Source: a virus. Taken from it: a stretch of 64,000 bases of DNA. The stretch lies in IMG/VR virus record IMGVR_UViG_3300045921_000191, positions 46,656 through 110,655 of that record. One strand, written 5' to 3'. The first letter of the stretch is position 1. Each line of letters starts with the position of its first letter. Below, piece after piece: positions 1 to 64,000 of the stretch. Both the position numbers and the translations under genes were made by a program. The notes beneath the pieces are model-generated. The model saw only the letters and a program-made list of their open reading frames with translations, searched no databases and was not told the origin of the DNA.

Positions 1-728
1 TCATCAGCGTAGCTTTCTCCAGCCAAAGAGAAAGGAGCCGTCTCAGTTCCAACATTTAACATTACTTGAGCAATTCTAAAATTAGTCGCTCCAGTATTAA
101 CGCCGTTGACCTGATTGGATGTGGCGTATAGGTTTCCAGATTGCCAAACGTCTTGTGCGGCTTGAAACGAAGTTCCTGCGGCTAATATAAAGCGTAGCCA
201 AAGGCCGACGCCGTTGGAATAGTTCCACGTTCCTGCGGACGGAGTGGCTTTTAAAGGTATTACAATCTTTTCCCAAGTATTGGCTGAAGTGATTGTGTAC
301 TCTTTAATGTAATTCAAATCTAACGCAGAATTAGCCAAAGAGACGCAATAAATTCCAGGAATAGTTGCTTTTACCCAAAAACTGAGTACCATTGGTTTTT
401 GAGCAATTCTTGCAAAATTAAAACCTTCAATTTTTTGAGCAAGATACATGAGATCGCCAGCAGCAATTGAAGTATCTGGGGTTGTCAAATTTAGTCGAAG
501 TGATCTAGTAGATACTACTCCTGACTCGGCAAAAGTTGGAACGTCGGTATCCTGAGAAACCGTATGAACCATTGCTCCAACTTTATGATATACCCATCTA
601 TCCAAAGAATAAGCCCCATTTGCTATTGCTGCAAAACTAGTTCCTCGCTGGGCGAAGTCCATATTACCGTTAATAATAAAATTTTGAAGAGGATTATCTC
701 TTAGATCTAAATTTAAAATTTTAGCCAT
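1..728 (-). CDS. Tail fibre / carbohydrate-binding-like virion protein (partial, C-terminus off the window)
   Basis: Only the first 242 codons are inside the window. The ATG at 728 is preceded by AAGAGGAAT. The N-terminus carries FIINGNMDFAQRG, followed by AYSLDRW. The same signature opens the genes at 738-1826 and 3273-4259, so this is the third member of a paralogous set. In this type of phage fibre the region folds as a carbohydrate-binding-module-like beta sandwich (family knowledge). Its place at the end of the baseplate/fibre operon fits a surface-exposed adhesin or fibre tip. Host-receptor binding is inferred. Confidence 0.8.
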   Translation of the reverse strand, partial: MAKILNLDLRDNPLQNFIINGNMDFAQRGTSFAAIANGAYSLDRWVYHKVGAMVHTVSQDTDVPTFAESGVVSTRSLRLNLTTPDTSIAAGDLMYLAQKIEGFNFARIAQKPMVLSFWVKATIPGIYCVSLANSALDLNYIKEYTITSANTWEKIVIPLKATPSAGTWNYSNGVGLWLRFILAAGTSFQAAQDVWQSGNLYATSNQVNGVNTGATNFRIAQVMLNVGTETAPFSLAGESYAD

Positions 729-737
729 ATATTCCTC

Positions 738-1826
738 TTAAAGTTCCGCGTCCGCAGTCCAATGCATTTTAATTTGTGCTCCTGCCGTTTGACTGTTAAC
801 TAATGCACCAAAATTTCGGTCGTTGGATTCAGAACCTATTGTAAGAGCTACATCAGAGGCGCCGACTCGGATTTGGTTGACCGCGCCCGTATCTGCACTA
901 TAAAGAATAACAGAAGGTGAAGCTCTCTTGCGTACAGCATAAGTATTTCCAATTCTAAGTTGACCAGTCGAACCTACGCTGCCCCAATCAGGACCAGCAT
1001 TGCTTATCGCTGCTGGAACTACATCGATTGCGTAGCTTTTTTCATAGTAACGTTGGCAAAGAGCAAGCTCTTCTTGAATGGTTCTTCCTGCGCGAGAAAA
1101 GCCAGTGGCCCCCATGCTGGAACCTTCAACCAGAGATACTTGAGCAAATAGCATATTGTTAGTATTCAAATCCATAATATTTGCAAATGCTGCAGCAGTA
1201 GTCGTGTAAAAAGTACCAGTTGACCACGCGTTTAGGCTTCCACCTTGCCAAGTTGTTCCTTGGGCCGCTGGAGCTAATGTGATTTCCATTGCAAGTTGAT
1301 TATCAAACAAGTAAGCCCCAGTGCTTTCAAAAGTCACTGCTACAGTTTTGAATTCCCAAGTATTAGCGGCGCTGATTGCAAATGTTGAAATTAAATTTCT
1401 ATTTGGGCCAGAAACCGTATTAAAAGCTACTGGAAAAGTTCCTGTCTTAGAGGACTTGACCCAGAAAGATAAAGTACAAGCTTTTCCATGAAGACGTTGG
1501 TAGTCTTGACCTTCCATGCGGTAGGTAAGAGGACGCACAAGATCTCCAGCAGCAGGAGAGGTAAGAGCAGTTAAACAATTGAAGCGGTAGCTGTATAAAG
1601 ACGCGTTTCCCGATTGTGCAGGAGTAGGAACATCAGTAGATCGCAGAATTGAAAAGTTTTTAGAAGTAGCTCCAGTGCCGTAACAGCTCATGCGATCTGC
1701 CGTATAAAGGTATACCGTAGAAGCCGTATTCACTGTAGTAGTTGTGCCTACCACTCGTTGCCAAAAATCAAAATTACCATTTATGATAAAGTTTCGATCA
1801 TTTCTATCAATTCTAGGTGTTCCCAT
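738..1826 (-). CDS. Tail fibre protein, carbohydrate-binding-like (paralog)
   Basis: 362 aa. The N-terminus contains NFIINGNFDFWQR and YTADRM. The middle is a beta-rich domain (about residues 75-240), then ELALCQRYYEKSY, and the C-terminus ends HWTADAEL. The 328-aa protein at 3273-4259 shares all of these landmarks. Such C-termini are common on phage fibre and receptor-binding proteins. An SD-like AAGGAAGG lies upstream of the ATG. It lies between two other fibre genes, with a 9-base gap to the next. Probably an exposed fibre or tip subunit; specificity unknown. Confidence 0.82.
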   Translation of the reverse strand: MGTPRIDRNDRNFIINGNFDFWQRVVGTTTTVNTASTVYLYTADRMSCYGTGATSKNFSILRSTDVPTPAQSGNASLYSYRFNCLTALTSPAAGDLVRPLTYRMEGQDYQRLHGKACTLSFWVKSSKTGTFPVAFNTVSGPNRNLISTFAISAANTWEFKTVAVTFESTGAYLFDNQLAMEITLAPAAQGTTWQGGSLNAWSTGTFYTTTAAAFANIMDLNTNNMLFAQVSLVEGSSMGATGFSRAGRTIQEELALCQRYYEKSYAIDVVPAAISNAGPDWGSVGSTGQLRIGNTYAVRKRASPSVILYSADTGAVNQIRVGASDVALTIGSESNDRNFGALVNSQTAGAQIKMHWTADAEL

Positions 1827-1839
1827 TACTCATCCTTCC

Positions 1840-3087
1840 TTAAGGCACAAACGTAGGCTTGCCATTTAATTGAACATCTCCAGAAACGACCCACTCGGTG
1901 GCTGCGGCATTTGCTGCCACGAGCATAGTCGCAGCATTATTGTTTGCTACGGCGTACCATCCGATAGATCCGCCATTGTTTCCAGCAGCGCAGCAGGCCT
2001 GACCAGATGTAAAACCATTTGCAAATGTTAACCCAGTAAATGTTAAGGTTGTTGAAGTGGCGGAAGCAGTTGTGCCTCTTAGATTAAACTTCATCCTCCA
2101 TGAGCCATCCCGAGTTCTATAAGGAACTCCGACTCCTTTTGTCAGGGAGAAAGAGTTGGTGCCAGAAACAGTCAAATCATACTGAGTCAAGGCTGAAAGA
2201 TTATCTCCTACGTAATTATCAATACTCTGCTTATTGCTGAGTACAGTATCACCAAAAGCTTTACGCTCCACTTCCGTAGGCGAAGCGGTCAAGTAATCCG
2301 TTACTGGATTACCAAACGCAATCGCAGCATCTTCAGCTAATCGTTGAATGATCCCTTGTTGACGCTCAAGATCTGAAAAGATCTGAACATCGCCACTGTA
2401 AATCTGAAATCCGATCTCAAACTGAATCAAATCACTTTGAACAGCAGGAGCGTTATTGAGTTCTATAGTAGTTCCGTACCCATTGCCAGCATCAATTTCT
2501 TGATAGTTACCATCAGCGCTAGGAGAGGCTGTAGCGTTACCTGTGTTACGAACTTGTAATACACCGTTACGCCAGATCTTAACTGCTCCAATTTGCATTG
2601 CAGCATTTTCGTTAACTTTGAAAATAGATCCCAAGTTGACAGTAGTGTTTCCTACGGGAACTTCTACAGTTCCTTTGATATTACGGCCTTCGCTAACGAT
2701 TAGATCGCTAACAGGCACTTGATCAATCACACCTTCAAAAATCTCACCATCAGCAGCACCTACGTTTAAGTAGTTACCAATGAGCATGATAGTTGTTGCG
2801 GTTACTGGAATAAAATCTAGATCTTGAATGAGCATTCCGCCCAAAGAAGATTTAAGTGAGAGGTTCTTTTTATTGATGGTTAGACGCGCAGCAGCAATTT
2901 CAGCAGCCGAGGCGTTAACAAAACTTGGCATTTCAGGAGGAGTCGTAAGAGCGTTCAAATCGATAGTCGTTTGCCCCAGAGTTGCCTTATGAGCAAAACG
3001 AATTTTACGCGTTGCGACAGCAGGAGAACGCGAAGGAGCAACGTCCTTCTTCCTGATCGAGATAGCTTGTTTTCCGAAAGTACTCAT
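1840..3087 (-). CDS. Virion fibre-associated protein with beta-module
   Basis: 415 aa. The N-terminal part is basic and polar. Around residues 165-235 there is a beta module with the pattern AVKIWRNGVLQV, a Y-E segment and an acidic turn. The same module recurs in the proteins at 6205-6504 and 10310-12814. The C-terminus is rich in Thr, Ala and Gly and looks beta-structured. AAAAGGAAT precedes the ATG. No enzymatic motif is visible. Its position among fibre genes supports a fibre or baseplate-appendage subunit; exact role unknown. Confidence 0.7.
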   Translation of the reverse strand: MSTFGKQAISIRKKDVAPSRSPAVATRKIRFAHKATLGQTTIDLNALTTPPEMPSFVNASAAEIAAARLTINKKNLSLKSSLGGMLIQDLDFIPVTATTIMLIGNYLNVGAADGEIFEGVIDQVPVSDLIVSEGRNIKGTVEVPVGNTTVNLGSIFKVNENAAMQIGAVKIWRNGVLQVRNTGNATASPSADGNYQEIDAGNGYGTTIELNNAPAVQSDLIQFEIGFQIYSGDVQIFSDLERQQGIIQRLAEDAAIAFGNPVTDYLTASPTEVERKAFGDTVLSNKQSIDNYVGDNLSALTQYDLTVSGTNSFSLTKGVGVPYRTRDGSWRMKFNLRGTTASATSTTLTFTGLTFANGFTSGQACCAAGNNGGSIGWYAVANNNAATMLVAANAAATEWVVSGDVQLNGKPTFVP

Positions 3088-3115
3088 ATTCCTTTTACCT
3101 TATTCTAATCAAAGA

Positions 3116-3271
3116 TTACAAGTCCTTGATGGGAGTATTTGACCAACCAGTAATTGGTGCTTCGACCTCTACCGTATAATTTGTTCCATCAAAATTGCAA
3201 GTAATAATTCCTGCTGAGTGAGAAAGAACGATCCTAGGTTTGTAAGTAGATCTAGTAATTAATTGTGCCAT
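3116..3271 (-). CDS. Small hypothetical virion-region protein
   Basis: 51 aa, beginning MAQLITRSTYKPRIVLSHSA and ending SNTPIKDL. Start codon at 3271 lies one base past the end of the next upstream fibre gene; stop TAA is at 3116-3118. Composition suggests a small beta protein (CNFDGTNYTVEVEAP). It lies between two fibre genes on the same strand with tight spacing, so it is probably co-translated. I do not recognise the family; a fibre accessory or chaperone is possible. Confidence 0.6.
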   Translation of the reverse strand: MAQLITRSTYKPRIVLSHSAGIITCNFDGTNYTVEVEAPITGWSNTPIKDL

Positions 3272-3272
3272 C

Positions 3273-4259
3273 TTATAGCTCCGCGTCCGCGGTCCAATGA
3301 AAAGCTACTCGGTTTCCAGAAACAGTTGTGCCTGTAAATATAACAGAGTCTCCAGATTCAGATGGATCGTTAGTTCTAGCACATGCTATGTTTGTGCCTG
3401 CGGTAATGTCCCTACCTGAACCTGAAGCTCCAGTTGCGGTATTATATGTTAAAAAAGTATAGTTTGAAGTTCTTTTAAGAACCCTAAAATACACATGATA
3501 CGTTACGTTAGTTGTAGTTGGGCTTGTTTCAAAATGTGCTCCATTTAAAACTGCGGTTCCAGGAGCATCATCTAATCTATAACTTTTCTCATAGTAACGT
3601 TGGCACAATGCTAATTCGCCAGAAACATCTTCTCCAGCTAAAGCAAAATTAGCTGGCGCAGCGCCTTCATTGAGCATCACCTGAGCCAGATCAATAGTCA
3701 TTGTGGTATTTAGCGGTAATGCTAATATTAGTCGAATATAGTCAGAACTAGTTCCTAATGTTTTACCTGCGATTGAGGGAATAGAGAAAGTTAAAGTAAA
3801 TTTTTTCCAACTGGTAGTTAGGTTTACGGTCTGAGCTGCGGTTGAAACAGGACTTGAGGGAGATCCTCCTGAACCAAACACTTGTTGAAAACTAACGTTC
3901 ACGCTGCGTGCTGCATCTGCTTTTGCATAAAAACTAAGGGTTGCTTGTTTTCCAGCTAGAGTTCTGACAGATTCAATTTTGTGTTGAATTTGTCTAGCAG
4001 TAGACCCAGAGCCAGCTACAGTCTGCGCCCATCTATAAAAATAAGTAGGTTCTCCTGGAACATCTGTTTGGCCAAGAGTAAAAGCTTGTCTGGAAATTGT
4101 AAATGTTCCAATTGAACCGTCGTAGAAATGCGTAAAACGATCAGCCGTGTACGCTCCAGAAGAAGGGGTGGTAAACGACGTGCCGCGTTGCCAAAAGTCA
4201 AAGTTACCATTTATGATAAAATTTGGACTTGAATTTTTAATTAATCCTATTGTCGCCAT
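3273..4259 (-). CDS. Tail fibre protein, carbohydrate-binding-like (paralog)
   Basis: 328 aa. It opens with NFIINGNFDFWQRGTSF and AYTADRF. A beta-sandwich-like middle (about residues 60-205) follows, with alternating strands typical of carbohydrate-binding modules. Then come ELALCQRYYEKSY and the ending HWTADAEL. It is clearly paralogous to 738-1826 and 1-728. Its ATG overlaps the stop of the upstream fibre gene (TAATG), so translation is coupled. The divergent central segment against conserved ends is what is expected of receptor-binding paralogs; receptor unknown. Confidence 0.82.
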   Translation of the reverse strand: MATIGLIKNSSPNFIINGNFDFWQRGTSFTTPSSGAYTADRFTHFYDGSIGTFTISRQAFTLGQTDVPGEPTYFYRWAQTVAGSGSTARQIQHKIESVRTLAGKQATLSFYAKADAARSVNVSFQQVFGSGGSPSSPVSTAAQTVNLTTSWKKFTLTFSIPSIAGKTLGTSSDYIRLILALPLNTTMTIDLAQVMLNEGAAPANFALAGEDVSGELALCQRYYEKSYRLDDAPGTAVLNGAHFETSPTTTNVTYHVYFRVLKRTSNYTFLTYNTATGASGSGRDITAGTNIACARTNDPSESGDSVIFTGTTVSGNRVAFHWTADAEL

Positions 4260-6205
4260 TAGGTGCTCTCAAAAATGATGTTGTTACTGTTGTCTAGTCT
4301 CATTTCCACTAGAGTTCCATCGGGCCTGCGAAGAAGCACGCCACGACCAGCTAACGATCTATCCACAGAAGGATCTGTTGAACCCAAATGATTGGCTGCA
4401 ATCGTTGCCGCATTGTAGTCCGAATTATCAAATCCGCTTCCTTGAGATTGATCAAATATTAATTTAAACTTTTGACCTGCGTGTACAAATTGTCCACTTG
4501 GGAAAGTTACAGCATTACCATTGAGTCCGAACATTCCATAACGATATACTTGACCAGTAAATCCGTCATAAACTTTCAGATAACGAGCATCAGGTAGGAA
4601 ATTAGTAATAGTAAAAGAGGTAGTATTTGCGTCCCCGTCTACTTCAAAGGCTTGAATAGCGTCATCGCCTGTTACTACGTTTGCAATCTTCTCTGCGTAA
4701 AATACTGCGTATCCGTTTAACTTACGATTCGCAGCACTCGAAATAACCTTGACTCGTAGATCATACACATGACCTCTAAGTAGATAGGTAAGAGATACGC
4801 CAGAAGAAGTAGACCAAGTCGTGCCGTTGAAAATAGAACTGTTATTAGGACCTGCACTATTAGCTCTCCATCGCAATGCGGTTGTGGAAGTAACAAAACT
4901 ATTCTTATACGCTGCGTCAGTAATTACTGATAACCAATATGTGCCAGCGGGTAGAATTGCTTTTAAATCGCTAAGAACTACGGTATTGTCGCCTGCTGAC
5001 AAAGATGAAATGCTTTGAGGAGACGATTCGTAAATCAGATCTGTTTGAGCAGTGGAGGGTTGTCCAGCACTGTCTCGCACCAATCTAACTCTAAAAGTAC
5101 CAAGAGGAGATCCTACCTTATTCAGGTAAGTAGTGATTTCTCTGACGGCAGTTTTAGTAGATAGTGTAAAAGGAGTAGCTCTGCTTTGCGCTGTTGAAGC
5201 GTTTAACTCTTGATCCGAGTTTTCGTTAACTGCTGCATACTCGTCTTGGTTAGCTAAGGCTGGTTCTGCTAGAACTTTATATCCACGAAAACGCTCAGTG
5301 GTTCCAAGGCGTTCCATGTCTAAAGTCTCAAAGTTAGTGCCATCAATTGCTACAGATACTTGCGAAGCGCTGGTTTCTTCTGAACCAGAGAACCAATCCG
5401 TAATGACTTCGATTTGACGAGAGTCTTCTTCGGTCAAAAGCCATTCTGCGTCAAACATTTGAACAGATAACAGGAACTCTGTATTGTCCATATCATAAGT
5501 GTTGTCGACTAGGTTATAACTTCCAGTGGAAGCTCCGTCGATCAAAGTATCAGTAGATTGAGCAATAACGTTAGGAGTAAGATACTCGAAGTATGAATCG
5601 AAAAGGCGAATCTTCATCTCTTCGACGAATTCGTTTGCATTTCCAGATCCAGAACCTCCTCCGCCGCCTCCGACCATTTGAAAGATCGAAGTGTTAGTGA
5701 TGTTTTCTATTGTTCCAGCGTTGTTAAAGATTGAAACGTATCCAATCTTAAAAGTGCCAGAGGGAGCAGGAGGAACGGGGGCAGACGCTTCTACAGCGTT
5801 CGATGCTCCAACTACTACTCCTAGGTTTCCGATAGCAGTCAAGTAAATAGTTACTTTGACGTATTCGTTAGGAGGACAAGTTAGAATTCCGTTGTTTCCA
5901 GGAGAAACTGTGATAGTTCCGCCAGTAGAGGCAGGAAAAGTAATGGTTCCAGAAGTGAAAGCTGGGAGTAGGCCCCCGATATGAGGAATCGTGCGGTTGC
6001 GAAGAGTTACAGGATTTTGTACTTTGATGCTGCCGATGTTAAGAACTAGGTTAGGTGTTGCTGTTGCAAACATGTGCAGAGGCGGAGTCGCTTCTGCGTT
6101 AAGTGATCTCAAGAGATCGTCTAATTCTGTTCCAGAAGCGAGGGCAAGGCGGTTCAAGGTATCCCTTGAAATTACTTGACGAGCATCAAATTTCGTGATA
6201 GCCAT
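4259..6205 (-). CDS. Large tail fibre / appendage protein
   Basis: 648 aa. The N-terminal 60 residues are helical and polar (SRDTLNRLALASGTELDDLL) and probably an attachment segment. A beta region follows, then a glycine-rich linker near residue 180 (MVGGGGGGSGSG). Residues 320-480 resemble an exposed beta-sandwich of the surface-anchor type (FRVRLVRDSAGQPSTAQ, LPAGTYWLSV). The block LNGYAVFYAEKI near residue 500 resembles a motif common in phage fibres. It is coupled by overlap to genes on both sides. Structural role well supported; exact location in the virion inferred. Confidence 0.75.
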   Translation of the reverse strand: MAITKFDARQVISRDTLNRLALASGTELDDLLRSLNAEATPPLHMFATATPNLVLNIGSIKVQNPVTLRNRTIPHIGGLLPAFTSGTITFPASTGGTITVSPGNNGILTCPPNEYVKVTIYLTAIGNLGVVVGASNAVEASAPVPPAPSGTFKIGYVSIFNNAGTIENITNTSIFQMVGGGGGGSGSGNANEFVEEMKIRLFDSYFEYLTPNVIAQSTDTLIDGASTGSYNLVDNTYDMDNTEFLLSVQMFDAEWLLTEEDSRQIEVITDWFSGSEETSASQVSVAIDGTNFETLDMERLGTTERFRGYKVLAEPALANQDEYAAVNENSDQELNASTAQSRATPFTLSTKTAVREITTYLNKVGSPLGTFRVRLVRDSAGQPSTAQTDLIYESSPQSISSLSAGDNTVVLSDLKAILPAGTYWLSVITDAAYKNSFVTSTTALRWRANSAGPNNSSIFNGTTWSTSSGVSLTYLLRGHVYDLRVKVISSAANRKLNGYAVFYAEKIANVVTGDDAIQAFEVDGDANTTSFTITNFLPDARYLKVYDGFTGQVYRYGMFGLNGNAVTFPSGQFVHAGQKFKLIFDQSQGSGFDNSDYNAATIAANHLGSTDPSVDRSLAGRGVLLRRPDGTLVEMRLDNSNNIIFEST

Positions 6206-6504
6206 TAAGCACTCCTATCTACTCTGAATCTTACAGCATCTCCAACTAGTAAGTCAAAGGTAAAAGATACCTCAGTCCTAGGCGGAGATCCTTCGTAATT
6301 ATAATCAACCAACTGCTCTAATCGTTGTCCACCCAAATACACTTCTAGTTCATCAGCGGAGTAGGTGCCTGATGCGGGAAGTTCTACTGGGGTTCCAGTT
6401 AAAATGGGAGACGCTACTATGAAACTTTCATCGTAAATGGAGATCGAGCCTGCTTCATCGAAGGATCTCGGAACTCCATTTGAAAGTCTTAGAAACTTAC
6501 CCAT
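6205..6504 (-). CDS. Single beta-module fibre protein
   Basis: 99 aa. The protein is essentially one copy of the module found repeated in 10310-12814: LEVYLGGQRLEQLVDYNY, a variable turn, then a hydrophobic strand and DAVRFRVDR. It overlaps the next gene by one base (TAATG). A stand-alone copy beside multi-copy proteins suggests either an exported fibre subunit or a donor cassette for module shuffling. Function inferred from context only. Confidence 0.65.
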   Translation of the reverse strand: MGKFLRLSNGVPRSFDEAGSISIYDESFIVASPILTGTPVELPASGTYSADELEVYLGGQRLEQLVDYNYEGSPPRTEVSFTFDLLVGDAVRFRVDRSA

Positions 6505-6520
6505 TCATTAATCCTCTCTC

Positions 6521-7975
6521 TTAGTTAACGCCCATTATTTGAATTTGAACTTCAAGGTTGTTGGCATCTCGTGCCATAGCAACTTTGACCACGGCTTCGT
6601 CAGCAGCGGAAGGAGCAGTGTTTGACAAAGCTCCAGCAGCGTTCAAATAAATAGGCGCGCCTACTGTAAACCCGTGTGAAGGGGCGTTCAGCAAACCAGC
6701 CTTAGTTACCGTAACAGGATCTCCTGCGGCAAGCGAGGTAGAAGGACGAACAAGTCCCATAACATGGAAATTATCCACAGAACTTGCATCTTTGTCCGCC
6801 TTATAAACTCTACCAGCTACAAAACCTGCGTCGGCGGCTTTAGCCCATCGAACTGCGAACAGAGTTGCAGAAGCCATTGCTTCCCCAGCGTTAAGCGTTT
6901 CTTTAAGAGACGCGGAGCCAGCTTCGACTGTAACAAGGCGATCGGCCAATTCGTCCAAATGAGCGGCAATCGAAGAACCGTCGGCAACGGTCCAATCCGA
7001 AGCATCAGCTTGGGTATGGTTAAGATCTGCCGAATCTTTTGTGGCAAAACGAGTATCAAATCGAGCATTTGTGTAGTAAAGGTTAGTCGAACCTTCATCC
7101 AAGTCGTCTGTGTCTTTAGCAGCAAAAGCTGAATCAAATCGAGCTTGTGTGTAGTAAAGGTTAGCAGCGCCTTCAGCGATATCATCAGAATCTAGCACAA
7201 CAACGCCAGTCATGCCGTTTACAGACATTACTGCGTCAGCATTATCCGTTTGTTGCCAGATCGAACCATTGTAAACTACCCAATCTCCAATAGAGAAAGT
7301 TTGGTTTCCAGATCCAAGATCTTGAGTTCCAGCAACGCTAACTCGGTAAACCATACCAGCATCGCCAGTACCGTCTTGAAGTTGGGGATCATTAGCAGAA
7401 GCATCCCAAATACCTTCGTAGGTCATTACCGCAGAAGGAAGTTGAGCTACAGGAATCTTGCCACCACCATCAAGGGTAGCAACGCCGTTTGCTGCGCCTT
7501 TTTCGGTAAGTGCAATCTTTTCAGAATCAAGTTCGTTAAGAGCAGCTTGAACGTTAGTGGCCGCTAAATTGCCAGCAGGAACAGAGCTGATTGCAGAAGC
7601 GTCGTGCGCGTCTGCTGAGTCTGCAAGGTGGTCATCGATGTCTTGTTGAGCGTCAGCAGCGTCAGACAAAGCCTGAGTAGCGTCTGCTTGTGCGGCTTGT
7701 GCTGCGTCCAACGACTCTGCCAAAGCAGCTTCTACGTTAGTAGCGGTAAATTGTGCTGCTGCGTCTTCAATGCCAACTAGCGAAGCGCCAAGAGCGTTCG
7801 CATTAGAAGCAAGGTCTGTACGAATTGCAAGAAGCGAATCGAGTAATGCTTTAGTCAGTTCAGTGGGAGACGAAGTTCCTACTTTAAGTGACCCAACAAT
7901 AAGGGAGTTTTGAGAAAGGTCCACATGACGTTGTATGCCTGCGACCAGTCTTGAGAGTCTTGAAATATCGGCCAT
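6521..7975 (-). CDS. Tail fibre protein with coiled coil and tandem repeats
   Basis: 484 aa. Residues 75-140 are an Ala/Asp/Gln-rich heptad stretch likely to form a trimeric coiled coil. Next is TLDGGGKIPVAQLPS, a motif frequent in tail fibres. Then come near-identical tandem repeats GAANLYYTQARFDSAFAAKD and GSTNLYYTNARFDTRFATKD (about residues 268-315), also typical of fibres. The C-terminal 120 residues (LFAVRWAKAADAGFVAG onward) share a beta fold with the end of 8230-9303. Good case for a trimeric side fibre shaft. Confidence 0.8.
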   Translation of the reverse strand: MADISRLSRLVAGIQRHVDLSQNSLIVGSLKVGTSSPTELTKALLDSLLAIRTDLASNANALGASLVGIEDAAAQFTATNVEAALAESLDAAQAAQADATQALSDAADAQQDIDDHLADSADAHDASAISSVPAGNLAATNVQAALNELDSEKIALTEKGAANGVATLDGGGKIPVAQLPSAVMTYEGIWDASANDPQLQDGTGDAGMVYRVSVAGTQDLGSGNQTFSIGDWVVYNGSIWQQTDNADAVMSVNGMTGVVVLDSDDIAEGAANLYYTQARFDSAFAAKDTDDLDEGSTNLYYTNARFDTRFATKDSADLNHTQADASDWTVADGSSIAAHLDELADRLVTVEAGSASLKETLNAGEAMASATLFAVRWAKAADAGFVAGRVYKADKDASSVDNFHVMGLVRPSTSLAAGDPVTVTKAGLLNAPSHGFTVGAPIYLNAAGALSNTAPSAADEAVVKVAMARDANNLEVQIQIMGVN

Positions 7976-7980
7976 TTGGG

Positions 7981-8184
7981 TTAGTTTCCTTGTTTCTTAT
8001 CGAAATCTTTGGGTTTGATTTCAAACTGCATCATGGCTTTCATACCGTAAACTTCCAAGATGCGGTTTGCTTGTTCGCATGCGTTATCGCATAGTTCTCG
8101 TAGTTTCTGTCCGATTGCTTCACTAAGTTGTTGAAGTTGTTCATCAGATAGATTCTCTGCATTTACGCGGCGTTCTCTGTTCAT
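7981..8184 (-). CDS. Small helical protein (fibre assembly or structural accessory)
   Basis: 67 aa, mostly helical: LSDEQLQQLSEAIGQKLRELC, then ACEQANRILEVYG and a basic tail ending DKKQGN. It has two cysteines and no signal peptide. It sits between fibre genes with close spacing. I do not recognise a family. A fibre-folding chaperone or a small virion protein are both possible. Confidence 0.6.
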   Translation of the reverse strand: MNRERRVNAENLSDEQLQQLSEAIGQKLRELCDNACEQANRILEVYGMKAMMQFEIKPKDFDKKQGN

Positions 8185-8229
8185 AGTATACCTCGATTCT
8201 TTCTGGGTTTTCTTTCCTATGTAAATGTA

Positions 8230-9303
8230 TTAAAGTTGTCCAACTAGTTGAATATTAACATGTAAATCCTTCAAAGATGGGTTAGAAGAATTCTCCATAA
8301 TAGTTCCGATCTTTATTACAAAATCGCCCTCTTCAAATCCTCCTGATCCAATATCAGGCTCTACGTCTGTTATTCCGCCAGTTTTGGATAAAAACACTGG
8401 AGATCCTACTGCAATGGCAGTACTAACGTCCTCTAAAATGCCACTCAAAACTACCACACCAGAGGCAGAGTCCGCTGTATTAGCTTTAACTACTCCAATG
8501 GTAGATAAGGCTTCGGCTTCTACGGAAGGATCTATCTCGTCCATCTCACCGTCTGAATTAACTCTTACTGGAGTGAGTTTGGTAATAGTGGACCCAGAGT
8601 TGTTATCCATCTCTTTTTCAAGAGCATTTGACGCACCGCCTCCACCACCTGCTTCTTGAATCGCTGCGTCAATTAAGAAATTATCCCTATTTCTTATAAC
8701 AGTCCTAGCTGCATCAGAAATAGGAGATCCTTGAAATAAAGCAAAATTAGAAGTAGATCTGTATAAACTGGCCTGCCCTGCGGCTGGAGTAATTCCTACT
8801 TTCTCAACCTCCTGTATTACAACAGTAGTTGCCCATTTTGTTGTGGGATTAGAAAATGACAAAATCTTGTACTCTTTTCCTGTCGAATCAACTACTGAAT
8901 CTCCTATCTCGGAGGCATTCGCCGAAGAGGAAGAGTCCCAACTAGCGGTCACAGTATAACTAAAATTTGGACCAGAAAGTAAAACAGCAGAATTTAAAGT
9001 TCCAGCAGTTCGCACAGCAGGTCTAAGATCGACTTGTCCTGGAGTAGCTATTGTAGAGTTGTAGTCGTCATCTTCTACTGGGAGTACATTGTTAGATAAG
9101 GCCGTCACGGTTACTACGTCGCCGTCTCCTACGGGTAGCGAAGTTGAGTTCGCTATCTCGTAAGTATTCATCGCTGTGTCCGTTATTACATCACCGTGTC
9201 TTGTAAATTTGGCGCTTGAGGCTGGGGAATAGTACAGTTCGATTGTATAAGTATTTCCTGCTATAAAAGTCGGATTAAAAATAAAAACAGATGTTGATAA
9301 CAT
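8230..9303 (-). CDS. Fibre / baseplate-appendage protein
   Basis: 357 aa. The N-terminal 200 residues are beta-rich with two similar halves (FIAGNTYTIELYYSPASSAK and FSYTVTASWDSSS, each followed by a GD..V.D......I segment). A Gly-rich hinge (QEAGGGGGASN) follows at about residue 220. The C-terminal 125 residues share a fold pattern with the end of 6521-7975: a hydrophobic strand, GSPVFLSKTGGI, then VKIGTI and LHVNIQLVGQL. It has no catalytic motif. A gap of 46 bases precedes the next gene downstream. Confidence 0.7.
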   Translation of the reverse strand: MLSTSVFIFNPTFIAGNTYTIELYYSPASSAKFTRHGDVITDTAMNTYEIANSTSLPVGDGDVVTVTALSNNVLPVEDDDYNSTIATPGQVDLRPAVRTAGTLNSAVLLSGPNFSYTVTASWDSSSSANASEIGDSVVDSTGKEYKILSFSNPTTKWATTVVIQEVEKVGITPAAGQASLYRSTSNFALFQGSPISDAARTVIRNRDNFLIDAAIQEAGGGGGASNALEKEMDNNSGSTITKLTPVRVNSDGEMDEIDPSVEAEALSTIGVVKANTADSASGVVVLSGILEDVSTAIAVGSPVFLSKTGGITDVEPDIGSGGFEEGDFVIKIGTIMENSSNPSLKDLHVNIQLVGQL

Positions 9304-9313
9304 TTTTAAACTC

Positions 9314-10297
9314 TTAAGCTAAGCTTACTAGTTTTACAAAAATTATTACTTTAAAAGACGCGTCAGTAGAGGCTACCAAATCTGCTATAGAAAAGCTGTT
9401 TAAAGATATATTAGCTTTAACGTTTGCGTCAGCAAACTTGTTAACTAAATCGTAACGTTGAACAGCAGCAGGACCTGAGTCTCTGACTTGCATTATCGAA
9501 ACTAAAGCAGGCATCATGGCTAAACCGTGAGTTACAGCTAGATCTGCTGCCGTAGAATGTATGCCAGTAATGGCTGCGACTGATGCTGGTTGAACTGACC
9601 ATCCAGCTGGAACTGAGGTAAAGCCGTCAGCAATTCTAGTTGCTAAATCTGATCCTGCACCTAATTTAATGACAAATTCATTAGAAGATCCACCGCCCTC
9701 CGCTAAAGCTGCAATAGCCTGTGCAGTTCTAAGAGGAGTCATGAGTTTATCATTCACTGCTCCAGCTTCCGCTTCACTCTGTGAAGCAATAGACGCAGAG
9801 ATTGTAATATCGTTAGCGTTTTGAGCTGTTGCAAGAGGGGCAGAAGCGATCAAAGATCGCATCTCAAAATTTACTCCAGTCTTTTGTTTAAAAACTTGAG
9901 CTCCTGAGCCAAGGTTAGAAGCGGTATTAGCTTCGCCGCTTCCTCCGCCAGAGGCTGAGATTTCAATATCATCAGCATTTTCAGTAACGGTTACGTTAGC
10001 TCCAGCTTTAATTTTTCTAAATTGAAGTTGAACGCCTGACTTTTGTTTAAAAACTCCAGCTCCAGTAGCGCCTACGTTAGAGCCTGTGTTGGTTTCCCCG
10101 CCACCTCCGCCGCCTATAGGAGATCCACCGCTAGTAAGCTGGACCTCGTTTCCATTGCTGTCGATATACATACCTTCAGCAACTCCGTTAATTACTTTAA
10201 CGCCCCAAGCGCCTTTGCTTGCGCCAGTGGTTGGTGCAGACGAGTACGCGCTTTGTGAAAGCGGTTCTGGAGAAAGTTGATTTGGTTTAATGGCCAT
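9314..10297 (-). CDS. Fibre protein with two VFKQK-type modules
   Basis: 327 aa. Two tandem modules at about residues 70-115 and 120-170 share the pattern N-G-G-VFKQK-G, R-L-A, then a DDIEISASG-like end. A further copy is in 10310-12814. Similar modules occur in tail fibre proteins of many phages (family knowledge). Residues 205-327 form a separate beta domain ending KVIIFVKLVSLA. A Gly-Gly-rich linker is near residue 60. Fibre or appendage role likely; no enzyme motif. Confidence 0.72.
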   Translation of the reverse strand: MAIKPNQLSPEPLSQSAYSSAPTTGASKGAWGVKVINGVAEGMYIDSNGNEVQLTSGGSPIGGGGGGETNTGSNVGATGAGVFKQKSGVQLQFRKIKAGANVTVTENADDIEISASGGGSGEANTASNLGSGAQVFKQKTGVNFEMRSLIASAPLATAQNANDITISASIASQSEAEAGAVNDKLMTPLRTAQAIAALAEGGGSSNEFVIKLGAGSDLATRIADGFTSVPAGWSVQPASVAAITGIHSTAADLAVTHGLAMMPALVSIMQVRDSGPAAVQRYDLVNKFADANVKANISLNSFSIADLVASTDASFKVIIFVKLVSLA

Positions 10298-10309
10298 GAT
10301 AATCCCTCG

Positions 10310-12814
10310 TTACTTCCTGATGAAAGTAAAGACTTCCGAAACTGTTGCGGCGGAAGCCAATGTTATTGAAGTTGTACTAGTTTCTTGATAGCGATCAGTC
10401 GCTGAGCCAAGAGACAGCGAGTTAAACATAAGAACTCCGTTTCTATAAACAAGTAGTTCACCAGTACCCACTGTATAAGTAGGAACTGAAAGAACGGTTC
10501 CGCTCAAACCAGATTGATCATATCGATATTGAGGAACATCTTCATACATTACCACAAGAACATCTGAAGCTACTAGAGCAACTGCTAAAGTAATTGAAGT
10601 GGCCGAAGTTTCTGTGTACTGATCTACAGCAGAACCTAGAGCCGAAGCGTTCATCAAAACCCCGTTTCTAAAAACCCTAAGAGAGTTGTTTCCAACTGTA
10701 TAAGCTGGGACTGAAATAGAGGTTCCAGAAAGTCCCGTCATTTCGATTCTATAGTTTGGTTTATCGTAATTATGAATTAACGAGAACACGTCGGTTCCCA
10801 CTGCTGCTGCTCCGAGTTTCAAAGTTGAATCGCTGAGTTCAGTATAACGTGCCGCTGCAATGTCTAGAGTCGCAGTATTAACCATTAGTAGTCCGTTTCG
10901 ATAAGCCTCTAACCTATTAGAACCAGTATTGTAATCTGCTCCTGTAGGAATAATGTTGCTAGTCTGACCGCTAACTAGGTTATGAAAGAAGTTGTAATTC
11001 TGACTTCCAGATTGAGCAATAACAATATCATCGCCAACTTGAGTGATACTAATTCCAGCTCCAGCCAACAGTCTGCGAAGTTCCATATTAGAACCAGCGA
11101 CTTGTTTAAATACGTTTCCAGTTCCAGTTCCAACGTTAACTCCAGAAGTTACGCCTGCGCCGCTGCCTGCATTAAAGCCTCCAAGAGTACCAATGCGGAA
11201 AGTAATAACATCATCGACCGTAAGGTCCATGTTAATTTCGATTTCATTACTGAGGGTATCAACTGCGCCGACCTCTAACCAATCAGTTCCTAATCGAAGA
11301 TACTGACCATTAAGGAAGAGTTCTAAAATACCACGACCAACTACGTACTCTTCAATCGTGTTAGAGTCTCTACTATCTAACGGAAGAGTAATAATGGTTC
11401 CAGCAATTACTGGTCCAGTAATTTCATGGTCGTCAGCAGGCGCTCCAGAAACAACTGTTACCGTTTCGTCGTAGATGTTACCTTGAATAGCAAGTCCAAG
11501 AGCGTTAATGTTATCGGTGTTGGTGGAGATCGCTTCTACTAAATGATCGCTAGTAGAGAATGTATTAGTGAAAATATTAGGATTAGGTGTGATCGAGTAT
11601 GGAACGCTAGTGGCTGTCTCGGGATTAAATCCAAGTAGCATTTGAAGAGTACGAGTCGTCTCGTCATTAATTTGTTTTTCTTCGCCAGGTTCCAACTCAC
11701 CCATACCGCGAAGATATACGCGAGTACCTTCTCGGTAAGCAAGCCAGTATGTTTGTTCTGAAAGAGGAACGCTTCCACGAGGAGAAACTTTGTAATTAGT
11801 GGATAAAGCTCCGACTCCATCATAAACAATGTTTGCGGTGGGGCTAGGAAGGGATACGTATAAAACTTCTTGGTCAGAAAGTGCAATGGCGTTTGCGCCA
11901 TCTTGACGAGTAAGGAATATGTTCGAACTATCATTGAGTGCTCGAATAGCAGATAGTTGATCGGAATCTAAAGGAGTTCCAGAGTCATCAGTGATACTAA
12001 GAGCTGAACCGTCCCAAGAGAATCTAGCGCTAGAAGATAATCCTACTAAAGTACTGAGTCCAGTGTTTTGAAATACCGCAGGTGGTGAAACGATAGAAGC
12101 TTCATACCAATAATTAGTACCTTTAGACTCTCGAATAGAGTCCATAACGGCATCAGCCCATTGTTTAAAGTTTTTAAGATCTTTATCGGCACCAGTAAAT
12201 TGAGTGACTGGGGGTTCGGTTCTAGAAGCCCAAGGATGAGAGTAACCAGCGTTGCCGCTTCGCCCAAGTCTCCAGAACATGTTTCTGGAATCTCTAATTG
12301 CAGTAATGATACCGCTTCCGTTTACGTCAACTTCACAAATTCTAACTTTGTCAGGATCGCCAGTAAAGTTAGTGGTTGAAATGTTTAGAGAAGCTTTTAA
12401 AAAGATAAAAGTATCTACGATCTGAGAAAACTCTCCGCCAGCTCCGCCATTAGCTGTTTGGTCCCAAAAAGCACGAGAGTCAGCACCACCAGTATCCTGG
12501 TCTACGGATATTTCAATGTAGTTTGTTGCGCTAGGCGTCAAAGATGCAGTGGACAGGTTTGAAAGGCTTGGAGCCCCGATGTACATTACCCCGTCATCCT
12601 CTCCAATGAGAAGGGTAGAGCCAGCTAAAACGATGTCGAGAGTGTCAGTGCCAATCCCAGAAGCTTCAAAACCAGAGATAACAAAGTTGCCGCTGGTCCA
12701 AACATTCTTATGAATAGCTTTAAAATCGGCGCAAACAAAGTCCTCAATATTATTGAAGTCTGGGCGATCCAGGCGCTCGTTTGGAAGAATTCTGACGCGT
12801 TGCAATAAAGCCAT
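10310..12814 (-). CDS. Large modular tail fibre protein
   Basis: 834 aa. The N-terminal 400 residues are a unique attachment part. Residues about 480-550 hold a single beta module (ILELFLNGQYLRLGTDW). A VFKQ module follows (NVFKQVAGSNMELRRLLAGA). The last 230 residues are three tandem copies of a module of about 75 residues with the core L-V-YRNGVL, Y-ET, a Ser/Thr-rich strand and a final hydrophobic strand. The length and modularity fit a long fibre. It shares modules with 1840-3087, 6205-6504 and 9314-10297, so recombination among fibre genes is likely. Confidence 0.78.
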   Translation of the reverse strand: MALLQRVRILPNERLDRPDFNNIEDFVCADFKAIHKNVWTSGNFVISGFEASGIGTDTLDIVLAGSTLLIGEDDGVMYIGAPSLSNLSTASLTPSATNYIEISVDQDTGGADSRAFWDQTANGGAGGEFSQIVDTFIFLKASLNISTTNFTGDPDKVRICEVDVNGSGIITAIRDSRNMFWRLGRSGNAGYSHPWASRTEPPVTQFTGADKDLKNFKQWADAVMDSIRESKGTNYWYEASIVSPPAVFQNTGLSTLVGLSSSARFSWDGSALSITDDSGTPLDSDQLSAIRALNDSSNIFLTRQDGANAIALSDQEVLYVSLPSPTANIVYDGVGALSTNYKVSPRGSVPLSEQTYWLAYREGTRVYLRGMGELEPGEEKQINDETTRTLQMLLGFNPETATSVPYSITPNPNIFTNTFSTSDHLVEAISTNTDNINALGLAIQGNIYDETVTVVSGAPADDHEITGPVIAGTIITLPLDSRDSNTIEEYVVGRGILELFLNGQYLRLGTDWLEVGAVDTLSNEIEINMDLTVDDVITFRIGTLGGFNAGSGAGVTSGVNVGTGTGNVFKQVAGSNMELRRLLAGAGISITQVGDDIVIAQSGSQNYNFFHNLVSGQTSNIIPTGADYNTGSNRLEAYRNGLLMVNTATLDIAAARYTELSDSTLKLGAAAVGTDVFSLIHNYDKPNYRIEMTGLSGTSISVPAYTVGNNSLRVFRNGVLMNASALGSAVDQYTETSATSITLAVALVASDVLVVMYEDVPQYRYDQSGLSGTVLSVPTYTVGTGELLVYRNGVLMFNSLSLGSATDRYQETSTTSITLASAATVSEVFTFIRK
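10313..10999 (-). repeat. Three tandem beta-module repeats in the 834-aa fibre protein
   Basis: The 3' end of the fibre gene encodes three consecutive copies of a module of about 75 residues. Cores are LEAYRNGLLMVN, LRVFRNGVLMNA and LLVYRNGVLMFN; each is followed by an aromatic-E-T/L pair and a strand ending in a hydrophobic-VF or V-V pattern. Boundaries are approximate. Copies differ at many positions, so these are old duplications, not recent ones. Confidence 0.7.
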
Positions 12815-12873
12815 TTTATCCTAAATCCTTATTATATATTCCAGTCCAGTTTATCATATAAGTCTTCATTTTA

Positions 12874-14763
12874 TCAGAACACCAGAGGTCCCGAACCAGA
12901 AAGACTTCCGACTTGATCTGGACTAGTTGATGGTTCACAGCCTCGACAAACACACTCAAATAACACTTCGGGAAACTCAATAATGAATCTAACGACTACG
13001 CCTGCCGCTAATAACGATCTTATCAGAGATTGAGCGGCTGTTCTAGCTTCTTCTGTTCCTACTATGTAGACTGGATAATCGTCCCCTGTTACGCGAGGGA
13101 GTGTAGGTTGGTCTGAAATAAAATTTACTTTACTTCCTGGCAAGTGCTCTTTACCAAATACATAACTGGCGTCAATTAGTAGGGTGGAGTTATTAGGCCT
13201 ACTGTTGTATGTAATTGGTCCTTCTTGTTTAGATCTGCCAAAGTCTAATAGTATCTTTCCACTTTGATTTGGAAAAATACTAGCATTATTAAGTACTAAG
13301 CTAGGAGATACTTGACCTTCATTTACAGTTGCGGCTAGTTCTGAAGCAATTCCAGTAACAGTGAATAACTGCCCAACAGGATCGAAAATATAAGCAGAAG
13401 GATAGTTAGTTTGGATCAAATCGGGATCTTGCTGCAATGCGGTATCAAAAAGCAAAACCGTATTAGAGGTGCCGCCCGTGATTTGGTATTCAGAGCTGCC
13501 GACGGTAGTTCTAAGTCCGACTCGTTTGTAGTTTCCCGCAATTCCATCAGTAAAAGCTTGCAAAAAGCTAAGTTGAGAGTTTATTTGAGCAACTATCTCT
13601 TCAGAAGTTACAGCGGATACGTTTCCAAACTCTGAATGAGTAAAGGTTACTACATAAGGTGAACCATCAATATCTAGGTTTAGAGTTGAGGAAGCGCCTA
13701 GAGCGCTAAAGTCGAATACTTCTTTTTCGGAGAAGATCTCAGTTTTGGTTTCTTTTGGATGAACGGAGCCCTTTAAGCTTCTACGAAGAACTGGAACAGA
13801 ACTAGGAATCTTAATTACAACTTCGTTAGGGTTAAGCTCATATACGGCAGCTCTTACTTCAGTCATTTTTTCTAAAGAGAAATTTAGTCTAGATGGCGAG
13901 TTTGCAGTTCCACCATGTATCTGAATGCTTCCGAGTAGTCCAGGTGTATTGGTTCTAAGGTTTAATTTATTTCCAGACAAAGGGTCCACAAACACGCTAG
14001 CAGTAATGTTCCCATTATGCTCTACGTTTGAGTTGATAAAATTAACAAGTTCTTGAACAGAGATGTTGGTAATATCCTCGAATGCGTTTGGAATGAAACG
14101 AATCATTCGACGGTCTCGACCATTATCGACTTCATAGTCTAGCTCTAAGGGATCTACTATAGCCACTGTAGCAGCTACTGCTACTAGATTTTCAACTACT
14201 TTAGATAGAATAATCTCAGTATTTGAGACTACTGCTGAAACTTTGTAGTAGTTTTTATCAGAAAATCCGATAGGTTTTATATATTGGCCAACAGTTACTT
14301 CGCTTAAAAACGCAGAACCAACTCCGATGACTCGGTTTGAATTCTTTTTAAAAGTTGCAGTTCCAGAAAGAGTTCCTGCGGGTCCAAAATTAAAACTCTC
14401 TTCGTTACCGCTATTGATATTAGGTCTAGTAAATCCACTTCCCCAAAATACGTCTAACAATGCTATTAAAGTTTTACGAACCTGTTTAGGATAGTAAGAC
14501 AGAACTGGAATTAGTTTTCTAAAGTCGGCATCTTCTATGCCAAGTTCTGGACCACGAGATACTCCAACGTTGCTAGCTAGCATGTCTAGATATCTTGCCG
14601 AAGCAGTGTCTACAAAGATTTGATCTTTAGTTTCTTTAATCTGCACTTCTACTTCATCGTCACTTACAGCCCAAGCCTTAAGCAAGCCGCGAATCATAGT
14701 GTTCACCTCCGCTTTGTAAAGCGAGGGTAATGACTTACTCATCCTGGTAAATTTATCCGCCAT
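12874..14763 (-). CDS. Tail / baseplate protein downstream of baseplate J
   Basis: 629 aa. The N-terminal 130 residues are helical and resemble the tail-protein-I position of P2-like baseplates (LPSLYKAEVNTMIRGLLKAW, then SARYLDMLASNVGV). The rest is beta-rich, with a repeated strand pattern (FDFSALGASSTLNLDIDGSP) also present in the J protein at 14766-19121. The C-terminus has a Cys cluster, FECVCRGC, that could bind a metal or form a disulfide. It lies immediately downstream of the J gene, as gpI does in P2. Probable baseplate-to-fibre linker. Confidence 0.68.
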   Translation of the reverse strand: MADKFTRMSKSLPSLYKAEVNTMIRGLLKAWAVSDDEVEVQIKETKDQIFVDTASARYLDMLASNVGVSRGPELGIEDADFRKLIPVLSYYPKQVRKTLIALLDVFWGSGFTRPNINSGNEESFNFGPAGTLSGTATFKKNSNRVIGVGSAFLSEVTVGQYIKPIGFSDKNYYKVSAVVSNTEIILSKVVENLVAVAATVAIVDPLELDYEVDNGRDRRMIRFIPNAFEDITNISVQELVNFINSNVEHNGNITASVFVDPLSGNKLNLRTNTPGLLGSIQIHGGTANSPSRLNFSLEKMTEVRAAVYELNPNEVVIKIPSSVPVLRRSLKGSVHPKETKTEIFSEKEVFDFSALGASSTLNLDIDGSPYVVTFTHSEFGNVSAVTSEEIVAQINSQLSFLQAFTDGIAGNYKRVGLRTTVGSSEYQITGGTSNTVLLFDTALQQDPDLIQTNYPSAYIFDPVGQLFTVTGIASELAATVNEGQVSPSLVLNNASIFPNQSGKILLDFGRSKQEGPITYNSRPNNSTLLIDASYVFGKEHLPGSKVNFISDQPTLPRVTGDDYPVYIVGTEEARTAAQSLIRSLLAAGVVVRFIIEFPEVLFECVCRGCEPSTSPDQVGSLSGSGPLVF

Positions 14764-14765
14764 AT

Positions 14766-17700
14766 TTATCCAATAATCAAATCCACATCATCAAGACGGG
14801 CTAATTCGCCATCTGCGATGGTGATGTTTTCGGTATGGTTAGAAATCTTAACGTCAAATACTCCAGGAATTCCTTGGGCTGCAAATATAATTTCAGACAA
14901 TACCACGTCTTGACCAACATCCCTAGAGTTCACGTATCCAGTGATAGCGCTTGCGATGCTGTTTGTGATTGCGCTTAGGTTAACGCCTTCCTCGGTAGTC
15001 ACGTCGACGATCAACTTAATCTTGATAAGAACTGGGGAAATTACTTCAAACTGAGTTCCAGCGGCACCAAGACCAGGAAAGTTATTAGAATCTCGATCTA
15101 AACCGTCAATAGTCCACTGAGCTAATTGAATCAATCCAGTGAAATATTTGTAACCGTCAATACCCTCTATTTGAGTGGTAGAGAAATTTAGACCATTCAA
15201 GTCACGAATTGCCGCACTGAGTTGAGGAGTAAATCCAGAAACATCAATCGGAGTATTTGTTTCGTCGTTTAGGGAAATAGTGTAAGGGGCTGAAGTTCCT
15301 ACTACGTCTACTATAAATGCTCGCTTAGAAATTCTAAAAGACGTTCCAATAACTAATGGGTTTGGAGCACTATCGGTTAAAACTATTTCTCCAGTAGCAT
15401 TATTATATGCTGCCACTGTTGTAACATGTCCTGCGTTTAGTCCTGACAAAATCTCTAGTTCTAATCCGTCAAAATATGCGGGTAGTCCAGAAATCAAAGA
15501 GGTCGCGATTAAAGTGTCGTATGGCGCTACTGCATCACCAGTGGTAATTGTAGAGTCTACCGTTAACAAGACTGGTAAACCTTTTGCTAATCCAGCTTTT
15601 GAATTGGTAGTAACGTCGTTTACTGGAGCGCCTGCAACAATGCTTTCGATAGCAATGCCGATTCTATTACCAGACCCGCCCGTAACAAATACTTTTCCAG
15701 AAGAGCCAGGAGTCTTAGTGGATAGCTGTACCAGGTCGCCTTTAATACCAGTAGCTTCTGCTTTAGCGACTACCGATATAGTGGTAGTGTTTAGATCGTT
15801 TAACAGCGTTACCACGTTGCTCGCAGTTCTGGGAACTATAGCAAACGTATCCCCTGCCGCGATTGTGATCGGTGCTGTTGAAGGGAATATAGAAGTCGTG
15901 GTAAATAGTCCAGTGACCCCAGTATAAGTAAGTACGTATTGAAGTGTTCCTTCATTTGCTCCACTAGTCCAATAAATCCAAAAATCGGTAAAGAAGTTTG
16001 AGGTTAAATATTTTGCGCCCAAAGCTGGAACTGCAAAAGAATTTGACCCACCAGTAACAACCTCTTCAGCAATACTCAAAGGAACTGAAAAAGTTTTATT
16101 AGTATTGTCGCCATCGAAAATCGCAACTAGAGTTTGATCGGGTCCGAGAGTAAAGCCTAATGCTCCAACGACTCCATCTCTATCTGAGTTAGAGGAAGTT
16201 AGATATGCAGTATTAGTTTCTTGGTTGTTTTGTTCTTCGGTAGAAAAGGCAAGAACTCCATTTGCCGAACCGCCAAGAATCTGAATAGAGCCAGCATCCG
16301 TAAAATTAGTTGTGCGAAGTCTTACTTTTCCGTTAGACAGTACTTCTGAAGTACCGCCGAGTAGTTCATCATTGATGGCTGCCACAACTTCTAAAGCGAA
16401 TACGTTAGTGGGATCTGCAAAATCAGAAGCGTGTACAAATTGAACTACTTGAGACAGTATGAACCTGTCTCCTAAAGCAATAGGATTAGTAAATCCAGTA
16501 GTGGTTTGAAGCTGGCCGTTACTAGGATTATATGCGGCTACGTAGCTTACTTCTCCCAAGTTATTCCCACTGATCCATTCGATATGGAATCCAACAAAGA
16601 AATTAGTATCAAAATCAATTAAAGAAGTTGATCTGAAAGTATCATAAGCGGCTACAAAATCTCCAGTAGTAACAGTGGCTTCGATTCCGCCATCAATTCT
16701 TACGATGAGAGATGAAGAAGCTCCTAGGATAGAAAAATCAAAAGTTTCAATAGTAGAATCTACGAACGCACGAGTATTCACGCTGCCCGCAGTTAAACTA
16801 TCTCCGACGACAAGTGGGACGGCTAGTTCGATCTGACCGTTAGATCTATTAAGAGTATAATCTTTGTTCTGGCCTTCAACTAACTCGCTAAAGTTCATTT
16901 TAGTGCCTGCAACGTTAGTGTGAGTACCGCCTCGATAAACTTCTGTAAGATATAATTGCGTATCACTTTCTATAGATTCTATTTTAGTCCACGAGCCTGT
17001 TCCGTCTAGCCCAGCTTTAATCCATTGGCCTTCTTCTAACTCGGTAGTGAATTGTGTTCCAGTTCCGCTAATAGATTTGTTGCCATAAGTTGTGGATATT
17101 TGACCAGAGATAGACTCGGCTGTGCAATAACCCATAGCTACTGCGCCAGCGCCTCCAAGAACTTGAATCTTAGAATCTGCGCTATTTTCTTTTTCAGAAA
17201 GCAAAAGCACTCTAGTACCGTTTACTGCGAGTTCGGCTGAAGACAAATTGAGTTCTGTTTGAATCCTAATCAACGCTTCCGAAGCTAATCCTTGAGCTGG
17301 GTTTGCAAAGTCGGTTGGAGCAAAACTAATTACTTCAGTTTCTACTTTATCCCCGTTTGCTGCAATTTCCATCTGAGGAGAATTCCAAATAACTAAATCC
17401 CCAGTGCCGCCGCCAGTTGGTGCGTAATCTGTTTCTAGGATCAGTTTAAAATTATCTACTACGGTCTTAACTTTTCTATATGATGTATCTGGATCAGATG
17501 AAAACTTAACATAATCTCCTGGAGATACTATAGAAGGAAAAGGTTCAGTTCCAGCTACTAATTTAGTAACAATTCTGGAACTAGGAGTTACAGTAAAATC
17601 GTTATCAGAGGTTGTGACAACTGATGCTGAGAAATCGAAAGGTTGCGCTGCACTAATTAAGGAAGCAGTTAATCCGTCTTTATTGAGAATTTTATCATTC

Positions 17701-19121
17701 TTATAAAGTTTAAGAGTAAATACCTGTCGTTCTGGGAAATTTAAAATAGCCTGCGCTGTGGAAGATTTATTGATTTGAATTTCTTCGTTCTTATCTGCTA
17801 TAGGAGTAATAAGGAGTTTTCTTCCTGAAGCATCTGTTAAAGTTCTGGCCTCGAAGATAGTAGAGCGAGCATTAATAGCTTGCGATACTTCCGTTGCTTT
17901 AGCTGTACCTGGAATTGAAAAGTCGGATGCTAGGAAGGTAAAAGTCTCTTCGTTAGTTCCAACCCTAATAATTAGGGTCTCTCCGCCAAACAAATTAAAT
18001 GGTTCGACTTTCTGAGAAATTAATTGAGCTTTTACTAAAGGGAAGTTTTGTAATTGAAAAAACTGTTCTCCTCCAGTAGCAGAAGTTATCAACGTTTCCA
18101 ACCCAGTTGGGGACAAGGATGGCTCAAGGCCTCTGCCATTATCGATATAAACTTTAGTGGGACCATCTGCCAATACAACGGGAGGAACTACGTTTGCAGA
18201 CACAATGCTGCTGTTAGTCTCGCCATCGATCAAACCGATGACACCTGTCTTAATGGAACGTCCAGTTCCTCGCGAAAGAGCTTGAATAGTATCTCTAATA
18301 CGGTCTCTTAAGGCTTGGTCTGATTCTTCATCCCTACCGTTTACAAAAGGTAAAGGGTTAAATACGCTAGCTCCAGTAAAAGGGGCATTTACAAAATTAG
18401 AAATTGAATTAGAAGGAACTGAGAAAGCTCCAGGATCTAGAGCAGTAACCAGTACATTGCTGACTATATTCTCTCCATCCAAAAGAACTACGGTTTGATT
18501 GAGTTCAAATAATACTTGTTCACTAAAATCGTTGGCAGGAATCTCAACTTCAGTACCAGCAGTAATAGTTCTATCTCCGAACTGGGATAAAACTACAGTT
18601 TCGTCTGTGCCGTGATCGTTCAGCAAAGCTGTATCCAATGTAATAGTCCAATAAGATGTATTATTGACTGGTGCAGAAGAATAGGCAATGGGGCCTTCAG
18701 AATTGGAAGTTCCGCGACCTAAATATACCGAACCAGAAGCAGGAAAAGTGCTAGCGTCGTCTACGTTAATTACGGTGGTTCCTGCTGTGGGACCTGGAAG
18801 GCCTGCGAATATCTTAGAAGCTATTTTAGAAAATCTAGCATCTTCGATTGTAACAAAGCCGCTATGTGGACGAGGTTGTAATCGGGTCAGACCGAATTCA
18901 GAAGCGCGAGAATCTAGATCGGCTCCCTCAGTTGTATCTAGATTGTAATTCCTGATGATATTAATCATCTGGATGTATTGTTGAAAGTCTTCTTGAGCTG
19001 CTGTTTCTAGCAAGGTAAGAATGTTAGAACCTGGATTAAAGTCAGTGATCGGAGTTTCTGCGGCAACTTTTGCTGCCATATCCGCTACGATTTGAGGGTG
19101 TGATTTTGGAGTAAAAGCCAT
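14766..19121 (-). CDS. Baseplate wedge protein, J-like
   Basis: 1451 aa, much longer than P2 gpJ. Residues 1-120 match the start of baseplate J proteins: ADMAAKVAAETPITDFNPGS, an LLETAAQED segment and DLDSRASEFGLTR. Residues 265-290 carry GRDEESDQALRDRIRDTIQA, a J-family landmark. The C-terminus (VTTEEGVNLSAITNSIASAI, then VLSEIIFAAQGIPGVFDVKI) matches the J C-terminal domain. Between them lie several beta insertions with internal repetition (AAYNPSNGQL and AAYNNATGEI; FDFSILGASSSL), explaining the length. It is preceded by a gp25-like gene, the usual order. A wedge component that triggers sheath contraction (family role). Confidence 0.88.
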   Translation of the reverse strand: MAFTPKSHPQIVADMAAKVAAETPITDFNPGSNILTLLETAAQEDFQQYIQMINIIRNYNLDTTEGADLDSRASEFGLTRLQPRPHSGFVTIEDARFSKIASKIFAGLPGPTAGTTVINVDDASTFPASGSVYLGRGTSNSEGPIAYSSAPVNNTSYWTITLDTALLNDHGTDETVVLSQFGDRTITAGTEVEIPANDFSEQVLFELNQTVVLLDGENIVSNVLVTALDPGAFSVPSNSISNFVNAPFTGASVFNPLPFVNGRDEESDQALRDRIRDTIQALSRGTGRSIKTGVIGLIDGETNSSIVSANVVPPVVLADGPTKVYIDNGRGLEPSLSPTGLETLITSATGGEQFFQLQNFPLVKAQLISQKVEPFNLFGGETLIIRVGTNEETFTFLASDFSIPGTAKATEVSQAINARSTIFEARTLTDASGRKLLITPIADKNEEIQINKSSTAQAILNFPERQVFTLKLYKNDKILNKDGLTASLISAAQPFDFSASVVTTSDNDFTVTPSSRIVTKLVAGTEPFPSIVSPGDYVKFSSDPDTSYRKVKTVVDNFKLILETDYAPTGGGTGDLVIWNSPQMEIAANGDKVETEVISFAPTDFANPAQGLASEALIRIQTELNLSSAELAVNGTRVLLLSEKENSADSKIQVLGGAGAVAMGYCTAESISGQISTTYGNKSISGTGTQFTTELEEGQWIKAGLDGTGSWTKIESIESDTQLYLTEVYRGGTHTNVAGTKMNFSELVEGQNKDYTLNRSNGQIELAVPLVVGDSLTAGSVNTRAFVDSTIETFDFSILGASSSLIVRIDGGIEATVTTGDFVAAYDTFRSTSLIDFDTNFFVGFHIEWISGNNLGEVSYVAAYNPSNGQLQTTTGFTNPIALGDRFILSQVVQFVHASDFADPTNVFALEVVAAINDELLGGTSEVLSNGKVRLRTTNFTDAGSIQILGGSANGVLAFSTEEQNNQETNTAYLTSSNSDRDGVVGALGFTLGPDQTLVAIFDGDNTNKTFSVPLSIAEEVVTGGSNSFAVPALGAKYLTSNFFTDFWIYWTSGANEGTLQYVLTYTGVTGLFTTTSIFPSTAPITIAAGDTFAIVPRTASNVVTLLNDLNTTTISVVAKAEATGIKGDLVQLSTKTPGSSGKVFVTGGSGNRIGIAIESIVAGAPVNDVTTNSKAGLAKGLPVLLTVDSTITTGDAVAPYDTLIATSLISGLPAYFDGLELEILSGLNAGHVTTVAAYNNATGEIVLTDSAPNPLVIGTSFRISKRAFIVDVVGTSAPYTISLNDETNTPIDVSGFTPQLSAAIRDLNGLNFSTTQIEGIDGYKYFTGLIQLAQWTIDGLDRDSNNFPGLGAAGTQFEVISPVLIKIKLIVDVTTEEGVNLSAITNSIASAITGYVNSRDVGQDVVLSEIIFAAQGIPGVFDVKISNHTENITIADGELARLDDVDLIIG

Positions 19122-19126
19122 ATTAT

Positions 19127-19549
19127 TTACCTAGTTACCGCAAATTGCAAAGGAACTTCAATACCAGTGTTACTAAGTGTTACTCGCATATCCACCACGA
19201 TAGTTCCTCCAAAAACTGACACGTTTACAAAAACCTTATCAAAGCGAGGATCAGTGCTAAGAGAATTCAAAATCTGCATTTTGATCTCAAAAGCGCTGAG
19301 CGTTTTCTCGCCAATCCTTAAATTAGTTCCAATCTCAGGATGATAAACCAAACCTCCTGGTTCTATTTCCAGTTTGAGTCTAACAGCTTGAGCTGCGTTT
19401 TGTCCACCAGCAATTAGCTTTAAATCTTTAAGATTGCTGATTTCTAGATCCCCGTCCTGACTGATTTTAAGATCAACTCCGAGATTCTTCTCGACTTCAG
19501 ATAAGTCTTTAGTTATATTGTACTCTTTGTTTCGGATCAAGTTTGCCAT
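19127..19549 (-). CDS. Baseplate wedge protein, gp25/W-like
   Basis: 140 aa. It contains LVYHPEIGTNLRIGEKTLS, then a helix ILNSLSTDPRFDKV and a terminal strand pair, matching the gp25/GPW fold of contractile tail baseplates (lysozyme-related but not catalytic). The gene lies directly upstream of J in transcription order, as in P2 (W-J). The start overlaps the stop of the hub gene. Size is typical of the family. It nucleates sheath assembly on the baseplate by family analogy. Confidence 0.8.
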   Translation of the reverse strand: MANLIRNKEYNITKDLSEVEKNLGVDLKISQDGDLEISNLKDLKLIAGGQNAAQAVRLKLEIEPGGLVYHPEIGTNLRIGEKTLSAFEIKMQILNSLSTDPRFDKVFVNVSVFGGTIVVDMRVTLSNTGIEVPLQFAVTR

Positions 19550-21303
19550 TAGTCTACTCCGATCAAGAGTTTATCGCCAGGAATCTTAACGCCATCTCGA
19601 CGCACCGTGTCTATATAAGGGGGTTTTAAATTGTTCAAAACAACGATATCTACCCAACGGGCGGCATCTCCATACTCTCGTTGCGCAATACGTTCTAGGA
19701 TTTCGCCTCGCTCGATTACAATCTCTCGTACTGCGGTGGGAGCTGTGAGAGATAAAGAGCCTGCAAAGGGCGCAGACGCTTTGTCAAAGGCAGTTTGAGC
19801 GTCAGATTGAAACATACCATTAGTGGCAAGTACGGCTTGTAATGAGGACTGTATCGTTTGTAAAGCTCCCAATAGAAGCATCTCTTCGTCACTAGCAACC
19901 TTTAAAGGGTTAGGCTGTGACGTGGAGACGCGGCGTACAATTTTATCGTAATTGGGATCTCCTAGGTTAAGGGAGTCTGCTATATTTTCTGATAACGAAC
20001 GTGCTTGAGTAATGACGTTTTCTACAAAAGATCTAGGTAGCGGGACTCTGTTATCTGTTTGTATTTTATTAAGAATCTCTCTCGACTCGTTAAATTGTCC
20101 AGGAGTGAGTGCGGACGAAGAACCTGATGTAGCGTTTTGAGTTGATAATGAAGTCGAGGAAGTTGATGAAGCCCTTGATCCAGATGCAGTGCTGCCAGTG
20201 AGAGAGAAGTTGTTTACAGAACTAGCAATTTCTCCAGCAGATTCGCGAATATCTAATACCGAGGCTTTAACGTTTCTAACCAAAATTGCTGGCAAAGACA
20301 GGGTAGTAGCTACTCCGTCCGATATGTCTTCTAGAGCAAACTGCAATTGACGCAAAGGTCCAAGAAAGGTTTGATCAATAGCTTGTGAAAAACGTTGTAA
20401 TAGTTGATTAGAAGCGCCAATCACTGCTCTAGCTTGCCTAATGGCAGCGGTAGAATTCGCAGCAACGTTTGCTATTTTATTCAATAAATCCGCTGAACTA
20501 CCTTCAGATCTACCGACTCCGTCAAGGGCTGCATCTGGAGTTCCAATAGCCTTCAGTACGATTCTATAATTATAAGTCATGGGAGACTTTGAGTTACGTT
20601 CCATAACAAACTCAAGCGGTTCCACGATCAAAGTCTGAGAATCTTTTTCATTTACAAAAATAAGAAATCGATCCCCATCAGAATCGACTTTCTCTTTTGC
20701 GTATCTAAGAAAGAATTGACGGAGGCGAATAAACTCTTCATATCCTGAAAGAGTAGAAGTACTTTGGGATAGAGACTTACCGTCCTCTACTTTAACTCCC
20801 GCTGGTTCTCTGGGAGGAGCAGTAAAGTCTGAGAAATTTGCTTGAGGAGAATTAGATCCACCGCGAGGGCCTGGCATGATACCAGTGGTCCCTTGTATAA
20901 CAATGTCTTTAAATACAACACCTTCCGACTCAACAATTACCCCTTTTCGGGTGGCAGAAATATTAGTCGCGAAGATTTCTTTTTGAGAAATTGCTTGAGG
21001 AGGGATATCCAAGTAGTAGATATTTTCTTTAGGAATATTCTTACCTACAATTTTAGAGGCAGTTAGAATAGCGAAACCGTATTTAACTTTATTCTTATTT
21101 GAACCAGCATTACCAATCCAATTAGACTTCTCATAAGCTAAAGCTCCGCCAAGTTTTGGATTGAATAAAGCGACATCTTTATTGTCGTTCCTGACAGATT
21201 CGCCTTTATTGTTGCCTTTGGTTGAGCCGAGGCCAAAGATTTGCTTGATGGACGAACTGAAATCATCCACAATCTTCGTAAATGGTCCTAAACTCAAAGC
21301 CAT
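19549..21303 (-). CDS. Baseplate hub / tail-tube initiator with C-terminal LysM-like domain
   Basis: 584 aa. Residues 70-260 contain the pattern PPQAISQKEIFATNISATRK, then VVFKDIVIQGTTG and LEFVMERNSKSPMTYNYRIV, typical of baseplate proteins carrying a tube-like insertion. Residues 350-410 are a Ser/Thr-rich linker. The last 60 residues (IVIERGEILERIAQREYGDA, then WVDIVVLNNLKPPYI) form a LysM-like domain as in gp53 or XkdP-type proteins, which clamp baseplate parts or touch peptidoglycan. The order hub, gp25, J supports baseplate identity. An extended -10 motif lies just upstream. Confidence 0.75.
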   Translation of the reverse strand: MALSLGPFTKIVDDFSSSIKQIFGLGSTKGNNKGESVRNDNKDVALFNPKLGGALAYEKSNWIGNAGSNKNKVKYGFAILTASKIVGKNIPKENIYYLDIPPQAISQKEIFATNISATRKGVIVESEGVVFKDIVIQGTTGIMPGPRGGSNSPQANFSDFTAPPREPAGVKVEDGKSLSQSTSTLSGYEEFIRLRQFFLRYAKEKVDSDGDRFLIFVNEKDSQTLIVEPLEFVMERNSKSPMTYNYRIVLKAIGTPDAALDGVGRSEGSSADLLNKIANVAANSTAAIRQARAVIGASNQLLQRFSQAIDQTFLGPLRQLQFALEDISDGVATTLSLPAILVRNVKASVLDIRESAGEIASSVNNFSLTGSTASGSRASSTSSTSLSTQNATSGSSSALTPGQFNESREILNKIQTDNRVPLPRSFVENVITQARSLSENIADSLNLGDPNYDKIVRRVSTSQPNPLKVASDEEMLLLGALQTIQSSLQAVLATNGMFQSDAQTAFDKASAPFAGSLSLTAPTAVREIVIERGEILERIAQREYGDAARWVDIVVLNNLKPPYIDTVRRDGVKIPGDKLLIGVD

Positions 21304-21356
21304 GATTTTCCCTTTATTTTATAATAGTTAGACCGTTTTACGGATCTTACTCATTT

Positions 21357-21366
21357 ATTATAGCAC
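21357..21366 (-). promoter_or_regulatory. Candidate extended -10 promoter upstream of the LysM-like hub gene
   Basis: The minus strand reads TGCTATAAT, a consensus extended -10, in the 69-base gap before the gene starting at 21303. No good -35 is seen. A short CCGTAAAACGG dyad follows. Weak evidence from sequence alone. Confidence 0.35.
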
Positions 21367-21372
21367 TTAACC

Positions 21373-21861
21373 TTATGAGATTACACCGCTAACTACTTGA
21401 GCATTTGTCATGATGTGATTAGCGATTGCAGTACATTTTGCAATCAAAACTGGAGTCGTTCCAGGATAACCTGCGGAGGATGCTACTAAAGTCGCCATAG
21501 CTGGACCGCTTAGTCCTGAGATAGTTCCTCCTAAAAAATAACTAGGACCAGGAGGAGTCGGGCCAGTATAGGTAACTATGCCAGACCCTTGTATATGTGC
21601 AACTATTCCAGTACAATAGCCTATTAGTGTTGGAGTAGTTCCTGGGTATCCCGCATATCCTGCAATCTTAGAAGCCATACTTAGGCCTGTCATTCCCGAA
21701 ATCGAGTGTGGTCCTGGGATGCCTCCAAAAGTAGCTACGCCATTCTGCGTCAATTCTTCCAATAATCCAGTGGCCCAACCCAGAACTTCTGCTGTGACAT
21801 CTCCAGGATGATTTAAGGCAGTAGCAACTTCAGAAGCTAGGAGAGTTGGAGATGTTGCCAT
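21373..21861 (-). CDS. Repeat-containing baseplate-region protein of unknown function
   Basis: 162 aa made of two clear repeats: residues about 57-92 (MASKIAGYAGYPGTTPTLIG) and 115-150 (MATLVASSAGYPGTTPVLIA), each ending in a C-x-x-I-x-x-HI pattern. A weaker first copy is at 10-40. Each unit looks like two small helices joined by a YPGTTP turn. The start overlaps the stop of the disrupted endonuclease (TAATG). Its location between spike and hub genes suggests a virion or assembly role. I do not recognise the family. Confidence 0.65.
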   Translation of the reverse strand: MATSPTLLASEVATALNHPGDVTAEVLGWATGLLEELTQNGVATFGGIPGPHSISGMTGLSMASKIAGYAGYPGTTPTLIGYCTGIVAHIQGSGIVTYTGPTPPGPSYFLGGTISGLSGPAMATLVASSAGYPGTTPVLIAKCTAIANHIMTNAQVVSGVIS

Positions 21862-22468
21862 TAATCCTCCGCATACTCAAAGTAATAACCTTTATGAGTC
21901 TTACGTTTTCCGTTTAAACAATTACAAACTTTTGATCGTGATAAACCTAAAGAGTCTGAGGCATCTGCTTGCGTTTCAAACAATCCAACAAAATCTCCCT
22001 TTTCTACCACAGACTTTCTCTTGCTCTCAAATCCTCTAGCAGGAGATACTAAAATCGCCTTAAATACTAAAATAGCTTTTCCTCCGCGTTCTCTGGAATG
22101 TTTTACTCTTGTTCCTGGAAGTTTATAATAAATATTTCTAAGAGTCTTTGATATCTTATTTTTAACTTTTTGGGTTCCAGCAAAACCATCTCCACCTAGC
22201 GATTCATTGTATCCAATTTTCATAGCATTTAGTTTCTTTATCCAATAACACTCTCGTTTGCAGGCTTTATACCTAGAACCGTTTACTTCCTCTATAATTT
22301 TCCATTTTATATTTTCAAAACCATATTTACGAATAGCACGATGGAAGGCCGTAGTTTGTCCTTTTTCAGCTTGATACTTGTGTCCTCTCTTTCTATTGTT
22401 TAAATTTTTAGTTAATCCTATATAGAATTTCCCAGATGGAGAAGTTGCTTTGTATATTAAAATCTCAT
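21861..22468 (-). pseudogene. GIY-YIG homing endonuclease, disrupted by a 1-base frameshift
   Basis: An ATG at 22468 overlaps the upstream stop (ATGA) but runs into TAA after three codons. Adding one T to the run opposite 22459-22462 restores a continuous 202-aa reading starting MRFLIYKA. The restored protein has the GIY half as LIY and the YIG half as FYIGLTKNLNNRKRGH. The GIY-YIG C-terminal landmarks are ECYWIKKLNA and GYNESLGGDG, and a NUMOD-like HTH lies at the end (ASDSLGLSRSKVCNCLNGKR). The last 120 codons are intact. It is either a real inactivation of a selfish gene inserted between baseplate genes, or a homopolymer error. Initiation at ATT is a less likely third option. Confidence 0.8.
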
Positions 22469-23619
22469 AGAGAGCCTTTTATGCCATCTACTAGGCTTTT
22501 AATAGCGGATAAAGCTCCAGAGGCTGAGGACCAATCTCCTGCGGTGTCTGGAGGTGCGCTGGGATATCCGAGGTTAGATACGTGAGTATGTGTAGCTACC
22601 GTTCCAAATAAAGTAATTAACTCCTGAAGTGCGTCTGATATCTGCTGTAGTAATTCTGCACTTGAAGCTCCCAGAGCAATTTTGTCTCCAGTTATCTTCA
22701 GTTTTCCAGTGCCGTTATCTTTCAATTCGATGGTTCCAGAAGAGCCGTCTGCTAGAATTTTAGTTCCTCCAGCAGTCTGAATCAAAACCTTATCTCCAGC
22801 TCCATCACAAGTAATGACTAATCCTGATTGAAAAGTCAGAGTAGTTTTTTCTGCCGTGCCATCTAAAACTTCAACTACTTTAGCTGTTCCAGCTTTTCTA
22901 GTGATTTTTTTAGCTGGACGATCAAACTCCATCTGATTAATAAGAGTAGAACCCTCTTTTTGTTCTAAGGTAACTTTCTTAGTAACTCTGTCAACCAGTA
23001 GGGACTGGTTTTCATTATCTATGATTTTAAATCGACCTTGATTATCGATTGTAATTTGAGTTGGTCCAGTTGGTTGACGTACAAGTTTTGTGTCTGGAGT
23101 TCGGTTACTATTATAGGTAAGAATAAGAGCGCCCTCTTTATCTATCTCAAAAGTAAGACCCCTGAATTCAGCAATATTACGAATTCCGTCTGCTCTCTTT
23201 GCTCCATTCTTTTTAGGATGAGACAAGCTTCCGATGATTAAAGGCTTATCTATACTTGCATTTAAAAAAGCCAAAACAACAATAGTACCGTTTTTGTTTT
23301 TAAATAGATTGCTAGGATCTAGTTTTCCTTCAAAAGCAAACTCATTAGACTCTAGGATTTGCTCTGAGAAGTCATTCACTCCACCTAACAATTCCATTTT
23401 TCGAACATTTAGGAACTTACTCTGTCCACCTTTAGCATCTCTAACACTAACGTCGTATTCAACATATTGCTTAGATCGATTTGCAGGATCGTCTACGAAA
23501 TGGATCTTCTCGACTTGGCCGAGCATAAGTTGTGCTCCACCGTCGTAAACGGCGTCGCCATTAGGAGCTTCTTTGAAATTAAAATAACTACTTAAAATTG
23601 AACCGTCTCCAGATTTCAT
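22465..23619 (-). CDS. Baseplate spike protein, gpV/gp5-like
   Basis: 384 aa. The N-terminus looks like an OB fold (GQVEKIHFVDDPANRSKQYV, then YDVSVRDAKG and IVVLAFLNASIDKPLIIGSL), as in phage spike proteins. The middle is a run of short regular beta strands (residues 200-300), compatible with a triple-stranded helix. Near the C-terminus is ATHTHVSNLGYPSAPPDT; an HxH pair followed by a Pro-rich tip is typical of metal-binding spike apices. It is coupled (4-base overlap) with the hub gene upstream. It likely pierces the outer membrane. Confidence 0.8.
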   Translation of the reverse strand: MKSGDGSILSSYFNFKEAPNGDAVYDGGAQLMLGQVEKIHFVDDPANRSKQYVEYDVSVRDAKGGQSKFLNVRKMELLGGVNDFSEQILESNEFAFEGKLDPSNLFKNKNGTIVVLAFLNASIDKPLIIGSLSHPKKNGAKRADGIRNIAEFRGLTFEIDKEGALILTYNSNRTPDTKLVRQPTGPTQITIDNQGRFKIIDNENQSLLVDRVTKKVTLEQKEGSTLINQMEFDRPAKKITRKAGTAKVVEVLDGTAEKTTLTFQSGLVITCDGAGDKVLIQTAGGTKILADGSSGTIELKDNGTGKLKITGDKIALGASSAELLQQISDALQELITLFGTVATHTHVSNLGYPSAPPDTAGDWSSASGALSAIKSLVDGIKGSL

Positions 23620-25361
23620 CTGTTATTCTCCAAGATAGAAGTAGAAACACTAACAGGATCTTTATACCGACTAGAGGGTCCAATAAAGAATGCTTGTTCA
23701 TTAACTAATTTTTGTCCACGAGACACGCGTAATTCCGTAAGATATGATCTTGCTGCTGATAAAGAATCCACCTCATAAGTGTGTGTATATCCTTCGATGT
23801 GAAATAGCTGCTGCATATCGGAGATATATAAATTAGTCCCAAGTTCAACGTGCTCATCTATTCCATCAATTATCAAACTTCCATTAAACAATTGATGACT
23901 TAAAAAGAACCAATCTGCAATCAAATTCGTACAACGCTCGCAGTAGTTTTTTATACCCTCGGCTTCATCCAATACGTAAGCCGTCTGCGCCTGAATTGTC
24001 TTAAAGCCGTATCGTTGAATAGATGGAGTGTTGATTATCGACACAAAGGCAATGTCGTAAGTTTGAGAATCGACCCTAGGAACCACGATCACGTGGTTCA
24101 CTCTTTCAAAATCACTCTTTCCAATATTCTTTTGTCTAATTTCAGTGCTAGGAATAGTGTAACGAGGTAGATCTATAAAATAAGTTTTTTGATCGTCTGG
24201 AATTTTATCGTTAAATTTTGCGCCGTTGCCCCCTTTAGAAGGAGCGCGTGAACTGGCGTTAAATACGTTAGTCTCGTGGGCGGCTTTATTAGAAAAAGGT
24301 ATCTGACGATGAATAACGCTGGGTACTAGATTTCCTTTTGAATCCACAGTAAGATCTGTAAACAGCTCATTTACCGCTGCATTAGATAAAAAATGCATTA
24401 CAGACCAAATCGTTCCCGAAGCTGGCAAAGATTTTACCAGGCAAGCTCCTGGCAAGGCCCCTACTCCAGTAAACTTATTTTTTGAAAACTTATGCATTCC
24501 TATTTTAGAAGTGCTAAGAATATCTACAAAAGAGACCCCTTTGGATTTTATCTTTTCTCTAGGAAGAAATCTTTGTGCCAACTCTGCTGGTACATACCAG
24601 GCTTGATTATTCATGTTCAAAGAATCAAACTTTCCGCCCATATAAAAACTAATAACGTTCTTCATGACTGCATCTGGAGTAAAATTGCTTACAGAAGCTC
24701 TTTCATTTCCTTTTAGGATCTTGCTAGAATCAGTAAGAAAGTTTGCTCCGAGAAGTGTCTGGTAAGTTTGCTGGTTCAATTGGGGATTAAAAAATATGTC
24801 ATTATCAAACACTTTTCCCCAATCTCTTCCAGTAACCATATACTCTACTCTAGGTTTTCCTGTAGAAGGATCGTCAAATTCTATTAGACGAACTGTTTCT
24901 ACAATACCTAAAAACTTAAGACCGCTAGAGGGTTTTACGCTATCAACGTCAATAGATTCGTCGGCTCCGTTCTTTTTCATATAAATCATGATCCAGTCTC
25001 CTGGATGCACGGCTTCTATGTAATCTACTTTATCTTTTTGAAGTTGACCTTGCTTGATTTGCTTTCCTTGCTTTAAAGTTACCGAAAAAGTTCCGCTAGA
25101 GCCTTCCTTATCTTTACTTATTGTGCAACGAACTACGTCACTCTTAATTACTAGACGACTTCTAGTAGAGAAGTTTCCAGAAGCATCTCCAGAACCGCCT
25201 CCAGATATGCTGCGATCATTGCTTGCATTAACGCGAGTGAGTTTAGTAATGTCGGTTTGATCATAACGATAAATAACCACAATACACGAGGATCTCTGAG
25301 ATACGTTCATAGGAACTATCTTAGAAGCGTCTCGTCTTTGATCTTGAAATTTGACGGACAT
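23616..25361 (-). CDS. Baseplate hub protein, gpD/gp27-like
   Basis: 581 aa. Residues 85-180 have SDVVRCTISKDKEGSSGTFS, then VHPGDWIMIYMKKNG and FLGIVETVRL, the start seen in hub proteins of the gp27/gpD/XkdQ group. YMVTGRDWGKVF follows. The C-terminus (VELGTNLYISDMQQLFHIEG, then YEVDSLSAARSYLTELRVSR) also resembles hub domain ends. It precedes the spike gene and follows the tape measure gene, the canonical order. It forms the trimeric hub that carries the spike (family role). Confidence 0.78.
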   Translation of the reverse strand: MSVKFQDQRRDASKIVPMNVSQRSSCIVVIYRYDQTDITKLTRVNASNDRSISGGGSGDASGNFSTRSRLVIKSDVVRCTISKDKEGSSGTFSVTLKQGKQIKQGQLQKDKVDYIEAVHPGDWIMIYMKKNGADESIDVDSVKPSSGLKFLGIVETVRLIEFDDPSTGKPRVEYMVTGRDWGKVFDNDIFFNPQLNQQTYQTLLGANFLTDSSKILKGNERASVSNFTPDAVMKNVISFYMGGKFDSLNMNNQAWYVPAELAQRFLPREKIKSKGVSFVDILSTSKIGMHKFSKNKFTGVGALPGACLVKSLPASGTIWSVMHFLSNAAVNELFTDLTVDSKGNLVPSVIHRQIPFSNKAAHETNVFNASSRAPSKGGNGAKFNDKIPDDQKTYFIDLPRYTIPSTEIRQKNIGKSDFERVNHVIVVPRVDSQTYDIAFVSIINTPSIQRYGFKTIQAQTAYVLDEAEGIKNYCERCTNLIADWFFLSHQLFNGSLIIDGIDEHVELGTNLYISDMQQLFHIEGYTHTYEVDSLSAARSYLTELRVSRGQKLVNEQAFFIGPSSRYKDPVSVSTSILENNR

Positions 25362-27592
25362 TATTTCACTGGACCTTTAGTTAAGTTAGTTCTAGAACTT
25401 TCACTTATCATTTTTTTAAAAGCTTGTTGAGATTCTAAAAATACTTTGGTTAATTCTACTAATCCTTGAGCGGCACCTCTAATACCGTCATCGAAGGCTG
25501 AGAAACCTTGTTCAAACCTTTCCTGACTAATTCTGGACTCTACCTTAGCCATTTGTCCTTCTTTAGAATCAATCACTTCTTTTCTCATTGATTCGATTCC
25601 AACAGGTACATTTAAACTTGGTTTAGAGGATTGTGCGTCTCTAACTCCAAGACGTTGCTCCGTAGTAATACCTTGACTGTATGCTCCAAAAGCTAGACCC
25701 ATAGAAGAGTCTGGATCTATACCAGCCAGTTTTAAACCTTCATTTAAATTATTTCTTTTTCGCTCAACCAATTGTTGTGCTTGTTCTTTAGTTATTCCTA
25801 AAGCTTTTTGAGTATCTTCTACTGTGGCGTCTTGAGACAGATTCATAGCTGCCATAATTTGGCCAGGCGTTGCATCTTTTCCTAGAACATCTTGTATAGC
25901 CGTAATGTTTCCTATTCCAGCAAAACCTGTGGTAGAAATAGACTCTGATTTAGATAACTCACTCAATGACTGCGCTTGCTGCATTGCTTGGGAAGTGATG
26001 GGACCTCCAGCCGCAAAGCCTTGAGCCATATCTATCATTCGGTTAGAAATACCGCCAGTGTCTACTCTTCCAAAACCAGCGCTTGATTGTACATAATCGG
26101 CGGTAGTTCTCATGAATTGAGAAGTTTTACTTCTATCTAATCCAGCGCTAATTGCTCGTTCTATGATTTGAGTTTGTTGAGTTGCCGCTCTTGCGAATCC
26201 TTGTCCTCGTTGACCAGTTCCAGCGAAGGTTTCAATTACGGAAGCTTGAGAACCGACATCCATACCCGTTGCTCTAGATATATCTTGCATTTTTGCTAAG
26301 TTATCTTTTGCTCCTTGATTTCCTAAAAAGCCCCTAGCTTGTGTAAATTGACTTAAAGTTTCTTCGGGAGAAAAGGCATTCCTATTGCCTGTAGATTGCA
26401 TGCTTGTCAAGTCCGAGGAATTAATTCCTCCACCTTGCAAAGCATTTAGTCTAGAAGGGTTTAAACTTTTAGCATATTGAAAAGATCTAGATAATGGGGC
26501 TACTTCTTGGTTTCTCCAATCTCCTTGAAGATTAGATCCTGTCATATATCCGCCTATGCCACCAGCTACCCCTCCTATTGCTCCGAGAGCTAACATTCCA
26601 GGTATTCCTAGAAAAGCTCCAACTTTAGCTCCCGTAGCTGCTCCTACTGCAGCTCCGCCTGCTGCTAAACCCCACTTAGTAGGGCTATTCTCATCCCTAC
26701 CAAATTGAGTTGCTTGAGCGCCTATGTAATCCCCGCTCTCTATATCTTGAGCAAATCGTTGTTTTCTCTCTAAATCCATAGTACGAAGTTTATGTAATCC
26801 CAAAACTGTTCCAGTAATGACTGTTCCAGCAGCTCCCATTCCAGAACTAATAGATCCAGCATTTACTCTATTTGATTTTTTTGCTAACTCTCTAGCGTCT
26901 TCTGGACTCATGCCAACAGTTCTACCTATAGAGGCTACGGCTGATCTATCTAATTTAGAATTTTCAGTGGCTTGCTCTAATCGTTTTTGACGCAAAGTTT
27001 CAAGATTCTTAATGTTTTGATCAAGATCTTTTTTACGATCTTTTTCTTTTTGAGATTCAAGTTTCAGATGATCTCTTTGTTGAATTTTAGAAAGCTTTTC
27101 TTTTTCTCGTTTTTCTAGTTCAATGCCTTTCAGTTTTTCTTTTATAGACGCGGCGAGTTCTTTATCATGTTGATCCCAAGACTTCTGATTTATTTTTTCA
27201 AGAGTTTGACTAATCCGAGCTTGTTCTCGTAACTCTTTATTGCGAGCTTGATCGGCAAGTTTTTCCTGCTTAGCCATTCTTCTAGCTTCTTGCCTTGAAG
27301 AGTCACGATTAATATCGTAATCTTCTCCTAGCATTGAATGGCGACGACTTGAACGTCTTCCACTAGAACCACCACCGCCGACGCTCATATTAGAGCCTTG
27401 CACTGCTTTCTTAAGCTCTTCTGCAAAACCTTTCGCAATATTTTTAAACTCATTCTTAATAGAAGTAGTATCTTGAGAAGAAAGGCTGAGGCCAGCTTTC
27501 AATTCATTTTTGAGAGTTGCTATCTCTTTTTTTAAGGCAGCAGAGTCTAGCGTGGCCTTGATAACTAGTTGTTTTTTAATATCATTTGCCAT
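25361..27592 (-). CDS. Tape measure protein
   Basis: 743 aa from the ATG at 27592, which overlaps the upstream stop (TAATG) and has GAAGAAGAG before it. A further in-frame start five codons upstream is less likely. Residues 110-210 are a highly charged coiled coil (KEKLSKIQQRDHLKLESQ). Two hydrophobic Gly/Ala-rich segments follow (TVITGTVLGL, then VGAFLGIPGMLALGAIGGVA), typical of tape measure proteins. The rest is helical. At about 0.15 nm per residue this predicts a tail near 110 nm. Position between chaperones and hub is canonical. Confidence 0.85.
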   Translation of the reverse strand: MANDIKKQLVIKATLDSAALKKEIATLKNELKAGLSLSSQDTTSIKNEFKNIAKGFAEELKKAVQGSNMSVGGGGSSGRRSSRRHSMLGEDYDINRDSSRQEARRMAKQEKLADQARNKELREQARISQTLEKINQKSWDQHDKELAASIKEKLKGIELEKREKEKLSKIQQRDHLKLESQKEKDRKKDLDQNIKNLETLRQKRLEQATENSKLDRSAVASIGRTVGMSPEDARELAKKSNRVNAGSISSGMGAAGTVITGTVLGLHKLRTMDLERKQRFAQDIESGDYIGAQATQFGRDENSPTKWGLAAGGAAVGAATGAKVGAFLGIPGMLALGAIGGVAGGIGGYMTGSNLQGDWRNQEVAPLSRSFQYAKSLNPSRLNALQGGGINSSDLTSMQSTGNRNAFSPEETLSQFTQARGFLGNQGAKDNLAKMQDISRATGMDVGSQASVIETFAGTGQRGQGFARAATQQTQIIERAISAGLDRSKTSQFMRTTADYVQSSAGFGRVDTGGISNRMIDMAQGFAAGGPITSQAMQQAQSLSELSKSESISTTGFAGIGNITAIQDVLGKDATPGQIMAAMNLSQDATVEDTQKALGITKEQAQQLVERKRNNLNEGLKLAGIDPDSSMGLAFGAYSQGITTEQRLGVRDAQSSKPSLNVPVGIESMRKEVIDSKEGQMAKVESRISQERFEQGFSAFDDGIRGAAQGLVELTKVFLESQQAFKKMISESSRTNLTKGPVK

Positions 27593-28035
27593 TACTCTTC
27601 TTCCCACTGTCGTAATTGACTGAAATCAGTAGTGATTTTGTCAGGCAGTTCTTCTGTCTTGATCTTAGCTTCTTCTTCTGCTTGTTCCCGTTTGTCAGCA
27701 GAAGCTTTATCATATTCTAACACTTGCTCGACCATTTGTTCATCACTGATGTAGGAATCGCCCATCTCCTTTCTAAGCCATTCTTCATAGCTCTTAACAT
27801 CTGGATTGAACGTTTCTTCAACAATCTCTGGATTATCTTTGACGCGATGCATCTGATGAAGCACAAGAAGTTCTTCTAAAGTCAAATCAAGTAATCTAGG
27901 ATCTTTGAGCGTAGTGTTGAATTTGAAAGCGAACCAAGCTTTTAGCTGCCTTTCCAGGCCATCAAAAGTAGTAGTGTCCGCATTCACGTGCGCGTCGGCG
28001 ATCCTTAAGAAGTTAAGGAGACCGTACTTAGACAT
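27592..28035 (-). CDS. Tail assembly chaperone (second of pair)
   Basis: 147 aa. Helical, with DLTLEELLVLHQMHRVKDNP and YEEWLRKEMGDS. It is acidic near the C-terminus and ends QLRQWEEE. Position directly upstream of the tape measure gene and after a second small helical gene matches the tail assembly chaperone pair. It is in the same frame as the preceding gene, separated by TAA-ACA-ATG, so it is translated by re-initiation, not frameshift. Function by position. Confidence 0.68.
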   Translation of the reverse strand: MSKYGLLNFLRIADAHVNADTTTFDGLERQLKAWFAFKFNTTLKDPRLLDLTLEELLVLHQMHRVKDNPEIVEETFNPDVKSYEEWLRKEMGDSYISDEQMVEQVLEYDKASADKREQAEEEAKIKTEELPDKITTDFSQLRQWEEE

Positions 28036-28038
28036 TGT

Positions 28039-28455
28039 TTACTCTTTCTTTTTTTGCTTTTCTTTAATTTCTTTCTCGGCTTCTTTTTGGGCTTCTTCTT
28101 GCCCGCCCCAAACCTTATCTTTCCAAGCTTTCTCAAACTTCATAGTTTCAGCATAAATAGCTAAAATAATATTAAAATCATATAGTTCCATTCCTGAATC
28201 ACTTTTCTTCCACCAATCAGGGGAATCTATGATCGTATAATAAAGCCATGCGATTGCGAAATGCAAGTCTCGCACGTCATCTGGAAGGAATTTGATATCT
28301 TCGTTGAGTTTGGATTCGAGCTTAGCAATTTGCGATTTGGCTCGTAGATTAGGACGACGATAAGTAAATGATCCCTCGTAAAGGGCTACTCCGCTTTCGT
28401 GTTTACCTTCAATCTTGACCGAAAAGGTGTGTTCCATTGATGGAAGCTCTTTCAT
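28039..28455 (-). CDS. Tail assembly chaperone (first of pair)
   Basis: 138 aa. The N-terminal 50 residues are a small beta domain (EHTFSVKIEGKHESGVALYE, then FTYRRPNLRAKSQ). The helical remainder contains DVRDLHFAIAWLYYTIIDSP, and the end is a Lys/Glu tail. This layout is seen in G-type chaperones of contractile phages. The start is preceded by AAGGAG. Transcription probably begins at the promoter near 28504-28532. An A-AAA-AAG heptamer is present near the 3' end, but the -1 frame stops after six codons. Confidence 0.7.
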   Translation of the reverse strand: MKELPSMEHTFSVKIEGKHESGVALYEGSFTYRRPNLRAKSQIAKLESKLNEDIKFLPDDVRDLHFAIAWLYYTIIDSPDWWKKSDSGMELYDFNIILAIYAETMKFEKAWKDKVWGGQEEAQKEAEKEIKEKQKKKE

Positions 28456-28503
28456 AATTTTCTCCTTATTTTCGTATACTTATATAATTGCGTTACCGCT
28501 CTT

Positions 28504-28532
28504 ATATTATACCACAAAAGTAAAGGAGTCAA
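28504..28532 (-). promoter_or_regulatory. Sigma70-type promoter for the chaperone/tape-measure unit
   Basis: The minus strand has TTGACT (28532-28527), then a TGGTATAAT extended -10 (TATAAT 28511-28506, 15-base spacer) overlapping TAATAT (17-base spacer). It follows the terminator at 28536-28579, so the chaperone, tape measure and baseplate genes can be transcribed independently of the abundant tube gene. A leader of about 40 bases with AAGGAG precedes the ATG at 28455. Confidence 0.65.
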
Positions 28533-28535
28533 GTA

Positions 28536-28579
28536 CTTGAAAAAGAAATAGGCCCTGACCCGTGCAAGGGATCAGAGCC
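28536..28579 (-). terminator. Rho-independent terminator after the tail tube gene
   Basis: On the minus strand GGCTCTGATCCC and GGGTCAGGGCC form a stem with one bulge and a 6-base loop (TTGCAC), followed by TATTTCTTTTT. It lies 43-87 bases after the tube stop. It probably limits read-through into lower-copy tail genes. Confidence 0.75.
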
Positions 28580-28621
28580 TCCAGGAAATCGTATTACTCA
28601 GACTAGCCGAGGGTCGAATTT

Positions 28622-29035
28622 TTAAGCGCCAGCTTCAGTAGACTGTTTGATGCCGACAAACGATAGGGTCAATTGGCCCAAGTTACGAGCGTCGATGTTC
28701 AAGTCTTCTTGAGTACACTTAACGCGTTCGATCAAAAAGAGCGAAGCGCCAGTAATACGGTCAATCAACTCAGCAGTAAGTTCTGGCTGAGTAAGGATGT
28801 TTTGCAACTTAGGACGAAGGCCCAAGCTGATAGCATCTTGATTTGATACGCGGAAAAGCGTCGCAGTGAAGTTTACAGTGTATCCAGTTTCAGCGTATTC
28901 TGCTGGTTCCAACTGATCGAGAACATCGACTGGTTGGTGAGCATGAGCTACGGTGTAGCTGATAGCGTTTGCGAAGGCGATCTTAGTTCCGTTAACTCGG
29001 AATACTACTCTTGCGCCTGTTGAAGTTTGACTCAT
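28622..29035 (-). CDS. Tail tube protein
   Basis: 137 aa. Beta-rich, starting ARVVFRVNGTKIAFANAISY, then VDVLDQLEPAEYAETGYTVN and FTATLFRVS, and ending with LNIDARNLGQLTLSFVGIK. This matches the small tube proteins of contractile and siphophage tails (N-terminal strand, then a pattern of the E-x-x-x-T-G kind). A strong terminator follows, as expected for a highly expressed gene. It is separated from the sheath by one gene. Stacked hexamers of it would form the inner tail tube. Confidence 0.78.
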   Translation of the reverse strand: MSQTSTGARVVFRVNGTKIAFANAISYTVAHAHQPVDVLDQLEPAEYAETGYTVNFTATLFRVSNQDAISLGLRPKLQNILTQPELTAELIDRITGASLFLIERVKCTQEDLNIDARNLGQLTLSFVGIKQSTEAGA

Positions 29036-29091
29036 CTTATATCTCCTTTACTACCCCATATTTCAGGCAGGGGGTTAACGATCTTTTTGCC

Positions 29092-29937
29092 TTATTCTTC
29101 AATTGCCGCTTTCAATTCGGAAGCAGCTTCTTTATCCGCTAGGGCAATTGCCATAACGTCTTCGGAACGTTTAGAAACTTTGTTTTCATTTGATGCAGCT
29201 TTGGCAGCAGCAAGGGCTGCTTGAGCTTCAGCGAGAGCTTCTTCAAGTTGCTCTAGGTCATCCGATTCATCGGCTCCGTTAGCAAAAGTTGCAACTTCTC
29301 CATCGCCTTCTCCTGCATCAGCAAGCGCGGTAGCATCTCCACCAGCGGCAGTTTGAAGTTCTCTCAATGAACTGGAATCAGCAAGAACAACATTCTTACC
29401 AACGACAGCTCCAGTATTGATAAGTTCCGCTAACTCGGCAGTAGTAAGATCTACGGGAGTGGCGGAATTATTAGTTCCATCATTAGGAGTAATTGTCAGT
29501 ACAATAGCGTCAGCCGTGCCAGTGAAAGCTGCAAGAACTTCATCATCATCATTGGCAGCGGCGGCAAGTACTTGTAGAGTAAAGGTGTCGCCGTTTCTGG
29601 CAGCACCTTTGGCAGCAGAGGTCAGCGTAATGTCAGCAGTAAGATCAAGAACAGCTTCAGCGGCCACAGCAGGCTCATACGCGTCCAAGGCATCTTGAGC
29701 AGCCTCAACTGCGTCTTCTGCGTCAGAAATATTAGAAATATCTTCCGCTAGTTCTGCGAGAAGATCGCGAGCTATTTCAGCAGCGGCTTTTTTATCAGCC
29801 ATTGCAATTTCAAGTTCTCGCAATTCTCTTTTACTAAGGACTGCGTTTGCTTCAATCTTGGCAAGCAAAGCATCAGCAGCTTTATTGCTGCCCATTGCCA
29901 TGTCCAATCGGTATTTAGTATCTTTACTTAGTGCCAT
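29092..29937 (-). CDS. Ala/Asp/Glu-rich virion protein with a three-fold N/C-terminal motif
   Basis: 281 aa. A helical motif occurs three times: DMAMGSNKAADALLAKIE (near 12), EIAMADKKAAAEIARDLL (near 43) and AIALADKEAASELKAAIE (near 262). The middle (95-200) is a beta domain with DITLTSAAKGAARNGDTFTL and FTGTADAIVLTITPNDG. An acidic helical part follows. It lies between sheath and tube, which are usually adjacent. It may be a decoration protein or tube/sheath accessory; I do not recognise a family. Confidence 0.65.
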   Translation of the reverse strand: MALSKDTKYRLDMAMGSNKAADALLAKIEANAVLSKRELRELEIAMADKKAAAEIARDLLAELAEDISNISDAEDAVEAAQDALDAYEPAVAAEAVLDLTADITLTSAAKGAARNGDTFTLQVLAAAANDDDEVLAAFTGTADAIVLTITPNDGTNNSATPVDLTTAELAELINTGAVVGKNVVLADSSSLRELQTAAGGDATALADAGEGDGEVATFANGADESDDLEQLEEALAEAQAALAAAKAASNENKVSKRSEDVMAIALADKEAASELKAAIEE

Positions 29938-29946
29938 GTTTATTCC

Positions 29947-31758
29947 TTACGCCGATTGACGGATGTTATCGAGCGTGATTCGGTTAAGGATGAAGTCGAT
30001 ACCTTGAACTGGGGTAATGGTGATGTCAACAAAAGCGGTATTACCGTTAATCGTAACAACAAGATCTTTCCAGCCTAGGCCTTCGTTTGTATCATCGCCG
30101 ACAATGATCTCATCCCGAAGAAATAGAGACATAATCGAGATAACAGTGTTTTTAATAGCGACAGCCGAACCAGTACGAACTTTATCACCGACAAAGATAG
30201 CTTCAAGTTGTTGACGTAAGTTGTAAGCAACATAGTCAGCAGCATAAAGAACCGATACTCGGTTAAATACAAAGTTAGCATCAAGGCCGTAAGTAGTGTT
30301 ATGAACAACTACTCGGAAACCGCCAGTATCGCGCTCTTCGAGAGGCAATAGACCAGCGTCGATAGCAAGGTCAACTTGCGTCTTAGGGTTGTAGTCTTGG
30401 TGACGAAGACCGCTTGCATTGATCCCTTTGAAAGTAGCAGGGGTTCCAACGTCAGTTCCTGACTGAATACCAGCGAGCATAGCGCCTGCTGCCCAAGGAT
30501 CAAGAAACACTAGATCTCCAGAGGAGTTAGTGGTTTCAACGTCTTGGAACAACATCGAAGCTCGTTCGTGCGACAGATCTCGAGCGGCTTGTTGAGTTGC
30601 TGCAAAAGAAGCTTTCTTAGAAACGTAACAGTTACGTTCAGAACGGTTCTTAGTATTAGATGCTACGATACAGTGTTGAAGCGCTTGCGCGTTTACAGCA
30701 TCAACTGTAAAAGTAGAAGCGGGGTCAGTTTCGCCAATCGAAATCAATTCCGATGCGTCTCTAGAAACTAGAGGAAGAACGGTATTGCAACGAGTGGCAA
30801 GAAGTGCGTCAAAGCCTGCTTGAAAGCTAGAGTTTGCAGATGCTCCGCGAGAACCTCCTGCCAAGAATGCAGAAATGTTCACAGGAAGGCCTTCAACATC
30901 CGCCGCTATAGAGGCTTCTACAAGTTGAGATTCTGTGGCAATAATGTCCAGAAGCTCTTGTTGTGCTCGGCGCAAAGTCTTAGCAGAAGTGATGTCTAGA
31001 GCAGTGCTAATCCAATCTAACGAATTAGCTGGAGTTCCAGAAGCTTTGCTGTAAGTAGTAGTACAAGTATATGATGGGTGGTTTTCGATAATATCTACAA
31101 GACTGCGAACTGTTTTTCCAGAAAGTACGATGCTAAGATTGTCGGCTGGAATGGAAGCAGAAGCAGTGGTAGTTACCAATCGTTTTTGACCACTTACTGT
31201 TTTAATTTCAAGATCGCAAACAGTTGCAGCGCCAGTGTATTGAATGCTTAGAATAGCGTCGTAAGCGTTTTCAGAAAGGTTTTCAGTGACGCCGCCTTTT
31301 TTAATCGTTAGAACTTTGTTATTAGCAGAAGTACCATTTGCAATAGTAACTTGGATAAGATTTTCATCTTCGCCCCAGTTTGCTGAAGTAAGAGTCAGCA
31401 AGTTAGCGGAAGCTGCGTTTTGAAAAACCCTAGAAGCTTTTGTGCTTGAGTTGGTTTTCCAAACTCGAATTTGAGATGCACCGTTAGTTACGCGATTATC
31501 ACGAGCAGGAGAAACAAGAATTCGAGCTGCATCTACGATAGGACCCTCTTTGTAAAGTTCTACGAGAGCTGCGATGTCTTCGCTAGTAAAGGTTTGAACT
31601 CCAGCACTTGAACCAGGTTCACCGCCAGAGGCTTCGCCCACAATCGCAACTACTCCAGTAGGAGATAGCGGAAAGCCGCCAGTAAGATTTACTCGTGTTC
31701 GCGAGTAAGCTCCAGGCTTCCTTAGCGATGCTCCATTAAAATTTTGACTAATAGCCAT
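29947..31758 (-). CDS. Contractile tail sheath protein
   Basis: 603 aa. The N-terminus has KPGAYSRTRVNLTGGFPLSP, then TGVVAIVGEASGGEPG, a sheath landmark. The C-terminal part includes FRVVVHNTTYGLDANFVFNR, then VSVLYAADYVAYNLRQQLE and a final strand FVDITITPVQGIDFI, matching the conserved sheath C-terminal domain. Length is usual for the family. This gene classifies the virus as a contractile-tailed phage. An SD-like GGAATA precedes the ATG. Confidence 0.88.
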   Translation of the reverse strand: MAISQNFNGASLRKPGAYSRTRVNLTGGFPLSPTGVVAIVGEASGGEPGSSAGVQTFTSEDIAALVELYKEGPIVDAARILVSPARDNRVTNGASQIRVWKTNSSTKASRVFQNAASANLLTLTSANWGEDENLIQVTIANGTSANNKVLTIKKGGVTENLSENAYDAILSIQYTGAATVCDLEIKTVSGQKRLVTTTASASIPADNLSIVLSGKTVRSLVDIIENHPSYTCTTTYSKASGTPANSLDWISTALDITSAKTLRRAQQELLDIIATESQLVEASIAADVEGLPVNISAFLAGGSRGASANSSFQAGFDALLATRCNTVLPLVSRDASELISIGETDPASTFTVDAVNAQALQHCIVASNTKNRSERNCYVSKKASFAATQQAARDLSHERASMLFQDVETTNSSGDLVFLDPWAAGAMLAGIQSGTDVGTPATFKGINASGLRHQDYNPKTQVDLAIDAGLLPLEERDTGGFRVVVHNTTYGLDANFVFNRVSVLYAADYVAYNLRQQLEAIFVGDKVRTGSAVAIKNTVISIMSLFLRDEIIVGDDTNEGLGWKDLVVTINGNTAFVDITITPVQGIDFILNRITLDNIRQSA

Positions 31759-31771
31759 GTGTATTCCTCAC

Positions 31772-32032
31772 TTAGTATGTCTTCAATATCTGCTCGAACT
31801 TCTCTTTCGATACTTCATTCATTATACCTTGAGATTCAACATACTTTCTCATAGGCACTTTATGATGTTCCAGAACTTTTCCTTGTCTAAGGAGACTCTG
31901 AAAGAAGGCGTCAAAGCTGATAAGTTCTTCTGTTTCGACTTCTTCCGAAGTCAGGTTAAGTTCTTGTTTTTCTTCTAATTCTTGTAGCTTATCAGCATTA
32001 TTTTCGTAGCGTCGAGATTTTCGGTTTTCCAT
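31772..32032 (-). CDS. Small charged protein upstream of sheath
   Basis: 86 aa. Highly charged and helical: NNADKLQELEEKQELNLTSE and then ISFDAFFQSLLRQGKVLEHH. An SD GGAGAA precedes the ATG. Position between a neck-type gene and the sheath gene suggests a tail terminator-associated or regulatory role, but nothing in the sequence proves it. Family not recognised. Confidence 0.6.
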   Translation of the reverse strand: MENRKSRRYENNADKLQELEEKQELNLTSEEVETEELISFDAFFQSLLRQGKVLEHHKVPMRKYVESQGIMNEVSKEKFEQILKTY

Positions 32033-32090
32033 ACCAGATTCTCCTTCAAATCTATCACATTAAAACCCTTTTTTTTCAAAAGGGACTGTT

Positions 32091-33023
32091 TTAATCCTCT
32101 TCAGGGCTCGTATTTATATTTGTAGCAGTGGGACTATCTGGGTTTGGATTAGGCGCTTTAATAGTCAGATCGAAGCAATCTACCAGATTAACCTCGGTTT
32201 GGTTCCAATCAAATTCTGATATACAAGACATGTCTAAAAACCTACTGAAGATATTTTCGCCTTGATATTGATCGGCACGATCATACATACCGCCTGTGCC
32301 TTTATCCAAGTGAATACCACGAGCAATCATTGAATCTTTTCGAGACTTTAGAATCCATACTAGTATATAATACAAGTACTTAGACAGGTGTACATCATCT
32401 TTAGAGTGGCAACCTATACTTACGACCTCTTTTAGTCGGATCATATTACGTTCAACTCGGCTGATATCAATTCTGCTTACGATTTGACCCGCTGCGTTAA
32501 GAGTTGGCTCTTTTCCCGAACCGATATTAATATATTTGTCCCCAGACATATTACTGTTGCCTGATCCGATGTCGAACTCAACAGAGTTCGCATCTATAAA
32601 AATCATACCAGGACAAATGCTCTCTAAATTAGCAGCAGGATCAATTGTAAGCTTGCCAGTGACTGTATCATACGCTGTTGGAACTACAGGGTCGGCATAT
32701 ACTTTAGGGTCTTTAGGGCTATCTCGGTCTTCCAGGTAGTCGTCGAATTGTTGTAGATCCTCGCTCTCATCGGAGCGAAGCATTTGTATGGAGTAACACG
32801 GCATTGTGGTTGGAACCATTGCCCAAGATTGAACAATCCGAATTTGATTATTTGTGATATATGTTTTTAACTCGTCAATCTTAGATTGACCATATTGATT
32901 GTTAAAATGGGCAGCAGTGAAACGGCTAAACAGGTCGTCAAGAATCGCTGGATTGGAGCGAATAAGTCCCAGTCCATCCCTAATTACAGATTCAAGTACA
33001 AACTCACTTAAAGGAAATCCCAT
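32091..33023 (-). CDS. Neck / tail completion-type structural protein
   Basis: 310 aa. Helical N-terminus (FVLESVIRDGLGLIRSNPAI), then a beta-containing core with SWAMVPTTMPCYSIQMLRSD and VEFDIGSGNSNMSGDKYINI, and a helical end. Proteins of this layout lie just upstream of the sheath in myophages and often act as tail terminator or neck subunit. Identity rests on position and fold impression; sequence motifs are not diagnostic. Confidence 0.55.
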   Translation of the reverse strand: MGFPLSEFVLESVIRDGLGLIRSNPAILDDLFSRFTAAHFNNQYGQSKIDELKTYITNNQIRIVQSWAMVPTTMPCYSIQMLRSDESEDLQQFDDYLEDRDSPKDPKVYADPVVPTAYDTVTGKLTIDPAANLESICPGMIFIDANSVEFDIGSGNSNMSGDKYINIGSGKEPTLNAAGQIVSRIDISRVERNMIRLKEVVSIGCHSKDDVHLSKYLYYILVWILKSRKDSMIARGIHLDKGTGGMYDRADQYQGENIFSRFLDMSCISEFDWNQTEVNLVDCFDLTIKAPNPNPDSPTATNINTSPEED

Positions 33024-33025
33024 AT

Positions 33026-33718
33026 TTAAAAATACCTTGACAACATTGTATCAAATATCTCAGATACTTCAAGCTCTAAATCATCTAAAACTCTAGCGCC
33101 CTCTCTAGGAGTGGCTGGCCACTTTTTACCCTCTGATAGGCGCACTATATTCAAAAACTGAGTCGAAGAGTTAGATGGATTGACGGATTTGATGACATCT
33201 TTAACACGTTGCACTATTCTATTCTCAATTTTGACTCCGCCCCTTTTAACATCAGAGAACTTGTACGGTCTTTGTGAAAACTGCTTTATTAGGTCATCGG
33301 CGCTTTTAAACTGCTTAACGTTGTAGATATCTCCTTTGACTGAGATATTTCCTGCTGCGTCAGCGTCACGCGACATTGGAACGTCTACATAACGCTTGCC
33401 AGTTTCTTTGTTATACTTAGCTCGATTGCCTTTTAGGATCATGTCGGAGATCTCTCCAGCGGCAATTTGATCCTTTTCCATTAAATGGGCAAGTTTGCCT
33501 TCAATAGTAATAATGTAATTTCCATCTTCAATTTTATGAAACTTATATCCACTGTTCCAATGTTTAAGTCCATTTCTAAGACGCTGAGATGCTAGTTTTT
33601 TACCGCGAGCGTAAACGGCTTCGGTAGTGGCAGCGGTGGCTGCGTTTAATTGACTCTTGAAAGCGTCAACAATTTCTTGCTCATTAAAATCAGATAATTC
33701 AAATTTAAGCTTTAACAT
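33026..33718 (-). CDS. Tail completion / head-tail joining-like protein
   Basis: 230 aa. The N-terminal half is basic and helical (QLNAATAATTEAVYARGKKL, then RLRNGLKHWNSGYKFHKIED) and resembles gp10-like tail completion proteins in outline. It lies in the neck cluster and its start overlaps the stop of the upstream gene. The C-terminus ends LEVSEIFDTMLSRYF. Function inferred from position. Confidence 0.5.
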   Translation of the reverse strand: MLKLKFELSDFNEQEIVDAFKSQLNAATAATTEAVYARGKKLASQRLRNGLKHWNSGYKFHKIEDGNYIITIEGKLAHLMEKDQIAAGEISDMILKGNRAKYNKETGKRYVDVPMSRDADAAGNISVKGDIYNVKQFKSADDLIKQFSQRPYKFSDVKRGGVKIENRIVQRVKDVIKSVNPSNSSTQFLNIVRLSEGKKWPATPREGARVLDDLELEVSEIFDTMLSRYF

Positions 33719-34482
33719 TATGACTCATTAGGGTCATAGTATTGATTTGCAGCTATAGTTTGACCCTGACCGTCCTTTCTTTCTAAAAGGTAATCACGTT
33801 TCAAAATCCAAGTTTCAGGCATTTTGACGTAAGTTTTACCATTCACAGTCTTAGATCCAGGGGTAGCTGATCTTAAATTAAACTGTGAATATCTATCTCG
33901 ATGTACTGCTTTGATTGCTCGATACACTGGATGATATTTATAATAGACCGAGTAGATTTTTTTATCGGCTGGTTTGTGAGTTCCAATCCACTTAATAGAG
34001 CCGTTTTGGTCTAGAGTGAAATCTGTTCCAAAATGAAAACGTTCTTGTGTTGTACTATTTACCGCTATAAAAAGCCCTAGCACATCACAAGCAGGATACT
34101 TTAATACGTCCGTATCTGTTCCAACTTGCCGCTGAACTGCTTCGTAAAAGTCTTCAGAGAAGTCTAATAAAGCTACTTTGGTATAAATATGTAGAGTCGT
34201 GCCTGTAAGAAACGAGACTAAGATCTCGTCCATGTTAAAGGTGCCTTGTAGTTTATACTGCTCTATCAGATCTTGTTGCTGAAACAGAGCAATAGTCTCC
34301 TGGCAATCGAAATCGATCATGTTATTTCTGCAAAGTTGGCAGTTAATATCGTGATCCATTGATTCTAAACTTTTAAAATTTGGGCAAACGGTTGACTTCC
34401 ATATACGAACGCGAACACCTAGATCCCTAATAAGTTGATCTAGACGGTCTACGTTAATACCAAAAGTCAGCGGCTTGCCCAT
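33718..34482 (-). CDS. Neck / head-completion protein with Cys cluster
   Basis: 254 aa. Residues about 33-59 have four spaced cysteines: C near 33, then C-x-x-C in NCQLCRNN and C in FDCQE, a possible zinc site. The rest is a beta domain with LVSFLTGTTLHIYTKVALLD and YSVYYKYHPVYRAIKAVHRD. Similar Cys-bearing small structural proteins occur in the connector cluster of large myophages. Role as a neck or head-closure protein is inferred. Confidence 0.52.
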   Translation of the reverse strand: MGKPLTFGINVDRLDQLIRDLGVRVRIWKSTVCPNFKSLESMDHDINCQLCRNNMIDFDCQETIALFQQQDLIEQYKLQGTFNMDEILVSFLTGTTLHIYTKVALLDFSEDFYEAVQRQVGTDTDVLKYPACDVLGLFIAVNSTTQERFHFGTDFTLDQNGSIKWIGTHKPADKKIYSVYYKYHPVYRAIKAVHRDRYSQFNLRSATPGSKTVNGKTYVKMPETWILKRDYLLERKDGQGQTIAANQYYDPNES

Positions 34483-34491
34483 AATTACCTT

Positions 34492-34872
34492 TTACTTCTT
34501 TTGAGAAAGTTTTTGAATATCTTCCGCACTCATAACCGTGTTGCCTTTGTTGCGAGCGTTAGCTACATAATCTTGAGGAGACTCTTTAAAGTTACTTAAA
34601 ACTGTCCCTCGTGGAGTCTGAGCCACAGAGCTACCGAGAGTAAAGCCGCTAAAAAGGCCAGGTGCAAATTTGACCTTTTTCGGCGCAGGTTCGGATTCTT
34701 GCGTTTTATTTTCTTCAGTTTCACCAGTAACTCCCTCTGCCTTTACTTCGGCAGGAGCTGGAGTAGAACCAGGGATTACTGAAGTTTCAACTTGCTTAAC
34801 TTCATCACCTGGAGACGGAGGAGTAGCATCCTCATATCCAGCAGTCATTGCTTTTTTAAGTTCTTTGCTCAT
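34492..34872 (-). CDS. Low-complexity Pro/Glu-rich protein
   Basis: 126 aa. The N-terminal half is Pro/Glu/Ser/Val-rich and probably disordered; the second half has KVKFAPGLFSGFTLGSS. The start overlaps the upstream gene by four bases (ATGA). No family recognised. Disordered acidic proteins in this place may be scaffold-like or head internal proteins. Confidence 0.55.
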   Translation of the reverse strand: MSKELKKAMTAGYEDATPPSPGDEVKQVETSVIPGSTPAPAEVKAEGVTGETEENKTQESEPAPKKVKFAPGLFSGFTLGSSVAQTPRGTVLSNFKESPQDYVANARNKGNTVMSAEDIQKLSQKK

Positions 34873-35213
34873 TTCTGTTCTCCCTTTTTCCGTTTTACAA
34901 AACTCTTAATTAGATCAAAGCTTCCTTGAATGAAGCTTTCTAAAGATTTCTTGGCTTTTTCGTCCTTAGTTTTATAATCATTTTTACCAGAAGGTCCTAT
35001 ATTAAATTGTCCACCATAAGGACCATACATAACGGGCTTTTTAATATGTTTGGGTCCATATTCTTTTTTCTTAGACTCGTCCACATGTTTAGCTTTTGGC
35101 TTTTTAGGATCAGGTCTACTAACGCTGTCAATTTTAACATCGCCTTCGGTTTTTCTCTTTTTACGATGCCTCTTAACGGCGTCTAAAATTTTCTTCTTTT
35201 TAGCATTATCCAT
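34869..35213 (-). CDS. Lys-rich small protein
   Basis: 114 aa, extremely basic (KKKKILDAVKRHRKKRKTEG at the start, KRKKGEQK at the end). A Tyr/Gly/Pro segment lies in the middle (MYGPYGGQFNIGPSG). The start overlaps the previous gene. The charge suggests nucleic-acid contact, such as a DNA-associated internal head protein. No known domain seen. Confidence 0.55.
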   Translation of the reverse strand: MDNAKKKKILDAVKRHRKKRKTEGDVKIDSVSRPDPKKPKAKHVDESKKKEYGPKHIKKPVMYGPYGGQFNIGPSGKNDYKTKDEKAKKSLESFIQGSFDLIKSFVKRKKGEQK

Positions 35214-35967
35214 TTTGTTTTCTCTCCTTAAGTTTGTTATGAGAGTTTTTTAGAGCAGTTTGGAGAGACTTAAAACTCTCCTTATACTCATTTTGAACAT
35301 TAGTAATTTTTTCGGCAGAGGTTTTTACGCCTTCTTGGTTGCCGCTGGCGGCATGTTCTTTTCCAAGTTTCTTAAGGTTATCGACTCGGTTTTTGATCTC
35401 AATCAACTTATTAAGTCTTTTTTCGATTTCGGGTTTGTCTTCTGGAAGAATTCTACCGTTTAACTTTTTCATAAACTGGTTTACTTGTGCTTTTCCATGT
35501 TCAGTCGAGAAATCGCGTTTATCTTTAGTCTCGTGATCGCCGTAGTAATGTCCCGTAGATACGTCTACCCAAACACCCTCGTTGATTTTCTTTCTACCAT
35601 TGCGGATAGTTCCAATGGGAAATCTTCTAGCAGACCGCTTACCAGAAATCGATTTAGGCGTGGCTCCTGTACTTTTAGGAGTAGCAGAGGTCACTGGTTT
35701 TGGGCCAGTTCCTGGTAATGCTTTACTTACAGAATCAAGATTAACCATCAAGCCGTCATCTAGCAAGTTTAAAAGTTTATCTCTAGGATAAGCTACTTTA
35801 TTTCCATGTGAATCTTCCAAAATACAAATCTCGGAATCAGATTTAGTCAACATCTTGTACTGATTATTGAACATAGAAACTTTACTATTTTGAGCAGGCA
35901 AGCGACTAGCTTTAAGATTCCGCCTCTCTGACATATATTTGCTAATAAAGTCTTTATGCTTGCTCAT
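35206..35967 (-). CDS. Basic, partly disordered structural-region protein
   Basis: 253 aa. Residues 20-75 form a small domain (NQYKMLTKSDSEICILEDSH), then a Thr/Pro/Ser/Lys linker at 85-115, a domain with VWVDVSTGHYYGDHETKDKR, and a Lys-rich coiled-coil end. Overlaps its neighbour by eight bases. Unknown family; placed with 34492-36759 as a block of basic or linker-rich proteins upstream of neck genes. Confidence 0.55.
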   Translation of the reverse strand: MSKHKDFISKYMSERRNLKASRLPAQNSKVSMFNNQYKMLTKSDSEICILEDSHGNKVAYPRDKLLNLLDDGLMVNLDSVSKALPGTGPKPVTSATPKSTGATPKSISGKRSARRFPIGTIRNGRKKINEGVWVDVSTGHYYGDHETKDKRDFSTEHGKAQVNQFMKKLNGRILPEDKPEIEKRLNKLIEIKNRVDNLKKLGKEHAASGNQEGVKTSAEKITNVQNEYKESFKSLQTALKNSHNKLKERKQNG

Positions 35968-35970
35968 AAA

Positions 35971-36759
35971 TTATTTTTGATTTTGCTGCACTGCAAAAAG
36001 GATTTGATTAAAACGTTCTTTTTCTTGTTCCCAGTTGCTTAAAATGAATTTAGCAGCTTCAGTGTCATTTGTAAATTGCTGAAACTGGTTATTACGTCTC
36101 CACGACTTAATGGCTTTTTTCATCAAATCTTGAGGATGTTGTCTTGCATTTCGAAAGTCAGAAACAAAGTCTTTAATGGACTTTTGCATTTCAAATTCAA
36201 AATCTCCCATTTTAATTCTAACGGATTTGGGACCGTCTGAGGGAGCTTCTATAATAACTGGAGCAGGTGCTACTGGGGCAGGGGTTGAGGCTAGGATTGG
36301 TTCGTAGTCTGCTTTTTGGATAAAGCCTTTGACCATTAGAGTTTTAGCAGCAATCTCTAAAGTTACATCAGATAATTTTTCTACTACCTGACCTTGGATA
36401 TCTGAAAAATCGCAATTATATAAATTGTCGGCCTTTTGAGCAAGAGTTAGAGTCCCTTTTAAAAAAGGAATCTTATAAATGCCTTGATGTCTTTCTGCGT
36501 CAGTATTTTCCTTAGAATCGTGGCCTTTATACATGCAGTTTCGCATGTAATCTAAAAGAGAAGAAGGAGTACCCTCCTCCGCTGCCTGTTGATCTTTAGC
36601 GTCAATAGACACAAACTGATCTTGATAATCGTAAGATTTTTTGACTTTAATGCCAGCACTTAGCTGTTCTTTATCAAAATCTTTTGGACTCTTATTGTCG
36701 GCAGTACCCCCTGGGAGTCTGTCTTTATATGATTTAAGGAAGGTTTTAACTTTACTCAT
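35971..36759 (-). CDS. Hypothetical protein, capsid-proximal
   Basis: 262 aa. The N-terminus is basic (KTFLKSYKDRLPGGTADNKS). A central part includes LLDYMRNCMYKGHDSKENTD, a Pro/Ala linker is near residue 165, and the C-terminus is helical (DFVSDFRNARQHPQDLMKKA). TAATG coupling with the gene upstream. No recognisable domain. Could be a head internal or connector accessory. Confidence 0.55.
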   Translation of the reverse strand: MSKVKTFLKSYKDRLPGGTADNKSPKDFDKEQLSAGIKVKKSYDYQDQFVSIDAKDQQAAEEGTPSSLLDYMRNCMYKGHDSKENTDAERHQGIYKIPFLKGTLTLAQKADNLYNCDFSDIQGQVVEKLSDVTLEIAAKTLMVKGFIQKADYEPILASTPAPVAPAPVIIEAPSDGPKSVRIKMGDFEFEMQKSIKDFVSDFRNARQHPQDLMKKAIKSWRRNNQFQQFTNDTEAAKFILSNWEQEKERFNQILFAVQQNQK

Positions 36760-37553
36760 TATGGCACCACAAATTGGAAGCCGTTATAATACTTCCTGAC
36801 AGTTTCTACATAATCTTTCAATTTCTTTCTATAGCCGTCTATTCTAGCCGAATAAGCGCTGTACATGGCCGAAGCGGTTAGGGTTTTGCCGACGCTTGCG
36901 CCGTCTAAGCCTACACTCTCACTAGCTACTCCAGGCCCGAGTACAATGTCTCCTAAGATCTCAAATATACCAATGGAAGCTTGAAGTCCAATCATGTCGT
37001 TAATAATTACTGGAATTTGGTCAGCACAAAAGCCTGCGGTATAGTCTACCTCGAATAGATGTGGCCACGACTCTTTAGATCCATACATCAAAGGAGCGTA
37101 AGCTCCTCCTGAAGTGGTAACGATACTGTTGTAACTTCCCGTTGACGGAGACAGTTGAAGTTGTCCTGATTCTTTTTCTAAAACAAACCATTCAGGTGGA
37201 TAGTCAATTAATTCTTGACTGTTTGCTAATTTGGCTTTTAAAGAATGGACTTCGGCGGCGGGTCGCTTCTTCAAATGAAGAAGGTTAAATTCAGTATAAT
37301 CCACAGCTCGATAATCGTATCGTTCTAAAAACCGTGCAGGGGTGATACAGATATCTAGCTTATGTTGTAAATAAGATATTGCCGTATTAATCTGATGCTG
37401 AATGGTTTCTAATGGAAGCTCGTTACCATTGCTGTCGGTCAGGTCGATTCCGAACAAATACCTAGCCTTTAATTGCTCAGGGGTCAGCATCGCCTCTGTT
37501 TGTGTAAAAGCATTGCTGCTAATTTGATTTGGAAGAGTTCCTACTCCGCTCAT
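36759..37553 (-). CDS. Connector / adaptor-like structural protein
   Basis: 264 aa from the ATG at 37553, which has GAGG seven bases upstream; an in-frame GTG eight codons earlier overlaps the upstream gene and is less likely. Helix-strand layout with TPEQLKARYLFGIDLTDSNG, a helix QHQINTAISYLQHKLDICIT and WPHLFEVDYTAGF, which resembles head-tail adaptor proteins (gp6/gp15-like) in large phages. Context at the upstream edge of the neck cluster agrees. Confidence 0.58.
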   Translation of the reverse strand: MSGVGTLPNQISSNAFTQTEAMLTPEQLKARYLFGIDLTDSNGNELPLETIQHQINTAISYLQHKLDICITPARFLERYDYRAVDYTEFNLLHLKKRPAAEVHSLKAKLANSQELIDYPPEWFVLEKESGQLQLSPSTGSYNSIVTTSGGAYAPLMYGSKESWPHLFEVDYTAGFCADQIPVIINDMIGLQASIGIFEILGDIVLGPGVASESVGLDGASVGKTLTASAMYSAYSARIDGYRKKLKDYVETVRKYYNGFQFVVP

Positions 37554-37554
37554 T

Positions 37555-37806
37555 TTATGCCTCGAAAAAGAGTCCACCTTTCTTGGTGATTACTCTTCCT
37601 TTAAAATTCTCTGCCATCAACTGCATGAATCGTTTTGGTTGATTATTAAACAGAATAGCTTCTAGATAATCTTTTATGTCTTTTTGAAGTTGTTCAGAAG
37701 AGTTAAGAACTCGGTTCCTAATGCACACCAGGGCCGCCTTATCATTAGGATGTTTCCTAACATAATCTACATCTTTGAGAGCCTCTTCCATGGTTTCATA
37801 TTTCAT
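37555..37806 (-). CDS. Small helical protein
   Basis: 83 aa. I chose the ATG at 37806 (MKYETMEEALKDV), which begins two bases past the upstream TAA. The longer reading from 37893 would overlap the M15 peptidase by 86 bases. It contains LNSSEQLQKDIKDYLEAILF and a basic end. Its closeness to the peptidase suggests co-translation. Family not recognised. Confidence 0.58.
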   Translation of the reverse strand: MKYETMEEALKDVDYVRKHPNDKAALVCIRNRVLNSSEQLQKDIKDYLEAILFNNQPKRFMQLMAENFKGRVITKKGGLFFEA

Positions 37807-37807
37807 A

Positions 37808-38206
37808 TTATTTATTCTTTCTAAAATTCCAACGAGCTTTTGAGCCTCTACTGTCGATATGAGTAAAGGTATCATATCTCCCGAGGCCGTCAAAATGCTC
37901 GCACGAGCTTGCTACTTGTTCTGGAGTCATACCAGACACTACAATATCAGTTGCGTCAGAGATTAAATGCCTAGATTTTGACGAGCCGCCTTCAGCAGCA
38001 TTGTGTTTTGGACATCTAAAACCTGAAGTAATTTTAACAGGTTTGCCCCATTTATCTCTCATTAATTGTAGCTTCTCAACGTGGTCCAAGTCAATAATAG
38101 TTTGCTTGCATTCTGCATTCTTACAATTACAGTCCCACTCATTTGACCAAAAATTCTTGGTCATTTGAACTTTTTCGCCTCGTTTATAAATTCTGATTTT
38201 AGCCAT
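37808..38206 (-). CDS. Peptidase M15 endolysin (D-Ala-D-Ala carboxypeptidase-like)
   Basis: 132 aa. Matches M15A: ITSGFRCPKHN (residues 59-69), the zinc-site pattern SRHLISDATD with H80 and D87, and THID with H116. This is the typical size for phage M15 endolysins or peptidoglycan peptidases. It cleaves peptide cross-links of peptidoglycan (family function). An extra Cys cluster (DCNCKNAEC) is present near residue 30. It lacks a signal peptide. It is in a small group with a TM protein and a papain-like hydrolase, embedded in structural genes. Confidence 0.88.
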   Translation of the reverse strand: MAKIRIYKRGEKVQMTKNFWSNEWDCNCKNAECKQTIIDLDHVEKLQLMRDKWGKPVKITSGFRCPKHNAAEGGSSKSRHLISDATDIVVSGMTPEQVASSCEHFDGLGRYDTFTHIDSRGSKARWNFRKNK

Positions 38207-38586
38207 TAGCAGTTCACCAAGCTCACTTTCTGAAGTCCCATCTGAAGGATGGCAATAGACACGTTAGGGCCTTCTGTAACTTTTAGAATTAGATTTTGGC
38301 TAATTAAAACAGCGGTTTCTGACGCCGAAAGAGACAATAAAAGCACTGATCGGTCATCATCGGGAAATTTAAGAGTGGGGACCTTTACAAGAACCGTGCC
38401 GTCTGATCTAAGCAAATCCACAGAAAAGGTAGCTCCAGCGGCGGGAACATATCGTAGTTTTTTACTAGGTTGCCATAGTTGCATTACAACTTCGGCAGTT
38501 TCTCCGCCTACGACAGAAGCGGACGACATGATTTGAAACGCATTCAGCGTGCAATCACTATTAAGTATATTTAAAGAAAGTGACAT
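38206..38586 (-). CDS. Small beta virion-type protein
   Basis: 126 aa. Beta-rich: VVGGETAEVVMQLWQPSKKL, then GATFSVDLLRSDGTVLVKVP and LILKVTEGPNVSIAILQMGL. The stop overlaps the peptidase start. Such Ig-like small proteins may be capsid decoration or tail-fibre accessories. No family recognised; a separate role beside the lysis genes is possible. Confidence 0.55.
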   Translation of the reverse strand: MSLSLNILNSDCTLNAFQIMSSASVVGGETAEVVMQLWQPSKKLRYVPAAGATFSVDLLRSDGTVLVKVPTLKFPDDDRSVLLLSLSASETAVLISQNLILKVTEGPNVSIAILQMGLQKVSLVNC

Positions 38587-38621
38587 TTAAAACCTCTACC
38601 TACATTATATACTAAGCTCTT

Positions 38622-38644
38622 GAGAATAAAAGCTAATTCTTAGC
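38622..38644 (-). terminator. Short weak terminator after the holin-like gene
   Basis: The minus strand has GCTAA-GAA-TTAGC followed by TTTTATTCTC. The five-base stem begins at the stop codon of 38640-39023. A TATAAT hexamer (38609-38604) follows in the 53-base gap, so this may be a terminator/promoter boundary. Weak stem. Confidence 0.35.
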
Positions 38645-39023
38645 TAAACAGGTTGTAGATAGCTGCTATAGCCCCTGCTAAAGCTCCTAGGCCAATAATC
38701 CATTGTCCTATTGTTTTTATAATCTTTCTTGGTTCTTCTAATGCAGCAACTCTAGAATCTACTTTTCGTATTTCAAGTTTTAAAGCTTCTTCTCTAAGCT
38801 CGTTGTCCCGCTTTAGTTGAATACTTCTATCGTGGTGTTCTTGCAGAATTTCGTTTTGCTGTTTATCTAGGGATCTAATTCCCTCTAGCTCAAATTCGGT
38901 CTTTTGGATATGAAGATCTAAATCTCTGCGCAAATAATGCACTAAGTTATTTGTGTCTTCAGACTTTTCAAGAACTTTCTTTAAAAGTTCAAGGTAAATG
39001 CCTGATTTATCTTCTTGATCCAT
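38640..39023 (-). CDS. Coiled-coil protein with C-terminal TM (holin or haemolysin XhlA-like candidate)
   Basis: 127 aa. Residues 1-100 are a long charged coiled coil (LLKKVLEKSEDTNNLVHYLR). One TM segment is at the C-terminus (IIGLGALAGAIAAIYNLF). A coiled coil plus single C-terminal TM is the XhlA layout, found beside phage lysis enzymes. The neighbouring M15 peptidase and papain-like hydrolase support a lysis role. A tail-membrane or entry-exclusion function cannot be excluded. Confidence 0.6.
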   Translation of the reverse strand: MDQEDKSGIYLELLKKVLEKSEDTNNLVHYLRRDLDLHIQKTEFELEGIRSLDKQQNEILQEHHDRSIQLKRDNELREEALKLEIRKVDSRVAALEEPRKIIKTIGQWIIGLGALAGAIAAIYNLFS

Positions 39024-39032
39024 TTTAATTCC

Positions 39033-39530
39033 TCATTTACTACTCAGTAGCTCATATATGTCTTTTGGGGTAATTTCGTCTAGATTTTGTGAAATAGAGT
39101 ATCCAAGTTCTATTAAAACTTCGGCCACCAATTCACAGCATATGTAATGCGATCTTCCGTCTTTAAAGGGGTTTGATCCCTTAAAACCCAAAAAATTCAT
39201 TAATTTAGCTAATCCTAGCCCTACTAGTTGCTTAACGGAATATGGTGCTCCAGCTTGATCCATAGCAAACTGGATGACTTTCTTTCTCGTAGCATCTGAC
39301 AACAGTATATCAAATTTATCGACTGTTTGGTTTATGGAATCGAACCTTTTTCCCTCCATAAAATGGACCATACTGCCAGAAGCTTGATATATCACATCTC
39401 GCTGTAAATATTCAGAATTCCATCTAATAAACACATGAGAGAACTCGGTTCCCTCTAGCCAGCGAATTAAGGTAGAAAGGATCTTCCACTTTGATTTTGC
39501 CTTGGAAAATCCAATAGTTAGAGTCTGCAT
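39033..39530 (-). CDS. Permuted papain-fold (NlpC/P60-like) hydrolase
   Basis: 165 aa. Circularly permuted cysteine-peptidase pattern: His comes first in FSHVFIRW (H32) and Cys later in YICCELVAEVL (C131 or C132), as in YiiX/YebB-like hydrolases. A Lys-rich amphipathic segment precedes the His. No signal peptide. It could be a peptidoglycan or lipid amidase acting in lysis or entry. It belongs to the small cluster with the holin-like protein and the M15 peptidase. Confidence 0.7.
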   Translation of the reverse strand: MQTLTIGFSKAKSKWKILSTLIRWLEGTEFSHVFIRWNSEYLQRDVIYQASGSMVHFMEGKRFDSINQTVDKFDILLSDATRKKVIQFAMDQAGAPYSVKQLVGLGLAKLMNFLGFKGSNPFKDGRSHYICCELVAEVLIELGYSISQNLDEITPKDIYELLSSK

Positions 39531-39535
39531 GAGTA

Positions 39536-40204
39536 TCAGTCTTTTACTTCATTCATTATCAAGTTTATGCCAATAGTTTTGGCAGAAACAGAATTATAAG
39601 TAACTTTTAGCATCATCCCTTGATAAAGGTCTGCATCAAACTGGGAAGTTCTGATGTAATAGTCTTTTGGAACATTTACGCTGTATGCAAATTGATTTAG
39701 TTTTAAATTTGGATATCCAGAATAAGAGCCTTGAGCATCATCATAAACTTCAAAATCGCAATAATCAAGAGTTTCGGCTCCAATAACCTCTACTCCTAAA
39801 AGCTTTACCCAAGGATAATTTATTACATAGGTAATGGTATTTGTGCCTTGATCTAAGGCTTGTTGAATACCTGTGTTGCGGGCATATAATTTCTTAACTA
39901 CACCACCTACCACCAGCGTTTTTGCGGCAAAAGACGGTATGCTTTGAATGTTTAAATCGGGTTGAGAAGTTATAGCTACTTGCTGAACTGAATTTTCTGG
40001 CAATGGAGTGTTGTCGTGTGCAGCAACAAGTGCATTGAGTATAGTCTCATCGCCTTCCGATAGTTCCGATTTAAACCATATATCTGTTTTTGCTGGCGAG
40101 GAAGCTGTTTCAATGTGGTCTAGCGCTATTATTATTTCGGATTGCGAGATTTCTAAAGCAATTTTATCCGAGTCACAAAGAACATCAAATGTGTATTTTT
40201 TCAT
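39536..40204 (-). CDS. Hypothetical beta-rich virion protein
   Basis: 222 aa from the ATG at 40204, which overlaps the upstream TAA and has GGAGGA just before. An in-frame start five codons upstream is less favoured. Beta-rich: KKYTFDVLCDSDKIALEISQ at the start and ITYVINYPWVKLLGVEVIG in the middle. No known motif. It is translationally coupled to the capsid-proximal gene 40204-41016, suggesting a virion component. Confidence 0.58.
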   Translation of the reverse strand: MKKYTFDVLCDSDKIALEISQSEIIIALDHIETASSPAKTDIWFKSELSEGDETILNALVAAHDNTPLPENSVQQVAITSQPDLNIQSIPSFAAKTLVVGGVVKKLYARNTGIQQALDQGTNTITYVINYPWVKLLGVEVIGAETLDYCDFEVYDDAQGSYSGYPNLKLNQFAYSVNVPKDYYIRTSQFDADLYQGMMLKVTYNSVSAKTIGINLIMNEVKD

Positions 40205-41016
40205 TATGCAATCCTCCAAATAAACATTCGCGCCTGTTGCACAAAAATTGTCGTCGAGCTACCTGTCCATTTAAAGTCAAAAGTGTAGGTATTCACCCCC
40301 GAAATGCCAGGAGTCCTCTTAAAACCAGAAAGAAGCTGCCTATCCTGGGTTCTAGCTGTTGAAGGACTCCAGGCGACGATGTCGGAACCGTTCAGTTGAA
40401 ACCTGAAATCAGCTTCACGGTTTGCATTGGAAGATCTCCAGATGAACTGGAAGTTTAAAAGATAGTCTCCAAGAGGAAGACTCGCGGGAGTTGTGAGTGT
40501 AAGCTTGTTCGCCCATGTCGTGCCAGAGTTGTTTGAAGTTTCTGACTCATCTACAACATCATAAATCTGGGTTCCGAACACGTTTCCGTTATCAAGAGTG
40601 TATGTAAGTGCCCAGTTTCCATTTGATGTTCCGTTATCTCTCAAAAGCACGAAAGTCTGTCCATTGGCTTTTAAAGTAGCCAAAGTAGTGCCGCCTGCGT
40701 TTTTAATTAAAACAGATTGAGAGGATAAGTTCCAAATTTCATAATGATGACCTTTTGTTAAGGTAGTTGCATTTGGTAAAACCAAGGAATGACCAACTGC
40801 TGTTCCTATGAATACCTGCAAGCTATTGCTGGTCGCCGTTAATGTGGTGGTTCCTGCTGCTGATGTTGTTATCTCAGATTGATCGAGTGCTATTCTTTGT
40901 CTGACTTCTTTAAGAGCAGATTGTACTTCAGTTGATTGAAATGATGAAGCTGTATTATCAAATGGAACAGAACCCGCTACTGGAGATTTATAGATGGGTC
41001 CGAATCCTTTTGACAT
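40204..41016 (-). CDS. Virion surface protein with fibre-like N-terminus
   Basis: 270 aa. The N-terminus has SVPFDNTASSFQSTEVQSAL, a motif found at the start of many phage fibre and head-fibre proteins. It is followed by a beta domain (HSLVLPNATTLTKGHHYEIW) and a C-terminal jelly-roll-like domain ending RMFIWRIA. It follows a set of small beta proteins near the capsid genes, so a head fibre or decoration is likely. Exact location unproved. Confidence 0.62.
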   Translation of the reverse strand: MSKGFGPIYKSPVAGSVPFDNTASSFQSTEVQSALKEVRQRIALDQSEITTSAAGTTTLTATSNSLQVFIGTAVGHSLVLPNATTLTKGHHYEIWNLSSQSVLIKNAGGTTLATLKANGQTFVLLRDNGTSNGNWALTYTLDNGNVFGTQIYDVVDESETSNNSGTTWANKLTLTTPASLPLGDYLLNFQFIWRSSNANREADFRFQLNGSDIVAWSPSTARTQDRQLLSGFKRTPGISGVNTYTFDFKWTGSSTTIFVQQARMFIWRIA

Positions 41017-41017
41017 A

Positions 41018-41326
41018 TTATGCGAATTCCTGAACTATAACAGTGGCGCTCCCGCTATTCTTAATCATAAAGACTCCAATATCGCCTATAGGAAGAGAAA
41101 CCGATTGATCCTTTTTCAACTCGTCGCCAGTAGAAGTAGTTACTCCAGCGGGGCCAAACCAAATGCTGCCAGGTCCTTGATTGGTTATAGTCAGAGCTTC
41201 TCGATTGGTTAATCTAGAGCCTCCGACCTTAGCTTCTATAGCGGACGTAGACACTGTTACGGGTCCTGAAACGTACCCGTCTTGCATTACATCAGAATAT
41301 TCTCCAGTACTACTTAGTCCCGACAT
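41018..41326 (-). CDS. Small beta-sandwich virion protein (paralog A)
   Basis: 102 aa. The block LTITNQGPGSIWFGPAGVTT, then STGDELKKDQSVSLPIGDIG, matches the C-terminus of 41636-42517 (IIQNLSNKDINVGPTGVTTS). Both end with a strand then A. Small paralogous beta domain, probably a decoration or head-fibre subunit. The start overlaps the gene upstream by 17 bases. Not recognised by name. Confidence 0.62.
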   Translation of the reverse strand: MSGLSSTGEYSDVMQDGYVSGPVTVSTSAIEAKVGGSRLTNREALTITNQGPGSIWFGPAGVTTSTGDELKKDQSVSLPIGDIGVFMIKNSGSATVIVQEFA

Positions 41327-41561
41327 CTTTTTTTGCTCGCTTCTTTTTAGGTTCTTCCAAAACTGCTGCTGGTTCTTTTGGCATTTGAGGGGCTGCTAAT
41401 TTTGGTGACAAATCTTCTTCAATACGTTTTTTAAGTTCGGCGGCCCAGTCCATTACTCTCGCAACAGCTATAACCTCATTACCTTTTAACTCATGTTGTG
41501 CTTTTGCTAGAACTTCAATTAATACATTTGAGCAAATCGCATCGCGTTTATTTACTAACAT
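41310..41561 (-). CDS. Small helical, Lys/Pro-tailed protein
   Basis: 83 aa. Helical (NVLIEVLAKAQHELKGNEVI), then a basic Pro/Lys-rich tail (EEPKKKRAKKDVGTK). SD GGAGGATAA precedes the ATG. It overlaps the next gene. It lies after a terminator, so its own promoter may exist. Function unknown. Confidence 0.55.
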   Translation of the reverse strand: MLVNKRDAICSNVLIEVLAKAQHELKGNEVIAVARVMDWAAELKKRIEEDLSPKLAAPQMPKEPAAVLEEPKKKRAKKDVGTK

Positions 41562-41570
41562 TTATCCTCC

Positions 41571-41610
41571 AAAAACAAAAAAGGGTAGTAGAGCATTACC
41601 CCTACTACCC
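41571..41610 (-). terminator. Strong rho-independent terminator
   Basis: The minus strand forms GGGTAGTAG / CTACTACCC (9 bp perfect) with a 12-base loop, followed by TTTTTTGTTTTT. It lies just downstream of 41636-42517. It separates the decoration-type genes from the rest of the late operon. Confidence 0.8.
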
Positions 41611-41635
41611 TACATCTTATCCTAAGTGTTAGGAT

Positions 41636-42517
41636 TTAGGCAAGTTCAAATACGCGAACGTTTAGTGCTGCCGTTCCAGCGATAGCAAACAAGGACACGT
41701 TGGGACCAATTTCAAGTGCCAAAGATCCGCCTGCGCCAATACGAAGACCAGTAGAAGTAGTTACTCCAGTGGGTCCTACGTTGATATCTTTGTTTGACAA
41801 GTTCTGAATAATCATTCGGCGGCGGCCTGCTAAAGGCGAGCTAGACAATGCTACTTCGGTAAGACCTACTGTTACGGCTGTCGAAGCGACACCGATATTA
41901 GGACTATCGTTGATGTAAATACGACGGTAGAGATCTGAGATAACATCGGCTCGATCACCAGTTGCCGATACGGCTGCTAGTGCGCCAGAAAGGGCTCGTG
42001 AACCAACTTTAAGAGGATTTCCAGAATCGGGAGCATCATCAGCGATATCACCACTAACAGAAGCGGCGGTCCACAAACGGCCAACTGAATCTACTTTCAG
42101 AGCGGCATAATCGCCGTCTGCGGAAACAGAATTCGCAAGAGTATCTTGGCGAACAGCCAACATAAACGATCCAATATCCCCGCTGGTGTGGGCTGCGTCT
42201 TCAGCTTTCTCATGACCGTTAACTACTGAAATATCAGCATTAACGTTGATGCTACCATCAGCGTTAACAAGCATAGTGTTACCGCCTTGGGCGATAGCTA
42301 CGTTGTCTTGAGCGTGATTAAGATTACGAATATCAAGATCGGTAGCTGTAACTGCGATACTGGTATTGGCAATACTAACGTCGAGAGCTTTTTTAGCCCC
42401 CTCGGTAGTATGCGTCAACAAAGTACCGTCAGACGAACGAAGGTATGCTCCTACGTTATCTGAGCTATTTGCCTCAGTTGCATCAAATACCAACAATTCT
42501 TTACCTAAACCGCTCAT
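41636..42517 (-). CDS. Virion beta protein with decoration-like C-terminus
   Basis: 293 aa. The N-terminus (LLVFDATEANSSDNVGAYLR) and a mostly polar beta middle are followed by a C-terminal domain of about 75 residues paralogous to 41018-41326 (NVGPTGVTTSTG). A strong terminator follows. The pattern of small paralogous proteins directly after the capsid gene suits head decoration or head fibres. No named family. Confidence 0.62.
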   Translation of the reverse strand: MSGLGKELLVFDATEANSSDNVGAYLRSSDGTLLTHTTEGAKKALDVSIANTSIAVTATDLDIRNLNHAQDNVAIAQGGNTMLVNADGSINVNADISVVNGHEKAEDAAHTSGDIGSFMLAVRQDTLANSVSADGDYAALKVDSVGRLWTAASVSGDIADDAPDSGNPLKVGSRALSGALAAVSATGDRADVISDLYRRIYINDSPNIGVASTAVTVGLTEVALSSSPLAGRRRMIIQNLSNKDINVGPTGVTTSTGLRIGAGGSLALEIGPNVSLFAIAGTAALNVRVFELA

Positions 42518-42530
42518 TTAATTTCTCCCC

Positions 42531-42974
42531 TTAAGTCCAAGCCAAGATCTCTATCGTCGTAGCTTTGGTGGACTGTACGTATAAAGTTTTTTCAACTAAT
42601 AATAACCCATCTGATTCGTAAAATGTACCAAATGGGACAGTAATAAAGTTTGTTGCACTTTCTCCATTCTCAAAAGAAAATTGGAGCGTTGCGTTATGAA
42701 TCCTAGATTTAATGAGTAACTTCTTAGTATTATTGGGTAATACTTGTGAATACTCTGTATTTGGATTCGGCACGTCTAGATTATAAATCGTGGGCGTGTC
42801 AGCAGAGTCTACTGCTACGCTAATTGTACCACTTATTGAAAGTGGATTTTGATCGTCTATTGGATTTCCATCAAAGTCAACTAAAACGACGCGACGAGCC
42901 GAGGCATTATCTTCATGCTCGTGCTGCTCAATCGCTCCTATAGAGCGAATTTGTCGTTTAGGTAAACCAACCAC
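42531..42974 (-). CDS. Small beta virion protein (paralog-like)
   Basis: 147 aa. N-terminal part basic and polar (GLPKRQIRSIGAIEQHEHED), then a beta domain with EYSQVLPNNTKKLLIKSRIH and a final strand (TKATTIEILAWT). Its beta domain has the same outline as 43008-43391 (final strand VQVVILEH). Likely another small exposed capsid protein; identity uncertain. Confidence 0.58.
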   Translation of the reverse strand: MVGLPKRQIRSIGAIEQHEHEDNASARRVVLVDFDGNPIDDQNPLSISGTISVAVDSADTPTIYNLDVPNPNTEYSQVLPNNTKKLLIKSRIHNATLQFSFENGESATNFITVPFGTFYESDGLLLVEKTLYVQSTKATTIEILAWT

Positions 42975-43007
42975 AGAACCCTCCTAGATTGTGTCTGAGA
43001 GTCTTGA

Positions 43008-43391
43008 TTAGTGTTCGAGAATCACAACTTGAACGGTTGTAGCGCTAGTTTTGACTGCCATTGAAATTTTAGGATCACTTGATTGTCCCAAGAAAATTAC
43101 TTCAGCGGAGTTTGGAGGAAGAGCAAATCCGTTAGTAATGTCTACAGTTACAGGCGCTTCGTCAGCAGGTCCTGTCCAAACAAATGCAGTTGTTCCAGAA
43201 GTATTACAAGCTCTAATCATTGCGAAGTTTTCTAACGGCTTTAAAGTCGTAGAATTTGCAAGAATTTCTCGAATAGTTCCAGGCATTCCTTTAGTGCTTT
43301 TTGCAGACCCACTTTGATCATGATGTTCCATATTTGTGATGGAACCTGGACTGCGAGATGTTTTTAATCCCAATCGTGAATTTTGGCTCAT
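43008..43391 (-). CDS. Small beta virion protein (paralog-like)
   Basis: 127 aa. It contains NFAMIRACNTSGTTAFVWTG, then an acidic strand-turn and LPPNSAEVIFLGQSSD, and ends in a strand. The outline matches the C-terminal domain of 41636-42517 (N-x-S/T, V-GP-G, final hydrophobic strand). The start overlaps the gene upstream by four bases. A decoration or head-fibre role is inferred from location. Confidence 0.6.
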   Translation of the reverse strand: MSQNSRLGLKTSRSPGSITNMEHHDQSGSAKSTKGMPGTIREILANSTTLKPLENFAMIRACNTSGTTAFVWTGPADEAPVTVDITNGFALPPNSAEVIFLGQSSDPKISMAVKTSATTVQVVILEH

Positions 43392-43705
43392 TTGTCTTCC
43401 TCTTCTTCACCAGAAACATATTGTTTTTGGCTTCGATATTCTTTAGCTATTTTATCAAGCTTTTTTACGGATCTCTCAAGTTCGTTACGAAAAAAGAACC
43501 AAGCGTCTCGGTACTTCTTTTCATCACTGCGCATGAAATCCATTTGCAAGTCTCTGCCGACGCCGAGTGGATCTTCAAATAAAAAGACTGCCACAAGTCT
43601 ATCGTTTTTGCCAAGAGAATGTTCCATACCCAAATACTTAAGACCTTGCCCAAGTAAGTATGGTGCAAGTGCTAAATTATCTGTTCTAAAGACTTTTTCC
43701 GACAT
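43388..43705 (-). CDS. DUF5659-like small protein
   Basis: 105 aa. The N-terminus YLLGQGLKYLGMEHSLGKND followed by a hydrophobic strand and FEDP resembles the DUF5659 domain seen in phage and plasmid genomes (recognised by pattern, not searched). The C-terminal half is a charged helix. Upstream of it lie a hairpin and the HNH endonuclease gene. Role unknown. Confidence 0.55.
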   Translation of the reverse strand: MSEKVFRTDNLALAPYLLGQGLKYLGMEHSLGKNDRLVAVFLFEDPLGVGRDLQMDFMRSDEKKYRDAWFFFRNELERSVKKLDKIAKEYRSQKQYVSGEEEEDK

Positions 43706-43771
43706 TGCTTCTCCTGATAGCAGGATAACCTAATAATAACACACAAGCAAGGGGATTTATAAGAGAAAGGT

Positions 43772-43793
43772 GCCCCTAGGAGAACCCTAGGGG
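43772..43793 (-). terminator. Hairpin after the homing endonuclease gene
   Basis: Perfect 9-bp stem GCCCCTAGG / CCTAGGGGC with a 4-base loop. On the minus strand it is followed by a pyrimidine-rich ACCTTTCTCTT, not a pure T run, so termination is probable but imperfect. A second weaker stem (AGTTGC/GCAACT) lies near 43835. The rest of the 156-base gap 43706-43861 shows nothing else. Confidence 0.6.
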
Positions 43794-43861
43794 CTTTAGG
43801 AAAGGAAGGCCAGAAAGACCTTACAAGGAGTTGCACCTTGCAACTTCGAGTATATCAGAAC

Positions 43862-44470
43862 TCAGAGAAACTTTCTCCATGACTCGTTTTGATACGTTCC
43901 GTCAAATCGGTTGCCTTTGGAATCGTTCTCAAAGGCTGATAAATATTGGAGATTAGCTGGAACATGTAGGCCGCAAACATCATCGCTTTCCAAGGGAATT
44001 ATGTGATCAACGTGATATCCTTTTGGGCAATTGGCATAAATCTCTTTTAGTACTTTACGGTCAATCCAAGGAGGGGTGGCTTGTTTCTTAAGGGCTCTAC
44101 GGTAGGCTGATTTTTCTCGATTAACAGCTTTACCTTTTTCAGTTTTGATATATTTTCGGTTGTGTGCGTTTATCCTGTCTTTATTAGCTCTTTGATAAAT
44201 TCTGTGAGAGTCTTTTATATGTTGAGCGTTGTCTTTTCGCCAAACTTCCATGATTAGTTTCTGTTTATTTTTATCGCGAGTTTCTACGGCATATTTCAAA
44301 TGCTCTGCACAACGGGTACGACTTGTTAAACATTTATTTTGACAACCAGTAGTAGCTGTACATAGTCCTAACTCTTTCTTCCATAAAACCATAAACTTAG
44401 ATTTAGTTAGACCAAGTGCTTCTGCGGCTTTTCTTATAGATCCTGTTTCTTTTAATTTTTCATCATACAT
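43862..44470 (-). CDS. HNH homing endonuclease with N-terminal HTH
   Basis: 202 aa. The N-terminus is an HTH (GSIRKAAEALGLTKSKFMVL). A Cys-containing segment (CTATTGCQNKC) may bind metal. The HNH core is YHVDHIIPLESDDVCGLHVP, then ANLQYLSAFENDSKGNRF; the first H and the N fit an active HNH motif. Free-standing, intron-like mobile gene between capsid and downstream genes, with its own terminator/promoter. The predicted promoter places +1 on the A of the ATG. It cuts a cognate allele to spread itself (family function). Confidence 0.85.
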   Translation of the reverse strand: MYDEKLKETGSIRKAAEALGLTKSKFMVLWKKELGLCTATTGCQNKCLTSRTRCAEHLKYAVETRDKNKQKLIMEVWRKDNAQHIKDSHRIYQRANKDRINAHNRKYIKTEKGKAVNREKSAYRRALKKQATPPWIDRKVLKEIYANCPKGYHVDHIIPLESDDVCGLHVPANLQYLSAFENDSKGNRFDGTYQNESWRKFL

Positions 44471-44476
44471 ACGATT

Positions 44477-44505
44477 ATTATTACACGAATTGCATCCAAA
44501 GTCAA
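44477..44505 (-). promoter_or_regulatory. Promoter predicted to give a leaderless endonuclease mRNA
   Basis: The minus strand has TTGACT (44505-44500), a 17-base spacer, then AATAAT (44482-44477). Six bases later comes the ATG (A at 44470), so the predicted +1 is the start codon. It follows the capsid-gene terminator, giving the HNH gene its own transcript. Confidence 0.6.
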
Positions 44506-44542
44506 CAAAAAAGAACCCCCGATATCCGAAGATACCGAGGGT
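44505..44542 (-). terminator. Terminator after the major capsid gene
   Basis: The minus strand forms ACCCTCGGTATC-TTCG-GATATCGGGGGT with two G-U wobbles and a stable UUCG loop, followed by TCTTTTTTG. Placed 34-70 bases after the capsid stop, as expected for a very highly expressed gene. Confidence 0.82.
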
Positions 44543-44575
44543 TTGAATTAGTTAATATTATTAACTAGTTACCTA

Positions 44576-46027
44576 TTATGCCGCACGGCCAATGTTTTCA
44601 AAAATGAAACATTTACGGGGAGCAAACACAATTGGACAACCGTAAAGCAGTTGCATCCAACGGTAAGACGTTGCAATGATTGCCAAATCCATCTTCATCA
44701 GAGGAGCCAATTGCTTAAAGCGCATGACTTCTGAATCATTGCTCAACAAGAAGGCTTGAGCCAGACCAGGCAATTTGTGGTTTGCGTCCACGAAGGTAGC
44801 AGCGCCGCCAACAGCAGCAGGAGCAACATAACCGATAAACTCATGATTAGCACCAGCGCCGTCTTTAGGAGAACGGTACACAGCGTAAGCAATAGCGCCA
44901 GCGGTAGCAGCAATCGTAAGAGTAACAGCGTCACCAGCGGCAACAGTTACGTCCGACGTAGCGGCGCTGGCAGGACCTTCGCCAGCGTCAGTAAGTGCAG
45001 TAATGCGGTAATCGTAATCACCAGCATCAGCGGCAGCAAACTTGCTCAAAGCGTTAGGAGCAGCAGCAACAGTAGGAACAGCGGGAGTGGTTGCATGAAC
45101 GGGAGCACGGGGAGTGCGAAGAGGACGCAAGAACACGTCGCTCATAAGTTGGAATTCGCCAGCAGCAGCCACAAAGGACTGAAGCACAAAACCAGCTTTA
45201 CCGTTTTGAACGCCCATAGGATTAACGCGCTCTTTAGGATAAAATTGACGACCAAGATCGCTATGCGATTTAGTGTCAAGCATCATGAGGTTGGCCAAAC
45301 CGAAGTTCTCGCTAACTACTCGTGCGCCGTCTTCCAAAGCATCTTCGTCAAGAACGTCAGCGCGTTGATCGCGAATAACGTCTTCAGCAATGCCATATCC
45401 AACGAAAGCTTTTGCTTGAGCCGAAGCATCAGCGTTGCCTTTGCGAATTTGTTTGTCAAGACCATCCCAAGCGTTATCAGCATCAAGAACGGCAGCGTCA
45501 GAACCATTAAACTGACCAGCCGAGCTGTAGTGACCACGACCGTCAAACAAAGCTCGCTCAACGATTTCGAGGATACGCATAGTACCGTTACGAATTTCAC
45601 GAGCGATGGCGTCACCGTGAGCGTTTCGAACTAGCGTGTAAACGTGAGTCAATTCACGGGTAACACCCACAAATCGAACGCGTTGGATTTGACGGCTGTA
45701 GCTAGCGTCTTCAGAACGGGGCAGAGCGCCTTCGTTAATGAAGCCACGACCTTGATCGCCGAAAGCGTCAACTCGATTGTATTGTTCAATCGTGTTGTAA
45801 GCTTGATCTTTAGCAATGATCGGCCACAGTTTGATTTGTTTCATTTCATAGGTAACGGATTTCAAGCTAGAATCCAGAGATTCTACCTGAAGGACGCCGC
45901 CGCCCGAAAGGGCAGTCGGAGCACCAGCGTACCCAGCGCCAGCACTAAGGGCTTTGTTCAGTTCTTCTACTTCAGCAGCAGAAGCCTGTCCAGTTCCTTC
46001 GCCAAAGTTTACAAAATTATATTCCAT
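44576..46027 (-). CDS. Major capsid protein (HK97-type) with inserted Fn3-like domain
   Basis: 483 aa. The core carries SLKSVTYEMKQIKLWPIIAK, then FGDQGRGFINEGALPRSEDA and REIRNGTMRILEIVERALFD, compatible with the E-loop and spine of HK97-fold capsids in large myophages. About residues 315-425 form an Ala/Thr-rich insertion that reads as a fibronectin-III-like domain (DYDYRITALTDAGEGPASAA, then VYRSPKDGAGA and an FVDAN-like end). The core then resumes (MDLAIIATSYRWMQLLYG). It is preceded by scaffold and protease genes and followed by a strong terminator. The insertion probably projects from the head surface. Confidence 0.85.
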   Translation of the reverse strand: MEYNFVNFGEGTGQASAAEVEELNKALSAGAGYAGAPTALSGGGVLQVESLDSSLKSVTYEMKQIKLWPIIAKDQAYNTIEQYNRVDAFGDQGRGFINEGALPRSEDASYSRQIQRVRFVGVTRELTHVYTLVRNAHGDAIAREIRNGTMRILEIVERALFDGRGHYSSAGQFNGSDAAVLDADNAWDGLDKQIRKGNADASAQAKAFVGYGIAEDVIRDQRADVLDEDALEDGARVVSENFGLANLMMLDTKSHSDLGRQFYPKERVNPMGVQNGKAGFVLQSFVAAAGEFQLMSDVFLRPLRTPRAPVHATTPAVPTVAAAPNALSKFAAADAGDYDYRITALTDAGEGPASAATSDVTVAAGDAVTLTIAATAGAIAYAVYRSPKDGAGANHEFIGYVAPAAVGGAATFVDANHKLPGLAQAFLLSNDSEVMRFKQLAPLMKMDLAIIATSYRWMQLLYGCPIVFAPRKCFIFENIGRAA

Positions 46028-46050
46028 TTGAATGTATCTCCTTTGACAAA

Positions 46051-46818
46051 TTATTGATTACGTTTTTGAGTTTCGCTCATTACGAGAGCTTTGATCTGAC
46101 CATTGGAGATATTTCCAGTGGCCTCAAATTCTGCAACATGATGCGAGGTTACACCCTTACCAGATTTTTGAAGGTCGAGCATAGTGTCAAGCACTTGAGA
46201 TTTGCTGATAGTAACGGAATCTTGTGTTCCGCTCTTAGCAAGAGTTTCAAGAGTATCAATGCTGCGTTTATCGTAGGCAGGTTGGGATGAAAGTTTTTTA
46301 ATTTGTTCAGAAAGACTCTTAATAAGGTCATTCTGAGCATTCATAGATTTTTTAAGTTCTTCGACTTGAGCGCTAGTAATGTCACTCACTGCTTTTGCAA
46401 TATCTTCAGATTTCACCACTGTTTCCTCTTCTTGTTCAGCGCGCCAAGCTTTGACGAGTTCAAGTTCGTCTTCTTCAAGAATATCAGAAAGCTCTTCGAT
46501 AGACTTTTTCATGGACTTTTTCTTTTCCATTTTTTCTTCGTCTTTATCTTCTTTCTCGTCTTCTTTGCAAGCAGAGGCTTTTTCCATCTCGTCTTTCTTT
46601 TTCTTTTCGTCTTCTTCAGACTTCTTAGCTTTCTCTGCTTTATCGTCTTCTTCTTTTTTCTTAGCAGCAGCTTCAGAAAGCTTCATCTCTTCGGTCTTCG
46701 GTGAGCCCGATTTGATTTCATCCTTTCCACCATTTTGAGCTTCGTTGTTCAACCCTTTTTCAAGAGCGTCGTCAACGAGAGTCTCGATGGTTTCCTGGAT
46801 TTCTTGTTTATTTGCCAT
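46051..46818 (-). CDS. Scaffolding-type protein
   Basis: 255 aa. The N-terminal 120 residues are almost entirely Lys/Glu/Asp (KKKEEDDKAEKAKKSEEDEK), then long helices (LKKSMNAQNDLIKSLSEQIK). It lies between prohead protease and major capsid, the usual place for scaffold. Composition and context are the evidence; there is no enzyme motif. Probably degraded by the protease. The start overlaps the protease end by 11 bases. Confidence 0.78.
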   Translation of the reverse strand: MANKQEIQETIETLVDDALEKGLNNEAQNGGKDEIKSGSPKTEEMKLSEAAAKKKEEDDKAEKAKKSEEDEKKKKDEMEKASACKEDEKEDKDEEKMEKKKSMKKSIEELSDILEEDELELVKAWRAEQEEETVVKSEDIAKAVSDITSAQVEELKKSMNAQNDLIKSLSEQIKKLSSQPAYDKRSIDTLETLAKSGTQDSVTISKSQVLDTMLDLQKSGKGVTSHHVAEFEATGNISNGQIKALVMSETQKRNQ

Positions 46819-47656
46819 CTTCAGTCTCCTTAAACTTTGTGAAAGTATCTAACACTGCCTTGACGAGATCTTTAGGATCTTCTTCAGGAAATAGTTCAAT
46901 TACTTGCTCACAGATTGATTTTAGCATTGCCTTTTGACTTTTTTTGTCTGCTTTGTTAATTTTCTTAACCTTTCTCTCCAAAGACTCTTTCATTAGAGTA
47001 GATCCACCAGTCTTTTGACTCGGTGCGCTAGAATCGGCTCCTGCCGACATAGCTTTCACTACAGCGTCCTGGATTAGAGCAGAAAGTTCAGCTTTATTGA
47101 TAGTGATGCTCTCTTGAGCTGGGTCAATATCAGGTTGTAAATTGGGATCATTCATCGATTTTACCAAATCAACGTATGTATATGGATTTACAGGGTCTAA
47201 TGTGAGGGCTACCTTCTCGACGCGAGCTTTCCGAATGGTGCTTTTGTTCATCGCGTCTCGTTGGAGAATTTTACCCTCAATGCTCAAATGAACACGAGGA
47301 CCAGCGGACTTTTTGATAGACTTCAAGATATTGAAGAAAGCTTTAGATCGATCCTGGTGCTTAAACAGATAGCCATCTACTTCTAGAACCGTCTTACCAT
47401 CTTGGGTTTTAAAATTCGCATCTTCAATGGCACCTAGAATATTCTCAGGACCTTTTTGATGATCGTAATTGAATATGCCACGACCTGCCTTCAAAAGGCT
47501 AATGTCGAGACCGCTTTGATCAACGTTCTCACCTTGAAGATCTACGTCTGGAGTCGAAGCAATGCCCCTAATTCTCCAGTCACCATCTTCATCTTCGGCT
47601 TTCACAAGATCAACAGGCATGTGAAATTGGAATGATTTCAATACTTTATCAGACAT
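46808..47656 (-). CDS. Prohead protease, HK97/U35-like
   Basis: 282 aa. Matches prohead proteases: IRGIASTPDVDLQGENVDQS, the catalytic His in FNYDHQKGP (H66), the Ser in HLSIEGKI (S125), and KVALTLDPVNPYTYVDLVKS, which ends the protease domain. The last 100 residues are charged and helical, possibly a scaffold-like C-terminal delta part. It precedes scaffold and capsid. It cleaves scaffold and capsid termini during head maturation (family function). Confidence 0.88.
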   Translation of the reverse strand: MSDKVLKSFQFHMPVDLVKAEDEDGDWRIRGIASTPDVDLQGENVDQSGLDISLLKAGRGIFNYDHQKGPENILGAIEDANFKTQDGKTVLEVDGYLFKHQDRSKAFFNILKSIKKSAGPRVHLSIEGKILQRDAMNKSTIRKARVEKVALTLDPVNPYTYVDLVKSMNDPNLQPDIDPAQESITINKAELSALIQDAVVKAMSAGADSSAPSQKTGGSTLMKESLERKVKKINKADKKSQKAMLKSICEQVIELFPEEDPKDLVKAVLDTFTKFKETEDGK

Positions 47657-47712
47657 ATTTCCTCAAAGCGTTCAACGCTAGATTACAGAATAGCACGGAA
47701 GAAGTTGATTTT

Positions 47713-47991
47713 TCACAGATCGGTGGTTTGGCGTAGCTTCTCTATGGCTTTCTTTTCGATAGTAGTCACGGCTGAAATCGACATGTGCAATAAGCTGGCG
47801 ATTTCTTGCAAAGTGTGTGGACGTAGGTTTGCTTTTAAATACGTGAAGAAGCAATTAAAATGCTCAGGCGAGTCTACCCACCATTCTTCAGGACTTTCAT
47901 TACAACGACAGCCATCTAAGTGCTGTACGACTTTTTCACTCATATTTTTAATTTGACAGAAATTCTTAATAAAGTCAATCAAATTAATCAT
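47713..47991 (-). CDS. Sigma-70 region-4-like HTH protein (putative late transcription factor)
   Basis: 92 aa. The C-terminal 30 residues read HTLQEIASLLHMSISAVTTI then EKKAIEKLRQ, an HTH of the sigma-70 region 4 type, where a recognition helix is followed by a KA--KLR helix. The N-terminal 55 residues have scattered Cys (CRC near 28-30) and no region 2. It is the first gene of the late operon and faces a divergent control region. It may recruit host RNA polymerase to late promoters. The start at 47991 lacks a clear SD; MSEKVVQ at residue 17 is an alternative. Confidence 0.7.
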   Translation of the reverse strand: MINLIDFIKNFCQIKNMSEKVVQHLDGCRCNESPEEWWVDSPEHFNCFFTYLKANLRPHTLQEIASLLHMSISAVTTIEKKAIEKLRQTTDL

Positions 47992-48052
47992 TTATGCACA
48001 GCGTTATATGGTGTCTAATATTTATACATTGACAAAATGATTTTTTTATGAT

Positions 48053-48073
48053 ACTAGTAAGCAAGTTACTAGT
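48053..48073. promoter_or_regulatory. Inverted repeat, candidate operator
   Basis: ACTAGTAA-GCAAG-TTACTAGT, a perfect 8-bp dyad with a 5-base centre. It lies 18 bases after a TTGACA (48029-48034), so it would overlap the -10/+1 region of a plus-strand promoter there. Suits a dimeric repressor; the binding protein is unknown. Confidence 0.5.
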
Positions 48074-48283
48074 CTTTAAACGCAATACCCTTTTATAAAA
48101 ACAAAAGCTACCGTTAAGTGTAGCACTTTTCTAGCCTAGTGACTACGTATTATTTAACTACGCGCTCGCATTCACACTAAAAGCCAAAGCTCTGTCTAAA
48201 ATAGACCCTCTCCTAAGATAAAAACTTTTATGTTAATTAAAATTTTTTACAAAAGCTCAATAATGTTCCGCTTTTAAAAGTAC

Positions 48284-48312
48284 TTGACAAATCTAGTTAA
48301 GTTAGCTATAGT
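48284..48312 (+). promoter_or_regulatory. Early promoter, predicted leaderless
   Basis: TTGACA (48284-48289), 17-base spacer, TATAGT (48307-48312). Six bases later is ATG at 48319, so the predicted +1 coincides with the start codon. This is the first promoter of the plus-strand genes. Confidence 0.75.
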
Positions 48313-48318
48313 ATCGAG

Positions 48319-48516
48319 ATGTTACTCGATTACCAAGACGAAATCGTAAAACTAGAAGATGAAAAATTTAAAGTTATTTTACGTTACGGAGAGTGTGAAT
48401 TCGTAGCGGAGCGTCTAGCTTCGCTGGATAAAAAATTAGAAAGGTTATACGAATGGCTGGCAACAGAGAAATCAAAGGACTCTTTGGATCGCCTAAACCG
48501 AAAGCTGATGTCATGA
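48319..48516 (+). CDS. Small charged early protein
   Basis: 65 aa, helical and highly charged (DEIVKLEDEKFKVILRYGEC, then LASLDKKLERLYEWLATEKS). It starts exactly at the predicted transcription start and has no SD. It overlaps the aminotransferase gene by 64 bases in another frame, which lowers confidence a little. Function unknown; possibly a leader gene coupling translation. Confidence 0.55.
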   Translation: MLLDYQDEIVKLEDEKFKVILRYGECEFVAERLASLDKKLERLYEWLATEKSKDSLDRLNRKLMS

Positions 48517-49412
48517 GGGTTTGGTCGGACGGACATATCATTCATACCAAACGGCAAATCGACTCCTTGAATTTTGTGATGCATTACGGTTCTCCTGCGT
48601 GTTGGGAAGGAATTCGTTCATATCTACAAAGTAATGGCACCACTAAAATTTGGAAGCTAGAAGAACATGTCAAGCGTTTGTTCGATTCCGCGAAGATCCT
48701 AGGAATAGAAATTCCATTCACTCAATACGATATACAAGAAGCCTGCCGCCGCGTAGTGGAAGCAAACGGTAATGGCGATTTATATTTGCGTCCTATCGTT
48801 TACTCGACCCAGGACGCGGAATCAGTTCGTCAAGTAGATTATAAAATTGCAGTAGATATTTATGCATTCCCAATAGCTAAATTAGGCCGAGAAGAAGGTA
48901 TTACTGCTAAAATTGCTTCTATGGCCCGCGGCTATCCACAATTTCAAATGCAATGTAAGAATCCTGCAAATTACGCAATTTTAAATAATCTTAAGAATGA
49001 AATGGCAGGAGTGGACGAATTACTATTTTGTGACAATCAAGGATACGTAGTTGAGGCCACCGTGGCAAATCTTTTCATAGTTAGAGGTGATCAAGTGTTT
49101 ACCCCACCCAATGAAGGATCAATTCTTCCTGGTATAACTCGAAGAACTGTGGCCGAGATTTTGGGGGACAACGCTATGATGTTTTCAAAATATAATAAAC
49201 ACGTAAAAGTTATGGAAAAGCGCATAACACGCCCAGATCTTTATACCGCAGACGAAGTGTTTATGTGTGGTACTTTTGCTGAAATTGTCCCAATTATACA
49301 AATCGATGGAAGAATTATTGCTGACGGAAAGCCTGGATTTTATAGTAGAATGGTACTTAAGAGTTACCAAGACCTGGTTAGAGGTAGAAATGCCGATTAT
49401 AGAAAGTCTTGA
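48453..49412 (+). CDS. ilvE: Branched-chain amino acid aminotransferase (class IV, PLP)
   Basis: 319 aa, family length. The family landmarks are in order: HYGSPACWEGIRSY (44-57), the RPIVY block (113-117), the PLP lysine block QCKNPANYAILNN with K169 aligned to the catalytic Lys, VVEATVANLFIV, PNEGSILPGITRRTV, and DEVFMCGTFAEIVPI near the C-terminus. All residues of a functional enzyme seem present. It interconverts Leu/Ile/Val and 2-oxo acids, which is unusual for a phage. AGAAAGG lies upstream of the ATG. It probably supports host metabolism or precursor supply during infection, which is inference. Confidence 0.9.
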   Translation: MAGNREIKGLFGSPKPKADVMRVWSDGHIIHTKRQIDSLNFVMHYGSPACWEGIRSYLQSNGTTKIWKLEEHVKRLFDSAKILGIEIPFTQYDIQEACRRVVEANGNGDLYLRPIVYSTQDAESVRQVDYKIAVDIYAFPIAKLGREEGITAKIASMARGYPQFQMQCKNPANYAILNNLKNEMAGVDELLFCDNQGYVVEATVANLFIVRGDQVFTPPNEGSILPGITRRTVAEILGDNAMMFSKYNKHVKVMEKRITRPDLYTADEVFMCGTFAEIVPIIQIDGRIIADGKPGFYSRMVLKSYQDLVRGRNADYRKS

Positions 49413-49617
49413 TTCGGTATTTATGATTCAACTTGGCGAAACGCTGTCGCACCCAGTCTTTGGAAAAATGAAAGTACTATTCATAGGCCCCATAGACGGT
49501 GAAGAGTGTGAAATGCTATGTCAGCTAGAAGAGTTTAATGGAACTTTAAAAGTATTTGACGCATTGACTCTTTCTAGGATAAAGTTTAGAGTTACAGGAC
49601 TTAGGATAGTTAAATGA
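49390..49617 (+). CDS. Small hypothetical protein
   Basis: 75 aa from the ATG at 49390, with GAGGT five bases upstream; it overlaps the aminotransferase end by 23 bases. Longer readings would sit inside that gene. Beta-like: TLSHPVFGKMKVLFIGPIDG, then KVFDALTLSRIKFRVTGLRI. No family recognised. The pattern G-x-x-L-x-H-P-x-x-G is compatible with a small SH3-like fold. Confidence 0.6.
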   Translation: MPIIESLDSVFMIQLGETLSHPVFGKMKVLFIGPIDGEECEMLCQLEEFNGTLKVFDALTLSRIKFRVTGLRIVK

Positions 49618-49802
49618 AAATTTACATGATGCTCTTGCTCGATTGGATCAAGACGATTTTGATGGTCGAGTCTTGGCGCTGGGAATTTAAACGACCATTC
49701 ATAAGGGCAAGTGAAAACTTTAGTAAAGCCTTTTCACAATTATTCGTCTTGGACGATTCTGCTGGAGACGAACTCTGCGAAGCCCACTTGGATCTACGAT
49801 GA
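49614..49802 (+). CDS. Small hypothetical protein with hydrophobic N-terminus
   Basis: 62 aa; the ATG overlaps the upstream TGA (ATGA). The N-terminus has a short hydrophobic stretch (YMMLLLDWIKTILMV) and the rest is charged. It ends in an ATGA overlap with the next small gene, consistent with a translated operon. Function unknown. Confidence 0.58.
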   Translation: MKIYMMLLLDWIKTILMVESWRWEFKRPFIRASENFSKAFSQLFVLDDSAGDELCEAHLDLR

Positions 49803-49869
49803 TAAAAGGCCAGAGGATTTTATGCCTAAAGCGCAGTGGATTGGTCGAAAGGAATGGTTGAAAGGGTAG
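49799..49869 (+). pseudogene. Tiny gene with a 1-base break in an A run
   Basis: ATG at 49799 overlaps the upstream TGA. As written, the frame gives 20 residues and a stop. If the run at 49804-49807 held one more A, the frame gives 23 residues, starting MIKRPEDFMPK and ending at TAG 49867-49869 just before the next gene. A shorter 15-codon reading from ATG 49822 with AGAGG upstream also exists. Interpretation tentative because the gene is so short. Confidence 0.45.
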
Positions 49870-49870
49870 C

Positions 49871-50209
49871 ATGTCTAAAAACTTAAAAGAAAAACTAGCT
49901 TTACTTCTGAAAGATACCGAACGACTGGGAGATGTAGAGCGTCTTAACCGCTTAGAGCGCCTCGTTCAACAAGAGATAGACGATCTTAGCACCGAGCATC
50001 AACTCACTTTTAATGATCTAGCTTATATACGATCAAGGGCTATTTCGATCTATAATGATGAAAATATGGCAGCTTTTAACGTAGAAGGCCATAGCCATCG
50101 TTCTGAGCCAGAGAATTTACGGACCTACTCCTTTGTTTCGGCAACTATCGATTTTCTTCGAGGAAACGGTCTAACTAAGATTAAAGTTAGTATCAAAAAA
50201 AGAACTTGA
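49871..50209 (+). CDS. Hypothetical helical protein
   Basis: 112 aa. Helical and charged (LKEKLALLLKDTERLGDVER, then LEQ-like heptads), with a polar C-terminal half ending KVSIKKRT. The stop TGA lies inside the TTGACA of the next promoter. No recognised domain. The coiled-coil start suggests a dimer. Confidence 0.6.
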   Translation: MSKNLKEKLALLLKDTERLGDVERLNRLERLVQQEIDDLSTEHQLTFNDLAYIRSRAISIYNDENMAAFNVEGHSHRSEPENLRTYSFVSATIDFLRGNGLTKIKVSIKKRT

Positions 50210-50234
50210 CAAATTGAGTCAAGTATGTCATACT
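50206..50234 (+). promoter_or_regulatory. Early promoter upstream of the GGDEF gene
   Basis: TTGACA (50206-50211), 17-base spacer, CATACT (50229-50234). Predicted +1 near 50241, giving a leader of about 35 bases with AAGGA before the TTG start. Unlike the leaderless set, it has a leader with an SD. Confidence 0.6.
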
Positions 50235-50275
50235 CCTTTATAGCTTGGAAAATTCCAAGAAGAAAGAAGGACTGA

Positions 50276-50995
50276 TTGAACCTCCCAAAAATAGAACCTA
50301 AAGAGAATGCAGAAAATGCGTTTTTAGAAGCCAGACTGGAAAATTCAGACTTTAACGTGGCTTTCATAGATGTAAATGGCTTAAAACTAGTAAACGACGT
50401 TTACGGTCACTCGCAGGGCGATTTACTTATCCACGCCTTAGCAATGGCCTTTTCACAACAACTACATCCAGACGAACGAGTCTTCCGATTTGGAGGAGAT
50501 GAATTCGTGGCCATTTTAAAACCCAGAACCAGACTACAACTCCTACAACTAGCTACAGTGTTGGAATCGGAAATGCAGAAATTTGCTGGTATAAAAGTTG
50601 CAACCCTCGCAGTAGGGTTTGTAAAAGAGTCTGAATACGCTAATTTCAATCAATTGATTGAGGGTGCGGACGCTTTAATGTATGAATCGAAGTTGTCAGG
50701 TCGTCCCATTTATCGTGAAGATAAAGTAACTCCAGACTCTATTAGAGCGCGAGATCCAAAAGCTTTGTTTAGAAGGGACTATTTCACCTTAATACTTAAA
50801 ACTGTGCTTCAGACTTATCCCGAATTGAAGAACGCAGAAAATCTAATGCGAGATGTTCGACACTTTTGGAGAGCTTACGATGGGGAGTATTTTGAATCTT
50901 TATCACCTTCACAATTAATAAATAAGTTAGTGGATTATTTACCTGTTGAAAGGAAGAAACAACATGGCGCTCAAAAAAGCAACCGAAGTAGCTGA
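50276..50995 (+). CDS. GGDEF diguanylate cyclase
   Basis: 239 aa from TTG at 50276, with AAGGA five bases upstream. The GGDEF domain spans about residues 10-150: FIDVNGLKLVNDVYGHSQGD with metal-site D32 and guanine-site N40 and D49, then FRFGGDEFVAIL with an intact GGDEF at 73-77, and ADALMYESK at the domain end. The base-binding Asp is kept, so the product is predicted to be c-di-GMP, not the cGAMP of Hypr variants. I see no RxxD inhibitory site ahead of GGDEF, so product inhibition may be absent. The last 85 residues are an uncharacterised helical domain. It acts in the cytosol; effects on host motility or surface state are inferred. Confidence 0.85.
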   Translation: MNLPKIEPKENAENAFLEARLENSDFNVAFIDVNGLKLVNDVYGHSQGDLLIHALAMAFSQQLHPDERVFRFGGDEFVAILKPRTRLQLLQLATVLESEMQKFAGIKVATLAVGFVKESEYANFNQLIEGADALMYESKLSGRPIYREDKVTPDSIRARDPKALFRRDYFTLILKTVLQTYPELKNAENLMRDVRHFWRAYDGEYFESLSPSQLINKLVDYLPVERKKQHGAQKSNRSS

Positions 50996-51257
50996 GTCTG
51001 TTAAAACGAGACGAGAAGCCGCTGTCCACTCTCAGGTGGATGCTTTGATGGAGAATATAGAGAAGTCCGTCGAAGCTATGATGGAAAATACGTTTATTGA
51101 GGTAGATTTGCCTGAAGACACAATTAGCGGAGTATTGACTACTGTGGTAGAGCGTCTTCGAGAACTCGGGTATAAAACTTGCTTAGTTGAGCAAGTGAAT
51201 CGAGAATCTGAGATCATTGAACGTAGGCTTAGAGTCTCAGTAGCACACTTAGGATAA
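50964..51257 (+). CDS. Small protein downstream of the GGDEF gene
   Basis: 97 aa from the ATG at 50964 (AGGAAG upstream), overlapping the GGDEF end by 32 bases. Helix-rich: EAAVHSQVDALMENIEKSVE, then a hydrophobic segment (ISGVLTTVVERLRELGYKTC) and VEQVNRESEIIERRLRVSVA. Coupled translation with the cyclase suggests a partner or regulator, which is inference. Family unknown. Confidence 0.6.
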   Translation: MALKKATEVAESVKTRREAAVHSQVDALMENIEKSVEAMMENTFIEVDLPEDTISGVLTTVVERLRELGYKTCLVEQVNRESEIIERRLRVSVAHLG

Positions 51258-51260
51258 TGC

Positions 51261-51289
51261 TTGACAAAAACGATCTGATTTGTTAGTAT
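51261..51289 (+). promoter_or_regulatory. Promoter for the tyrosine recombinase
   Basis: TTGACA (51261-51266), 17-base spacer, TAGTAT (51284-51289), predicted +1 near 51296. The ATG at 51306 has a full AGGAGG, so the leader of about 10 bases is little more than the SD. Confidence 0.65.
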
Positions 51290-51305
51290 ATTAAAAGGAG
51301 GTAAC

Positions 51306-52145
51306 ATGAACTTAGTAAAAACTCAAAATACAACAAATGTATTGATTCAGTTTATTAATAGTTTTGTGTCGCCTCAAACTCGCAGGTCCTATTCCAACGA
51401 CTTGAAAGGGTTCTTTGAGTTTGTTGGACCCCTTAATTCTCCAGCAGATCTTCAACCAATTCACATTTCAGCCTTTCGAGATAAAATTGCAGCAGACGGA
51501 GCGTCTACAGCAACTATTAATAGAAAGATTTCTACAATCAAATCTCTAACTCGCTGGCTAATTCAAAACGGGCACCTAACCACAGACCCTACAATATCTG
51601 TAAAAGTTCCAAAGGTAGTTCATTCTCGTTCTACGGAAGCTTTTAAAGACGAAGAAGTAGCTAAGATTCTTGAAATCGTAGAAGATATTTCACACAAGAC
51701 ATTATTGATGACCCTGTTTTATACAGGCTTGCGCCGATCTGAGGTGGTAAAGTTAAGCCCAGCCAGCATTGTTCAGCAATCAGGTCTCAGCGGCTTTAAG
51801 GTTATAGGTAAGGGCGGCAAAGAACGCCTCGTAGCTATTCCAGAAGAACTTACTAAACAACTTAATATCTACTTTCAGCGCACGCGGATAGGTGACTTTT
51901 TGTTCGAGATGGACGAGTCCACTGTGTACAGGATCGTAAAACGTTATGCTGCGAAAGCTGGAGTGAAGGGCCGATTCGGAGCGCATTCTTGCAGAGCCAC
52001 TGTGATTTCAAATCTACTAGATAACCAAGTCCCGATCCGAGATGTAGCTAATTTTGCAGGTCATAGTTCAGTAAACACTACAACTCTTTACGATAAAAAG
52101 CGAAAAGGTCTAGCAGATAATGCTGGATATAAGATTAGGTACTAG
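51306..52145 (+). CDS. Tyrosine recombinase / XerD-like integrase
   Basis: 279 aa. The N-terminal SAM-like domain has RRSYSNDLKGFFEFVG. The catalytic residues are R143 (TGLRRSE), K172 (GKGGKERL), H227 and R230 (AHSCRA), H253 (GHSSVNTTT) and Y262 (LYDKKR), so all are present. The size resembles XerC/D-type recombinases; no arm-binding domain is obvious. It could integrate the genome, resolve multimers or invert a segment. No attachment site was identified. It is coupled to the Rrf2-type gene that follows. Confidence 0.88.
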   Translation: MNLVKTQNTTNVLIQFINSFVSPQTRRSYSNDLKGFFEFVGPLNSPADLQPIHISAFRDKIAADGASTATINRKISTIKSLTRWLIQNGHLTTDPTISVKVPKVVHSRSTEAFKDEEVAKILEIVEDISHKTLLMTLFYTGLRRSEVVKLSPASIVQQSGLSGFKVIGKGGKERLVAIPEELTKQLNIYFQRTRIGDFLFEMDESTVYRIVKRYAAKAGVKGRFGAHSCRATVISNLLDNQVPIRDVANFAGHSSVNTTTLYDKKRKGLADNAGYKIRY

Positions 52146-52146
52146 A

Positions 52147-52536
52147 ATGTTGATTACCAAGAAAACCCACTATGCTCTAATCGCCCTGATAGATGTATGT
52201 CATCACTCTGGAGATCCAGTTAGCACTGCAAAGATTGCGGAACGACAAAACCTACCTAAAGCATTTCTTGATCAAATTTTCAACGTGCTAAAAAAGTCTA
52301 AAATCGTCCAAGTACAAAGAGGCCCAGGCGGAGGATACACGCTGTCTGATAAACCTGAAAACATTAGAGTTGAAGATATAATCTCGGCAATTGGCGATTT
52401 TGAGATATCAGTAGAAGCTGTTGGAAGTTCCCCAGAAGCTAAACGAGTAAACGAATACGTAAGGCTTTTGAACGACAAGGTTTGGAATTATTTCTCTATC
52501 TCTTTGAGAGATTTAGCGGAAGGAAAATATGACTAA
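52147..52536 (+). CDS. Rrf2-family transcription regulator
   Basis: 129 aa from the ATG at 52147, directly after the recombinase stop. Classic Rrf2 layout: MLITKKTHYALIALIDVC, helix-turn-helix (STAKIAERQNLPKAFLDQIF), then the wing QRGPGGGYTLSD and a dimerisation helix. The three Fe-S cysteines of IscR are absent around residues 85-105, so it probably lacks a cluster. Rrf2 proteins are usual in bacteria but rare in phages. It may regulate its own operon or host genes. Paired with the recombinase, a lysogeny-type decision is possible but unproven. Confidence 0.85.
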   Translation: MLITKKTHYALIALIDVCHHSGDPVSTAKIAERQNLPKAFLDQIFNVLKKSKIVQVQRGPGGGYTLSDKPENIRVEDIISAIGDFEISVEAVGSSPEAKRVNEYVRLLNDKVWNYFSISLRDLAEGKYD

Positions 52537-52729
52537 CGAAATTAAAACTAGTGAAGAATGGTCTAAAGAGCTTCTTAAAGGTTCTGTTATTTTAGACCCA
52601 GATGGATGGGATAGGCAGAATTATCAATTCTCTTGGTTTGAAGAAAAGATTACTGCTAAAGAGTTTTTACTCAGAGCGTCAAGTTCGACTGGAATGTGGA
52701 CGAAGGAATTCTTAGAAAGGCATTTGTAA
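52529..52729 (+). CDS. Small hypothetical protein
   Basis: 66 aa; the ATG overlaps the Rrf2 gene end by eight bases. It is acidic-polar: TSEEWSKELLKGSVILDPDG, then FSWFEEKITAKEFLLRASSS. TAATG coupling to the next gene. Resembles short phage proteins with a W-x-x-E-L pattern; unknown function. Confidence 0.6.
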   Translation: MTNEIKTSEEWSKELLKGSVILDPDGWDRQNYQFSWFEEKITAKEFLLRASSSTGMWTKEFLERHL

Positions 52730-53043
52730 TGAAACATTATAGAGGCTTTTTGTCCATGGAATTCAAAAAAGGAATGGACCGTTTTGAGGTCTTTTTGAAC
52801 GGAAAAGAATACGATGATGGTATTAATCATCTGCGCCAAGGAGATTACCTAACTATTTACAATGTTCAAGATATTCCTAGCAGGAGTGATTTTCCTTTGA
52901 CTATTATATGGGAAGGCAAAATTACACAAGATACTTTTTTACAAAAACGTTATCAAATGAGTACCGTTCCAACAGGTATAGATTTTCATAAATATCTTAA
53001 CTTTGTTAGTGCAGGACATTTGGCCGTGTTATCGAGACCTTAA
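52729..53043 (+). CDS. Hypothetical protein
   Basis: 104 aa from the ATG at 52729 (AGAAAGG upstream). Beta-like: FEVFLNGKEYDDGINHLRQG, then YLTIYNVQDIPSRSDFPLTI. Coupled by TAATG at both ends. No recognised family; the fold may be a small beta barrel. Confidence 0.6.
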   Translation: MKHYRGFLSMEFKKGMDRFEVFLNGKEYDDGINHLRQGDYLTIYNVQDIPSRSDFPLTIIWEGKITQDTFLQKRYQMSTVPTGIDFHKYLNFVSAGHLAVLSRP

Positions 53044-53249
53044 TGATTCCTCTAGAATTAAAACCAATTTTGATACTAATGATTGGAATGTTGACATTAA
53101 GCGTGATTTTAAGTATTGTATTCTCTAAGGCGACTAATACGCCTAGAAAGGACGACTGTCCTCCGCATGAATGGAAGTATGAGGTAAATCATCTCATTTG
53201 CCAAAAGTGCAGGATGCCAGCAGGGTATCCAAATGACCGAATGGATTAG
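53043..53249 (+). CDS. Small membrane protein with Cys/His cluster
   Basis: 68 aa. One TM segment (ILILMIGMLTLSVILSIVF), then a polar part with DDCPPHEWKYEVNHLICQKC, giving C-x-x-H and H-x-x-x-C-x-x-C arrangements able to bind zinc. The zinc-ribbon tail lies on one side of the membrane. Function unknown; similar TM plus zinc-ribbon proteins occur in phages. Confidence 0.6.
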   Translation: MIPLELKPILILMIGMLTLSVILSIVFSKATNTPRKDDCPPHEWKYEVNHLICQKCRMPAGYPNDRMD

Positions 53250-53379
53250 CTTCTCGGCCTTTTTGCTTTCTTTTATTATTCAAGTAGATTTCTTTCTTTA
53301 TAAAAGAGAAGTTAAACAATTGTTTATAGCGTGGGGACTGACGGCGGTAGCTTGGTCTATTCACCTGTTTGGAGGATAA
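53233..53379 (+). CDS. Two-TM small membrane protein
   Basis: 48 aa, starting MTEWISFSAFLLSFII and ending AVAWSIHLFGG. Two hydrophobic helices are separated by a basic loop (KREVKQLF). It overlaps the upstream gene by 17 bases in another frame and ends one base before the next ATG. The size and layout resemble small phage membrane proteins (anti-holin or exclusion types), but no identity is claimed. Confidence 0.6.
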   Translation: MTEWISFSAFLLSFIIQVDFFLYKREVKQLFIAWGLTAVAWSIHLFGG

Positions 53380-53595
53380 ATGTCAAATTCAACCACTAAA
53401 ACCATTTCTATGTCGTATTCAGAATACGAGGCTGATTTGAGTAAGTCAAATCTTGAAGGATACAGCCAAGCTATGTCGATCGTTCGTCACGTTTTAAACG
53501 GTAAGACGGTTAAGCGCGGCGAAGGCACTACGGATGAGGAATGGGCAATTTGGGCTCAACTTATGGAAAAAGTTAAAAATGAAAAAGATACTTAA
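53380..53595 (+). CDS. Small hypothetical protein
   Basis: 71 aa. Polar: SMSYSEYEADLSKSNLEGYS, then SIVRHVLNGKTVKRGEGTTD. GGAGG lies seven to nine bases upstream of the ATG. It overlaps the following membrane gene by 17 bases. Not recognised. Confidence 0.6.
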   Translation: MSNSTTKTISMSYSEYEADLSKSNLEGYSQAMSIVRHVLNGKTVKRGEGTTDEEWAIWAQLMEKVKNEKDT

Positions 53596-53812
53596 TTTAG
53601 CCTGGTTGATTTTATCTAGAAGTGCTGTAATTGCGGCTTTTGTTATAACTTCAACTTTAGTAGGCTGGAACAAAGGACACGATACTGGATATGTTCATGC
53701 AATGGCTGATGTAACACTTGGTCAAGTAAACGCAGAACAATTTATGATTGATTATTGGATAGGAATTGGTCGTCTTGATCCGACCAAGTTTAACAGAAAG
53801 AAGATTAAGTGA
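53579..53812 (+). CDS. Small membrane protein
   Basis: 77 aa from the ATG at 53579. It has a basic start and one TM segment (SAVIAAFVITSTLVGW), then a polar domain. The final GTGA overlap couples it to the exonuclease gene. The longer reading from 53534 would overlap the upstream gene and is not used. Function unknown. Confidence 0.55.
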   Translation: MKKILNLAWLILSRSAVIAAFVITSTLVGWNKGHDTGYVHAMADVTLGQVNAEQFMIDYWIGIGRLDPTKFNRKKIK

Positions 53813-54351
53813 AAATTCTTAGCCTGGATCTGGAAATGAATCAACCATCGGGGCGGATTATTCAAATCGGCGCTTGTGTAGGAGATACATTAACAGGGGA
53901 AATTTTAGAAACCTTGTCGGTTCTAGTTGACCCAGGCGAAGAGTTAACGGATTTCATTGTAAATCTTACTGGTATTTATCCAGCTCATATCTCAGAAAAA
54001 GGGGGCACTTTAATGGCCGCCTACGAGAAATTGAAAGAGCTTCATATCAAACATGCTTGTTTTATGAACCCCATCACTTGGGGTGGTGGGGATTCTTACG
54101 AATTAAAACAGCAACTAGTTAGAGACTATCCTGATTGGGATCAAAAATTATGGACTTTTGGCCGACGATGGATAGATGTTAAAACTCTCTGGCACACTCA
54201 GCAAATTGCCATAGAAGGTAAACTGCAAGCTGGCCTTGCCAAAGCTTTAGCTAAGTCTGGCATGCAATTTAAAGGGAGAAGGCATAACGCAAAGGACGAC
54301 GCAATAAACACGTTCTACATGTTCCAATACATGCTAAGAAGATTCAGGTGA
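53809..54351 (+). CDS. DEDDh 3'-5' exonuclease (RNase T/DnaQ-like)
   Basis: 180 aa, GTG start overlapping the upstream TGA. The Exo I motif is LSLDLEMN (D7, E9). Exo II is probably the GGGDSYELKQ block. The Exo III region is RRHNAKDDAINTFYM with the catalytic H and D. This matches the DnaQ-like exonuclease fold; the size resembles oligoribonuclease/RNase T types. It may trim RNA or DNA during infection. A second exonuclease is at 57771-58418. Confidence 0.8.
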   Translation: MKILSLDLEMNQPSGRIIQIGACVGDTLTGEILETLSVLVDPGEELTDFIVNLTGIYPAHISEKGGTLMAAYEKLKELHIKHACFMNPITWGGGDSYELKQQLVRDYPDWDQKLWTFGRRWIDVKTLWHTQQIAIEGKLQAGLAKALAKSGMQFKGRRHNAKDDAINTFYMFQYMLRRFR

Positions 54352-54354
54352 GTC

Positions 54355-54546
54355 TTGCAAAATCCGAAGAAAATATTTTGTTTCAAATTTTACAGACTTC
54401 AACAAGTTGAGGTAGAAGTGTATGCCGAAGACGAGGATCGCGCTAAACAGCGGTTTTTAGAAAGAAAATGGGCGAACAAACCTTTTGAAGTTTACGCTGA
54501 AGAGGAAGAGATTATAGATATTTTAGAAGTGGAGTATTGGAATTAG
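54355..54546 (+). CDS. Small hypothetical protein
   Basis: 63 aa with TTG start; AGGTGA lies a few bases upstream. Sequence: FKFYRLQQVEVEVYAEDEDR, then FLERKWANKPFEVYAEEEEI. Acidic, alternating strands. Resembles short phage proteins of the E-V-E-V-x-A type. No functional assignment. Confidence 0.55.
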   Translation: MQNPKKIFCFKFYRLQQVEVEVYAEDEDRAKQRFLERKWANKPFEVYAEEEEIIDILEVEYWN

Positions 54547-54547
54547 T

Positions 54548-54868
54548 ATGGTAAAAGAATTACCAGAAGCTGTTTTACAAACTTATGCGTTTTGGAGAGA
54601 GACCAGAACTCTAGAAGAATGCTTGACAGAAACTTTAAATGGTGATAAAATAGAAGGGTTTGATCTCGTGTACGATGACTCTTTAGTAGAAGAGGACCTC
54701 GAGACCGAGAAACTGAATTATGCTATGACTTCTATAGAAAAGCTTCACATTTGGACAAAAACCAGAGTTTTGATATGGGAACCCGAGTGGAGATTTTTTC
54801 GCGTATTTCCCAGAAATCCAGATAAAAATAATAAGTTTAAAATAAAGAGGGACGACGGATGGACTTGA
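54548..54868 (+). CDS. Hypothetical protein
   Basis: 106 aa. Acidic, with ETRTLEECLTETLNGDKIEG, then SIEKLHIWTKTRVLIWEPEW and a basic end. A TTGACA-N17-TAAAAT string occurs inside the gene (54623-54651). Family not recognised. Confidence 0.58.
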   Translation: MVKELPEAVLQTYAFWRETRTLEECLTETLNGDKIEGFDLVYDDSLVEEDLETEKLNYAMTSIEKLHIWTKTRVLIWEPEWRFFRVFPRNPDKNNKFKIKRDDGWT

Positions 54869-54975
54869 AAAAGATATTAAACAGCGGACAAGTTCCTAAA
54901 GAAATAGCAAAAGCTGCTATTTTACATGAACATAATATGACTAAGTGCATCACTAAAAGTGAACTTAAAAAGTGA
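54859..54975 (+). CDS. Short basic protein
   Basis: 38 aa: MDLKKILNSGQVPKEIAKAA, then LHEHNMTKCITKSELKK. It overlaps the upstream gene by ten bases; AGAGG lies upstream of the ATG. The TGA at 54973 is also the start overlap (GTGA) of the next gene. Function unknown. Confidence 0.5.
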   Translation: MDLKKILNSGQVPKEIAKAAILHEHNMTKCITKSELKK

Positions 54976-55128
54976 AAGAAAATAGACTTAAATTTAACGG
55001 ATGACGCCGCCAAATTAGTTAGACAGTGGTCCAAGAAACTTCGAGTCTCTGAGGAGAGTATAATTTATGCAGCACCCCTTCAATACATTAAAGAAACCCT
55101 TGGTGGATCTGAAGAAGTTGGATATTGA
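54972..55128 (+). pseudogene. DUF3606-like small protein, 1-base extra in an A run
   Basis: GTG at 54972 overlaps the upstream TGA. As written the frame stops after ten codons. Removing one A from the run at 54979-54982 gives a 51-aa protein: MKEIDLNLTDD, then VRQWSKKLRVSEESIIYAA and a short acidic end. The pattern (D-L-N-L-T, W-S-K-K-L, S-E-E-x-I-x-x-A) resembles DUF3606 as I recall it. Reading through TGA in the other frame would also give the same C-terminal residues, but the GTGA start is the better account. Confidence 0.6.
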
Positions 55129-55243
55129 AACTGTTGAGCAATTCATTGCTCGCGGCGGAAAAGTACAGAAAATAAACAGCAAACCTCCTGCCAAACCTAT
55201 ACCATTTAACTTTATGTTTTCTTGGCGAAAACGTCGTAAATAA
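55067..55243 (+). CDS. Small phage protein with FIARGGKVQKI motif
   Basis: 58 aa; GAGGAG lies about ten bases upstream of the ATG. It ends in a basic tail (FSWRKRRK). The block IETVEQFIARGGKVQKINSK is a recurring pattern of short phage proteins (family knowledge, function unknown). It overlaps the end of the disrupted upstream gene in another frame. Confidence 0.62.
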   Translation: MQHPFNTLKKPLVDLKKLDIETVEQFIARGGKVQKINSKPPAKPIPFNFMFSWRKRRK

Positions 55244-55246
55244 AGC

Positions 55247-55275
55247 TTGACAATTCTAGTAAACTATGTCATGAT
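55247..55275 (+). promoter_or_regulatory. Promoter predicted to give a leaderless transcript
   Basis: TTGACA (55247-55252), 17-base spacer, CATGAT (55270-55275), then six bases to the ATG at 55282. An AGGAG is squeezed between -10 and ATG with only one base spacing, so it cannot serve as a normal SD if +1 is at the start codon. Confidence 0.65.
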
Positions 55276-55281
55276 AGGAGC

Positions 55282-55857
55282 ATGGGTAAGATTTTAATAT
55301 ACGAAAAGTATAAACACTTGCTTCTTCCTGCAACTAGGGAAGTTCTTGAAAAATCCTTCGATACTGATAAAGTAGAGCATCGCATAACCCGTGCCACTGT
55401 TAAAAACAGCTCTGTTATGCCGTTTATTGTTCAAGTTAGAGATCGCTTCGAACAAGCCGAAGCTATTCACCGAATTTGCAAAGAACTAGATCATATGGTC
55501 GAAGTCAATGCTTTGGCTGGAGTTTATAAAAACGAGGCATTATTTTATCAGCTTAATCCTCCTGTCACTGAGCAAACTCCAGGTTACGATCTTTGGCGAT
55601 CAAGTTCATACAATCAACATGCCGATGGTAGATTTGTAGGAGCCATGCTGCATGTCTGGGGAGGTAGCTTTTACGAACTACGAGCATTCTACAGTAGTGT
55701 ATTCTGCACTTCTGAAGGTGAGATAGCTCCCTTTCTTCCAAAAATAGCTCAGCCGAAAAAATGCGTTTGTGGGATTGAGGTATTGTACGGTGATAAGTCT
55801 ATTAAACAGATGCACGCGGATTGGTGCCCCTTGAGTGTTTACGAAAGAGGTAGTTGA
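55282..55857 (+). CDS. Hypothetical protein with C-terminal Cys/His motif
   Basis: 191 aa. Residues about 155-184 hold C-x-C, a spacer, H-x-x-x-x-C (KKCVCGIEVLYGDKSIKQMH, then DWCPL), compatible with zinc binding. The rest has RITRATVKNSSVMPFIVQVR and RDRFEQAEAIHRICKELDHM. Unknown family. It is the first gene of the cluster with the nuclease, phosphatase and nucleotidyltransferase. Confidence 0.6.
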   Translation: MGKILIYEKYKHLLLPATREVLEKSFDTDKVEHRITRATVKNSSVMPFIVQVRDRFEQAEAIHRICKELDHMVEVNALAGVYKNEALFYQLNPPVTEQTPGYDLWRSSSYNQHADGRFVGAMLHVWGGSFYELRAFYSSVFCTSEGEIAPFLPKIAQPKKCVCGIEVLYGDKSIKQMHADWCPLSVYERGS

Positions 55858-56454
55858 GTGCTAAAGCTTAGAGTAAAACAAGAACAAATCATTTCCGCTC
55901 GAAAGAGAATGAAAGCCCATCCAGATAACGGTTTATTGAAAACCAACACTAATAACACTCTTAATGGGTATGTTTCAGAAGAAGTACTCCGAGAGTACCT
56001 CAAACAGTTTACTCCAACAGACTTAACTACGCACAGCAAGGCTGCGGTAGTAAATTCGGACTTCCTTTACAAAGGGCTTAAAATCGAGCTTAAGACCAAG
56101 CAATCGAAGTATCTGGAAATCCCAGATCATTGGGACTGCTCTATATGGGCATATCTAAAGCTATACCAAAAACCCGATTACTATATTTTTACGCGTATTT
56201 ACAAAGAGCAAAAGGACTGGATTCTTATTGTGATTGGCTGGATTTCTTCTAAAGACTTTTGGGAACGTTGTGTAGAAGTTAAAAAGGGCTCCTACTTAGC
56301 CAACTCTGACAGTTATGCACGGGACACCTCATACAATGTTTTGGTTAAAGACGTTAATCAGGACTTAAGAGAATTAATGATTGAACTTGACGCCGAAAGT
56401 CAAAAGCGTCAAACTGCAACAAGCGCCACCCGAAAGTTTAGGAGAGAAGCGTGA
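55858..56454 (+). CDS. PD-(D/E)XK-like nuclease candidate
   Basis: 198 aa from GTG at 55858, directly after the upstream stop. The candidate catalytic pattern is VVNSDFLYKGLKIELKTKQS: D68 and the E77-L-K79 pair, a PD-(D/E)XK layout. Residues 85-150 include DHWDCSIWAYLKLYQKPDYY and a beta strand IFTRIYKEQKDWILIVIGWI. The fold match is by eye only. A DNA- or RNA-processing nuclease is likely; the nearby phosphatase fits end processing. Confidence 0.68.
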   Translation: MLKLRVKQEQIISARKRMKAHPDNGLLKTNTNNTLNGYVSEEVLREYLKQFTPTDLTTHSKAAVVNSDFLYKGLKIELKTKQSKYLEIPDHWDCSIWAYLKLYQKPDYYIFTRIYKEQKDWILIVIGWISSKDFWERCVEVKKGSYLANSDSYARDTSYNVLVKDVNQDLRELMIELDAESQKRQTATSATRKFRREA

Positions 56455-56915
56455 AACGTAAAGCAGTCATCTTTGATTTAGACGGTACGCTTTGTAATTA
56501 CAATCACCGTCGTCCATTAATCACTGGATCCAAGAAGGATTGGGATGCATTCCTTTCAGCTTGCGACAAAGACACGCCCAATCGTTGGGCTGTCAAATTG
56601 GTTCAAATGTACTCTTATCCTCCCGCTGGCTATCGAATAATGTTTGTGACTGGCAGAGGCAGGGAATACGAAGAGAAGACTCGCGCCTGGATTTATAGTT
56701 ACCTTGGATGGGGCCGACTTCAGAATCGATATGCTTTATACATGCGTCCTGAAAAAGATTCTCGCCCCGACGACGAAATTAAAAAGGAAATCTATTTACG
56801 AGATATTGAGCCGTTTTTTGACGTTGAAGTGGTAATAGATGATCGAACTAGAGAGGTAAAGATGTGGCGTAGTCTTGGGTTAACTTGCCTACAATGTGAT
56901 GATGGGAATTTTTAA
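56451..56915 (+). CDS. HAD-family 3'-phosphatase, PNKP-like
   Basis: 154 aa, GTG start overlapping the upstream TGA. HAD motif I is FDLDGTL (D9, D11). Motif II is FVTGRGREYE. The last motif is VVIDDRTREVKMWRSLGLTC, as in the phosphatase half of T4 polynucleotide kinase. The kinase half is absent. It removes 3'-phosphates (DNA or RNA ends) in the known family. It overlaps neighbours at both ends, so it is part of a repair-like cluster. Confidence 0.8.
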   Translation: MKRKAVIFDLDGTLCNYNHRRPLITGSKKDWDAFLSACDKDTPNRWAVKLVQMYSYPPAGYRIMFVTGRGREYEEKTRAWIYSYLGWGRLQNRYALYMRPEKDSRPDDEIKKEIYLRDIEPFFDVEVVIDDRTREVKMWRSLGLTCLQCDDGNF

Positions 56916-57425
56916 TGAGAACGATCTTTAAATGTGAGTTTGGATCTGCCATTTATGGTACTTCTACGCCCACTTCAGACAAAAGATTACAAATCGATCT
57001 TTGTTCCTGACCCCTTGGATATAGTGCTTCAACGCGTTCCAAGAAATATCACTAAGAATACTAAAACTGATATTCATGCTAAAAATACCTCTGATGATAT
57101 CGACGATCAGGCTTTATCACTTCAGGAATACCTGCGCCTGCTCACTCAAGGTCAAACTCCAATGCTTGATATGTTGTTTTGTCCAGAAGAGAAAGTCCTC
57201 ATTACATCTCCCGAATGGGAGCGTGTAAAATCTTACCGTCACTCTTTTCTTCATAAAGGCACGTCGGCATTCGTAGGTCATGTTCGTCAGCAAGCCGCCA
57301 AACAAATCAGCATTTACCACCTACAGCATCAGCTTTTACTTCGGATAGTTTGGTCACTGAAATCTATTCCAATGAACTTAAGAAATGGCTTGACATATCT
57401 CATTAAATTAGGTATTTTATATTAA
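56915..57425 (+). pseudogene. Nucleotidyltransferase, disrupted by a 1-base frameshift
   Basis: ATG at 56915 overlaps the upstream TAA. The first 25 codons read MRTIFKCEFG then SAIYGTSTPTSDK, but the next frame holds the remainder (DYKSIFVPDPLDIVLQRVPR). Removing one A from the run at 56991-56994 joins them into one 169-aa reading. The hG-S then D-x-D pattern (G10, S11, D22, D24) is the nucleotidyltransferase active site. The shorter 163-aa reading from GTG 56934 is likely an artefact. After about residue 125 the reading no longer resembles the usual family end, so a second defect is possible. Confidence 0.7.
57390..57418 (+). promoter_or_regulatory. Promoter with predicted near-leaderless start
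   Basis: TTGACA (57390-57395), 17-base spacer, TATTTT (57413-57418). The ATG is at 57426, one base beyond the predicted +1. It overlaps the end of the disrupted nucleotidyltransferase. Confidence 0.6.
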
Positions 57426-57764
57426 ATGCTTATTAAACACTCAAAACCCTTTAAAAGACCCAATTACAGCGCTATGTATGTTGTGGAAGTTAATGAACAA
57501 CTAGGCTTTGTTGAAGTTGTGCCTTGGATGACTGAGATAGGGTTTGAGTATGATGACACCTTAGCTTCATTTAAGGGCCGAGTAGAGTGCATAGCTCAAA
57601 GAAAGGTCGTATTGCAATACGATCCTGAATTGGACGAACGGCTAGCAAAATTTTTAGTGGATAATTTTTTTGAAAAAGACGAAACTACTAGGGCTGACAT
57701 TTATGGCCCCGATAGTTGGTATTTGATTGACGGAAAAGACAAACAACCTTTCAAAGAAAAGTAA
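57426..57764 (+). CDS. Hypothetical protein
   Basis: 112 aa. Contains FVEVVPWMTEIGFEYDDTLA, then VVLQYDPELDERLAKFLVDN, and ends basic. The predicted transcript has essentially no leader and no SD. Family not recognised; beta-rich start with a helical end. Confidence 0.6.
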   Translation: MLIKHSKPFKRPNYSAMYVVEVNEQLGFVEVVPWMTEIGFEYDDTLASFKGRVECIAQRKVVLQYDPELDERLAKFLVDNFFEKDETTRADIYGPDSWYLIDGKDKQPFKEK

Positions 57765-57770
57765 GAGTAA

Positions 57771-58418
57771 ATGAAATATCTAGCATTTGATACTGAAACA
57801 GGAGGACTTGATCCTAAAGAGTCATCGTTATTGACTGCCTACTTTGCAATCTTAGATGACAATCTTAATACTATAGATTCCTTGAGTTTGAAAGTGAAAC
57901 CTGATGATGGATTGTTTAAAGCTAATCCAGAAGCTTTGGCTATAAACAAGATCAACTTGGAAGAGCACGATGCGGCAGCCGTGACTTATCAAGAGGCTGG
58001 AGCACAACTTGCTAAGCTAATTGCAAAGCATTCATCTAAATATGATAAGCTAACTCCAATCGCTCACAATATTGAGTTCGATCTTAGCTTCGTTTATGAA
58101 CACTTGCTCAGCAAGAAACTTTGGGAAAACGGAGTATCTTATCGTAAGATTGATACTGCTCAAATTGCTAACTTTTTGAAGTTGGCAGGCTTGCTCGATA
58201 ACAAACAGCAAGTAAATCTTGGAGGCCTTGCAGAGACGTTGGGCGTTCAGTTCTTTGGAGATGGTGCTCACTCTGCTCAGGCGGATGTTGAAGTGATGAT
58301 CGGGGTTCTTGGTCAATTCAAAAAGCTAGTAAATAACGCTCCGAAATTTACGACTCCTGCCCCAATCGTTAACACTGACGGAGTTGCTTCTTCACGATTT
58401 AGAAAGAGGACTATATGA
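57771..58418 (+). CDS. DEDDh 3'-5' exonuclease (DnaQ-like)
   Basis: 215 aa. Exo I is LAFDTETGG (D7, E9). Exo II is PIAHNIEFDLSFVYEHL, and Exo III is GDGAHSAQADVEVMIGV with His and Asp. The fold and spacing match DNA polymerase III epsilon-type exonucleases. The C-terminal 25 residues are a Pro/Thr-rich tail. It is the second exonuclease in the region (see 53809-54351). Probable proofreading or end trimming, inferred. Confidence 0.85.
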   Translation: MKYLAFDTETGGLDPKESSLLTAYFAILDDNLNTIDSLSLKVKPDDGLFKANPEALAINKINLEEHDAAAVTYQEAGAQLAKLIAKHSSKYDKLTPIAHNIEFDLSFVYEHLLSKKLWENGVSYRKIDTAQIANFLKLAGLLDNKQQVNLGGLAETLGVQFFGDGAHSAQADVEVMIGVLGQFKKLVNNAPKFTTPAPIVNTDGVASSRFRKRTI

Positions 58419-58651
58419 ACAAGGGTGAATTAGTGGCAATTGCTCCAAGCGGAGCTTTAGTAGTCTTAATCCCAATTTACACCAGAAATATAGCAGAAGA
58501 ACTGTGCGTAAAGGAAGGTTACAGTTTTCATTTAATCACGACCGAAGAATCTCCTGTGGGTTATATTTTAGATTGGGAAGAGACAGGCGATCAGTGTCGT
58601 ATTTTTGGTAAAGACATTCTTGATAGCTTGGAAGTGTTGGGCGAACTGTGA
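58415..58651 (+). CDS. Small beta protein
   Basis: 78 aa, ATGA-coupled to the exonuclease. Hydrophobic strands (VAIAPSGALVVLIPIYTRNI), then SPVGYILDWEETGDQCRIFG. Not recognised; small beta-barrel-like impression. Confidence 0.58.
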   Translation: MNKGELVAIAPSGALVVLIPIYTRNIAEELCVKEGYSFHLITTEESPVGYILDWEETGDQCRIFGKDILDSLEVLGEL

Positions 58652-58826
58652 AAAACTCATTTACGAAAAAACGGCTATCCTGGGGCACCTTAAAATCTTG
58701 CTCAAAATAAGATCTCAGTGGGATTTTGGAGTAGCGTGGGATATGACTGAGGAAGTATTAATAAAAACTTTGAAGAGATTTCTTCAAGTTAATTGGATCG
58801 TTTGCGATCCTGATTTGGAGGAATAA
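58648..58826 (+). pseudogene. Small gene with a 1-base deletion in an A run
   Basis: GTG at 58648 overlaps the upstream TGA (GTGA). As written, the frame ends after 20 codons. Adding one A to the run at 58651-58655 gives a continuous 59-aa protein: VKKLIYEKTAILGHLKILLK, then WDFGVAWDMTEEVLIKTLKR and a stop at 58824-58826 that overlaps the next ATG (TAATG). The exact fit of both boundaries supports a real gene with a broken frame. Function unknown. Confidence 0.6.
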
Positions 58827-59035
58827 TGTGTTTACTTTGCTGGGAAATTCAAAAAGAGAGAATGAACATTAGGGAAGTGGCTCGCGCATTTCGTGAGATG
58901 GTAATTCCTAAAGAACACGAAGACGAGGTTTATTACCACATCGAACGGTCGTATGGAGTAGAGGAGATAGCAAACGAGCTATTTCAAATAGACGCAGAAG
59001 AGGAAAAAAGTAAAAGTGAATCAAGAAATCGCTGA
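58826..59035 (+). CDS. Small phage protein (MCLLCWEI type)
   Basis: 69 aa, starting MCLLCWEIQKERMNIREVAR. The start C-x-x-C-W-E and following helices match a recurring short phage family whose function is unknown. Translationally coupled on both sides. The last 15 residues are charged. Confidence 0.65.
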   Translation: MCLLCWEIQKERMNIREVARAFREMVIPKEHEDEVYYHIERSYGVEEIANELFQIDAEEEKSKSESRNR

Positions 59036-59234
59036 ATTTGTTAAGTTCTTACGTTTGGGGTCCGTATGCCATTCGTGGCGTAGAATTGCCGAATTGGTGG
59101 TAGAGGAATTCCCTGGATATGCAGAATCTCAAGGTTGGCCTAGTGACGCAGCCGCTCATGGAAATCAATTGTTCGGTAAAGATCTCTGTCACGACGCCGC
59201 CGAGTTTTTGGACATAGAGGAACTCAAAGAATAA
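59016..59234 (+). CDS. Small conserved phage protein
   Basis: 72 aa, GTG start overlapping the upstream gene by 20 bases. The pattern W-R-x-I-A, N-Q-x-x-G-x-D-L-C, A-A-x-x-L is seen in SWRRIAELVVEEFPGYAESQ and NQLFGKDLCHDAAEFL. Similar short proteins recur in phages (family knowledge). Function unknown. Confidence 0.62.
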   Translation: MNQEIAEFVKFLRLGSVCHSWRRIAELVVEEFPGYAESQGWPSDAAAHGNQLFGKDLCHDAAEFLDIEELKE

Positions 59235-59255
59235 TAACTAGACCAAGGATTACAA

Positions 59256-59411
59256 ATGGGCAAATTTGATACAAAGACTGGTTTCAAGAAAATGTTAAAA
59301 GAAGCTGATTCTATTGATAAAATGCCTAAAAAGTCTGTACGCAAATGGAAACGCGGAGAAAAGCAAAAAGTTAAGAAGCAGATTATAAAGGATCAAAATG
59401 ATCAAGGCTGA
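59256..59411 (+). CDS. Short basic protein upstream of ThyX
   Basis: 51 aa, starting MGKFDTKTGFKKMLKEADSI, with a Lys-rich helix at the end. AAGGA lies six bases upstream of the ATG. It overlaps the ThyX start by 14 bases. Possibly nucleic-acid binding by composition; unknown. Confidence 0.55.
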   Translation: MGKFDTKTGFKKMLKEADSIDKMPKKSVRKWKRGEKQKVKKQIIKDQNDQG

Positions 59412-60279
59412 AGTAGTCGCTGATTCTATCAGTACGGCAGGAGTAAGACTTACTACATTTGTTCTAAAATATCCTCGATTTATTCATTCAGAACTAATGA
59501 CTCATCGAGTATTTTCTAGGAATGCATCCTCGTCCCGTGCTATCCCAGTTAAGAAATCAATTCAACTGGTTCAGTCGGAACCAGTGATTCCGCTTGCATT
59601 TACTCGCAATCAAAAAGGAATGCAAGGCGGAGAAGCTCTTTCTGGATCTGAACATGACGAAGCAGTCAGCCTTTGGCTTAAAGGAAGAGATTACGCAGTA
59701 GAAATTGCACAAGGTCTTTCTGATCTCGAAGTACACAAACAATACGCAAACAGGGTTCTTGAGCCTTACTCTTGGATTCAAGTAGTTCTCACTTCAACGG
59801 ACTTTTCTAACTGGTATGCTTTAAGATACCACGGACAAGCTCAACCTGAAATTCATGTGCTTGCAAAACTTATGTTTGAAGCTCAAGAGGCCAGCACTCC
59901 AAAGTTTATTAATCCTGGAGAATGGCATCTCCCATTTATCGACCCTAAAACCAGTACGGATACTCTTTCCTCACTTGGAACCATTAAAGATACTTACGAA
60001 TGGAGTATGGCTTTGGTAAAACGATCCGCTGCTCGTTGCGCCAGAGTATCATACTTAAATCATGATGGCAGTTCTACTACTTACGAACAAGATCTTCAAC
60101 TTCATGATCGTCTTCTAAAATCAGCCCCTCTTCATGCTTCTCCTGCCGAACATCAAGCAATGGCAGTAGGAGATTCTAACGTTCGTTCTGGTAACTTTAG
60201 AGGTTGGATTCAATATCGTAAGACTATTCCAAATGAGAATATTTCACATTTTAATCCTCCAATACTGGAGGATCTATGA
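59398..60279 (+). CDS. thyX: Flavin-dependent thymidylate synthase
   Basis: 293 aa. The ThyX signature is FSRNASSSRAIPV preceded by THR (35-50), a phage-type form of RHRxxSxNxxSxR. The rest agrees with the family: QGLSDLEVHKQYANRVLEPY, then QVVLTSTDFSNWYALRYHGQ and HASPAEHQAMA near the end. It makes dTMP from dUMP using FAD, NADPH and methylene-tetrahydrofolate, supplying DNA precursors. The start is supported by position and coupling with the gene before it. Confidence 0.9.
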   Translation: MIKAEVVADSISTAGVRLTTFVLKYPRFIHSELMTHRVFSRNASSSRAIPVKKSIQLVQSEPVIPLAFTRNQKGMQGGEALSGSEHDEAVSLWLKGRDYAVEIAQGLSDLEVHKQYANRVLEPYSWIQVVLTSTDFSNWYALRYHGQAQPEIHVLAKLMFEAQEASTPKFINPGEWHLPFIDPKTSTDTLSSLGTIKDTYEWSMALVKRSAARCARVSYLNHDGSSTTYEQDLQLHDRLLKSAPLHASPAEHQAMAVGDSNVRSGNFRGWIQYRKTIPNENISHFNPPILEDL

Positions 60280-61034
60280 AATGGTTAATCCTTCTATTAC
60301 TGGCAGCAAATCCATCTTACGCTAACGCTCCTACTGTTTTTGCTAAAAGCTTAATTAGAGTGGCTGTTATCGACACTGGAAAACCTATAATCACTGATGC
60401 TCCAGTTTGTCCCACAGGACATAAGGATTTTTCTGGATTAGGAATTCGAGATACACACGGTCATTCTGGACATATTGCTGACGTGTTAGATCAACACGTA
60501 AAACAAAAATTACGTACAAGCCTTTTTAACGCTAATCGTGATAACTCCGAATTTAATAAAGATATTGGATACTGCATTGTCTTCTTCAAATACTATAACG
60601 AACTAGCTACTGGAACTGAAAATTTAATAGCTTCAAATCAAGCTTTGGAAGAAGCGACTAGGCAAAAAGTAGATGTAATAGTTTATGCGGGCGGCGGTGC
60701 GGCTTATGATCACAGAGAAGCAAGAGCGGTTAAAGCAGCTCTGAATGCTGGAATTAAAATGATAGCCGCCGCTGGTAACGAGGGGATGGATACTTCTATT
60801 CATCCCTACTTTCCAGCTCAATACGATTCAAGAATACAAATGGTAGGAAATCTCACTTCTAGCGGAAGCAGAGGTCCGTTATCAAACTTCGGTCCTCGGG
60901 TTAGCTTTTGGGAAGTAGGAACTTCAGTTTTAGCTAAAGTCAACGGAAAACCGATGTACATGACTGGGACTTCCCAAGCTACAGCAGTTCGAGCTGGAAA
61001 AGTGGTGAGAGAGCTTATTAGGAGTCGAAAATGA
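60276..61034 (+). CDS. Exported subtilisin-like serine protease (S8)
   Basis: 252 aa. Signal peptide at residues 1-17 (WLILLLLAANPSYA). The catalytic triad is intact by pattern: D33 in RVAVIDTGK, H63 in HGHSGHIADVL, N168 in AAAGNEGMD (oxyanion) and S233 in GTSQATAVRA. It lacks a long pro-domain and is short for a subtilase, which is consistent with a minimal secreted enzyme. ATGA coupled to ThyX. It could act on host or competitor surface proteins during infection; an unusual phage accessory function, inferred. Confidence 0.85.
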   Translation: MKWLILLLLAANPSYANAPTVFAKSLIRVAVIDTGKPIITDAPVCPTGHKDFSGLGIRDTHGHSGHIADVLDQHVKQKLRTSLFNANRDNSEFNKDIGYCIVFFKYYNELATGTENLIASNQALEEATRQKVDVIVYAGGGAAYDHREARAVKAALNAGIKMIAAAGNEGMDTSIHPYFPAQYDSRIQMVGNLTSSGSRGPLSNFGPRVSFWEVGTSVLAKVNGKPMYMTGTSQATAVRAGKVVRELIRSRK

Positions 61035-61059
61035 TGCAGTTTTCAAGTAAGGAGGAAAA

Positions 61060-61494
61060 ATGAGTGGAGAATCAACGCCCACTACCCCAGAGGATCAACT
61101 TGATTATATCAACATGGAGTTGCAAAAACTAGGCCTTGCTCCTGTGGCTGTTCCTGGAGAGACTACGGATTACCAACAAGCTTTGGAATCAGCTCTTATC
61201 ACCGCAGGGCAAACCTTAGCTCTATATGACCAACTTTTAGACACTGTGAAAAACAATGCGGAGCTGGTAAAAGCAAAGATCGGAAGTCTCGATCTTAAAG
61301 GAAAAATCCTTCTTATTCAAAACTCAGGAATGACTATGAGCGAAGTGGACTATCTTCGAAAAAATCTAGAAGACGCTAAGCCTCTTGGAATCATGCTAAT
61401 GCCAGATGATGCCATAATTACTGCTCTTGAGATCGATGACATGATTCTTCGTTTACAAGGACTGTCTTTGAAGAAAAAAGGCCAAGTTCAGTGA
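61060..61494 (+). CDS. Hypothetical helical protein
   Basis: 144 aa. GGAGG lies upstream of the ATG. Helical, with DQLDYINMELQKLGLAPVAV, then LALYDQLLDTVKNNAELVKA and MLMPDDAIITALEIDDMILR. No recognised motif. A structural or regulatory role cannot be assigned. Between its stop and the next gene are 69 bases with a promoter. Confidence 0.6.
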   Translation: MSGESTPTTPEDQLDYINMELQKLGLAPVAVPGETTDYQQALESALITAGQTLALYDQLLDTVKNNAELVKAKIGSLDLKGKILLIQNSGMTMSEVDYLRKNLEDAKPLGIMLMPDDAIITALEIDDMILRLQGLSLKKKGQVQ

Positions 61495-61528
61495 TTTTTG
61501 TCCACGCCAAAATTTTTTAAGATTATAC

Positions 61529-61557
61529 TTGACACAGTGCATAAGATCTGTTAGGCT
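61529..61557 (+). promoter_or_regulatory. Promoter with predicted leaderless start
   Basis: TTGACA (61529-61534), 17-base spacer, TAGGCT (61552-61557), six bases to ATG at 61564. The -10 is poor (TAGGCT); TATAAA nearby would need a 22-base spacer. Same geometry as the other leaderless cases. Confidence 0.5.
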
Positions 61558-61563
61558 ATAAAC

Positions 61564-61727
61564 ATGACCATTATAGAAGTCCTCGAAGAGCATGAGAAGC
61601 GGATTAAAAAGCTTACGATGACGCCTCAATAAAATATTATGGAAATTTCGCACTAACCAATGCTCAACTTGCAAATATGCCAAAAGAGGATGAACGACAT
61701 GAGTTATCTAGGAAGTTGATAAGATGA
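61564..61727 (+). pseudogene. Small phage protein (DDASIKYY type), 1-base deletion in an A run
   Basis: ATG at 61564. As written, the frame ends after 22 codons. Adding one A to the run at 61606-61610 gives a 54-aa protein: MTIIEVLEEHEKRIKKAYDD, then YYGNFALTNAQLANMPKEDE. The Y-G-N-x-x-L-T-N-A-Q-L pattern recurs in short phage proteins. The stop at 61725-61727 overlaps the next ATG (ATGA), which argues for a real gene. Function unknown. Confidence 0.65.
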
Positions 61728-62266
61728 AACGCGCTATCTTCGGTTCCCTTCTAATCCATTTGGCTATCCTGGCATTATTCTTGAATGCAGGCAGCGGAAT
61801 CGATGGTAACTGTGAAGGACCTAACTGCTCAGACAAAAAATCAGAAAACGCAGGCACTGGTAATTTTGATGACGACAAAAGAGAAATCGTAGATAAACCT
61901 GTCCAAATCTCTCCTGTAAGTCCAGAAGTCTTGGAAGCTATCAAAAAGCAAAACGAACAAATTAAACTAGAAGAAGAGCAAAAGAAAGAACAAGCTCGTC
62001 TTGAAAAAGAAGCCAAAGAATGTCCTTTGTGGTTTGGTGGAATCGGAGTCACTTTCAACTCTCTTGAGGGTCGAGTCCTGACAGTTCACCGAGGTTATCC
62101 CGCTGAAGCAGCAGGAATACAGCCTGGAGACTATCTTACATCTGATACAGAAATCAAAGGTCAAGTAGGAACTCCTGTAGTAGTTCAAGTTACCAGAGGA
62201 ACCTTAGTTTATACTCTCACTCTTATTCGCGCAAAGATTTGCGTAGTACATGATGGTCCCAAATGA
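61724..62266 (+). CDS. Membrane-anchored PDZ-domain protein
   Basis: 180 aa. One N-terminal TM segment (FGSLLIHLAILALFL), a Cys pair and linker, a coiled coil (VLEAIKKQNEQIKLEEEQKK), then a PDZ-like domain at about 99-178 with VHRGYPAEAAGIQPGDYL and a G-T-P-V-V-V-Q-V-T-R-G end. The layout resembles TonB/TolA- or periplasmic PDZ anchors. The domain should face the periplasm. Its partner or substrate is unknown; the adjacent signal-peptide protein may be related. Confidence 0.72.
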   Translation: MKRAIFGSLLIHLAILALFLNAGSGIDGNCEGPNCSDKKSENAGTGNFDDDKREIVDKPVQISPVSPEVLEAIKKQNEQIKLEEEQKKEQARLEKEAKECPLWFGGIGVTFNSLEGRVLTVHRGYPAEAAGIQPGDYLTSDTEIKGQVGTPVVVQVTRGTLVYTLTLIRAKICVVHDGPK

Positions 62267-62532
62267 AAACTATAATACTCGCTTTTTTATTCTCAACATT
62301 AGCATTGGCGGAAGTCAACATTAAAGATGTTCAGCAATCCTCATTTTACACAGGTTGCATCGACGGCTGGATCGTAACTTATGAAGCTGGCTGGTACGTT
62401 AGACCAAAAGGAATGACAGGTCATGACGTTTTTAAAAAATTAAAAAAGGATTGTGCTAAAAAAGCTGACCTTTACCGAAAAGAGCAAGAAGCTTTTGAAA
62501 TTACTCCTTCGAAAGGAGAACTGCCGCGATGA
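62263..62532 (+). CDS. Small exported protein
   Basis: 89 aa. A signal-peptide-like start (MKTIILAFLFSTLALA) precedes a polar domain with two Cys (C near 32 and C near 67, likely a disulfide) and a charged tail. Coupled (ATGA) with the PDZ gene and the following HNH gene. Function unknown; periplasmic by prediction. Confidence 0.6.
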   Translation: MKTIILAFLFSTLALAEVNIKDVQQSSFYTGCIDGWIVTYEAGWYVRPKGMTGHDVFKKLKKDCAKKADLYRKEQEAFEITPSKGELPR

Positions 62533-62876
62533 GTAACGATCATTTGGTTAAAGAGCTTTTGAGAGATACCATGCTTTACCGAGTTACTTCGGATGGAATA
62601 CTTGAAACCAGGAAGACCAGACAAGGCAAAATCGGGACGGAATGGCGAGTAGCAGGATACGACAATCATCACAAAGGAAAAACCTATCGTTTCGTGAAGT
62701 TCAAAGGCAAGCACCTCAAAATCCACCGAATCGTTTATCAGCACTTCAAAGGCGATCTTCAGTCACATCTAGTTATCAACCATTTGGATGGCAATGGCTT
62801 AAACAACCATCCTGACAACTTGCAACAAACAACTGTTGAATACAATGCGGTTTATCGAACGCAGGAGGCAGCGTGA
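62529..62876 (+). CDS. HNH endonuclease (homing-type)
   Basis: 115 aa. The HNH_3-type core is LKIHRIVYQHFKGDLQSHLV, then NHLDGNGLNNHPDNLQQTT, with the His/Asn residues in family order. Starts MSNDHLVKELLRDTML. Small, free-standing, coupled to neighbours by four-base overlaps. Probably a homing or defence-like nuclease; no intron seen. Confidence 0.78.
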   Translation: MSNDHLVKELLRDTMLYRVTSDGILETRKTRQGKIGTEWRVAGYDNHHKGKTYRFVKFKGKHLKIHRIVYQHFKGDLQSHLVINHLDGNGLNNHPDNLQQTTVEYNAVYRTQEAA

Positions 62877-63130
62877 AAATCGGTGATCGCTTTTTCGTTT
62901 CCAATTATTTTTCTAAGCAAGACGTAGGTGATTTAGTTGAACTTGTGGATCAGAATACAGGTTCCAGAGACGAGCCCTACGGAGTATACGGAGCCAAGTC
63001 TTTAGACGAGTACTACACCACTAAAAAGATTCATTATTTTAGCGACCACGGTTCTATGGACGTAATGGGCGCTAGAATTTACAAAACACAACAAGAAGTT
63101 GACGCCTATCTTAAATATGCCCAAGACTAG
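62873..63130 (+). CDS. Small hypothetical protein
   Basis: 85 aa, GTG start with AGGAGG upstream and a GTGA overlap. Contains RFFVSNYFSKQDVGDLVELV and KKIHYFSDHGSMDVMGARIY. It ends at TAG 63128-63130; the next gene lies in the same frame 21 bases on. Family not recognised. Confidence 0.6.
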   Translation: MKIGDRFFVSNYFSKQDVGDLVELVDQNTGSRDEPYGVYGAKSLDEYYTTKKIHYFSDHGSMDVMGARIYKTQQEVDAYLKYAQD

Positions 63131-63151
63131 GAAGAACGAAAAGCCAAAGCT

Positions 63152-63313
63152 ATGGACATTTTCCCTGAAATTACCCGCCTAACGGTTCAAAACGAAAAAT
63201 TTCGTGCAGCACTTGAACTCATCGCGTCACCCAAACGTGCGGACGGAACATACAATCGAAGCCGAGAAGCTTGTGAACAACTAGCCAAGGAGACTCTCAA
63301 TGAGGAACGCTGA
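63152..63313 (+). CDS. Small phage protein (ALELIASP type)
   Basis: 53 aa from the ATG at 63152: MDIFPEITRLTVQNEKFRAA, then PKRADGTYNRSREACEQLAK. Such short helical proteins with an N-E-K-F-R-A-A-L-E-L start are frequent in phages. No strong SD; probably re-initiation after the previous stop. It overlaps the next gene by 14 bases. Confidence 0.55.
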   Translation: MDIFPEITRLTVQNEKFRAALELIASPKRADGTYNRSREACEQLAKETLNEER

Positions 63314-63548
63314 CCGATTGATTATCATGTGCGAGAACGATTGCCCATCTGAAGCTATCGTCCTCATTACTGACGACCATAATCAACACCTCAGATCTCA
63401 CTGGAAGTATTTCTGGAGATCTGGTATGTTGCGTCATATCTTTCTTCATTTCAAACTCCGCAAAGAACAACGGTCCAAAGGTATTCCTGTAATCCAATTC
63501 TCCAAAGTTATCAAACACGTATTGAGGAATGATCGCCGTGACCACTAA
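63300..63548 (+). CDS. Small hypothetical protein
   Basis: 82 aa: RNADRLIIMCENDCPSEAIV at the start, then a basic helix (HIFLHFKLRKEQRSKGIPVI). No domain recognised. Overlap with both neighbours supports a coupled operon. Confidence 0.55.
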   Translation: MRNADRLIIMCENDCPSEAIVLITDDHNQHLRSHWKYFWRSGMLRHIFLHFKLRKEQRSKGIPVIQFSKVIKHVLRNDRRDH

Positions 63549-63855
63549 AAGAAAGTACACTAGAAAGAAGAAATCGAAGGTGGTAGCTGCACCTGAAGTC
63601 AAGTTGGTGAAACCGCCTCTCTTTGGATTGCGGGTCCGCAAAGAAGTGGCTGGACAGTTGGTCGAGGGCGTGATAGTACATTATATCAAGGGGTGGGAAC
63701 AAATGACCGAAGAACAGGTCAAAACGTTTGCCTTCCTCGGCCCTAATGATAAAAACTACAAATCAATTCGAGGTCCTGCTGGACTTGACCGAGTGGTGGT
63801 GGCCAAGGAAAATGCCGAAGGCCTTTGGATTCTACCACTTTGGAGGTTAGTGTGA
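63538..63855 (+). CDS. Hypothetical protein with basic N-terminus
   Basis: 105 aa from GTG at 63538 (GAGGA nine bases upstream). An in-frame ATG at 63529 has GAGGA only one base away, so GTG is preferred but not certain. Basic start (TTKRKYTRKKKSK), then a beta part with FGLRVRKEVAGQLVEGVIVH. A GTG/TGA overlap couples it to the last gene. Function unknown. Confidence 0.58.
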   Translation: MTTKRKYTRKKKSKVVAAPEVKLVKPPLFGLRVRKEVAGQLVEGVIVHYIKGWEQMTEEQVKTFAFLGPNDKNYKSIRGPAGLDRVVVAKENAEGLWILPLWRLV

Positions 63856-63980
63856 ACAACTTTACTAAACTTAAAGAACTCCTTACCCAAGCAACTCAGG
63901 TAGTTAGCCAGTACGCTCACGCTCTTTGAGCCGAGAATGCCGAGCTTAGTCAAGCGTTACTGACTGCGTTAGATACTTGA
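63852..63980 (+). pseudogene. Small helical gene interrupted by an in-frame TGA
   Basis: GTG at 63852 overlaps the upstream stop. The frame reads 25 codons (NNFTKLKELLTQATQVVSQY), meets TGA at 63927-63929, then continues in frame AENAELSQALLTALDT to TGA 63978-63980. The Leu pattern continues across the stop. It may be a nonsense mutation, a pair of compensating errors, or simply a 25-aa gene. Near the right edge of the window. Confidence 0.4.
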
Positions 63981-64000
63981 AAGAAGGGAAGGCTAGATTT

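Follow-up and report, generated by a model that had tools for sequence, protein, structure and literature searches.

A stand-alone GGDEF gene at a variable genome position in a phage, a putative weakly regulated diguanylate cyclase

Does a virus carry an enzyme that makes a bacterial second messenger and, if so, what could control it? The question is raised by a GGDEF (diguanylate cyclase) gene at 50276..50995 on the plus strand of the window, by which we mean the whole 64,000-nucleotide stretch analysed here, the final 64 kb of a 110,655-bp virus record. The gene encodes 239 amino acids from a TTG start and is defined by its open reading frame, by matches to PF00990 and TIGR00254, and by an ortholog in a related phage. 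It is the sole GGDEF match of the 110,655-bp record. The record belongs to a phage, as indicated by a major head protein of SPO1-group type, a head maturation protease and an integrase near the GGDEF gene, and by open reading frames in its other half that resemble, on reading, DNA polymerase, primase/helicase, ribonucleotide reductase and RecA. The integrase, a tyrosine recombinase (51306..52145, plus strand), lies downstream of the GGDEF gene. Directly 3' of it we noticed an Rrf2/IscR-type transcription regulator (52120-52536), a homolog of which was not seen in the examined stretches of related phages.

An intact catalytic site

The GGDEF catalytic domain spans residues 10–143 (50303..50704, plus strand), as judged from the Pfam extent, invariant alignment columns, AlphaFold and Foldseek, and contains D32, N40, D49, the GGDEF motif at residues 73–77 and K139. 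PF00990 scores the protein at 79.5 bits against a cut-off of 23.8 (E=3e-22, far above chance), and NCBIfam TIGR00254 at 73.2 against 37.4. An initial sequence-only reading had named D32, N40, D49 and GGDEF 73–77 as catalytic landmarks, and an alignment of 70 GGDEF domains bears this out: D32, N40 and G73–F77 are identical in all 70, and D49 in 69 of them. Eleven columns of this alignment are invariant (D32, N40, G44, G48, R71, G73, G74, D75, E76, F77 and G114) and nine are nearly so. At these columns the window copy departs only at S112, where it has A, and the related ortholog nowhere. The A-site is intact, with GG(D/E)EF, the metal Asp and the guanine-binding Asn and Asp all present. Structure prediction and a search against GGDEF enzymes, which the same reading had proposed as a check, returned a GGDEF fold: the domain is modelled by AlphaFold with a pLDDT of about 95 (mostly 93–97), and all 50 of the PDB matches listed by Foldseek are GGDEF-family proteins (DosC, 4zvg, E=3e-10).

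Hypr GGDEF enzymes, which make cGAMP, carry a Ser at the position of the guanine-recognition Asp. The window protein has D49 there, not Ser, which speaks against this class; going by this residue, GTP and c-di-GMP are the favoured substrate and product.

A sigma-70-like promoter sequence (TTGACA-17-CATACT, with TG before the -10 element; 50206..50234, plus strand), of a kind expected about 0.013 times per 120 bases, lies about 40 bases 5' of the start codon, and a Shine-Dalgarno-like AAGAAGGA precedes the TTG. The related ortholog supports this start: its sequence MKLPFRVEPKE, aligned with MNLP-KIEPKE of the window protein, starts from an ATG at the same residue. In the leader between promoter and start codon lies an operator-like near-palindrome, CTTGGAAAATTCCAAG (50244-50259); as an inverted repeat it is at chance level for the window and was set aside.

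Missing regulatory elements and an added C-terminal region

Known diguanylate cyclases are subject to product inhibition via RxxD, and their DxLT turn couples the input domain to the catalytic domain (PMC8041772, PMC6733907). Both features are gone from the window protein. The RxxD that stands five residues before GGDEF in product-inhibited enzymes is replaced by a degenerate primary I-site, HPDE (residues 64–67; 50465..50476, plus strand), in agreement with the earlier observation that no RxxD precedes the motif. The loss is specific to the window copy, since the ortholog reads RFKD and a GGDEF protein of another relative, L003, reads RKND at this site; the I-site state therefore differs between the two orthologs.

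The PF00990 match begins only at profile position 17, and the DxLT..NR wide turn, which is typical of regulated diguanylate cyclases but not strictly defining, is therefore missing too. In the alignment the N-terminal segment MNLPKIEPKE (50276..50305, plus strand) stands at the site of the cellular DxLTGLxNR. The turn is replaced in both the window protein and its ortholog by LP..[KR][IV]EPKE, with EPKE at xxNR. An N-terminal input domain is lacking as well. The proposal of a phage diguanylate cyclase without an inhibitory site thus gains from sequence, fold and the ortholog at the same position, but it had overlooked the loss of the DxLT/NR turn. With RxxD and DxLT both gone, regulation would have to come from expression or from the C-terminal region.

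This C-terminal region (residues 150–239; 50723..50992, plus strand) had been described as a helical domain of no known family, and that description stands. AlphaFold predicts its roughly 90 residues as helical at low confidence (pLDDT 52–76), and the C-terminal part of the ortholog, in which the region is partly conserved, is likewise predicted to be helical. The region matched nothing in Pfam or in 50,697 phage records. With some bacterial GGDEF-EAL proteins the BLAST alignment runs on into EAL; we rejected a degenerate EAL domain, however, as the score of the region against an EAL profile does not exceed that of its shuffled versions and the profile-profile probability is near zero. Bdellovibrio DgcB, when reduced to its GGDEF domain, was not significantly active (PMC6733907), so the pairing of subunits may require the C-terminal region.

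A variable position among related phages

A scan with the capsid protein retrieved relatives with 72–76% capsid identity. Upstream of the capsid operon these have a common backbone that contains a class IV (IlvE-like) aminotransferase (48453..49412, plus strand), which adjoins the variable position in all relatives examined, and in most of them also anchor gene A and the integrase. Anchor A (112 aa; 49871..50209, plus strand) marks the left border of the variable position and has homologs in L003, L004, L011, L013, L017, L018 and L034. Anchor B (97 aa; 50964..51257, plus strand) forms the border on the right, shares 32 bases with the GGDEF gene and has a homolog in L003. The aminotransferase has a core-metabolic look, and its copy in L003 seems, by reading, to be without the PLP lysine. 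Searches with the aminotransferase for host kinship gave matches of only ~35%, from mixed taxa. Prophage relatives, sought in genome contigs by capsid, were not confirmed, and a single-sequence scan of viral contigs with the window GGDEF protein gave zero matches.

The ortholog lies on a 113-kb contig, L034, whose capsid protein is 75% identical to that of the window. It is a 275-aa GGDEF protein encoded in the same position, with the same N-terminal start, and is 31% identical to the window protein over 218 residues (pair E=1e-26), in an alignment that continues into the C-terminal region. A tree built from 71 sequences pairs the two proteins at 95/95 and does not place the L003 GGDEF protein with them; the bootstrap of this tree is not fully settled, and the EPKE columns may help the pairing. 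Anchor A has diverged to about the same extent (30% identity, against 30% for GGDEF). This similar divergence is consistent with old shared ancestry at one position. That the active-site residues are kept in both copies despite 31% identity argues for selection on the catalytic site.

Among 28 capsid relatives, GGDEF proteins were found in only L003 and L034. Because many of the contigs are fragmentary, we take absence into account only where the variable position is visible, as it is in seven relatives without GGDEF (L004, L010, L011, L013, L015, L017 and L018). As these share the backbone and have no GGDEF protein at all, its function is dispensable.

The L003 contig, 11.8 kb long, holds a different set at this position. 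Flanked by its counterparts of anchor A and anchor B, one strand carries a PilZ, a REC-GGDEF and an HD-GYP-like gene (1357-3787). The PilZ protein matches PF07238 with 27.8 bits against a cut-off of 22.5 and has the motifs RKEAR (RxxxR) and DISLNG (DxSxxG); the REC-GGDEF protein scores 124.6 bits for GGDEF and has the RKND I-site; the HD-GYP-like protein scores 96.3 bits for HD_5. In the REC domain the phospho-acceptor Asp is replaced by Gly, and the HD-GYP domain, which reads HDIGN and HHExxNG, has lost its first conserved His. Owing to these changes, control by phosphorylation has probably gone, and it is doubtful that the HD-GYP-like protein works as a phosphodiesterase. The set was probably acquired separately from the window/L034 gene, and its presence here indicates that c-di-GMP functions have been placed at this position more than once. 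PHROG families gave no match to the L003 PilZ and HD-GYP proteins, phage records gave none to the PilZ protein, and 13 other GGDEF-bearing viral contigs were without a PilZ match. This trio of genes is more of a surprise than the window gene, but it was seen on a single contig and falls outside the window. Three further viral contigs of 31–132 kb (L056, L057 and L061) encode a different GGDEF family of about 410–430 aa with GGDEF in the C-terminal third, which may be a phage structural or ejected protein.

Proposed function, alternatives and known systems

Judging from sequence and predicted structure, we consider it reasonably probable that the window gene encodes a stand-alone, weakly regulated phage diguanylate cyclase that raises c-di-GMP and alters host motility or surface. 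Two copies of the soluble enzyme would join two GTP molecules into c-di-GMP. Without an input domain, DxLT turn or RxxD, activity would be set mainly by the gene's own promoter and by the C-terminal helical region, which may bring the subunits together or bind a partner from phage or host. During infection or lysogeny, c-di-GMP would rise and act through the host's own receptors, on which the enzyme would depend, since PilZ, EAL and HD_5 gave no match in the phage record. The most likely outcome would be less motility or changed surface structures. It is from the features described above that we infer enzymatic activity, the c-di-GMP product, dimerisation, weak regulation, timing and a benefit to the phage. 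A counterpoint to activity is that the productive dimer is normally set with the help of the DxLT turn and a coiled coil, both of which are missing here.

The same gaps could suit a nucleotide-binding receptor or scaffold, which would bind GTP or c-di-GMP and signal via its C-terminal region without making a product. The DxLT turn and N-terminal dimerisation element are missing, and the extra C-terminal region has no known function. Receptor-type GGDEF proteins, however, usually have a broken GGDEF motif and a retained RxxD site. The window protein presents the reverse pattern, with GGDEF intact and RxxD gone, and its catalytic residues are kept at 31% overall identity. The receptor-only alternative, raised from the outset, is weakened by the intact catalytic site and the loss of the primary c-di-GMP-binding I-site, and we regard it as unlikely. 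We also think it improbable that c-di-GMP is the phage's own timing or decision signal (lysis versus lysogeny, superinfection exclusion) and that a protein of the phage or of a prophage reads it. A synthase, a PilZ receptor and an HD-GYP-like protein do occur together at this position in L003, and the window and most relatives have an integrase, but a recognisable receptor was not found in the window phage, and the L003 proteins lack the first His ligand of HD-GYP and the phospho-acceptor Asp of REC.

Phage early genes often serve counter-defence, which would fit a product that competes with or feeds cyclic-nucleotide immunity (CBASS, Panoptes-like). The Panoptes palm-domain enzyme is structurally close to GGDEF and makes decoy cyclic nucleotides, but mCpol proteins are nearly devoid of the GGDEF motif (PMC12657218), which is perfect in the window protein. 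PADLOC models (2023 version, which may lack Panoptes) gave no convincing match, and none above noise, for the GGDEF protein and the tested neighbours, and a role in defence or counter-defence seems very unlikely. A decaying, host-derived passenger gene without present function would account for the patchy presence among relatives and for the lost I-site and DxLT turn. This is hardly to be expected of a gene with an open frame, a promoter-like site and a same-position ortholog that keeps its active site over deep divergence.

The diguanylate cyclase reading, which we prefer, has precedents. A phage-borne second-messenger synthase had been called uncommon, and it is, but it is not new: the annotations of Bacillus phages SP-15 and G, and those of Bordetella/Yua-like siphoviruses, already include GGDEF enzymes. 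One of the top viral fold matches, SP15_150 of Bacillus phage SP-15 (183 aa), is a single GGDEF enzyme encoded in a carbohydrate-gene cluster (PMC5977210); unlike the window protein, it has a hydrophobic, membrane-like N-terminus, keeps the turn as DHLT..NRR and has no C-terminal extension. The best viral fold match, gp350 of Bacillus phage G (254 aa), likewise has a hydrophobic N-terminal region and a retained DCLT..NR turn, and no C-terminal domain. Vojvodinavirus/Yua-like siphoviruses (Bordetella LK3 and CN1) also encode a GGDEF protein and have an integrase in the genome, but they are an unrelated phage group and the CN1 protein has 152 aa. Lysogens of LK3, which encodes a GGDEF enzyme, are reported to be hyperbiofilm formers, a correlation only (PMC8471281). 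Mobile elements other than phages also encode diguanylate cyclases that change biofilm and motility, namely DgcK/DgcL in SXT/R391 ICEs and Dgc137 in a genomic island of Vibrio (PMC10672970). The cellular enzymes DosC, PleD and DgcR share the GGDEF fold and active site, but have N-terminal input domains, the DxLT turn and in many cases RxxD, whereas the window protein lacks the input side and has an extra C-terminal region. Matches such as Pseudomonas phage Y11 and Escherichia 683R6 were discarded as precedents, as they look like bacterial DNA in phage records. Phage GGDEF enzymes are thus already known, and it is the layout in the window that is new: by sequence, the window and L034 enzymes are set apart from those of SP-15 and phage G by the absence of the DxLT turn and the added C-terminal region.

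It is conceivable, if doubtful, that these phages form a family with a variable c-di-GMP position, occupied either by a diguanylate cyclase that has no input domain but a new C-terminal region, or by a complete synthase/PilZ/HD-GYP-like set, and that some of them make and read their own signal in infection or lysogeny. The L003 set leads directly to the question of whether phages run their own second-messenger circuits. As a natural diguanylate cyclase without the regulatory turn and with a new C-terminal region, the window protein could serve to ask why the DxLT turn and the N-terminal dimer element are needed. Should it be active, a virus would be using a minimal c-di-GMP synthase, largely free of regulation, to change the behaviour of its host.
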